From Desulfocapsa sp. (GTDB taxonomy: Bacteria > Desulfobacterota > Desulfobulbia > Desulfobulbales > Desulfocapsaceae): a DNA stretch of 35,033 nt. The stretch lies in contig JAFLJS010000069.1 in NCBI GenBank assembly GCA_022712895.1, forward strand, positions 1 through 35,033. Reading direction: 5' to 3'. Each line of letters opens with the position of its first letter. The stretch's first letter is position 1. The notes beneath the pieces are model-generated. The model searched no databases. It saw only the letters and a program-made list of their open reading frames with translations, and had not been told where the DNA came from. Shown here one piece after another: positions 1 to 35,033 of this stretch. A program made the position numbers and the translations under genes.

Positions 1-240
1 CAGGTATTTGATTTCTTCTGTCAGTTTGATGGCTTTTGGCTTGTTTAAATGGCGTTCTCCAGCAAAACGGTCAGCTTGCTTATGCCGATAGCCCCGCCGA
101 CCTGTCTTGCGGCGTATTTCTCGATAAATAGAGCTTTGGGAACGCCCCATAGCTTTGGCTATTTTACTGATTGATTCTTCCATTTTTAGCTCTGTCTCGA
201 TATAGTATCTTTCTGCAAGGCTTAGGTGGTGGTAACTCAT
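1..240 (-). CDS. IS30-family transposase, N-terminal part (cut by window edge)
   Basis: The reverse strand reads from an ATG at 240 through 80 codons to the window edge without a stop. The peptide starts MSYHHLSLAERYYIETEL and continues into a helix-turn-helix segment (SISKIAKAMGRSQSSIYREI) that is characteristic of the IS30-family N-terminal DNA-binding domain. The catalytic DDE domain would lie to the left, outside the window, so I cannot tell whether the gene is intact. A GGAGGT-type ribosome binding site (reverse of acctcc at 246-251) precedes the start. The gene points away from the restriction operon to its right, so it probably marks the edge of an acquired segment. The family call is firm; whether the element is complete is unknown. 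Confidence 0.85.
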   Translation of the reverse strand, partial: MSYHHLSLAERYYIETELKMEESISKIAKAMGRSQSSIYREIRRKTGRRGYRHKQADRFAGERHLNKPKAIKLTEEIKYL

Positions 241-470
241 TTGGAACCTCCGGAAAATCGTTTGGTAGCTTTTTTCCAGAATACACCTAAGCCTTGTTTT
301 ACTCAAAGGTGTTTGGAGCTCTACTACCTACAGAGGGTATGCACTTATTATACGAATTCAGCACGTGCTTAATAGGGTAGAAGCCTGAGTAAATCAAAGC
401 CTTGTTGCATTGAATATGATATGTCTGAATTGAGTAAGATTCATTTTAAAAATTGATTTATTGGAGTGTT
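241..470. other. Junction between IS30 element and restriction operon
   Basis: This 230-base gap should contain the outer inverted repeat of the IS30-type element and the promoter of the restriction operon. I could not fix the IS end, because the other end lies outside the window. The block AAGCCTTG recurs at about 290 and 401 and may belong to the IS terminus. A small palindrome GCACGTGC lies near 361-368. No open reading frame here looks coding. Confidence 0.4.
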
Positions 471-1415
471 ATGCGTGTAATATCACTGTTTAGTGGTGCT
501 GGTGGTTTAGATCTCGGTCTTGTTCAGGCTGGTCATCAAGTGATCTGGGCTAATGATTTTGATAATGACTGTGTTGAAACATACAAGAATAACATTGGTA
601 ACCATATCGTATCAGGAAGTATCGAAAATATTCGAAGTGAAGATATTCCGAATGGAGATGTTGTTGTCGGTGGTTTTCCTTGTCAGGGGTTCTCTCAAGC
701 AAATAGATTGCGTTTTGAAGAAGATGAGAGAAATCGTTTATATCTTGAATTTCTTAGAGTTGTAAAAGACAAACAGCCAAAGTGGTTTTTGGCAGAAAAT
801 GTTAGGGGAATACTCAGCCTTGGTGGTGGTAAGGCCATTGATAAGATAGAGAAGGATTTTGCATCTACAGGTTATCGTGTTCAAAAGCAATTGTTTAATA
901 CGGCAAATTATGGGGTACCTCAATCGCGCTGGCGAGTCATCATTGCAGGTACCCGAATAGATTTAGGTGATGAACAGTCCTATATCTATCCTATGCCGAC
1001 ACATTCAAAGAAACCAGAAGATGGTTTGCAGCCATGGGTAAGTATCGGTGTGGCTTTACAATGCATACCGGACCCTGAAGAACCACATGATTTGTTAAAT
1101 CATATTTGTTCCAAATATAAAGTTACAAATCGTAATTTTACTGGTCATCGTACTACCGACCCAAATAAGCCATCTCCCACCATTTTAGCAAGAGGAAATG
1201 GAAAAGGTGGTGTGTGCGCTATTCAACACCCACGGAATCATCGTAGAATGTCAATAAGGGAGCAAGCGATAGTACAAACATTTCCAAATAATTTTGAATT
1301 TTATGGAAAATTGAACTCCTGTTACAGGCAGGTTGGTAATGCTGTTCCGGTATTGTTTGCCAAGCATCTTGGCAATATGCTGTGTGAAGCTGAAGAGATT
1401 AGGAGAGTAGCATAA
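471..1415 (+). CDS. DNA (cytosine-5-)-methyltransferase, first of a tandem pair
   Basis: This is a 314-residue C5 DNA methyltransferase that would place a methyl group on carbon 5 of cytosine in a restriction target. Visible motifs in order are the SAM-binding FSGAGGLDLG (residues 7-16), the catalytic FPCQGFS with nucleophile Cys71, the ENV motif (FLAENVRGI), the QxRxR motif (QSRWRV), and the C-terminal RxxxxRE..QTFP and GNAVP motifs. The target recognition region lies between about residues 180 and 255. I chose ATG 471 rather than the in-frame TTG at 453 because GGAG (463-466) lies just upstream and the conserved MRVISLFSG start follows. The stop codon overlaps the next start (TAATG). It forms an operon with a second methyltransferase and an HNH nuclease, so it is a restriction-modification enzyme rather than an orphan. 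Confidence 0.95.
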   Translation: MRVISLFSGAGGLDLGLVQAGHQVIWANDFDNDCVETYKNNIGNHIVSGSIENIRSEDIPNGDVVVGGFPCQGFSQANRLRFEEDERNRLYLEFLRVVKDKQPKWFLAENVRGILSLGGGKAIDKIEKDFASTGYRVQKQLFNTANYGVPQSRWRVIIAGTRIDLGDEQSYIYPMPTHSKKPEDGLQPWVSIGVALQCIPDPEEPHDLLNHICSKYKVTNRNFTGHRTTDPNKPSPTILARGNGKGGVCAIQHPRNHRRMSIREQAIVQTFPNNFEFYGKLNSCYRQVGNAVPVLFAKHLGNMLCEAEEIRRVA

Positions 1416-2383
1416 TGAATGTTATATCACTTTTTAGTGGAGCTGGAGGATTGGACCTTGGGCTAGTACATGCGGGACATGATATTGTTTGGGCAAATGA
1501 TATATATGAAGATGCTGTAGAGACTTATAGAAAAAACATTGGTGATCATGTCGATGTTAGAGACATTGTGAATATTCCTTCAAGCGATATTCCAGATGCA
1601 GATGTTGTAGTTGGTGGTTTTCCATGCCAAGGTTTCTCAGTGGCAAACTGGGCAAGAACTGTGGGGGATGAGAGAAATTCTTTATATCGTGAAATGGTAC
1701 GAGTGATACGCGATAAAAATCCAAAGTTCTTTATCGCAGAGAATGTTAAGGGTATTGTTTCTCTTGGTAAGGGAGAAGTTCTGAATAAAATCATCGAAGA
1801 TTTTAGAGGAACTGGTTACAGGACTCAATGGAAAGTATTAAATAGTGCAGATTATGGAGTTCCTCAGAAGCGAATGCGTTTTGTAATGCTAGGTATTAGA
1901 GAAGATCTTACATTGAACAGTGTGCCGTTTCCTCCAATATCAACACATAGAGATCCAAGTAAAAACGAGTCCAAAAGCTTACCGGATTGGGTAACAGTGG
2001 GAGATGCTCTTGCCCATTTTCCAGAACCCGAAGATGCACCCAATATTCCTAATCACAGTTATTCAAAGTATAAACTTCGTTTTAATGGTCACCTTGGTCA
2101 TCGGTTTATTGATCCTTTAAAGCCCGCTCCCACGGTTACAGGTCGTGGTGATGATAAAGGTGGAGTTGTTGTTCTTCATCATCCTGGAAATCATCGCAGA
2201 ATGTCTGCGCGTGAGCTTGCTGCGGTACAATCTTTTCCGGATGACTTTATATTTGAAGGTACTCGAACATCTGCATATCGACAGATAGCAAATGCAGTAC
2301 CGCCTAAACTGGGTCACTCAATTGGAATAATGCTAAATGAAGTTGAACGTGCTGTTAACTATACAACGTGTGAGACACTATGA
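1415..2383 (+). CDS. DNA (cytosine-5-)-methyltransferase, second of a tandem pair
   Basis: This 322-residue C5 methyltransferase is clearly paralogous to the gene before it. It carries FSGAGGLDLGL at the N-terminus, the catalytic FPCQGFS (Cys71, the same residue number as in its neighbour), FIAENVKGI, QKRMRF and a final ANAVPP motif. The central recognition region differs between the two proteins, which suggests that each methylates a different strand or half of the target. Its ATG at 1415 overlaps the previous stop by one base, and its TGA overlaps the next ATG (ATGA at 2380-2383), so the three genes are very probably co-translated. Paired m5C enzymes are known for type IIS systems with asymmetric sites, such as HgaI; assigning this pair to that arrangement is inference. 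Confidence 0.95.
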   Translation: MNVISLFSGAGGLDLGLVHAGHDIVWANDIYEDAVETYRKNIGDHVDVRDIVNIPSSDIPDADVVVGGFPCQGFSVANWARTVGDERNSLYREMVRVIRDKNPKFFIAENVKGIVSLGKGEVLNKIIEDFRGTGYRTQWKVLNSADYGVPQKRMRFVMLGIREDLTLNSVPFPPISTHRDPSKNESKSLPDWVTVGDALAHFPEPEDAPNIPNHSYSKYKLRFNGHLGHRFIDPLKPAPTVTGRGDDKGGVVVLHHPGNHRRMSARELAAVQSFPDDFIFEGTRTSAYRQIANAVPPKLGHSIGIMLNEVERAVNYTTCETL

Positions 2384-3615
2384 TCGCTCCTAAAAAACCT
2401 TTCGATAGTTATAAATGGCGTTGGTTAAGCGTACAACCGACAGAAGGGTTGCTTAAGGCTCCAGTCTTCTTGGGTGTGTTAAGAGCATTACAGCAGTTTG
2501 AGGGACAACCTTTTAGCTCTGAAGATTTGCGTGATGAACTACAAATTGTCCAGGATGAGACAAAGACCACTGTGACATTGGCAAGACCAGAGCTAGAGAG
2601 GAATTTATTTCGCAATTCTGGACAATACTGGAAGGGTACTGGCCTTTTAGAGCCTGTTACAGGAAAGATACAATTAACCAGTCTCGGCCATAATGTTGCA
2701 AATGGTGCAATTACTCATGATGAGTTCGCAGCATTAATGATCAGAAATACAGTTCTTCCAAATCCAATTACTTACAAAGAAGATGAAATCAATCAGTGGA
2801 GAAAAGCAGATCTTAGAATAAAGCCTTTCGAGTTATTGTTGTCTATTATGAACATTCTTGGAAAGGCGTATGCCCCAAACCAAGCAAGCCTTTCTCCAAA
2901 CGAACTGATAGGTATAGTTATTCCATTAGCAGGTGCAAAAACTCCAATTGAATTTATTGCTGATGCCGTAATACAAGTACGTATAGGCAAGTTAGATGTG
3001 TCAGCATGGCCCAATTGTGCTCCTGCTGCCAATGACCGTCGATTAGCGAGAGAGTTTTTGTTGTTTTTGGAAAATTTCGAGATTTGCAGAACTGATTATA
3101 GTGTTGATAGTTATCAACAAAGGTTTATTCTTGATGAACTATTACAGGACATCGTTGAAGTCGAAGCGGATGATTCTTTTCTTGAGAATGAAGCTAATAT
3201 AGAGAAGGAGATTGAAGCATCTAAGCAATCAATTTTTCCAGTGATGATAGAACGGAGAAGAGTGGCAACCACAGTGCTAGCACGTTCTGGTCAGACGAAA
3301 TTTCGAAAAGATGTTCTTGATGCTGCGGGAGGGGAATGTCTTTTGACTGGTGAGATGACACCTGATGTTTTAGAGGCAGCACATATTATACCTATTAGCC
3401 ATGGTGGAGATGATGATGTTGGAAATGGTTTCTGTCTCCGAATGGATGTTCATAGGCTGTTTGATGCGGGTAAGCTAAGGATTAAAGCTGACGGTAATGT
3501 TTCTTTAGGTGATCAAATTAAGAAAGCTGTTAGTTATTCTGGATTACCGACGAACATTGCTTTTCCTGCGCCTGTCATGTTGGCAAATATTGACTGGAGA
3601 AGTAAATATTTATAA
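2380..3615 (+). CDS. HNH restriction endonuclease
   Basis: This is a 411-residue protein translationally coupled to the two m5C methyltransferases, so it is the likely restriction enzyme. The C-terminal quarter has an HNH nuclease domain: a GGECLLTG segment around Cys320, then AAHIIP (His335), GNGF (Asn349) and DVHRLFD (His358), giving the expected His-Asn-His order for one beta-beta-alpha metal site. The first 230 residues have no motif I can name. They include a segment (about 5-130) that looks like winged-helix or target-recognition sequence, as expected if the enzyme cuts at a distance from an asymmetric site. HNH-type restriction enzymes are established (for example MnlI and Eco31I). The specific target cannot be read from the sequence. 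Codon use is AT-rich like its operon partners, consistent with horizontal acquisition. Confidence 0.85.
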   Translation: MIAPKKPFDSYKWRWLSVQPTEGLLKAPVFLGVLRALQQFEGQPFSSEDLRDELQIVQDETKTTVTLARPELERNLFRNSGQYWKGTGLLEPVTGKIQLTSLGHNVANGAITHDEFAALMIRNTVLPNPITYKEDEINQWRKADLRIKPFELLLSIMNILGKAYAPNQASLSPNELIGIVIPLAGAKTPIEFIADAVIQVRIGKLDVSAWPNCAPAANDRRLAREFLLFLENFEICRTDYSVDSYQQRFILDELLQDIVEVEADDSFLENEANIEKEIEASKQSIFPVMIERRRVATTVLARSGQTKFRKDVLDAAGGECLLTGEMTPDVLEAAHIIPISHGGDDDVGNGFCLRMDVHRLFDAGKLRIKADGNVSLGDQIKKAVSYSGLPTNIAFPAPVMLANIDWRSKYL

Positions 3616-4008
3616 AAAATTTTCTTTGTGGTGGTAGAAAAGCCTTTACCAAAAAAAAAGCAAAGTGTGATTATGAGTGCAAGATGTGATGTACAGCAGT
3701 ATGTTTATCCACAAAGCCCGTAACCAGCAATGGTTAACGGGCTTTGTGGTGTCCAGAGAAGTCCATTAAAAGCCATTGACACCCGAGAAAATACACGGTG
3801 CTCTTCACAACTCCATCCCAATCTTCACAACACAGGTACTGCAAATGCCGCTCACCCTTCATTGATGAACTGTCGCAATCACAATAAACATAAGTATTCC
3901 ATACATTGCAACATTCTCTCAAGCGTGGTTTTATTGTCTGGAATACGCAATAAGCTAAAATCACAGGAACCTCGATATCCCAGGTAATTTGATGAGCGGA
4001 AAGAACTG
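3616..4008. other. Intergenic region between restriction operon and RhuM/Doc module
   Basis: About 390 bases separate the two defence-type modules. The only clear structure is a long hairpin at 3709-3749, listed separately. Open frames on both strands (3730-3987 plus, 3734-4072 minus) have no recognisable motif, no ribosome binding site and implausible composition, so I do not call them. This may be the junction between two independently acquired cassettes. Confidence 0.4.
3709..3749. repeat. Long inverted repeat / hairpin after restriction operon
   Basis: CCACAAAGCCCGTAACC at 3709-3725 pairs with GGTTAACGGGCTTTGTGG at 3732-3749 around a 6-base loop, with a single unpaired base. The stem is about 17 bp. 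No T-tract follows on either strand, so it is not a classic intrinsic terminator, although it could still end transcription or be the remnant of a mobile-element end. Confidence 0.6.
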
Positions 4009-5022
4009 ATGACCAAAGATCTCGCCACATCTCAGCATAAACGTCAAAACATTCTAAACAACCGTTATGCACTCCAACAGGCAGAAAAGCATCTAGCCCT
4101 TGGTGGTCTTCACCATAAGGAAGAGGTTGTTTTTACTAAATTACAAGTCGCTGAATTATTTAAAGTTAGTGAGAGTACCATAGAAAAATATTTATCATTC
4201 CATGGTGATGAACTAAAAACTAATGGATACCATGTATTAAAAGGGATAAAACTTCGTGACTTCAAATCATTACAAGATGGTACCGTAAATCTTTACGGTA
4301 CCAAAACTACCGTACTAGGGCTTTTTACTTTTCGATCAGTACTGAACTTGGCCATGCTAATTACTGAGAGTCCACAGGCTAAGATTATTCGCTCTCGATT
4401 ACTGGATATCGTGCTTGACGTTATCGCTGAGCATGCCGGTGGACATACGAAATATATTAATCAGCGCGATGATGAATACCTCATAGCTTCATTTCAAGAA
4501 GAGAACTATCGCAAACAATTTACGGACGCATTGAACAAATATGTTGAAGGTAACAAGTGGAAGTATGCGCGTTTCACTAACCTTATATATCAAAGTATTT
4601 TTCAGGAAAATGCTACTGAATATAGAAAAGTACTTAAGTTAGCAAATAAAGCCAAGATTCGAGAAACCATCTATTCTGAGATGTTAACCTTGATCGCGAG
4701 TTATGAATCAGGTATTGCACACGAACTTGAGAAAGAATCAAATACATTGGGCCGTAAACTCACCAATAAAGAAGCAGAAACTATGTTTAGCGGCTTTGGG
4801 CAACATCCCTTGTTCAAGCCTCTTATTATGGATGCTCGCACTAAAATGGCGAGTCGTGATTTATGTTTTCGAGACGCTTTGCACGACAAATTAGAAAAGT
4901 ATATCCAATCAGTACCAGAAGCTGACTTTGATAGGTTTTTAGGAGAAACCAGTAAATCACTAGAAAAACGATTAAGTGACCCTGAAACTCTGGCAGTATT
5001 TAAACGGTTAAAGGATCGCTAA
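4009..5022 (+). CDS. RhuM/Bro-like DNA-binding protein, putative antitoxin partner of Doc
   Basis: This 337-residue protein lies one base upstream of a Doc/Fic toxin gene, so it is the likely antitoxin or regulator. Residues about 41-62 (FTKLQVAELFKVSESTIEKY) look like a helix-turn-helix. Residues about 100-142 (LFTFRSVLNLAMLITESPQA, then KIIRSRLLDIV) resemble the part of RhuM/Bro/KilA-type proteins where a start of DNA-binding fold is followed by an R-x-W/L-based helix. RhuM-family proteins fused to Fic domains are known; here the two parts are separate genes. It is far larger than the classical Phd antitoxin. No FIC-inhibitory [ST]xxxE[GN] helix is obvious, although I could have missed one. 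The start ATG has only a weak GGAAAG site. The gene contains a near-perfect 24-base palindrome at 4279-4302 that could be an operator. The family call is moderate and the antitoxin role is inferred from context. Confidence 0.7.
   Translation: MTKDLATSQHKRQNILNNRYALQQAEKHLALGGLHHKEEVVFTKLQVAELFKVSESTIEKYLSFHGDELKTNGYHVLKGIKLRDFKSLQDGTVNLYGTKTTVLGLFTFRSVLNLAMLITESPQAKIIRSRLLDIVLDVIAEHAGGHTKYINQRDDEYLIASFQEENYRKQFTDALNKYVEGNKWKYARFTNLIYQSIFQENATEYRKVLKLANKAKIRETIYSEMLTLIASYESGIAHELEKESNTLGRKLTNKEAETMFSGFGQHPLFKPLIMDARTKMASRDLCFRDALHDKLEKYIQSVPEADFDRFLGETSKSLEKRLSDPETLAVFKRLKDR
4279..4302. promoter_or_regulatory. 11+11 bp palindrome inside the RhuM-like gene
   Basis: GGTACCGTAAA at 4279-4289 is followed after two bases by its exact reverse complement TTTACGGTACC at 4292-4302. 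A perfect two-fold site of this length inside a DNA-binding protein's own gene could be an autoregulatory operator or a methylation or cleavage-sensitive site. It could also be chance under coding constraint. Function is not shown by the sequence. Confidence 0.45.
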
Positions 5023-5023
5023 G

Positions 5024-5491
5024 ATGCCGAGGGTGCAAAAGATTTTCTATTTTGATGTTACTCACGCCATAAATGCGCACGATTGGATTATTAGAAATTC
5101 AGGCGGCTTGGAAGGTATGAACAATATAGGTAATTTAGAAAGCCCATTGGGGCATATCAAAAATGATGACTACTATCCAAACATTGAGAACAAGCTTACT
5201 CACTTAGTCTTTGCAGTCAATAAAAACCATGCCTTTACAGATGGCAACAAACGCTCGTCTATAGTTTTAGGAGCATATTTTCTAGAACTTAACGGTTACG
5301 ACTATGCTGTAACTAGATTTGTCCGTCAGATGGAGAATATTGCTGTTTGGGTAGCGAAAAACACCATCGGTAAAGAGTTATTAGGTCAGATAGTATACTC
5401 ATTAGTTTTTGAAGATGATTATTCAGAAGAACTAAAATTGGAAATTGTGTCGAGGGTGGAGGCAACGGAGGATCAGCGACAAAATGATTAA
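5024..5491 (+). CDS. Death-on-curing (Doc/Fic family) toxin
   Basis: This 155-residue protein carries the Fic/Doc core: residues 69-77 read HAFTDGNKR, the HxFx(D)xNKR active-site loop, with catalytic His69 and the Asn-Lys-Arg end typical of Doc rather than the GNGR of AMP-transferring Fic proteins. Doc of phage P1 phosphorylates EF-Tu and halts translation; this protein may act the same way, but the Gly before NKR leaves nucleotide transfer possible. The gene starts one base after the stop of the RhuM-like gene, so the two are co-transcribed. Length fits single-domain Doc proteins (about 125-150 residues). The C-terminus is charged and has no added domain. Confidence 0.88.
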   Translation: MPRVQKIFYFDVTHAINAHDWIIRNSGGLEGMNNIGNLESPLGHIKNDDYYPNIENKLTHLVFAVNKNHAFTDGNKRSSIVLGAYFLELNGYDYAVTRFVRQMENIAVWVAKNTIGKELLGQIVYSLVFEDDYSEELKLEIVSRVEATEDQRQND

Positions 5492-5593
5492 AATCTCCTC
5501 TTTATACTGACTGAAGTGATATTTTATTTTTGCTTCAGAACTTATCGCGTAAGCTGTTCCCCTACACTCTTTGCAGTCCTCAGGAGGCGTTGT

Positions 5594-5622
5594 CGCCTTA
5601 CCTGCCGGAGCCACGTAAGGCG
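5594..5622. repeat. Inverted repeat downstream of the Doc gene
   Basis: CGCCTTAC (5594-5601) and GTAAGGCG (5615-5622) are exact 8-bp arms around a 13-base spacer. There is no T-tract. The surrounding 220 bases (5492-5711) contain no convincing gene. The repeat could be the right edge of the acquired block or a recombination site. Confidence 0.4.
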
Positions 5623-5711
5623 TGTTTGAGACAATGAATGGGAAAGTAGCATCGGATCATCTGCTTTCAACAAGGAATTGATTAGGAAAGGACACAACTG
5701 GAAAGGATATG

Positions 5712-6179
5712 TTACAATTTCTTAATAAAAACAGTTTGTTTCTTAACTTCTTTGTAACCAATATTTCTATAAAAAGAATGCGCATTAGTACGGATTTCAT
5801 TAGCTCTTATTCGAATTTTCTCCACCCGCGTACCAAGCCACTTTTCACTGGTTTCGACAAGACTTCTTCCGACTCCAGCCCCTCTGGATTTGTCAGAGAC
5901 AATGAGACTTGCAATCTCTCCAGACACTCCTTCAGCGAGCCTGACATCAATCACGGCACAAATACATCCCACCAACTGATTGTTCAATTTAGCTACAAAA
6001 ACAACACCATCACGTTGCTTGATTTCCTTAATATTTAAGCACAACGCCTCTTCGGCAACGGAATATCCCAACTCATGCATCAGTGATTTCACATATGACA
6101 AATCGGATTGTTCATACTCACGACAATGAATTTTTGCTGAGATTTTCTCGGGTGTTTGCTGGTTATTGCCATCTTTCAT
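5712..6179 (-). CDS. GNAT-family N-acetyltransferase
   Basis: This 155-residue protein matches the size and layout of single-domain GCN5-related acetyltransferases, which move an acetyl group from acetyl-CoA to an amine. The acetyl-CoA-binding motif A is visible around residues 87-103 (SLIVSDKSRGAGVGRSLVE, with RGxGxG). It is followed by the motif B region near the C-terminus (AHSFYRNIGYKEV), where a Tyr often acts as the general acid. An N-terminal IHCREYEQSDLSYV strand begins the fold. The substrate cannot be predicted. It is divergent from the aconitase gene and separated from it by 117 bases, which must contain both promoters. Confidence 0.88.
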   Translation of the reverse strand: MKDGNNQQTPEKISAKIHCREYEQSDLSYVKSLMHELGYSVAEEALCLNIKEIKQRDGVVFVAKLNNQLVGCICAVIDVRLAEGVSGEIASLIVSDKSRGAGVGRSLVETSEKWLGTRVEKIRIRANEIRTNAHSFYRNIGYKEVKKQTVFIKKL

Positions 6180-6296
6180 AGGGTTATTCCAGTGGGCAAG
6201 AGTAGGTAATGTGTTTATGTGGTACTTTATGCTATATTCCCAACATATTCAAATAGGAACGATAGACATCCATTCCTCTTACCACAAAGGTACTCT

Positions 6297-9002
6297 ATGA
6301 GAACTCCTGACTCCATACAATTCGACACCCGTAAACAGTTCCAGGTGAACGATAAAAAGTACGTCTTTTACTCGCTCAAGGCACTACACAAATACGGTTT
6401 TAACAATATAGAACGTCTTCCCTTTTCCATTCGTATTTTACTTGAGAACCTGCTTCGACATGTCGATACCGACATGGTAACCGAAGAAGACATTGTCAAT
6501 CTGGCTTCCTGGAAACCGACAATGCAAAAGCCGCAATCCATTCCTTTTATGCCCGGCCGGGTTGTTCTCCAGGATTTTACTGGAGTTCCAGCGCTTGTAG
6601 ACTTGGCAGCTCTACGTTCTGCAGTTGCTAGGGCTGGTGGAAATCCGGAAACAATGAACCCCTTTATTCCTGCAGATCTCGTTATAGATCATTCCATTCA
6701 GGTCGATCATCATGCCAGTGCAGACGCTTTTTCCAAGAACGTAGATCGTGAATTTGAGCGAAACCACGAACGTTATACCATGCTGCGTTGGGGACAGAAA
6801 GCCTTTGCAAACTTCCGAGTCATACCACCCAGTACTGGAATCGTGCATCAGGTGAACCTGGAATACCTGGCCACAGTTGTTAGAACAATCGAAAAAGAGA
6901 CAGAAACATTCATCTATCCAGATACCCTCATAGGTACGGACTCACACACAACCATGATTAACGGTCTGGGAGTACTCGGTTGGGGCGTTGGTGGTATTGA
7001 AGCAGAGGCAGTGCTCCTTGGACAACCTTATTCCATGCAGATTCCCGAAGTTGTGGGAGTCAAACTCATTGGTAAACTCGAAGAAGGAATAACCGCCACT
7101 GATCTGGTGTTAAGTATTACCGAATTTTTACGCAGTAAAGGGGTGGTTGGTCGATTTGTCGAATTTTTCGGCCCTGGCATTCGAGAACTGAGCCTGCCAG
7201 ATCGGGCAACCATTGCCAATATGGCACCTGAGTATGGTGCTACCATGGGATTTTTTCCGGTGGACAAAACGACACTCGACTATCTCCATGAGAGCGGCAG
7301 AGATAGCGAACTGATTCACCTGGTGGAACAGTATAACAAAGCGCAGGGACTTTTCCTGACTGAAGACACCCCCGAACCGATATACAGTGTCACCTATGCA
7401 ATCCATCTTGACCAGATTGAGGCAAGTCTTGCCGGCCCCACAAAACCTCAGGATCGCATCCCTTTGTCGGATATGCACCATGTGTTTACAGAGCAGCTTA
7501 CAAGAAGAAACGTTCAGAAAATGCCTGGACAGACGTCACGAAAAGGCTGCTTTGAACTCGGCGGCGAGAAAATACAGATCAAAGACGGCTCCGTTGTTAT
7601 TGCTGCCATTACAAGCTGCACCAACACCTCAAACCCTGCTGTTATGATCGGAGCCGGACTTCTAGCCCGTAAGGCTGTTGAATATGGACTGCTGACAAAA
7701 CCATGGGTCAAAACCAGTATGGCACCTGGTTCCAAAGTCGTTACTCTTTATCTTGAGAAAACCGGCCTTATGGCACCATTGGAAAGTTTAGGATTTCATA
7801 TTATCGCCTACGGCTGCACCACCTGCATTGGTAACAGTGGTCCTTTGCATCCTTCCTTAGCCACACTCATTGAACAAGAGCAATTACTGACAAGTGCTGT
7901 TCTCAGTGGTAATCGTAACTTTGAAGCCCGTATCCATCCTCTGGTACATGCAAACTACCTCTGCTCCCCCCAATTGGTTGTTGCCTATGCCATTGCCGGT
8001 ACCGTCGATATTGACCTACTCAATGATGCATTGGGGACGGATCCAGATGGCAAACCAGTATATCTGAGAGATATCTGGCCAACAGCCGAAGAAATCCAGA
8101 CTGTCATCAAAAACACCCTCACACCCGAATTATTTACGACAAGCTATGCAGATGTGTTTGCCGGGAATGATGCCTGGAAAGCCCTTAAAACTCCTGACAG
8201 TAACCTGTTTGACTGGGATGAAGACTCTTCCTATATCAAAGAACCACCGTTCTTTAAAAATCTACCAGTAGAACCGGCACCACTCTCTGATATACACAAT
8301 GCTGCAATACTGGCAATCTTCGGCGACACCATAACCACCGACCATATTTCTCCGGCAGGAACAATCCCGGCAGACAGCCCGGCAGGGATGTATCTGCAAG
8401 AACTGGGTGTTACCCCGGAAAACTTCAACAGTTATGGCTCACGTCGTGGCAATCATCGAGTGATGATTCGTGGTACCTTTGCCAATATTCGAATCCGTAA
8501 CCGGATGGCAGACAGAGAAGGTGGTTTCACCCGTTTGCGACCGGAAGGTGAATTGATAAGTATCTACGATGCGGCCATGCAATACAAAAAAATGGAGAAG
8601 CCACTGGTCATTTTTGCTGGTGAAGATTACGGCACCGGAAGTTCAAGAGATTGGGCGGCCAAGGGAACATCTCTCCTTGGAGTAAAAGCAGTCTTTGCAA
8701 AATCCTTTGAACGGATTCATCGGAGCAATCTTGTTGGTATGGGAGTGCTGCCACTCCAGTTTGAGGCGGAAGAGGATGCGACTTCACTGGGTATAAATGG
8801 CAGTGAACAGATAACAATCAAGGGGATTAATAAGGGGTTGAAGCCAGGCGGACAAGTGACCGTGACGATCCGGCCAGCAAAAGGAAAAGACTCCACGTCT
8901 TTTACAGCTTTGGTACGCTTAGATAACCTCGTGGAATTGGAATATTATCGGCATGGTGGTATTCTCCACAAAGTTCTTCGTCAGACACTGGCTGCAAAAT
9001 AA
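6297..9002 (+). CDS. acnA: Aconitate hydratase A
   Basis: This 901-residue enzyme interconverts citrate and isocitrate in the TCA cycle, in the cytoplasm. Length matches the AcnA/IRP1 branch (E. coli AcnA is 891). The three [4Fe-4S] ligands are Cys441 (ITSCTNTSNP) and Cys507 and Cys510 (GCTTCIGNSG). The substrate-binding DSHTTMINGLG and the C-terminal swivel-domain GEDYGTGSSRDWAAKG are also present. I place the start at ATG 6297, preceded by AAAGG, giving MRTPDSIQFDTRKQF. An in-frame GTG at 6219 would add 26 residues with no family counterpart. With fumC about 1.1 kb away, it supports an active TCA cycle or its reverse. Transcription is monocistronic by layout. Confidence 0.97.
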   Translation: MRTPDSIQFDTRKQFQVNDKKYVFYSLKALHKYGFNNIERLPFSIRILLENLLRHVDTDMVTEEDIVNLASWKPTMQKPQSIPFMPGRVVLQDFTGVPALVDLAALRSAVARAGGNPETMNPFIPADLVIDHSIQVDHHASADAFSKNVDREFERNHERYTMLRWGQKAFANFRVIPPSTGIVHQVNLEYLATVVRTIEKETETFIYPDTLIGTDSHTTMINGLGVLGWGVGGIEAEAVLLGQPYSMQIPEVVGVKLIGKLEEGITATDLVLSITEFLRSKGVVGRFVEFFGPGIRELSLPDRATIANMAPEYGATMGFFPVDKTTLDYLHESGRDSELIHLVEQYNKAQGLFLTEDTPEPIYSVTYAIHLDQIEASLAGPTKPQDRIPLSDMHHVFTEQLTRRNVQKMPGQTSRKGCFELGGEKIQIKDGSVVIAAITSCTNTSNPAVMIGAGLLARKAVEYGLLTKPWVKTSMAPGSKVVTLYLEKTGLMAPLESLGFHIIAYGCTTCIGNSGPLHPSLATLIEQEQLLTSAVLSGNRNFEARIHPLVHANYLCSPQLVVAYAIAGTVDIDLLNDALGTDPDGKPVYLRDIWPTAEEIQTVIKNTLTPELFTTSYADVFAGNDAWKALKTPDSNLFDWDEDSSYIKEPPFFKNLPVEPAPLSDIHNAAILAIFGDTITTDHISPAGTIPADSPAGMYLQELGVTPENFNSYGSRRGNHRVMIRGTFANIRIRNRMADREGGFTRLRPEGELISIYDAAMQYKKMEKPLVIFAGEDYGTGSSRDWAAKGTSLLGVKAVFAKSFERIHRSNLVGMGVLPLQFEAEEDATSLGINGSEQITIKGINKGLKPGGQVTVTIRPAKGKDSTSFTALVRLDNLVELEYYRHGGILHKVLRQTLAAK

Positions 9003-9009
9003 CCACAGC

Positions 9010-9339
9010 TCATGTTCTCTTCTGCAGATAAGAGAAGATATCAGCCACACTCTGATCTGAAAGACGCTCAGCTGAATAGGAAGGCATAATGGCCGATTTT
9101 GGTTTTCTCACTTTACGGAGTACTTCATGGTAGCTTAATTCTGTCTTCTGGATTTTTGGAGCTTTCCCCCCTAATCCACCATCGCCATGACAACCATCGC
9201 AATGCTGCATACCGAACCAGCGTTCACCATTCGAGCTATTTCCCTCGGGAACGCTACTACAGGAGACCAAGAGCAGACAACTGCCCACAAGGAGATATCC
9301 TAGGCCCTTCGCAAGGGATTCCTTACTGCTGTTCTTCAT
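9010..9339 (-). CDS. Monohaem cytochrome c lipoprotein
   Basis: This 109-residue protein has a lipoprotein signal: positive residues, a hydrophobic stretch (about residues 12-26) and a lipobox ending LVSC with lipidated Cys27. The mature part has one haem c site, Cys47-Asp-Gly-Cys50-His51, in a GMQHCDGCHGDGG context, and a likely distal Met85 (IMPSYS). This is the layout of a small class I cytochrome c used as a periplasmic electron carrier anchored in a membrane. The gene ends seven bases from the convergent acnA stop. A TTCTCTT/AAGAGAA repeat lies in the shared 3' region and might act in both directions. The electron partner cannot be inferred. Confidence 0.9.
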   Translation of the reverse strand: MKNSSKESLAKGLGYLLVGSCLLLVSCSSVPEGNSSNGERWFGMQHCDGCHGDGGLGGKAPKIQKTELSYHEVLRKVRKPKSAIMPSYSAERLSDQSVADIFSYLQKRT

Positions 9340-9467
9340 AATAATCCTTCACAAAAGGCAGGATAAAAAACCAATATTACTATTCCCAATGAGTAAGCAC
9401 TTGCTGACCAATCCAGATCAAATCAAATACGCCGAACTTGGCTCTCTCCTGAGAATAGCATGTCGTT

Positions 9468-10070
9468 TTATCCAAATGAATTTTCTATAACAAGCTTATC
9501 CAGGGATAGTTGTCCAGGCCGGGGCCATGGCTCCTGAGTCCCTTTTCCAATAGCTACGAACATGGTGATCACATGATCACCGGGAAGCTTAATTAATTCT
9601 GCAACCTTCTCAAAATCAAAACCATCCATCGGACAAGAATCATAGCCCATGGACTTGGCTGCCAGCATCAGCGTTTGAGCGGCAACACCACAGGATCTCA
9701 TGGCTTCATCTCTTTGAACCTGATCTTTATCCCGATAATAGGCATCAATGGCTGGGACCATAAACTCCTGAACTTCCTTGGGTGCATTACCCCAATAGCG
9801 ACTAGGATCCTCCCATGCTTTTAGATTTGCGCAAAGTACAATAAACAGTGATGTATCCGTTACCTGTGATTGATCCCAGGCAACTTCCCTGATCTGTTTT
9901 CTCAATACCGGATCAGAGACAACAACAAAACGCCAGTTTTGAATATTGAATGCAGTGGGAGAAAGTATTGCTAAGGAGAGGAGCTTTTTGATCTCATCAT
10001 CGCTCATCTGGTGATCTGGATCGAAATGTTTAACAGATCTTCGGCTTGTAATTGCGTCTTCCGTTTTCAT
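9468..10070 (-). CDS. Nitroreductase-family FMN-dependent oxidoreductase
   Basis: This 200-residue protein has the nitroreductase N-terminus (AITSRRSVKHFDPDHQ), where the Arg-Arg-Ser binds FMN phosphate, followed by LSLAILSPTAFNIQNWRFVVV, where Ser/Pro and Asn/Gln contact flavin. Near the C-terminus are the LMLAAKSMGYDSCPMDGFD helix and AIGKGTQEPWPRP. The length fits the NfsB/YdjA group. These enzymes reduce nitroaromatics, quinones or flavins with NAD(P)H, and the physiological substrate is not predictable. The start is supported by GGAGGAAA just before the ATG. It lies upstream of the cytochrome gene on the same strand but about 130 bases apart, so co-transcription is uncertain. Confidence 0.92.
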   Translation of the reverse strand: MKTEDAITSRRSVKHFDPDHQMSDDEIKKLLSLAILSPTAFNIQNWRFVVVSDPVLRKQIREVAWDQSQVTDTSLFIVLCANLKAWEDPSRYWGNAPKEVQEFMVPAIDAYYRDKDQVQRDEAMRSCGVAAQTLMLAAKSMGYDSCPMDGFDFEKVAELIKLPGDHVITMFVAIGKGTQEPWPRPGQLSLDKLVIENSFG

Positions 10071-10147
10071 GAATTTCCTCCGTTGAAAGGATGTTCATTA
10101 TAGATTATGGCACGTTGTAGAACACGTCAAGCTCTTCCAGGAATATT

Positions 10148-11542
10148 TCATTTCTCTCTGGGGAAAACCATCTCCTCAGGAACGATGAATTGATCGAATT
10201 GTTCGGCACTTACAAAACCGAGTTTTACAGCGGCTTCTTTTAAAGAACAGTTATCACTATGGGCAGTTTTTGCGATTTTTGCGCTCTTTTCATATCCGAT
10301 ATGCGGACTTAATGCTGTGACCAGCATTAATGAATTCATAAGGTGCTTTTTGATTTGTTCTGGCTCTGGCGCTATTCCTACTGCACAATTATCGTTAAAA
10401 GAGCGCATAGTATCGGCAAGAAGAGTGGTGGATTGGAGAAAATTATAGATTATCACCGGCTTAAAAACGTTCAGTTGAAAATTCCCCTGGCTGGCCGCAA
10501 AAGCAATAGTGCTATCGTTTCCAAATACCTGGCAAGCAACCATGGTCATGGCTTCGGCCTGGGTTGGATTCACTTTTCCCGGCATAATTGAACTCCCAGG
10601 TTCATTTGCAGGAATTGTCAGCTCTCCAATCCCGCAGCGCGGGCCACTGGCAAGCCATCGAATATCATTGGCTATTTTCATCAGGTTTGCCGCAAGAGCC
10701 TTTAATGCGCCACTTGCCGTGACCAGGGCATCATGGGACGTGAGTGCCTGAAACTTGTTGGACGCAGAAAAAAAGCGCTTCCCTGTATATTTCATAATTT
10801 TTGCAGCCACCCTGTCACCAAACTCAGGATGGGCATTGATTCCGGTTCCGACAGCAGTACCACCAATTGCCAACGCACGTATATATTCCAATGTATCCTG
10901 CAACTGGCTTCGGTTGCTGTCCAGCATTGCGACCCAGCCACTGATCTCCTGGCCCAGAGAAAGAGGAGTTGCATCCATCAGATGGGTGCGGCCAATTTTG
11001 ACAATATCCTTATACTGCTCTGCCTTTTCAGCCAGTGTATCATGTAGATGCGAGAGAGCAGGAAGCAACATGTCTTCCATTTCAACAACAACAGCAATAT
11101 GCATGGCTGTTGGAAAAGTATCGTTGGAACTCTGCGACATATTAACGTCATCATTGGGATGAATCTGTTTTTCGGAACTAAAATCACCAGAAAAAAACTG
11201 CGAGGCACGGTGAGCAATCACCTCATTGCAATTCATATTCGTCTGCGTTCCGCTACCTGTCTGCCACACAGAAAGAGGAAATTCGTCATCATGCTTTCCT
11301 GCAAGAATCTCGTCACACGCCCTGACAATACTTTTTTCCTTTTTAGCCTCAAGTTGACCAAGATCATGATTTACCGAGGCACAGGCTTTTTTTAACTGTG
11401 CAAATGCATGCAGAAGAGCAGATGGCATTTTTTCTATGCCAATTCGAAAATTTTGCAAACTCCGCTCAGTCTGTGCTCCCCACAAGTGATCGGCAGGAAC
11501 CTTGATCTCACCCATGGTATCTCTTTCAATACGATAGTTCAT
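10148..11542 (-). CDS. fumC: Fumarate hydratase class II
   Basis: This 464-residue enzyme hydrates fumarate to malate and belongs to the aspartase/fumarase superfamily. Family landmarks are [18 protein letters not shown] (substrate binding), [21 protein letters not shown] and the signature [17 protein letters not shown] at about residue 316. The His of [11 protein letters not shown] is also present, and the C-terminal domain is complete. Length equals that of E. coli FumC (467). It is oxygen-stable and iron-free, unlike class I fumarases. The start ATG follows GGAGAG. It shares the window with acnA, so two TCA steps sit close together although they are not an operon. Confidence 0.97.
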
Positions 11543-11883
11543 AAACTCTCCACAAATTTATCAGCCCAGATAATCATTATCACCCGTCTTGACATTCAGT
11601 AATACACTCCATATTCGTTTACTACAGGGTGATACTCGTATTTTACTCTACTTATCCCCTACAAACAGAAGAATAGTGATAAACTCTTAAAAACCCAGAA
11701 TTTAGATGGTTAAGTATTTATGCCCTTTGTTCGGGTGAAAAACTTCATATCCGAGGCGCAAATATTTTCTATCATTTCGGCGTGCTAAGGTACGTCGTAA
11801 TGATAGAAAATGTGCAGCAACGAAGGAGATGGAGAGTTTTTACGACGCCATCATAGTGATAAACCCAAACCATGAGGTCCAAA
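11543..11883. other. Intergenic region carrying a MITE-like element
   Basis: This 340-base divergent gap between fumC and the small gene at 11884 should hold both promoters, but no strong -35/-10 pair stands out. Half of it is taken up by the repeat element at 11677-11853, described separately. Confidence 0.5.
11677..11853. repeat. MITE-like repeat element, copy 1
   Basis: The segment begins TGATAAACTCTTAAAAA and ends TTTTTACGACGCCATCA, which are imperfect inverted ends. Inside is ATTTTCTATCATT...AATGATAGAAAAT, a second inverted repeat at about 11767-11816. The flanks are direct repeats: ATAGTGATAAAC occurs at 11673-11684 and again at 11853-11864. Blocks such as AAAACCCAGAATTTAGATGG and TTTATGCCC recur in the second copy at 31016-31090. 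There is no transposase, so it would be a non-autonomous element or a structured repeat of the REP type. Confidence 0.6.
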
Positions 11884-12231
11884 ATGATACAACAGGATTC
11901 CCAAACACTGTCCGCTCCGGTATGTAGTCGTCCAGATCCGAAGTTATCGGGAATAACACTTGTCGAATTAATCCCGAAAGTACCACTGAAAGACTACCTT
12001 GAAGCAATGGAACTCGCTAAAAAAGAAGCTGGTCAACACCTTGAAGATTTTATGCTTATGTCATGGTATGACCGGGATCGTGATTATGAATCCCCTCAAC
12101 ATGCCACTGAAAGCGATGAAGCGTGTGCCGTACCAGGTTATGTGGAATATGGTATAAGTCACGGTGCCAGCCTCAAGATAGACATTGAAAAAGGCAGATT
12201 CATTTTCTTTTTTACCCCAGTGGAGTGGTAA
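11884..12231 (+). CDS. Conserved small acidic protein of unknown function
   Basis: This is a 115-residue protein with no motif of known function that I recognise. I take ATG 11884 as the start because TGAGGT lies 7 bases before it; the in-frame ATG at 11872 has no ribosome binding site. The sequence shows a helix-like LKDYLEAMELAKKEAGQHLEDF, a MSWYDRDRDYESPQ segment and a strand-rich C-terminus (GYVEYGISHGASLKIDIEKG, then FIFFFTPV). This resembles small proteins annotated as AF1514 family in archaea and sulfate reducers, but I cannot verify that. It has no signal peptide and no membrane segment, so it is probably cytoplasmic. It stands alone, facing away from fumC. Confidence 0.75.
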   Translation: MIQQDSQTLSAPVCSRPDPKLSGITLVELIPKVPLKDYLEAMELAKKEAGQHLEDFMLMSWYDRDRDYESPQHATESDEACAVPGYVEYGISHGASLKIDIEKGRFIFFFTPVEW

Positions 12232-12265
12232 GAAGAACAGAACTGATATGGATAAGTAAACGCAC

Positions 12266-12790
12266 CTAAAGAATGGTACACAGGCTTTCTGCCTTAATCT
12301 GAACTATCCAGTAATTGCCCGGATCTTGTTTAATCTTCAGATGCAGGGAATCACTAATCTGATGAGAATCATCTACCAGATTATAAAATGATGAATCCAT
12401 CCCTACAAAGCCATCAAGAAGATGGGCAAGGGTATGAAAAACTTTTGACTCATACCCCTGCTTCATTTTGGTAAGATCAAGAAGCTGACTGTAACCACTC
12501 TTTCGCAACTCATCGATCAGGCCGATCATGCTCTGCCGGTTTTTTTCAAGGCCACTGTCCACCAGCTCCCAAAAGTTCTGATCCAGAGCAGAGCAAGACA
12601 AATCGAAGTTAAACTCAACCTGATCATAGCTTACAAGGACTGTATCTTCCAGAAAATGAACGACTCTCTTGCAGCCCTCCGTGTAGCTGTCCACCTCTAG
12701 CAAAAAAACCGGAGCCACAATTGTTTTACTGTTTTCACTTTTCAAAGACTTTAAACTCCCAGGGGAAGGAAAGAGAATCCCACAACTCAC
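12266..12790 (-). CDS. Hypothetical protein
   Basis: This 174-residue frame starts at a GTG (12790) with only a weak upstream site. I do not recognise a family. It has no signal peptide, no transmembrane segment and no metal motif. The middle is helical and charged (ELVDSGLEKNRQSMIGLIDE), and the ends are strand-like. It lies on the minus strand about 120 bases downstream of the TPR gene, with a strong terminator between them, so it must have its own promoter. Composition and codon use resemble its neighbours, which supports it being a real gene. Confidence 0.6.
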   Translation of the reverse strand: MSCGILFPSPGSLKSLKSENSKTIVAPVFLLEVDSYTEGCKRVVHFLEDTVLVSYDQVEFNFDLSCSALDQNFWELVDSGLEKNRQSMIGLIDELRKSGYSQLLDLTKMKQGYESKVFHTLAHLLDGFVGMDSSFYNLVDDSHQISDSLHLKIKQDPGNYWIVQIKAESLCTIL

Positions 12791-12860
12791 GTCTCAATCG
12801 AACATGCATTCAACATAGGTTGTTTGGATATTATCGGTTGATTACAAACGAGATGCAATG

Positions 12861-12898
12861 AAAAAAAAGAAAACCGCCGGAGAGAACACTCCGGCGGT
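12861..12898 (-). terminator. Intrinsic terminator of the TPR gene
   Basis: On the minus strand ACCGCCGGAG and CTCCGGCGGT form a 10-bp GC-rich stem around a short loop (12873-12898), followed by a T-rich tract (reverse of the A-run at 12861-12872). It lies directly after the stop of the TPR gene at 12907. Confidence 0.9.
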
Positions 12899-12906
12899 GA
12901 TTTGGA

Positions 12907-13458
12907 TTAGTGAACAATCCCCATACGCTGAACTTCGCTTTCTGACAGCGACAGGTTCCAACTGGCATCATCTTTTTCAAAAAATTTGAGCGTACGATTA
13001 AACAACTCCTCGGAAAGAATGTTCTCTTCTATAAATTCACCAAGCTCAACATCCCGGAGGACATGGCTATCATGAATATCTTTTGCTGCTTTGCCTCTAC
13101 GGCCAAGAGCGTAATAAGCAAGTCCACGCGCCAGATAAGTGGCTCCTCTATCCGGATTAAAGGCAATCGATTCATCCAAATCACGAATCGCCTCTTCGTT
13201 CCTGCCCAGATTCAGGTTGGCAAGCCCTCTATAAAAAAGAGCCCGTGGTTGAATATCATCATTTTCAATAATCACATCAAAGTCTTCAATGGCACGAACA
13301 AACTGCCCGACTTTGAAATAGGCAATACCACGATTGAGGTGGGAGTCAAAGGAGTGCACTCCCTGTTCCAGAGCATCAGAAAAAGCTTCTATACTCTCTT
13401 CCAGATCTCCACCTAAAAAGGCCTTCTGTCCCTGTAGAAATGTTTTTGTATTTGTCAT
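12907..13458 (-). CDS. Tetratricopeptide-repeat protein
   Basis: This is a 183-residue protein made mostly of TPR units. Three to four repeats run from about residue 5 to 135, with the typical W/L-G-Y-A-F-P spacing seen in FSDALEQGVHSFDSHLNRGI, AYFKVGQFVRAIEDFDVII, ALFYRGLANLNLGRNEEAIR and TYLARGLAYYALGRRGKAAK. TPRs form a protein-binding scaffold. No enzyme domain and no signal peptide are present, so it is probably a cytoplasmic adaptor. The C-terminal 45 residues are non-repeat and acidic. A strong GGAGGTG precedes the ATG, and an intrinsic terminator follows. The partner is unknown. Confidence 0.88.
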   Translation of the reverse strand: MTNTKTFLQGQKAFLGGDLEESIEAFSDALEQGVHSFDSHLNRGIAYFKVGQFVRAIEDFDVIIENDDIQPRALFYRGLANLNLGRNEEAIRDLDESIAFNPDRGATYLARGLAYYALGRRGKAAKDIHDSHVLRDVELGEFIEENILSEELFNRTLKFFEKDDASWNLSLSESEVQRMGIVH

Positions 13459-13582
13459 GATGCACCTCCATATGAAATATTTTCGGTGATGCCTTTATGT
13501 AGTACACTAATCATTCACACACGCTGCGCAAGAAAGGAGAGTCAAAGCTATTCCTTGTTAAGCAACATATACAATCAGAATT

Positions 13583-13610
13583 TTGACAGAAGGGAGAAAA
13601 GAAATATAGT
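13583..13610 (+). promoter_or_regulatory. Sigma70-type promoter for eno
   Basis: TTGACA (13583-13588) and TATAGT (13605-13610) are separated by 16 bases. The first element is a perfect -35 and the second matches five of six -10 bases. Transcription would start near 13617, leaving a leader of about 75 bases before the enolase ATG. Confidence 0.75.
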
Positions 13611-13687
13611 TTAGCAATAGGGATATTGAATATTCGACAAAATTGAAATGAAAGAACTCCTTTCAATTACTGATACCGTGAGGCTAA

Positions 13688-14962
<1,275 letters not shown>

Positions 14963-15370
14963 TACAAGTAATAGTTTTAACCACAGGGGGCCACAGATTA
15001 TCCTGTATAACAATTCCAACAGTAGAGTTCCATCTTGAATTTCTGTTCCCGTTTTCTCTCCCTTTAGCCCGTATTTCGCCAGAATAACATCCTTTTGAAA
15101 TATTCTGGCCTGTCTCCTGCGTAGATTGAGAAGAACAAAAGACAATGGTATTGTCTCATAATGATAAACACCCTGCCAACCCGACCTGTCAATAACGTCT
15201 TGCCCGAAGTCAAGAATAGAATATCATTTCACCTCCCACTGACGTAAAAAGCAGACAAACAGGGAATGATCGCCACGCTCTTCACCTGGGGCGTGACTGC
15301 TACAGTGGCTTTCTATCGACAATACATCTTTTTTCTTTCCTGGCGAAACATCCCATCAGATGGCAACGAA
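14963..15370. other. Region downstream of eno with duplication debris
   Basis: These 408 bases hold no intact gene. An inverted repeat GCCAGAATA (15078-15086) / TATTCTGGC (15101-15109) might end the eno transcript, although no T-run follows. The 5' hrpB remnant lies at 15124-15247. The open frame running right from 15266 is antisense to rubredoxin and is not believable. Confidence 0.5.
15124..15247 (+). pseudogene. 5' remnant of a second hrpB copy
   Basis: GATTGAGAAGAACAAAA at 15124 and the following 100 bases closely match the 5' leader and first 20 codons of intact hrpB at 19353-19450. The remnant frame from ATG 15161 reads MINTLPTRPVNNVLPEVKN and then diverges and stops at 15247. Intact hrpB starts MINTLPTLPINTVLPDVKN. 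The rest of the helicase is absent. It is a dead fragment left by duplication of an eno-hrpB unit. Confidence 0.8.
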
Positions 15371-15529
15371 TTACGCTTCCTCAAAATCCTCTACGCCGAC
15401 ACCGCACTCAGGACAGACCCAACCCTCCGGCAAGTCTTCAAATGCAGTACCCGGCTCAACACCGTTCTCAGGATCGCCATCAACCGGATCATAAACATAA
15501 CCGCATACGCTACAAACATATTTTTTCAT
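15371..15529 (-). CDS. Rubredoxin
   Basis: This 52-residue protein carries the two CxxC knuckles that hold one Fe(SCys)4 centre: Cys6-Cys9 ([12 protein letters not shown]) and Cys39-Cys42 (WVCPECGVG). The spacing and the aromatic residues Tyr4, Tyr13, Phe30 and Trp37 match classical rubredoxins. The usual CPxCGxxKxxF ending is here [11 protein letters not shown], with Val instead of Lys. It transfers single electrons in the cytoplasm, typically to oxygen- or peroxide-reducing enzymes in anaerobes. The start is supported by AAGGGGG before the ATG. It is the last of four small Cys-rich genes on the minus strand (15371-17028). Confidence 0.95.
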
Positions 15530-15573
15530 TTCACGTTACCCCCTTGGCAAATTTGCTTTTTAAAAACAGTATT

Positions 15574-15759
15574 CTACTTTACAGGTTCAGTAAACCCCGT
15601 TCCGTGACAGGTTGAGCACTCCTGATCGGGAGTACATCGGCAATCTTCCCATCCATTTTCTCCCTGAGTGCCACGCCACTCCATATTGCACTCACAGGTA
15701 CCTTCCAGAACTTTTTTCCCCTGACATGTTGGGCATATCTTTTTTGGTTCTTGTTCCAT
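15574..15759 (-). CDS. Small Cys-rich (zinc-ribbon-like) protein
   Basis: This is a 61-residue protein starting at ATG 15759, chosen because GGAAGG lies eight bases before it; a GTG three codons earlier lacks a site. It has CPTCQGK at residues 9-15, then a CECN and CRC pair, then CSTCHGTGF near the end, giving about eight cysteines. The CxxCxG pattern resembles the DnaJ zinc-binding repeats, so one or two zinc or iron sites are likely. It lies 44 bases before the rubredoxin gene on the same strand. I do not recognise a specific family. A role in redox or metal handling is inferred from composition and neighbours. Confidence 0.7.
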   Translation of the reverse strand: MEQEPKKICPTCQGKKVLEGTCECNMEWRGTQGENGWEDCRCTPDQECSTCHGTGFTEPVK

Positions 15760-15945
15760 GGTTATCACCTTCCAGCTGTCACAGTCGTAAGTAGTGGATT
15801 ATACTTAACATATTGAATGTTGTTTTAAGATCACTCGCAATCAGTTTCCCACTTCTAAATTGTCATATACGATATCTTGGCTCTGTTTTTTTGGTGAGAA
15901 AGCCACTTTGCCATTTCCTATCGCTTGGATAGGATCTTGATTGGA

Positions 15946-16518
15946 TTATTGTATAAGACGATAGGGATAAGCCCGCTTTGTCCATTGACTCTCCGGATAT
16001 TTATCTTCTAATCGTTCATACGCTTTTTTGAGTGATTTTGGGTCATTGTTACTCTTATAAAGAGTAACCCCTCTTTGAAATATAGCCTCAGGGGCAGAAT
16101 CACTTGCAGAATATTCAGCCAAAAGTTTTTCGTAGCAACTGAGTGCCGATTCAAATTCATCTCGAACAAAATGCGAATTGCCAATTCCAAGCCATATCGA
16201 AGGAATCAGCTCTTCAGCACCCATAAATCCGGTCGTCCGATAGTGCTCATGTCCTTCTTGATCAAGAATTAGCAAAGATGGTGTCCAATGTATGTTGAAA
16301 TCTGTGGCTATTGGTTGCTGGTCTGCGGGGACACGTAAGGGGATAACATTCTTGTTTATAAAATTAATTACTGTCTCAATGGGATACGTAACTGCATCCA
16401 TCTGTTGACAGCCAATTCATTGCGGATTGAAGAAATCCAGAAAAATTGGCTTCCCTTCGGTCTTAGATCGTTTCAGTGCTTTGTCAAAATCTGTTTCCCA
16501 ATTAATTTGCATCTGCAT
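15946..16518 (-). CDS. Thioredoxin-fold selenoprotein with UxxC site (in-frame TGA)
   Basis: The gene starts at ATG 16518 after a perfect AGGAGG and runs 190 codons to 15946 if the TGA at 16417-16419 (codon 34) is read as selenocysteine. The context is FLDFFNPQ-U-IGC-QQMD, so Sec34 replaces the first Cys of a CxxC thiol site (Cys37 is the second). This is followed by a WTPSLLILD segment, the cis-Pro loop of thioredoxin folds. From about residue 108 to the end the protein is TPR-like helical sequence. Coding continues in the same frame on both sides of the TGA and starts at the ribosome binding site, which excludes a simple pseudogene. A selC tRNA gene at 28525-28622 supplies the needed tRNA. 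A weak hairpin (TGGCTG/CAGTTA) within 35 bases of the TGA could be the SECIS. Likely a thiol-disulfide or peroxide-linked oxidoreductase. Confidence 0.85.
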
Positions 16519-16845
16519 AACTCATCCTCCTCTTACACTATTGTGTTTTAAGGTTAAGAATGCCCGTGGTTACAACACACAGACATTCGTGTTGTAAAGC
16601 GATGTTATTTTTAATTACTATGGGTACATATTGGAAATCAACAAAATAGACACATAACAGTAGGTCAGTCTTATATGTCTTAATTATTGTATGGGAAATA
16701 TTTCAACTAATCAAATTATTTTTGGGTTCCCCTTATTGATTTCACGGCGAACCCAAATTATGCTCTGTCCACATATTGGGTTAGCAAACAATAATGAGAA
16801 AAGCCTGGATTCGCATAGAATTGGCGCTACCACACCGCGTTAAAG
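16519..16845. other. Intergenic region with two inverted repeats
   Basis: No gene is visible in these 327 bases. TTACAACAC (16570-16578) and GTGTTGTAA (16589-16597) are exact 9-bp arms and, lying just upstream of the selenoprotein start on the minus strand, could be an operator. TTTGGGTTC (16721-16729) and GAACCCAAA (16749-16757) form a second exact pair between the selenoprotein and zinc-ribbon genes. Neither has a T-tract. Confidence 0.45.
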
Positions 16846-17028
16846 TCATTTCTCGTTTTCTAAGGTATGACCTAGATCGAAAACATTGTGGCAGGAAGGA
16901 CAAATAAAAAGCCATTTAGTAATATCTCCTTCTTTTTTAAGCATAGTATGAAAACCATCATTATATCCACAAGATGGGCAAACTTTAAACTCACTTTCCA
17001 TTGTTAATTTAATAATCTTATAATTCAC
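16846..17028 (-). CDS. Small zinc-ribbon protein
   Basis: This is a 60-residue protein with two CxxC knuckles, CPSCGYND near residue 17 and CPSCHNVF near residue 43, spaced as in a single zinc ribbon. I set the start at GTG 17028 because AAGGAG lies six bases upstream; the later ATG at 17001 has no ribosome binding site. It has no signal peptide. The most likely role is nucleic-acid or protein binding through one zinc ion, but no family is recognisable. It is the first in the direction of transcription among the Cys-rich genes of this segment. Confidence 0.65.
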   Translation of the reverse strand: MNYKIIKLTMESEFKVCPSCGYNDGFHTMLKKEGDITKWLFICPSCHNVFDLGHTLENEK

Positions 17029-17091
17029 CTAATACTCCTTACGTAAATTTCATGATTCGCTTCATTTTATCAAAAAGAATACCATGAAAAT

Positions 17092-17117
17092 CACCGATTC
17101 AGCCGGTGCATTTTTTT
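17092..17117 (+). terminator. Intrinsic terminator before the eno fragment
   Basis: CACCG (17092-17096) pairs with CGGTG (17104-17108) around a 7-base loop (ATTCAGC), and a run of seven T follows at 17111-17117. It points right, but no plus-strand gene ends here now, so it may be a leftover of the duplicated segment or a terminator for a lost gene. Confidence 0.5.
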
Positions 17118-17240
17118 AAATAAGTGAATTCTCAAGTTACTGTTCAGACCATTACTTGTCAATTCAATTGCCATTCCACCATGTTGCTAATAGCTCATAT
17201 TTTTTTGGAATACCGACGCCCCTGAATGGAATCACTCCCT

Positions 17241-17524
17241 GTAATATGGCCTCGAAAAGCAGGACACTTTCGGCCATCGAAATGGTCAATTTATTCGAGG
17301 ATTGGTGCGCCAAATATCCCATTATTTCCATTGAAGATGGCTGTGCTGAAAAAGACTGGGACGGTTGGAAAATCATGAGCTTGAGGTTAAATAACAAGGT
17401 GCAACTTGTGGGTGATGATCTCTTTGTCACCACTACTGCTATTTTACAACAGCAGAGGGGTTGCGAATTGAAGAAGGCATTGGGTGAACAGGCACAACTG
17501 GCCAGCCTGACCTGCTGGAAATAA
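17241..17524 (+). pseudogene. eno: Truncated, internally deleted enolase copy
   Basis: From 17241 the sequence closely follows the intact eno gene from about 14447: [34 protein letters not shown], then [11 protein letters not shown] and AILQQ. It then jumps directly to the C-terminal end ([17 protein letters not shown] and the stop). About 240 bases of the donor, including the enolase signature and active-site lysine region, are missing, and everything before residue 250 is lost. The open frame from 17156 is therefore not a real protein. The mostly conservative differences suggest the duplication is fairly recent. It lies upstream of two lipoprotein genes and hrpB. Confidence 0.92.
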
Positions 17525-17853
17525 TAGTGCTAATGTTAGCGGATTTTGCTTTTGCTATTTCCCCAACAATAAGTATACTATTGATTTACCTATGTTATTG
17601 TGTAAGTATGTCTTAGAGTATTGATCTATTCCTTTCAATTCCAGTCCTCAAACAGCACTTCTTGAGTGATGAAATTGACTGACTTTATTCTACTGCATAT
17701 TTCGTTTTGTTCGCCTCACTGTTTTTTTTATATTCTGTTATCCATTGTTCCTTTCATATAGAAAAGATTATTAACGAGTGGTGCCTTGCCTGACTCATCT
17801 CATTTATTTTTCATACGTTTTATTTTTACAAGTACATCTAAACAGGAGAAAAC
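17525..17853. other. Intergenic region upstream of lipoprotein pair
   Basis: These 329 AT-rich bases show no coding pattern, tRNA or strong hairpin. They should contain the promoter of the lipoprotein genes. A good AGGAG site at 17843-17847 precedes the ATG at 17854. Confidence 0.4.
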
Positions 17854-18510
17854 ATGGTCGCTCAACCATCAATTAAGATCTTATCACTCATAAGTATATT
17901 ATTGTTCTTGTCCGGTTGTGAAGGATTTAGAGCTTATAAATGGGTGGAGAACAACACATTATACTCATCAAGAGCCCCCAGTGTGGAAATACGTGTTAGC
18001 CAGCATCTTCAGGAAGGTACATTTGACTCTACAGAAACCATAGAAGAAGATTCTATAGGTTCACACCTGCTCTGGATTGAGAAAAAGAATTATTTGTTTT
18101 GGGACACAGAGGGTAAACAGCAGCTCATAATCAAGATTAGTAATCTAAACGAGAGAAGGTTCCAGATGCATGATTTGGACTTTTCCTCCAATTCCAACTT
18201 TATCACCCATGGTCAAAAAATAATGGCGGACTGGAGTTTTGATACCGCTGTTTTCGTAAGAGCTATGCCCCAGCAATCTTTCCTTGTTAAAATATTCGGA
18301 AGAAATTTCGGTACCCAAACACAGCTTATACTCTTGTATCTTGAACGGATAGACAGTTCCTGGGATAAACCCAATTTAGTATTGAGTAGCGAGCAGAAAA
18401 CATTTCTTGAGGATTTTAACAAGCGAGCAGAAGAAAGTTTTACAATCCATCCGTACAGTGGCATCAAGCCTCCAGAGCAAAGGAATAAGGTTATCGTTTC
18501 CAAACAGTGA
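17854..18510 (+). CDS. Putative lipoprotein of unknown function
   Basis: This 218-residue protein has a clear lipoprotein signal peptide: Lys8, a hydrophobic core (ILSLISILLFLSGC) and lipidated Cys22. The mature part is rich in beta-type alternation and has no catalytic motif that I can name. It should sit in the inner or outer membrane facing the periplasm. The start is supported by AGGAG. A second lipoprotein gene begins about 20-40 bases after its stop, so the two probably form an operon. I do not recognise a family. Confidence 0.75.
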   Translation: MVAQPSIKILSLISILLFLSGCEGFRAYKWVENNTLYSSRAPSVEIRVSQHLQEGTFDSTETIEEDSIGSHLLWIEKKNYLFWDTEGKQQLIIKISNLNERRFQMHDLDFSSNSNFITHGQKIMADWSFDTAVFVRAMPQQSFLVKIFGRNFGTQTQLILLYLERIDSSWDKPNLVLSSEQKTFLEDFNKRAEESFTIHPYSGIKPPEQRNKVIVSKQ

Positions 18511-18530
18511 CAGGCCAAGCCAAATAGTTT

Positions 18531-19244
18531 TTGCCAAGGGAGAATACAATAAAATCATATACGGATACATCCAATTGGATATTTTTAACGGTTCTTGTCT
18601 TTCTGTTTGCCGGTTGTGCCAGGTTACCGGATTACGCATCACCTCAACGAATTGACATTGGCACTAATGCAAGGGCCTCTACTGAGAGAGTGACTTATCG
18701 TGCTTTGAATATCGAGAATTTTCGAGCTAAAACTGATCCTGTGAAAACTAAAGATACCGATAAGCACATAGCGGCACGGATCTGTACTAATATCAGGTTG
18801 GCAAAAAGCACAAAATTTCATATCGAAGCCAAACCTCAATACTCTCAATTTGAGTATTACGGCAGAATTAAAAGGATTGCTTTTGAGGCAGTAATGCTGC
18901 CGGAATATTCATGGTGGAGTTCGACGCTCCCCCCCTTTCATTGGCCCTACACTCTTCAACACGAACAGATACATTTTGCTCTCACAGAACTTACAGCCAG
19001 GCGGCTTTCCAAAAAGATACAGAGAAAAATGCAAAACTTTGTTGTCAACGATACGTCAAGAGAGGGAGCAAAAGAACAATTAAAAAGGAAAGTGGCTGCC
19101 CTTCTTCAAGAGACTCATACTATCGAAACGGAAAGACAACTTGAGTTCGATCTGGAAACATCGTTGTATTTTGATCCTAAAAAGCAACAAGAGTGGTTTG
19201 ACGATATCACTCTTCAACTTCAGGATATCAGTCTAGAACAATAA
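18531..19244 (+). CDS. Putative lipoprotein with HExxH metalloprotease-like motif (DUF922-like)
   Basis: This protein of about 231-237 residues has a lipoprotein signal peptide ending LFAGC (Cys29 if counted from the TTG at 18531). Residues 144-148 read HEQIH within LQHEQIHFALTELTAR. This fits the zinc-metallopeptidase HExxH pattern and resembles the HEQ-x-HF motif of DUF922 proteins. The last 60 residues form a charged helix ending in a DDI motif. The start is unclear: the only standard in-frame start is TTG 18531 with no ribosome binding site, while AAGGGAG (18536-18542) lies ideally placed before an in-frame ATA at 18549. Protease activity is inference from the motif only. Confidence 0.7.
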   Translation: MPRENTIKSYTDTSNWIFLTVLVFLFAGCARLPDYASPQRIDIGTNARASTERVTYRALNIENFRAKTDPVKTKDTDKHIAARICTNIRLAKSTKFHIEAKPQYSQFEYYGRIKRIAFEAVMLPEYSWWSSTLPPFHWPYTLQHEQIHFALTELTARRLSKKIQRKMQNFVVNDTSREGAKEQLKRKVAALLQETHTIETERQLEFDLETSLYFDPKKQQEWFDDITLQLQDISLEQ

Positions 19245-19387
19245 CAGTGTGATAATAGCAGAACATGCTAATTTTATTACGAATAACAATTCGGTGAGAT
19301 TGAGAACATAAATAAAATCACCAATGGGAATTTCACTCCAGGCAGCAATCGATTGAGAAGAACAAAAAGCAATGCTATTGTTGCAGA

Positions 19388-21874
19388 ATGATAAACACCC
19401 TGCCAACCCTACCCATCAATACAGTTCTGCCTGACGTCAAGAATAGTCTTGAGAAACATAACTCCGTCATTCTCGCCGCAGAGCCGGGTTCCGGTAAAAC
19501 GACCATCGTCCCCTTAACACTGCTGGGTGAGCCCTGGCTAAAAAATCAGAAAATCATCATGCTGGAACCAAGGCGTCTGGCAACACGAATGGCAGCAAAA
19601 CGAATGAGTGAGCTAGCCGGGGATGTCCTCGGTGGACTGGTTGGCTATCGTATTCGATTTGACAACAAAACAAGTAACAAAACGCAGATTGAAGTAGTCA
19701 CAGAAGGCATCTTTCTGCGTATGATTCAAAATGACCCGGAACTTTCAGGGGTCGGTCTCGTTATTTTCGACGAATTCCACGAACGATCCATACAATCTGA
19801 TCTGGCCCTCGCCTTCTGTCTCGATATCCTGGATTTGCGCAATGATCTGAAAATCATGGTTATGTCCGCCACCATAGCCAGTGAACGAATAGCACAGCTA
19901 TTGAATAATGCTCCTGTAATCACCGGGGAAGGACGCTGTTTCCCGGTGGAGGTACAATACCTCGCCAGGGAATCGAATGATTACCTAATCCCACAGGCAG
20001 TACGTGCCATTCAGCGGGCAGTGGAGCACGACGATGGTGATATCCTGGTATTTTTGCCAGGTGCTGGTGAAATCAGGGCTATTGAAAGACAGCTTGAAGG
20101 GGACTTTCAGGTTTTCCCACTCTATGGAGATCTTCCACAGCACAAACAGGATATGATTTTTGCACATGTCAAACAAAGACGGATCATTCTGGCCACACCC
20201 ATTGCCGAAACCAGTCTCACCATTGAGGGCGTATCCGTGGTTATTGATTGCGGACTGATGAAAAAACCCTATTTTTCTCCAGCAAACAGTCTCAGCAGTC
20301 TGCGCACCATCCCCATCTCCAAAGCCTCAGCCAAACAGCGAAGTGGTCGAGCTGGCAGATTGGGACCGGGACGTTGTTACCGTTTGTGGACAAAAACGGA
20401 GCACTACTCAAAACCTGATTTTCTAACACCGGAAATACTTACTGCTGATCTCAGCCCTCTGCTCCTTGAGATCTTCCAATGGGGAGTAAAAGACCCAAGC
20501 GAACTCAAGTGGCTAGATCCTCCACGGCAAGGGCAGATCGAGCAAGCTCATACCCTCCTTGAGCAGCTTGGAGCAATTGACAGTAAAGGAACACTGACAG
20601 AATCCGGGAAAAGAATTGCCACACTGCCACTGCATCCTCGGTTAGCATTGATGATATTGCAGGGACACAAGCAGAAACAGTCCGCGCTGGCCTGCCGACT
20701 GGCCGCTCTTTTACAAAACCGTGATCTCTTTCGTGGAAACCGGGACGGATTCAGCTCAGATATTGAAGACAGGCTGGAGATTTTACGACTTTTTGAACAG
20801 AAAAAAACAGATCAGATTCGAGCCAGAGGAGCTGACAACACACTCTGCAAGCGTATCATGCGAGAAGCCACTCAGTACCAGAAGCTTGTGGGAAAATCTG
20901 GCAATAAACAATATAGTTTTGGTGATGCTGGTAATCTGCTGGCGCTTGCCTACCCGGAACGTATCGCCAAAAAGAAAGTAAACTCTTCCACGTACCTGCT
21001 TGCCTCAGGACGAGGCGTAACACTTCCTGCCGGTGACCATCTGCAAAAAACTGAGCTTCTGGTTGCAGCAAATGTGGATGGAGGGAAAAAACAGGGGCGT
21101 ATCTTTCTGGCAGCAGCCATCACCCTTGATGATATTATCAAAGATCACAAACAGCTATTGAGAGAAGAAGAACGAATAGAGTGGAATGGACAGCAGGTGG
21201 AAACAGCGAGTGTACTTTCACTTGCCAGCCTGGAAATCAGACGAAAGCCATTATCTGACGCAAATCCTGAGAAAATCCTTCAATGCTTCCTGGCAGGCCT
21301 CAAGCAGAGTGGCCCAAGCTCTTTACACTGGTCGAAAAAAAGCCATGAATTGCGCGCAAGAATTGAGACTGCCCATACACTTGCCCCCGACAACTGGCCA
21401 GACGTTTCGGACAATGGACTTCTGGACGATCTCTCATGGCTCGAACCATATCTTACTTCCATCTCCAGCCTCAAACAGCTGAAGAAACTTGATTTACATT
21501 CAATACTACTGGCAAGATTCTCCTGGAAGCAGCAGCAGAATCTTGACACATTGCTTCCCACTCATTATCAGGCACCCAGTGGTTCAAAAATAAAACTGGA
21601 ATATAATGCTGGCAAATCACCGGTTTTGCCAGTCAGACTACAGGAAATGTTCGGTGCCACGGAAACCCCTGTTTTCTTTAACGGCAAACTCACTGTACTC
21701 ATTCACCTTCTCTCTCCTGCCAGACGTCCGGTGCAAGTTACAGCGGATCTGGCTTCATTCTGGAAGAACACCTATCCCGAGGTAAAAAAAGAGTTGGCTG
21801 GTCGCTACCCTAAACATTACTGGCCGGACAATCCGCTAATTGCTGAAGCTACAGCCCGTTGCAAACCCAGATAA
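19388..21874 (+). CDS. hrpB: ATP-dependent helicase HrpB
   Basis: This is an 828-residue DEAH/RHA-type superfamily 2 helicase. It has Walker A GSGKT at residues 34-38, a DEFH box at 128-131 (VIFDEFHERS), the SAT motif (VMSATIAS), and the C-terminal helicase motif QRSGRAGRLGPGRCYRLW. This is followed by the HA2 and HrpB-specific C-terminal domains (ending EVKKELAGRYPKHYWPDNP). Length matches E. coli HrpB (about 810-820). HrpB's cellular role is poorly defined but RNA-related. Its leader and first codons are nearly duplicated at 15124-15247 downstream of eno, which shows that the original order was eno-hrpB. The next gene, a methyltransferase, is convergent. Confidence 0.96.
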   Translation: MINTLPTLPINTVLPDVKNSLEKHNSVILAAEPGSGKTTIVPLTLLGEPWLKNQKIIMLEPRRLATRMAAKRMSELAGDVLGGLVGYRIRFDNKTSNKTQIEVVTEGIFLRMIQNDPELSGVGLVIFDEFHERSIQSDLALAFCLDILDLRNDLKIMVMSATIASERIAQLLNNAPVITGEGRCFPVEVQYLARESNDYLIPQAVRAIQRAVEHDDGDILVFLPGAGEIRAIERQLEGDFQVFPLYGDLPQHKQDMIFAHVKQRRIILATPIAETSLTIEGVSVVIDCGLMKKPYFSPANSLSSLRTIPISKASAKQRSGRAGRLGPGRCYRLWTKTEHYSKPDFLTPEILTADLSPLLLEIFQWGVKDPSELKWLDPPRQGQIEQAHTLLEQLGAIDSKGTLTESGKRIATLPLHPRLALMILQGHKQKQSALACRLAALLQNRDLFRGNRDGFSSDIEDRLEILRLFEQKKTDQIRARGADNTLCKRIMREATQYQKLVGKSGNKQYSFGDAGNLLALAYPERIAKKKVNSSTYLLASGRGVTLPAGDHLQKTELLVAANVDGGKKQGRIFLAAAITLDDIIKDHKQLLREEERIEWNGQQVETASVLSLASLEIRRKPLSDANPEKILQCFLAGLKQSGPSSLHWSKKSHELRARIETAHTLAPDNWPDVSDNGLLDDLSWLEPYLTSISSLKQLKKLDLHSILLARFSWKQQQNLDTLLPTHYQAPSGSKIKLEYNAGKSPVLPVRLQEMFGATETPVFFNGKLTVLIHLLSPARRPVQVTADLASFWKNTYPEVKKELAGRYPKHYWPDNPLIAEATARCKPR

Positions 21875-21879
21875 GATTG

Positions 21880-22485
21880 TTATGAATTCTTCCGAACAAC
21901 ACTGCGTTTACGCATCAGGCAGATCCAATTTTTTGCAGGTGGCACCTGATTGCTGTCAAAATGCCCGGAATGCAGTGACAGAATTTCAAAGTACGGTTCC
22001 ACTGCTGTCACTATCTGTGAGGCACTGATTTGGGGAGGACCCGGAGCATCTCTGGTTTCATCACAGCTTCCAGCCAAGGTCAACCACAGGCCTCCCTCCT
22101 TCAAATGAGTATAAACATTTTCGGCAAATGGCTGGAAATTCCCAGCTTCTGGAGGATGGTGGAAACAACCACGATCAAATGCAAAATCAAATGGAGCACC
22201 CGGCAGGGTATCTTTGAAGAAATCGAGGAGGTGAAATGAACATTCCACATTGGCCTCACGGGATTTCTCTTCAGCTTTCTGTACCGCAAACTCACTACTG
22301 TCAATACCTGTTACATTGAAGCCTTGTTCCTGTAACCAGATTGCATTATTTCCAGTTCCACACCCAATATCCAGGACATTACAGGGCTGGATTGGCAAAA
22401 CGGTAACAACTTCAACAAGGTTGGAATCCACTCGGTTGATCTCCCAACCCGTCTCACCATTTATATATTTTTCCTGAAAATTCAT
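21880..22485 (-). CDS. Class I SAM-dependent methyltransferase
   Basis: This 201-residue enzyme has the Rossmann SAM-binding motif I at about residues 38-46 (VLDIGCGTGNNAIWL), followed by the acidic end of strand 2 (VTGIDSS) and the later DFAFDRGCFHH segment. The layout matches small single-domain methyltransferases of the thiopurine/thiol type (TPMT-like). The substrate is unknown, and nothing nearby suggests one. The ATG is preceded by AGGAG. It ends five bases from the convergent hrpB stop, with no room for a separate terminator. Confidence 0.9.
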   Translation of the reverse strand: MNFQEKYINGETGWEINRVDSNLVEVVTVLPIQPCNVLDIGCGTGNNAIWLQEQGFNVTGIDSSEFAVQKAEEKSREANVECSFHLLDFFKDTLPGAPFDFAFDRGCFHHPPEAGNFQPFAENVYTHLKEGGLWLTLAGSCDETRDAPGPPQISASQIVTAVEPYFEILSLHSGHFDSNQVPPAKNWICLMRKRSVVRKNS

Positions 22486-22547
22486 GGTACGCTCCTATTC
22501 TTTTCACGCCATGCAATCCATCTAACAACGACTAATTGCTGTTAGGC

Positions 22548-23792
22548 TTATTTTGCTTCAACTGCTTTGCGTAACCCTCTTATTCTTACCAGCACCGGAG
22601 GGTGGCTGTAATGGAAAAAAACCATGGCCGGATGGGGAGTAAGATTTGACAAATTGGCAACACAGAGTTTCTTTAATCCACTAATCAAGAACGTTCCTTG
22701 CCCTGTTGACTCGGCAGCATATCGATCAGCCTCAAACTCATGCCTGCGTGAGAGAATATTCACTGCAATGCCAAGCAAAAGGCTTAAAGGGGAAAAAACA
22801 AAAGAAAAAAAGATCAGGCCGCCATAGATTGAAAGATTTTCCATCTGAAAAGCTGCAAACAGATTCTCATTGCCTAAAAAAAGTGACAGCAGAAAAAAAA
22901 GTAAGCCGGTATAGCAGGTAGAGATCACCATCATTTTAAAGATGTGCCGATGCTTATAATGTCCCATTTCATGAGCCAGCACTGCCACCACTTCATCGTC
23001 ACCCAACTTCTCAAGGAGAGTATCGTAAAAAACGATCTTCCTGAACCTGCCAAATCCAGTAAAAAAAGCATTGAGCTTACTGGATCTTTTGGAACCATCC
23101 ATGGTGTAAATTCCCTGAATGTTAAACGATGCATCCTTAGCAAAGGCCATTACTTTTTCTTTTAGTTCTCCGTCTTCCAAAGGGGTGAACTTGTTAAAAA
23201 GAGGCATTATCAGCACAGGTGCCAGAAATTGCAGCAGCAGGCTAATCAAGGTGAGACCACCCCAGCAGTAAAGCCAGGCCAGATCACCAGTTGTTTCGAA
23301 AAACCAGAGGATAAGATACAAAACTGGAAATCCGATTAGAACACTCAGGACAATACCTTTTACAAGATCAATACAGAATGTTTTCAGGGTAGTATTATTG
23401 AACCCGAATTTCTCTTCGATAACAAAGGTGGAGTAGAGGGTAAAAGGAAGGCTGAGTATTGAACTGAACAAAAGTAGTAAAGCAATGTAGAGCACGCCAG
23501 TGAGAACTGCCCCCAACTGAAAGCTGCGAATAAAAATATCCACACTATTGAATCCACCCATTAAAAGAAAGATGAGCAGCACAACTATACTGAATGTTGA
23601 CTCCACCAGACCAAATTTTCCGGTGACTCTGGTGTAATTCTGGGATTTCTCATATTTCTCCCCATCAAACACATCTTGAAATTCGGCAGGAACCTTGCTG
23701 TCCAGTGCCTTAATGTTGAGATAAGACAGGATCTGCTCCAGCAGGTAACTGCCGAGAAGAACAATAAGTATAAAAAGTAGCCAGTTATTCAT
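22548..23792 (-). CDS. M48-family membrane metalloprotease (Ste24/CAAX protease type)
   Basis: This 414-residue protein has several transmembrane segments (about residues 5-25, 65-85, 100-120, 140-170 and 175-200) and a zinc protease motif HEMGH with His274, Glu275 and His278 (VLAHEMGHYKHRH). The third ligand is the Glu in the FEADRYAAE segment. This is the layout of the M48A group (Ste24/CAAX prenyl protease 1), larger than bacterial HtpX (about 290). It cleaves proteins at the inner membrane, probably in quality control. Its ATG overlaps the stop of the cupin gene (TAATG), so the two are co-translated. The natural substrate is unknown. Confidence 0.93.
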   Translation of the reverse strand: MNNWLLFILIVLLGSYLLEQILSYLNIKALDSKVPAEFQDVFDGEKYEKSQNYTRVTGKFGLVESTFSIVVLLIFLLMGGFNSVDIFIRSFQLGAVLTGVLYIALLLLFSSILSLPFTLYSTFVIEEKFGFNNTTLKTFCIDLVKGIVLSVLIGFPVLYLILWFFETTGDLAWLYCWGGLTLISLLLQFLAPVLIMPLFNKFTPLEDGELKEKVMAFAKDASFNIQGIYTMDGSKRSSKLNAFFTGFGRFRKIVFYDTLLEKLGDDEVVAVLAHEMGHYKHRHIFKMMVISTCYTGLLFFLLSLFLGNENLFAAFQMENLSIYGGLIFFSFVFSPLSLLLGIAVNILSRRHEFEADRYAAESTGQGTFLISGLKKLCVANLSNLTPHPAMVFFHYSHPPVLVRIRGLRKAVEAK

Positions 23793-24133
23793 TACAGTTT
23801 AAGAACATCCTCTACTCGTTGCAGACTATCCGCCAGACTCAGAGTCAGGCGCACGATACACTTGGATTTCGCCAGCAGATCATGGGGAACGCCACCATCA
23901 AGGCTGAGAATATCACCCCGTTCCAGATGAAGAACCTTGCCTTCCACACCAAAATCAAGAGTTCCTTCCACCATCTCAACAGTTATGGGATGCGGTGTCT
24001 GATGCTCTTTCATCTGCTGATTTTCCACAAAAACGATACGGATTTCTTTGGATGTCGCAGTTTCCATCAAAACTGAGATGGCTGGTTTCTTTTCATTGTA
24101 GCGTACATCTTTTAAAATATTTGCTGATTTCAT
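23792..24133 (-). CDS. Small cupin-domain protein
   Basis: This 113-residue protein is a single cupin barrel. The metal-motif 1 region is weak (VENQQMKEHQTPHPITVEMVEG) and motif 2 is GDILSLDGGVPHDL. At least two histidines, in TPHP and VPHD, are placed as cupin metal ligands. Cupins of this size act as metal-dependent enzymes or sensors; the function here is unknown. It is the first gene of a two-gene operon with the M48 protease, sharing a TAATG overlap, and AAGGAG lies before its ATG. A regulatory or sensing role for the protease is possible but only inferred from the coupling. Confidence 0.82.
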   Translation of the reverse strand: MKSANILKDVRYNEKKPAISVLMETATSKEIRIVFVENQQMKEHQTPHPITVEMVEGTLDFGVEGKVLHLERGDILSLDGGVPHDLLAKSKCIVRLTLSLADSLQRVEDVLKL

Positions 24134-24159
24134 AGTAATCTCCTTTTGCTGTTACAACC

Positions 24160-26994
24160 TCACTTAGGCTGTAAAATTTCTTTCAGATAATAACCGGTGT
24201 AGGAGTCTTTCTCCTCACACAATTCTTCTGGTGTACCGGTGGCCACAATAGTTCCGCCAAGATCCCCGCCTTCCGGCCCCACATCAACCACATAATCGGC
24301 AGTTTTCACCACATCCAGATTATGCTCAATTACAACCACACTGTTGCCGTTATCCACCAGTCTACCCAATACTTTCAGAAGATGCTTTATATCTGCTGGA
24401 TGCAAGCCAGTAGTCGGCTCATCAAGAATATAAAGCGTCTGGCCACTGGCCCTACCTGACAGTTCCTTGGCAAGCTTTACCCGCTGAGCCTCACCGCCTG
24501 ACAGGGTCACCGACGATTGACCAAGACTGATATACGTCAGTCCCACATCAAAGAGGGTTTGCAGACGACTTTTCACAGGAGGAATGTTTTTAAAAAATTC
24601 CAGTGCTTCGACAACGGTCATGGCGAGTACTTCGTGAATATTCTTTCCCCGGTATTTAATTTCCAGAGTATCACGGTTATAACGTTTTCCCTTACAAGCC
24701 TCGCACACCACATAGATGTCAGGGAGGAAATGCATGGCAATCTTGTTCACGCCCTCCCCTTCACACGCCTCACAACGTCCACCTTTCACATTAAAACTAA
24801 ACTGGCCAAGTTTATAGCCACGAAGGCGTGAATCAGGGAGCCGGGCAAACAGTTCACGGATGGGTGTAAAAACACCGGTGTACGTTGCAGGATTTGAGCG
24901 TGGTGTCCTGCCGATTGGGCTCTGATCAATATCAATGATCTTATCAATATGCTGCAAACCGGTGAGTTTTGTTTCCCCAATCTGAATACGTTCAAGTCTG
25001 CGGGCAAGCCCTTCTCTCACTAGTTTAAAGAGCGTTTCAATAACCAGAGAACTTTTTCCGGACCCCGAAACACCGGTGACACAACTCATCACGCCCAAAG
25101 GAAAGGCAACATCCACATGATGCAGATTGTTAGCTACACAATTTTTCAGGCGCAGATATTTTCCTCTCTCCGGCTTTCGTCTCTTTTCAGGAATTTCAAT
25201 GCGCTTGATCCCGGCAAGATAGTTTCCGGTCAAAGATTCTTCACAGGCCAGTAAGCCTTGAACATCACCAGAGTAGACGACCTCTCCACCATTCACCCCG
25301 GCACCAGGCCCCATATCAAGGATATGATCAGCGGTAAGAATGGTATCTGTATCATGCTCAACCACAATCACGCTGTTTCCCATATCGCGCAGTTCAATCA
25401 GAGTATTAATCAACTTCTGATTATCCCGCTGATGGAGTCCAATACTTGGTTCATCAAGGATATACAGCACTCCAGCAAGGCGAGAACCAATTTGCGAAGC
25501 CAGACGAATCCGTTGCGCCTCCCCACCTGACAATGTTCCGGCACGCCGCTCAAGGGACAGATAACCAAGGCCAACATCTTCTAAAAAGGAGAGTCGGTCT
25601 ACAATCTCTTTTAGAATTGGTTCACCAATCTGACGTTCCCGCGCCGTAAAATGTATCACGGGCAACTTTTCCATCAGCTGATCAATGGAAAAGCAGGTAA
25701 GCTCATTGATATTCCATTTACCGATCTTCACAGCCAGTGCTTCCGCTTTCAGGCGAGCGCCACTGCATTTTGGACAAGTCTGTTCATTCATAAACTTGCC
25801 CAGATCCTCCCGAATCATGGAAGACTGAGTCTCTAAAAAACGCCTGCTCAACTGCGGCATCACCCCTTCATAGGGTTTTTCCGTGGACATTTGTCGTCTT
25901 CCCTTTTCATAGTAAAAAGAGATTTCTTCATTTCCTGAGCCATGCAGTAGAATGTGCTGCACGTTCTTTGGAAGTTTAGCAAAGGGTGTGCTCATGGAAA
26001 AAGAATAATGTTTGGCCACAGCACTTAACATCTGACCGGAATAGGTCTTCATTCCACGCCTGCCCCACGGAGCAATTGCACCATTTTTGAGACTGAGCTT
26101 TGGATCAGGCACTATCAACTCTGGATCAAAGTACTGTTTTACTCCAAGTCCACTGCATTCCTCACAGGCACCTTGGGGGTTGTTAAAAGAAAAGAGTTGG
26201 GTGGAGAGCCGGGGCATGGAAATTCCACAACGGTGGCATGCTGCGAACTCACTAAAAAGCTGTTCATCACCACTGTCTGGAAAATGCACAAGAAGAAAAC
26301 CTTCGGTGAGTTTCACCGCAGTTGTTACAGAATCACTGAGCCTGCGACGACCTTTTTCCTTAATGACAATTCTATCAACCACCACTTCGATGGAGTGACG
26401 TTTGTTTTTATCCAGCTCTTGTATGTCATCGGTATGGAGAATATCGCCATCCACCCGAACACGAACAAATCCCTCCTTACGAATGCGCGCCAGTAACTGT
26501 TCATGCCGCCCCTTTTTAGCAGTAACAAGGGGAGCCAGTAAAATTAATTTTGTTCCTTCCGCAAGAGCCGCTAGGTTGTTCACCATATCTTCGATGGACT
26601 GGGAACGGATCTCGTCGCCACATTCAGGGCAATACGGCCTGCCGCAACGGGCAAAAAGCAAGCGCAGATGGTCATAGATCTCCGTTACGGTACCGACTGT
26701 TGAGCGCGGATTTTTTGAGGTGGTTTTCTGTTCGATGGAAACGGCTGGAGATAGGCCTTCAAGAGCATCAACGTCAGGTTTATCCATCTGCCCCAGAAAC
26801 TGCCTGGCATATGTGGAAAGAGATTCAACGTAGCGTCTTTGCCCTTCGGCATAGAGAGTATCAAAGGCCAGGGTTGACTTTCCGGACCCGGACAGACCTG
26901 TGAAAACCACAAGACTGTTTCTCGGGATATCCACATCTATATTTTTCAGATTATGCATCCGTGCGCCACGGACTATCAGACGTTGGGGTTCCAT
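24160..26994 (-). CDS. uvrA: Excinuclease ABC subunit A
   Basis: This 944-residue protein is the damage-recognition ATPase of nucleotide excision repair. It has two ABC modules. The N-terminal Walker A is [20 protein letters not shown], followed by the first zinc module ([23 protein letters not shown]) and the first ABC signature [17 protein letters not shown]. The second module has [11 protein letters not shown], the zinc site CEACEGEGV...CEACKGKRY, the signature [15 protein letters not shown] and a Walker [12 protein letters not shown]. Length is that of family members (about 940). It works with UvrB and UvrC, encoded elsewhere. It is followed by the cupin-M48 pair on the same strand, with a 26-base gap. 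Confidence 0.98.
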
Positions 26995-27005
26995 AATATA
27001 GCCTT

Positions 27006-27422
27006 TTAAATGCTTCCCATATTTTGGTGGTCAACCTTAATACAACGATCCATAATAACCTGAAGCCCAGCCTTCTCAGCTAAGTCCGCAGCTTCCTGAT
27101 TAACGATACCCTGTTGCATCCAGATCACTTTTGCCTGAATTGCAATGGCCGCCTCAACAACGGACAATACATCTTCACTCTTCCTGAAAATATCCACAAT
27201 ATCGATCTTCTCAGGAAGAGACGCCAGATCTGGATAGGACGTGTGACCTAAAATCTCATCCACGCCTGGATTCACGGGATACACGTTATACCCGGCATCA
27301 ATCAGGTACTTCCCCACCATATAACTTGGCCTGTTCTCTTTTGGCGAGAAACCGACCACCGCAATACTACTGGAGGAACGTAATATATCATTTACGGGTA
27401 AAACGGGTGATATTTCGAACAT
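27006..27422 (-). CDS. CoA-binding domain protein (YccU-like)
   Basis: This 138-residue protein has the CoA-binding Rossmann fold seen in the N-terminus of succinyl-CoA ligase alpha: SIAVVGFSPKENRPSYMVGK (nucleotide loop), YNVYPVNPGVDEILGHTSYP, and the late IWMQQGIVNQEAADLAEKAG with a final VIMDRCIKVDH. Such single-domain proteins (E. coli YccU) bind CoA or acyl-CoA; their role is unknown. I set the start at ATG 27422 because AGGTG lies just upstream; a GTG at 27431 would add three residues. It lies 11 bases upstream of uvrA and is probably co-transcribed with it. Confidence 0.9.
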   Translation of the reverse strand: MFEISPVLPVNDILRSSSSIAVVGFSPKENRPSYMVGKYLIDAGYNVYPVNPGVDEILGHTSYPDLASLPEKIDIVDIFRKSEDVLSVVEAAIAIQAKVIWMQQGIVNQEAADLAEKAGLQVIMDRCIKVDHQNMGSI

Positions 27423-27489
27423 AAGTAACACCTAAAAAAATATTTTCATTCTTATTTCAAGACGTTCCGCAACATCAGAAAAAAAATAA

Positions 27490-27518
27490 TTTACCATCGT
27501 TCTCAGGTATGGTAAAAT
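27490..27518 (+). promoter_or_regulatory. Sigma70-type promoter for glyQ
   Basis: TTTACC (27490-27495) and TAAAAT (27513-27518) are 17 bases apart. They match four of six and five of six consensus bases. An inverted repeat TTACCAT/ATGGTAA overlaps the pair and could be an operator. Transcription would start near 27525, about 115 bases upstream of glyQ. Confidence 0.55.
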
Positions 27519-27640
27519 GATGAATTGACCTTTTCTTTTTTCTTGAGCATCCTGCGTAGTACAAGAAAAACCAGAGAACAGAATGTGAAAGTAATCAGGA
27601 TAGAACAAAAATCAACCTTTCGTCATCACAGGAACATTGA

Positions 27641-28522
27641 ATGAATTTTCAGGATATCATTTTTGAGCTGAACCAATACTGGGCCGATCAAGGCTGTGTC
27701 ATCCAGCAGCCTTACGATATGGAAGTAGGAGCCGGTACATTTCACCCAGCCACCCTGCTTCGATCTCTGGGGCCTGAACCTTGGAAAGCTGCATATGTAC
27801 AACCCTCCAGACGACCCACCGATGGCCGTTACGGAAAAAATCCCAATCGTCTCCAGCATTATTATCAGTATCAGGTTGTCCTCAAACCTTCTCCCATCGA
27901 AGTACAGGAACTCTATCTTGGCAGCCTGAAACGTTTTGGCTTGGATCTTCTTGAGCACGATATCCGTTTTGTGGAAGATGACTGGGAATCCCCCACCCTC
28001 GGCGCCTGGGGACTGGGCTGGGAAGTATGGCTGGATGGTATGGAAATCACACAATTCACTTATTTCCAACAGGCTGGCTCAATCGACCTGGCCCCCACAA
28101 CAGTGGAAATCACCTACGGATTGGAACGAATCGCCATGTATCTACAAGGTGTTGATTCAGTTTACGATATTGCCTGGAACGATTCTGTCAGTTACGGAGA
28201 TATCTTCCATCGGGCTGAAGTTGAGTTTTCAACTTTTAATTTTGAAGAAGCAAATGTTGAAGAGATGATTACACTCTTTAACACTTGCGAGGCAGAAGGC
28301 ATAAGACTTGTGGACAAGGGATTAATCCTACCCGCATACGACTACTGTCTGAAATGTTCCCACACTTTTAACCTGCTTGATGCAAGAAAAGCAATCAGTG
28401 TGGCGGAACGAACACGCTATATAGGAAGAATCAGAAATATTGCCAGAAAAGTGGCCAGCGGGTATGTGGCCCAGCGGGAAGAGATGGGGCATCCCCTTCT
28501 CAAGGAGACCGAAAAAGCGTAA
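27641..28522 (+). CDS. glyQ: Glycine--tRNA ligase alpha subunit
   Basis: This 293-residue protein is the catalytic alpha subunit of the bacterial (alpha2beta2) glycyl-tRNA synthetase. Motifs include [20 protein letters not shown] near the start, [19 protein letters not shown] (class II motif 2 region), [25 protein letters not shown] and the motif-3-like [13 protein letters not shown]. Length matches other GlyQ proteins (about 290-305). In most bacteria glyS, the beta subunit, follows directly; here a convergent selC tRNA follows instead, and glyS is not in the window. A sigma70-type promoter precedes the gene. Confidence 0.97.
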
Positions 28523-28524
28523 AT

Positions 28525-28622
28525 TGGCGGAAGTGCATGGGAATCGAACCCACCTAGCGAGTTATTAACCCGCTACACCGGATTTGAAGTCCGGGAGCGC
28601 CACCAGGGCACTATCCACTTCC
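28525..28622 (-). tRNA. selC: tRNA-Sec (UCA), selC
   Basis: This 98-base tRNA reads 5' GGAAGTGG...CACTTCCGCCA 3' on the minus strand. It has a long acceptor stem, a very long variable arm and the anticodon UCA in the loop ACTTCAAATC, all diagnostic of selenocysteine tRNA. The CCA end is encoded. The eighth acceptor pair looks imperfect (G opposite G). It decodes UGA with SelB and a SECIS element; the window's own thioredoxin-like gene has such a UGA. selC genes are also classic integration sites, but no integrase is visible here. Confidence 0.96.
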
Positions 28623-28637
28623 ACAACAAGATAACTA

Positions 28638-28666
28638 ATTGTAATAACAATTCCAGCGGATGACAA
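28638..28666 (-). promoter_or_regulatory. Promoter of selC
   Basis: On the minus strand TTGTCA (28661-28666) and TACAAT (28638-28643) are 17 bases apart, matching five of six -35 and five of six -10 bases. Transcription would start about 8 bases before the tRNA 5' end. Confidence 0.65.
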
Positions 28667-28749
28667 CTTTTTTTAAGTGTTTTTCCAATCACAACGATCG
28701 TAGAACTTGAACGATTCACTTCTTGTAAGGGATAAAAAACTACATTATT

Positions 28750-29109
28750 ATGCAGTGTCAACGACTTCTGAAACAGACTAAAGCATGGTACGTCCATGTA
28801 ACTAATGAAACCATGGCTCCGGCCCGAATGATTTCTTTCATCAAAGACCATGCCGCAGAGTGTGATATCTGCCTGGAAGATCCTGATCTTGAAGAAGAGA
28901 TTGAGAAAATCACCGAAATGATTCTTCCCGAATCCAAAATTCCAAAAGCTGTTCGTATGCAACAGGAACAGGAGGAAATGGAAAAACAGGCCGCGGAAAG
29001 AGCTGAGGAAGTGACCGAGGAAGAGGATGAAGAAGATAATGATGATGACGATGATGACGATGATGATGAGGATGCCGTTGAGACCAATACGGAAGATCTT
29101 ATAGATTGA
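28750..29109 (+). CDS. Conserved hypothetical protein with poly-Asp tail
   Basis: This 119-residue protein has a folded N-terminus (WYVHVTNETMAPARMISFI, then a CDIC pair) and an acidic C-terminus with a run of nine Asp within a 25-residue acidic stretch. The GAT/GAC repeat could change length by slippage. I do not recognise a family. The ribosome binding site is weak (AAGGG about 20 bases upstream), so the start is uncertain. The Cys-x-x-Cys hints at a metal site. There is no signal peptide. It lies between selC and the divergent-strand RluA fusion gene. Confidence 0.65.
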   Translation: MQCQRLLKQTKAWYVHVTNETMAPARMISFIKDHAAECDICLEDPDLEEEIEKITEMILPESKIPKAVRMQQEQEEMEKQAAERAEEVTEEEDEEDNDDDDDDDDDEDAVETNTEDLID

Positions 29110-29141
29110 TTACCACGACATTCGACTTCTCGACATATGTG

Positions 29142-30674
29142 CTATTTCACACACCAGTAAATCCGCACGTGAGAGGGTTGTCCAGACACCTGCGGAAAGT
29201 CCAGCGCCGGGTTCAGCCTAAGAACCTGTGCAAAGTGAACACATAAGGAGTCATAGTAAAATGACTCCAAACCGGCTTGGTGATTGTTGGAAAACAGTGC
29301 CACCCCACCCGGAGCGGTTATTTCACTGATATGTCGCACCAGCTCCGGCCATTCTTTCTCCACATGAAAACTCTTCCCCTTACCTGCAGAGGCAAAAACG
29401 GGAGGATCACAAATTATCAGATCAAATAGAAGATAGTCGTCAGGGTCTTTCTGTTTTTTCCGGAGTTGCCTGGCCAGCCACTTACGAACATCTTCTTTAA
29501 TAAATTTTGCATTCCCTGCAGCTGCCAGCTGATTTACAGCAACATTTTCCCGCCCACGGTTGAGACATCCAGCCGCAAGATCAACAGAAAAGACAACCTC
29601 TGCGCCAGCGGCCAATGCGTACACTGAGAAGGAGCAGGTGAAAGCAAACAGATTAGCCACCCGTTTTCCCTTCGCAATTCCTGCTATTCTGCTGCGAGAA
29701 TCACGATGATCAAGAAAAAGCCCCACATGTTGCCTGTCATTTAAGCGTACGCCAAAAAATAAATCATGTTCACTGACCAAAAAAGAGTCAGGAGTTTTCT
29801 CTCCCCAACTGGCAATATCTGCAAAGAGTTTCCGCTTGTGCGGATCACGCAGGTTTGTTTTAACCACTCCTCCCCGAACGGAGCAAAGTGAAGCAAGTGA
29901 GGTCAACAATGCATCCACTCTCTCTAAAAGCTGCTTTGCCGGTAAAGACTCATCAAACCCGGTCACACAGAGCCACTCACCGTACTTATCAACTACCATA
30001 TCCTCTGTGGGATACTCGCCACGGTGAATCAACCGACAGCAGTCGCTTACTGTCGCCAGAAACGGGTATCGTTTTTCGGCAAGGGCCAGCCCTGTCCCTT
30101 CAGGAGTGATTCCATCCAGGCACGTTACAAACCAAACAGGAAGATCCGTCTTGAGTACCTGATCAATTCCCGGCCACTGTAGCTCTCCACAATGTAGAGA
30201 TAACCTGCAAAAGCGGTCTCCGCCATACTCCGCATCACCTAAAAGAGGAACACCCGATGCAGCTGCATGACGCCTGACCTGATGCGTTCGCCCACGATGA
30301 ATGGTGGCTTTATAGAGGCAATAAGCAGATCCTTCCTCAATTTTTTCAAAGCGTGTTTGACATGCTTTACCATCCAGGGCAAGCGTACAGATCCATTCGG
30401 ACTTACCACCTCTTCCTGCAAGAAAAAAATATGTTTTCCGAGCGCGCTCTTTTTCATGAATGATCTGTGCAGTAGCCACTGACACAGCATTAAGGGCAAA
30501 GGCCAGTAATCCACTCGTTCCCTTATCCAGGCGTGAACAGATATGCACATGTTCATCGTGATGCAATGCCAACCATTCCACCAGCCCAAGATCTCCCTTG
30601 TGGGCACTGTGGGTAGAGATACCCGATGGCTTCTCAACAACAAGCCAGTTTTTATCTTTGTAGAGATATTTCAT
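29142..30674 (-). CDS. Fusion of RluA-type pseudouridine synthase and RlmI-like methyltransferase
   Basis: This 510-residue protein joins two RNA-modification modules. Residues 1-200 are an RluA-family pseudouridine synthase, with the catalytic HICSRLDKGTSGLLAF (Asp50) and the late GRTHQVRRHAAASGVPLLGD. From about residue 300 to the end is a class I SAM methyltransferase with the motif I region NLFAFTCSFSVYALAAGAEV and the catalytic DPPVFA (Asp423), typical of RlmI/RlmK-like rRNA cytosine/guanine C5/N7 enzymes. The two halves would modify uridine and a nearby base in the same RNA, probably 23S rRNA. I have seen no member with known substrate. The start ATG follows AAAGAT and the gene stands alone. 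Confidence 0.88.
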   Translation of the reverse strand: MKYLYKDKNWLVVEKPSGISTHSAHKGDLGLVEWLALHHDEHVHICSRLDKGTSGLLAFALNAVSVATAQIIHEKERARKTYFFLAGRGGKSEWICTLALDGKACQTRFEKIEEGSAYCLYKATIHRGRTHQVRRHAAASGVPLLGDAEYGGDRFCRLSLHCGELQWPGIDQVLKTDLPVWFVTCLDGITPEGTGLALAEKRYPFLATVSDCCRLIHRGEYPTEDMVVDKYGEWLCVTGFDESLPAKQLLERVDALLTSLASLCSVRGGVVKTNLRDPHKRKLFADIASWGEKTPDSFLVSEHDLFFGVRLNDRQHVGLFLDHRDSRSRIAGIAKGKRVANLFAFTCSFSVYALAAGAEVVFSVDLAAGCLNRGRENVAVNQLAAAGNAKFIKEDVRKWLARQLRKKQKDPDDYLLFDLIICDPPVFASAGKGKSFHVEKEWPELVRHISEITAPGGVALFSNNHQAGLESFYYDSLCVHFAQVLRLNPALDFPQVSGQPSHVRIYWCVK

Positions 30675-30737
30675 GGTTCATGTACAATTAGGTACATATT
30701 TCTCCGCTGCACTGGCCTATTTATGACCCGAAGCAAC

Positions 30738-30980
30738 TCAATGTTTTTTCGTAGAAGTCGCGTTGTTGATCCATAGATTATCCTGATGAAGGATCATTTC
30801 TTTTGCTGAAATTTTCGCGCTGTCTCCAAAACCAGGCGAATCAAGAACAAATTCTAAATATTCGATAAATTCGGCTTTTCCAAGTTGAGAAGAGATCACT
30901 CCAAGTAATATTTCAATTTGTCCCTTTTGGATAAGCAACATTGCTTCTATGGTCACAAGCCTGTCATTGAGCTCTGACAT
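30738..30980 (-). CDS. Small hypothetical protein
   Basis: This 80-residue protein starts MSELNDRLVTIEAMLLIQKG and has mostly helical sequence with no motif, signal or membrane segment that I recognise. A purine-rich GGAACGGG site lies before the ATG. It stands between the RluA fusion and the second MITE-like repeat. The even codon use and a plausible start support it as a gene, but function is unknown. Confidence 0.55.
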   Translation of the reverse strand: MSELNDRLVTIEAMLLIQKGQIEILLGVISSQLGKAEFIEYLEFVLDSPGFGDSAKISAKEMILHQDNLWINNATSTKKH

Positions 30981-31015
30981 TTTTCCCGTTCCTTCTTGTT
31001 AACTTTTTCAGTGTT

Positions 31016-31090
31016 TGATGGCGTCGTATTTATGCCCGTAGTTAGGGTGAAAACTCTCCATCTAAATTCTGGGTTTTTACGAGTTTATCA
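31016..31090. repeat. MITE-like repeat element, copy 2
   Basis: This 75-base copy runs TGATGGCGTCGTA...CGAGTTTATCA and its ends match those of the element at 11677-11853 in inverted orientation. It is flanked by TCAGTGTTT at 31008-31016 and 31088-31096, a 9-bp direct repeat that looks like a target duplication. It shares internal blocks with copy 1 but lacks that copy's central inverted repeat. Confidence 0.6.
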
Positions 31091-31101
31091 GTGTTTATTT
31101 T

Positions 31102-31581
31102 TCACGTAAATGCACTAAACATCTCACTTGCAGCATAGACTCGTCCATGCTTACCATCAACAAATTCCCATAGATTAAATCCTGTGCCAATTGTCTCCCA
31201 TACAGGTGGGGGCTTCAGGTATAGTCCGCCCTGATCAATCATATGTCTACGATCACTTGCAAAATGCCTGACATACTGATCTGCCTCCACGACACAGAAT
31301 ACGGGTTCTTCGGTTGGTGGAAATGATTCAGCAAGATATGTTTCAACAGGACAGGGGGAAGGAAGAAGAGTATCAAGATCAGCAATCTTCCAGCCACTAT
31401 CTTCTAACAAAAGCACAACATGATAATCCCAATGAACCAACCCACCTGCCCTTTGATGCTGTATCGCGACACACCTGCTTTTATTTGAGATGAAAACCAC
31501 TTTTCTTGTCTGCGACAGCAAAGATTTCTCCTGGCAGAGATGCCAGATATTCTCTTCGCAATAGTAAGGGCAGTATTTCAT
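31102..31581 (-). CDS. Protein N-terminal glutamine amidohydrolase (NTAQ1-like)
   Basis: This 159-residue protein closely resembles eukaryotic NTAQ1, which deamidates N-terminal glutamine to glutamate in the Arg/N-degron pathway. Landmarks match in order: YYCEENIWHLC with catalytic Cys8, VHWDYHVVLLLE with His54 in WDYH, IADLDTLLPSPCP with Asp70, and later FASDRRHM and KPPPVWETI. The His-Asp spacing of 16 residues equals that of human NTAQ1 (His81, Asp97), whose triad is Cys28-His81-Asp97. The small size, about 45 residues shorter than the human protein, is due mostly to a shorter C-terminus. Bacterial members are sparse. The function in bacteria is unknown. It could feed the bacterial Leu/N-degron route or act on a specific protein. 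Confidence 0.9.
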   Translation of the reverse strand: MKYCPYYCEENIWHLCQEKSLLSQTRKVVFISNKSRCVAIQHQRAGGLVHWDYHVVLLLEDSGWKIADLDTLLPSPCPVETYLAESFPPTEEPVFCVVEADQYVRHFASDRRHMIDQGGLYLKPPPVWETIGTGFNLWEFVDGKHGRVYAASEMFSAFT

Positions 31582-31620
31582 CTTTTTGCAAGGCAGGGAA
31601 AGTGTATAGTTTCAGAATAC

Positions 31621-31642
31621 ACCTGCATTCTTACTTGCAGGT
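31621..31642. repeat. Small inverted repeat upstream of NTAQ1-like gene
   Basis: ACCTGCA (31621-31627) and TGCAGGT (31636-31642) are exact arms around an 8-base spacer, lying just upstream of the NTAQ1-like start at 31581. It could be an operator. Confidence 0.35.
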
Positions 31643-31854
31643 ATGGTAGTAGTATAGCAGTCCTTTTCTTAAAATACATTATGGAATATATGGATTGGTA
31701 CAATAAATCCAGGTCGCAAGAATTTACGCTGGTCACCTTGATAATTCCACCACTGAATAAACTGAGTATCTGGGAGCTTTCTGGAGTGCTAAACTGAGTG
31801 AGGTTTCTGATGTTGTTGACAACAAAAATGCAAGGTAAGGAGTCGAGAAAAAGA

Positions 31855-31887
31855 AAAAGCCAAACACCATGTAAGTGTTCGGCTTTT
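31855..31887 (-). terminator. Intrinsic terminator after tRNA-Pro
   Basis: AAAAGCC (31855-31861) and GGCTTTT (31881-31887) plus AACAC/GTGTT form a 12-bp stem with one mismatch and a 7-base loop. On the minus strand it follows tRNA-Pro and ends in a T-rich tract. A/U ends make it symmetrical enough to work in both directions. Confidence 0.8.
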
Positions 31888-31898
31888 GTACTAAAAAA

Positions 31899-31975
31899 TG
31901 GTCGGGACAGGAGGATTCGAACCTCCGGCTTCCTGCTCCCAAGGCAGGCGCGCTACCAGGCTGCGCTATGCCCCG
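31899..31975 (-). tRNA. tRNA-Pro (UGG)
   Basis: The minus strand folds as a standard 77-base tRNA including an encoded CCA. The 5' CGGGGCA pairs with 3' TGTCCCG, and the anticodon arm CCTGC-CTTGGGA-GCAGG carries UGG. The T-arm loop TTCGAAT is intact. It follows tRNA-Asn in the same transcription direction with a terminator-like hairpin between them. Confidence 0.97.
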
Positions 31976-31994
31976 ACTTATATCAAAATGGGAA

Positions 31995-32028
31995 AAGCCC
32001 GATCTAATCGGTGAAAAAGATCGGGCTT
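31995..32028 (-). terminator. Hairpin between tRNA-Asn and tRNA-Pro
   Basis: AAGCCCGATCT (31995-32005) pairs exactly with AGATCGGGCTT (32018-32028). On the minus strand it lies right after tRNA-Asn, and a short TTTT follows the stem. It may end or process the tRNA-Asn transcript, so tRNA-Pro may need read-through or its own promoter. Confidence 0.65.
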
Positions 32029-32036
32029 GGTATTTT

Positions 32037-32112
32037 TGGCTCCTCGAGCAAGACTCGAACTTGCGACAAGGTGGTTAACAGCCACCTGCTCTACCAACTG
32101 AGCTATCGAGGA
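32037..32112 (-). tRNA. tRNA-Asn (GUU)
   Basis: This is a 76-base tRNA on the minus strand with an encoded CCA. The acceptor TCCTCGA pairs with TCGAGGA, and the anticodon loop CTGTTAA gives GUU. The D-arm (TAGCTCAGTTGGTAGAGCA) and T-arm (GTTCGAGTC) are complete. Confidence 0.97.
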
Positions 32113-33270
32113 ACAACTTCCTCTGCAACCTGTTAAGATTACGTCCGATTTACAGAGAAAACGTACAAAATGATTTCTAACTTATCGATATTACGCTGCT
32201 GAAATCTTGTACTGGCGTGACTATAATCTCACCCGTTTTTACTGTCAATATCTTTTTACGGATTACGCTTCAATTAATTCATTTTACACTTTTTTTGATA
32301 TTGATAAAAGAAAAACATCTCAAATATTTTGATCAGCCCCTGCGTATTATTGAATAGTGCTTTACGGCATGTACTAACTCATCTCTTAGCAATCTGGTAT
32401 TGAAGTTTTTTATCAAGCCAGATAAAGATCTGGCTTCCCATTTTTAGCTATTTTTCATATGCCCATTTCATAAATGATTCAATGGGATTTTTACTCCAGA
32501 GATAGTGCATCAATGATTTTGCTCTGCATACCTACGGATAGATATTGATTACAGCGAGCAAACATTCCTTTGAAATACAGTCACTTACAACCTTACTTAT
32601 CTCATGCTTTATCTGCAATCCTTTATTTTTTTAAGCATTTTTCTGATCTCCTCCGCCACTAATCAGTATATATGCGAAAATATAGTTGCTAAAAGTCCCT
32701 GCCCTCTGATAGGATCGTAACTAGCAGCAAATAAAGCTTTTATTTCGTTCAGAGAGCAAAAAAAGAGCTGGGAAACTTGAAATCATTGAGTCTTTGCTGC
32801 GTCTGATCAAAACGCTACCAAATCTTTCTTCACACTTGGGGAGATGGTTTTCTGCACCTTTTCTGCGCTCGAACCATTTGCCATTTCTTTCGAAATAACT
32901 CTGCTAATGGTGCATTTTGTAAAACCTTTAGCTTTAGCCTAAAGTTCCAGGGGCGGCATACTTACTCACGAAAAATGACAATTACATACACTGCCTTCCG
33001 AAATACTCTAAACAGTCGACTTAGATATGGATGTTCTTTTCACGGATACCAATGCCATTGTTGTCGCCCATGAAAGCTACATTGCTTTAAACGATGCCAC
33101 CTTCTGCGGCAAAACAGGATCACCAAAGCCCTTCAAGGCAAGCTATCTATACAATAACTATAGAGGCATTAAGTTTGGATATCATATTATACAGATTGGA
33201 TACTAATGTGCTGTTGGGGAATACTCAGACCCTGTTCTTTTTATGGAACAAATAAGGGAACAAAGAATAG
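32113..33270. other. Gene-poor region between tRNA-Asn and hydrolase gene
   Basis: This stretch of more than 1.1 kb has no convincing gene. It holds the tRNA promoter at 32220-32248 and a hairpin AAGCCAGAT/ATCTGGCTT at 32415-32436 followed by a short T-run on the plus strand. An open frame of 59 codons at 33027-33206 (MDVLFTDTNAIVVAHESY...) has no ribosome binding site or recognised family. The rest looks like decayed sequence, which fits an accessory-region boundary near tRNA genes. Confidence 0.5.
32220..32248 (-). promoter_or_regulatory. Near-consensus sigma70 promoter for the tRNA genes
   Basis: On the minus strand TTGACA (32243-32248) and TATAGT (32220-32225) are separated by exactly 17 bases. 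This is a perfect -35 and a five-of-six -10, typical of strong stable-RNA promoters. A precursor of about 100 bases would precede tRNA-Asn. Confidence 0.85.
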
Positions 33271-33342
33271 ATACTATTTATAACAAACCGATTTCCAAAA
33301 CAGAGTATACGGACCAGCATTGGGCGAAATTTCGATTTTGAT

Positions 33343-34263
33343 TTGAAGAACAATGGTGCCAGTAATTCAGTCTTTTTCTGTGAACAGTTGGCAAAAGAAG
33401 AATACAAGGAAATAGGGAGTATTGCCTTCTTACAACGACTAAAGGACTCAAATTATCGACAAATATTAATTTATATTCATGGCTTTTCGAATTTACCGGA
33501 AGAGGCGTTATCAGGGGCCAATGAGTTCCAAAAACTTTGTGACAAGAAAAAAAAGAAAGAAGTGCTGGTAATCCCCATTATATGGCCTTGTGACAATGAT
33601 TTTGGAATTATCAAAGATTACTGGGATGATCAGAAAGCAGCCGACCAAAGTGCTTTTTCTTTTGCAAGAGTTCTGGAGAAGTTTTTGGCATGGAGAAGTT
33701 CAAAAAAACACAATCCTGACAAAGCCCCATGCCTAAAAAGAATTAATGTATTAGCTCACTCAATGGGAAACCGGGTGTTTCGAGGAACTTTGACGGCATG
33801 GAACAAATATGATCTTCCGAAAGGTTTACCGCTGATCTTTCGAAATACATTTTTAGTTGCCGCGGATGTTGTAAATGAAACTCTCCAAGAAGGAGAACCA
33901 GGAGAACTCATTTGTCATGCTTCACGGAATGTGATCGTTTACCATGCATCAGATGATCTGGCACTGCGGGCCAGCAAAGCATCCAACCTCAAGAACAAAA
34001 TCGCATCCCGTAGATTAGGTCACACTGGCCCGGAAAACATGGCTAAAACTCCAAGAAATGTTTATCGGGTGGATTGTGACGATATCAACAATAGATATGA
34101 CTACCCGAAAGGACACTCCTACTTTCGATCTGGAACCAAAAAAGGTACTCCAGGAATAGTATTTAAACATATTTTCGAATGCTTAGTCACTGGCCGGGTA
34201 TTTCCAGAAGACGAACACCAGAGATCAACAATAATGAAGTTGAAGAGCAAGTCTAAGAAATAA
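33343..34263 (+). CDS. Alpha/beta hydrolase of DUF900 type
   Basis: This protein of about 306 residues has the hydrolase oxyanion segment ILIYIHGFSNLPEEA and the nucleophile elbow LAHSMGNR (G-x-S-x-G-like, with the Ser as nucleophile), followed by FLVAADVVN, where the Asp may complete the catalytic set, and a late His (GHSYF). This matches DUF900/alpha-beta hydrolases, which are predicted esterases or lipases. The listed start is a TTG at 33343 without a good ribosome binding site. The reading frame is open further upstream to 33271, where it reads ILFITNRFPK..., like the usual N-terminus of this family, and AAGGGAA lies before it, but that codon is ATA. The real start is therefore probably near 33271. 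The substrate is unknown. Confidence 0.8.
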   Translation: MKNNGASNSVFFCEQLAKEEYKEIGSIAFLQRLKDSNYRQILIYIHGFSNLPEEALSGANEFQKLCDKKKKKEVLVIPIIWPCDNDFGIIKDYWDDQKAADQSAFSFARVLEKFLAWRSSKKHNPDKAPCLKRINVLAHSMGNRVFRGTLTAWNKYDLPKGLPLIFRNTFLVAADVVNETLQEGEPGELICHASRNVIVYHASDDLALRASKASNLKNKIASRRLGHTGPENMAKTPRNVYRVDCDDINNRYDYPKGHSYFRSGTKKGTPGIVFKHIFECLVTGRVFPEDEHQRSTIMKLKSKSKK

Positions 34264-34597
34264 GAGAGATATTGAAACTTGGCCATGTTTTTGGATCTTT
34301 TGGGATCTGACCACATTTTAATTATTTACATTGAAAACAGCGACATGGAAAGCTGTTTTTAGATTATTATTCTTTGCTCTAGTAGCTTTGAGCCTAATTA
34401 TCGTCATCGGCCAAATGAGCACTAAGCCAATCCTCACTTCTCCAGTTTTGGGTGGTACTACTTGGTTTTCTCATAGCGAGCTTAACGCACACGCTAATAT
34501 ATTGAGTTGCCCTACAGGGAAAAAACACTAGCAAAGATAAAAAGTTTAAAATGACTGTCTGAGGAAAAACTCTATAAAAAACAAAAGGGGTAATAGC
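34264..34597. other. Intergenic region before the HsdR_N-type gene
   Basis: No gene can be supported here. A 66-codon frame (34331-34531, TTG start) contains a hydrophobic segment (FRLLFFALVALSLIIVIGQM) but has no ribosome binding site. A site AAAGGGG at 34584-34590 belongs to the next gene. Confidence 0.4.
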
Positions 34598-35033
34598 ATG
34601 GACTTCATCGATCAGTTGAAAACATTGTCTGCAAGAATGGCCAAACAGATTGAAAACATCACCACTGAAGAAGCTACCAAGAATGCCTTTGTCATGCCGT
34701 TTATACAAGCTCTTGGATATGATGTTTTTGATCCAACAGAAGTCGTCCCAGAATTTACTGCCGATGTAGGCAGCAAAAAAGGTGAAAAAGTCGACTATGC
34801 CATTCTGACAAATGGTAAGCCAACCCTCCTGTTCGAATGTAAATGTTGCGCTTCAGACCTCAATGAATGTCATGCCGCCCAACTACGTAGATATTTCCAT
34901 GTAACCTCGGCACGAATTGGCGTCCTTACTAATGGTTCAGTTTATAGATTTTATTCGGATCTGGAAGAAAAAAACATCATGGATGAAAAACCATTCATGG
35001 AAATTGACCTGCTTGACATCGACGAACAAATTG
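34598..35033 (+). CDS. Type I restriction HsdR_N-like nuclease protein, N-terminal part
   Basis: The frame starts at ATG 34598, after AAAGGGG, and is open to the window edge (145 residues shown). Residues about 20-85 have the HsdR_N pattern: ITTEEATKNAFVMPFIQALG, then GEKVDYAIL with Asp66 and LLFECK with Glu80 and Lys82, which together form the PD-(D/E)xK nuclease centre. Later AHVTSARIGVLTNG-like sequence (FHVTSARIGVLTNGSVYRFY) follows the same family. Such proteins occur as subunits of type I systems or as stand-alone nucleases, and the missing C-terminus decides which. It is the rightmost gene and belongs with the defence-type accessory content. Confidence 0.85.
   Translation, partial: MDFIDQLKTLSARMAKQIENITTEEATKNAFVMPFIQALGYDVFDPTEVVPEFTADVGSKKGEKVDYAILTNGKPTLLFECKCCASDLNECHAAQLRRYFHVTSARIGVLTNGSVYRFYSDLEEKNIMDEKPFMEIDLLDIDEQI

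Follow-up and report, generated by a model that had tools for sequence, protein, structure and literature searches.

Does the TGA that interrupts a 190-codon frame of this Desulfocapsa genome end a protein, or is it read as selenocysteine (Sec)? The frame occupies 15946..16518 on the minus strand of the window (i.e. the whole stretch of 35,033 nucleotides analysed here) and is closed by a TAA; on the plus strand there is no open frame at 15946-16518. A Shine-Dalgarno-like AGGAGG (16526..16531, minus strand) stands seven bases 5' of the ATG at 16518. Codon 34 (16417..16419, minus strand) is the sole in-frame TGA among the 190 codons. Translated as U, it becomes the first residue of a UxxC motif, UIGC, within the sequence FLDFFNPQ-U-IGC-QQMDAVTYP, and a cis-Pro loop is found at W78-T79-P80, P80 being the cis-Pro. 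With translation table 11 the ORF list gives at this place a 151-aa ORF that starts at codon 40.

The frame is thus as the original prediction had described it, and it is read from the minus strand: an AGGAGG-ATG start, 190 codons and a single TGA at the expected start of a thioredoxin (Trx) CxxC motif, where NPQ-U-IGC-QQMD is read and homologues carry Cys at the same codon. The coding announced as uninterrupted on both sides is conserved on both sides, the WTP loop is present, and standard annotation does leave a 151-residue protein deprived of its active site.

The protein falls into two halves: residues 1 to about 100 are Trx-like, and 101 to 188 form TPR-like helices. Pfam assigns PF13098 (Thioredoxin_2) with 40.4 bits (gathering score 27) and PF13174 (TPR_6) with 26.7 bits (gathering score 26.3). 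The AlphaFold2 model, built from 58 sequences (mean pLDDT 97.6, pTM 0.91), displays a Trx fold that ends near residue 100 and is followed by helices 101-118, 122-135, 142-157 and 161-173 and two short ones. The PF13174 match and the TPR helices of the model both agree with the TPR-like C-terminal half that had been anticipated. By Foldseek and VIA-align, the best matches include DsbD-gamma, DsbH-like and other Trx chains for the first half, and BamD, YbgF and other TPR chains for the second. Inspection of the protein sequence reveals no visible signal peptide or membrane segment, and the protein is therefore taken to be cytoplasmic.

The site codon in homologues and the Sec machinery

Homologues were found in 15 of 56 relatives' genomes (E <= 1e-10, host genome included) and, at E <= 1e-20, in 70 of the 257 genomes of the host's class, in 57 of the 277 in the class of G317 and in 85 of the 395 sampled genomes of the phylum. 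The model NF041027, which is not diagnostic by itself, served to choose the Desulfuromonadia-like genomes among 36. A further match within the host genome is distant (28% identity, E 9.3e-5). Among 72,556 plasmid records only weak matches appear, in 3 records (Leptospira, Prevotella; 23-29% identity). The scan of genome contigs gave one locus, a copy in G015 (uncultured Desulfocapsa; L016 and L026), which keeps residues 130-190 only and is joined to what by eye is transposase-like sequence; from its sequence, this copy is an interrupted gene.

The DNA of the matched loci was retrieved and the Sec site mapped by profile. From 214 matches in 212 loci we obtained 212 genes, repeated places and the interrupted G015 copy being excluded; neither one L097 match (a duplicate of L057) nor an additional piece in L261 was counted. 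In these genes, all of the same phylum, the site codon is TGA in 178 and Cys in 31; of the three others, L092 and L094 are misaligned at the site and L096 is a fragment without it. The Cys genes divide into 25 CxxC and 6 CxxS, and all CxxS belong to the genome family f72. The f72 loci L087-L095 are distant homologues (six of nine CxxS, one CxxC, two misaligned at the site), and in this family three genomes of genus g209 show no SelB.

UIGC or CIGC is present in 13 of 13 rows of alignment A1. Across 58 aligned members, 5 Cys forms included, W7, Sec/Cys-34, Cys-37, T79, P80 and G97 are invariant, and all 58 match PF13098 (E <= 0.01). On a fast tree of 209 genes, with long branches and without direction of change, Sec and non-Sec forms are separated by at least 7 changes, 5 of them forced by starred branches. 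Several genomes have two or three copies (L097, L098 in G556, L099, L100 in G627, L101 in G161, L102 in G600); in some of these genes UGAC, UTGC, USGC or UGSC replaces UIGC, and two copies match over 145 and 149 residues only.

The window itself carries selC, a tRNA-Sec gene with anticodon TCA (28525..28622, minus strand), detected by ARAGORN and by Rfam (RF01852, 77.3 bits, gathering score 47). In the host genome (3.68 Mb, completeness 100% by tool estimate) profile searches gave selA 613.5, selB 384.3 and selD 372.8 bits, each above its curated cut-off. The sel set, i.e. selA, selB, selC and selD, is thus complete. The host selD (L262) itself contains one in-frame TGA, at ASG-U-AAK. A strict limit for SelB was applied to 79 genomes. 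Of the 48 that have the Sec form 44 pass it, as do 27 of the 31 that have no form but Cys; all four Sec-form genomes lacking SelB above this limit are drafts.

The hairpin past the TGA and its state in Cys genes

A SECIS hairpin is predicted over codons 40-46 (16382..16399, minus strand) from RNAalifold, covariation, a synonymous-codon control and the fold of the window sequence. It consists of a 6-bp stem, 16399-16394 with 16387-16382, around a 6-nt loop, AGUUAC, at 16393-16388, 23 nt past the UGA. RNAalifold applied to 70 Sec genes returned a single stem of 6 bp closing a loop of 6 nt; with the T of TGA as nucleotide 1, the two strands of the stem are nucleotides 21-26 and 33-38. This set stems from 84 loci: 7 had no motif match, and the false hit G468b and the duplicate G556b were left out, which gave 70 Sec and 5 Cys genes.

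In the 70 genes 98.5% of the stem cells are paired, versus 94.9% after shuffling and at most 63% in slid registers. Three stem pairs are changed on both sides, i.e. by compensatory and partly silent substitutions. At codon 44 all 70 genes use a triplet ending in G, be the residue Thr, Ser or Ala; gene-wide the G-ending share of the same-residue codons is 27%, the codon-44 site included. The choice of the Tyr codon at position 45 follows codon 41: in TGA rows with Tyr (related genes, one duplicate row) GAT is accompanied by TAT in 107 of 107, and GGT by TAC in 22 of 28 and by TAT in 6, the latter still permitting a G-U pair. Compared with random synonymous codons drawn uniformly, the natural ones also give the more stable fold (mean z -2.58 over the 70 genes).

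The six pairs are complete in 154 of 179 TGA rows. In 20 genes with Ala at codon 44 the stem is moved by two bases; it then has 5 or 6 pairs and encloses 4 nt (GGUC in 19, AGUU in L211); this register was spotted post hoc and its count is descriptive. Examples of this second geometry are L119, L120, L150 and L192-L195. Five TGA genes fit neither register.

Taken alone, the window hairpin has a moderate z of -1.85 against shuffles, and 10% of synonymous versions fold as well; the support for the putative hairpin is in the comparison across genes, not in the window stem alone. According to the passages of PMC13188914 that set out a bacterial SECIS model, the loop has 3-9 nt, the stem 4-16 bp, a G is among the first two loop positions, the distance from the UGA is 16-37 nt and the MFE is at most -7.5. 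The window hairpin lies within every one of these limits (loop of 6, at least 6 bp, 23 nt, -15.4 kcal/mol over 56 nt). In Rfam nothing matched the hairpin at the gathering score; with the limit relaxed to E <= 10 there was one chance hit.

Taken together, the conserved TGA, the Cys homologues, the covarying SECIS and the complete sel gene set uphold the selenoprotein reading. The selC gene announced in the window is confirmed by both programs; selA, selB and selD, whose absence was to count against the original prediction, are all in the genome above their cut-offs; a search for Cys in place of Sec at codon 34 yields the 31 Cys genes beside the 178 with TGA; and the hairpin sought after the TGA is found as a 6-bp stem that fits the bacterial model as far as its passages state it. 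Judging from these sequence data, it is close to certain that the gene would give a full-length product with Sec at codon 34.

In most Cys homologues the hairpin is weakened. In f61, a genome family that we take to be Geobacter-like, 20 genomes form a group with Cys at the site. Their genes retain 2-5 of the six stem pairs, and AVTYP at residues 42-46 gives way to, for instance, EVTFA. Against synonymous versions, the mean z of 10 f61 Cys genes is -1.41, that of 18 Sec genes from the same class -2.86; by energy, the decay of the hairpin after the switch to Cys is incomplete. In two further Cys genes, 6 (G031) and 5 (L252) of the 6 pairs persist. G031 has Cys at the site, all six pairs, and a loop G-U replaced by G-C; its switch is probably recent. 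SelB is present in 20 of 20 genomes of the f61 Cys group. The replacement of Sec by Cys was therefore not forced there by loss of the machinery.

The neighbourhood of the gene

The next ORF downstream (15574..15759, minus strand) encodes 61 residues plus a stop and is Cys-rich, with the pattern CPxCxGxK..G.C.C..EWRGT..W.DC.C....C..CxGxG; it has no Pfam match. It occurs in 120 of the 257 class genomes. This small protein is the best genomic lead to a partner, and only a candidate. Following it downstream on the same strand is a rubredoxin gene of 52 aa (15371-15529, minus strand; PF00301, E 1.8e-23), a cut copy of which is also near the selenoprotein gene in L015.

In 40 loci, ORFs with a minimum length of 70 aa were grouped by BLAST single linkage; besides the selenoprotein gene itself and ORFs antisense to it, no cluster pointed to a specific conserved partner. 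The largest such cluster (13 loci) was rejected: it strings together dissimilar proteins, which by eye, from their starts, look like signalling proteins and whose distances from the gene vary. Smaller clusters (3-5 loci), partly within f72 and partly across families, were not taken as partners either; one of the three cross-family clusters lies less than 1 kb from the selenoprotein gene in L087 and L088.

Elsewhere in the window, a fragment at 17156-17524 (plus strand) matches the enolase C-terminal domain over 68 of its 296 positions and looks like a degraded second copy; a full-length enolase ORF, named from its sequence, is nearby at 13691-14962. The segment 453-3615 (plus strand) looks like a restriction-modification locus, with two similar tandem ORFs, presumably DNA cytosine methyltransferases, then an HNH_2 protein.

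Family identity, proposed chemistry and rival readings

The genome G811, which we take to be Geotalea uraniireducens, has 11 PF13098 matches (E <= 0.001), and the one that bears a TGA is the gene homologous to the window selenoprotein. For Geobacter uraniumreducens, the passages of PMC1794560 on the family give one "thiol:disulfide interchange protein" selenoprotein; with Geobacter metallireducens and Syntrophus aciditrophicus they list 3 in total. In Table 1 of PMC13188914 the "Thiol:disulfide interchange protein" family is entered as PF13098, UxxC and WP_011366075.1. Since the single TGA-bearing PF13098 gene of G811 belongs to the family of the window gene, this family is most likely, by elimination, the tabulated one, WP_011366075.1 being compared by description. 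A 2004 paper reportedly named a "thiol:disulfide interchange protein" selenoprotein family. As far as the passages and the table go, the family has probably been described since 2004-2006.

The original prediction had called the architecture possibly undescribed. This probably does not hold for the family, most likely the PF13098/UxxC one of the parts of PMC1794560 and PMC13188914 concerned, with which it shares Pfam domain, UxxC motif and clade (Geobacter, Syntrophus). The difference, again by description, is in the TPR half and the breadth of the family, which the survey text leaves unmentioned; neither the passages nor the table on the family in these two sources mention the TPR half, and our search of one literature library found no paper describing a Trx-TPR selenoprotein.

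No NCBIfam model reaches its cut-off with the window protein, and the best E for the 58 members is 1.4e-16, to TsoB. TsoB, VPGUxxT and Trx7/PDZ likewise combine a Trx-like domain with Sec, and their models give 34.8, 26.3 and 22.3 bits for cut-offs of 805, 275 and 300 respectively. DsbD-gamma and DsbH/DUF255 have a similar Trx domain (profile E ~4e-12 to DsbD-gamma chains, Z 12-13). In contrast to DsbD and DsbH/DUF255, the window protein is without visible membrane or periplasmic domains or signal peptide, has Sec for Cys and possesses a TPR half; the whole-DsbD model of NCBIfam gives 39.4 bits for a cut-off of 330.

It is highly probable that the protein is a cytoplasmic Sec-containing Trx-like protein with a TPR half, from a large Sec-dominant family spread through the phylum, one of sulfate- and metal-reducing bacteria, and most likely the tabulated PF13098 one, which would act as a UxxC reductase or isomerase. 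SelB with Sec-tRNA(Sec) would recognise the hairpin just past UGA-34, and Sec would be inserted. Sec-34 would then act as nucleophile, on a disulfide of the substrate or on an oxidised client; Cys-37 would resolve beside cis-Pro-80, which would place the substrate, and the TPR half may dock client proteins or a partner. The proposed UxxC chemistry follows what is well established for the thioredoxin fold. Most likely, the protein would be a cytoplasmic disulfide reductase whose clients dock via the TPR half.

Three other readings bear on this. The chance that the TGA is a true stop in a decayed ORF, or a sequencing error, is negligible: standard annotation would read the locus so, and in G015 one copy is indeed interrupted by other DNA, but 178 genes share a TGA at this codon, the hairpin is under selection and coding is conserved on both sides. 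It is very unlikely that the enzyme is the dedicated reductant of one partner, e.g. the adjacent small Cys-rich protein, and not a general reductase. Of the 52 class genomes having both genes, 11 show the ORF of this protein as a same-strand neighbour, and the ORF is found in 52 of 70 genomes with the selenoprotein gene versus 68 of 187 without it. This co-occurrence is nevertheless a raw count over related genomes, the two genes are unlinked in the other 41 of the 52, and a profile search of the collected loci found the ORF in 8 only, none of another class.

A selenium chaperedoxin like CnoX/YbbN, in which the TPR half would hold unfolded clients and the UxxC site repair or protect their cysteines when anaerobes meet oxygen, is an unlikely reading that nonetheless has structural arguments. 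As in the chaperedoxins defined in the passages of PMC6282202, an N-terminal Trx domain precedes a C-terminal TPR; the same passages report reductase activity for Caulobacter CnoX, and two YbbN entries occupy Foldseek ranks 2 and 3 with both domains aligned. But with a TM of 0.42-0.44 and an rmsd of 11-12 to YbbN the arrangement of the domains seems to differ, the Trx half is nearer DsbD-gamma and 2kuc, and YbbN appears neither among the best 60 of 90 chains nor among the 50 VIA rows. The YbbN targets measure 282-285 residues versus 190 here, the catalytic motif is UIGC and not SxxC or WCG/XPC, and PF14561, which we take to be the YbbN TPR model, is absent from the Pfam matches of the window protein and of the members. 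By analogy one might go further and see a large, little-noticed and Sec-dominant family of anaerobes, joining UxxC to a client-binding TPR as a selenium counterpart of CnoX, in which the SECIS would dictate the sequence after the active site until Sec gives way to Cys; we regard this as rather improbable.

Two points of wider interest arise. As plain annotation truncates the protein at its active site, the family, present in 85 of the 395 genomes, may often sit in databases as broken or mis-started genes. And f61 constitutes a natural experiment, which makes possible a direct test of the benefit of selenium in a Trx-like enzyme.
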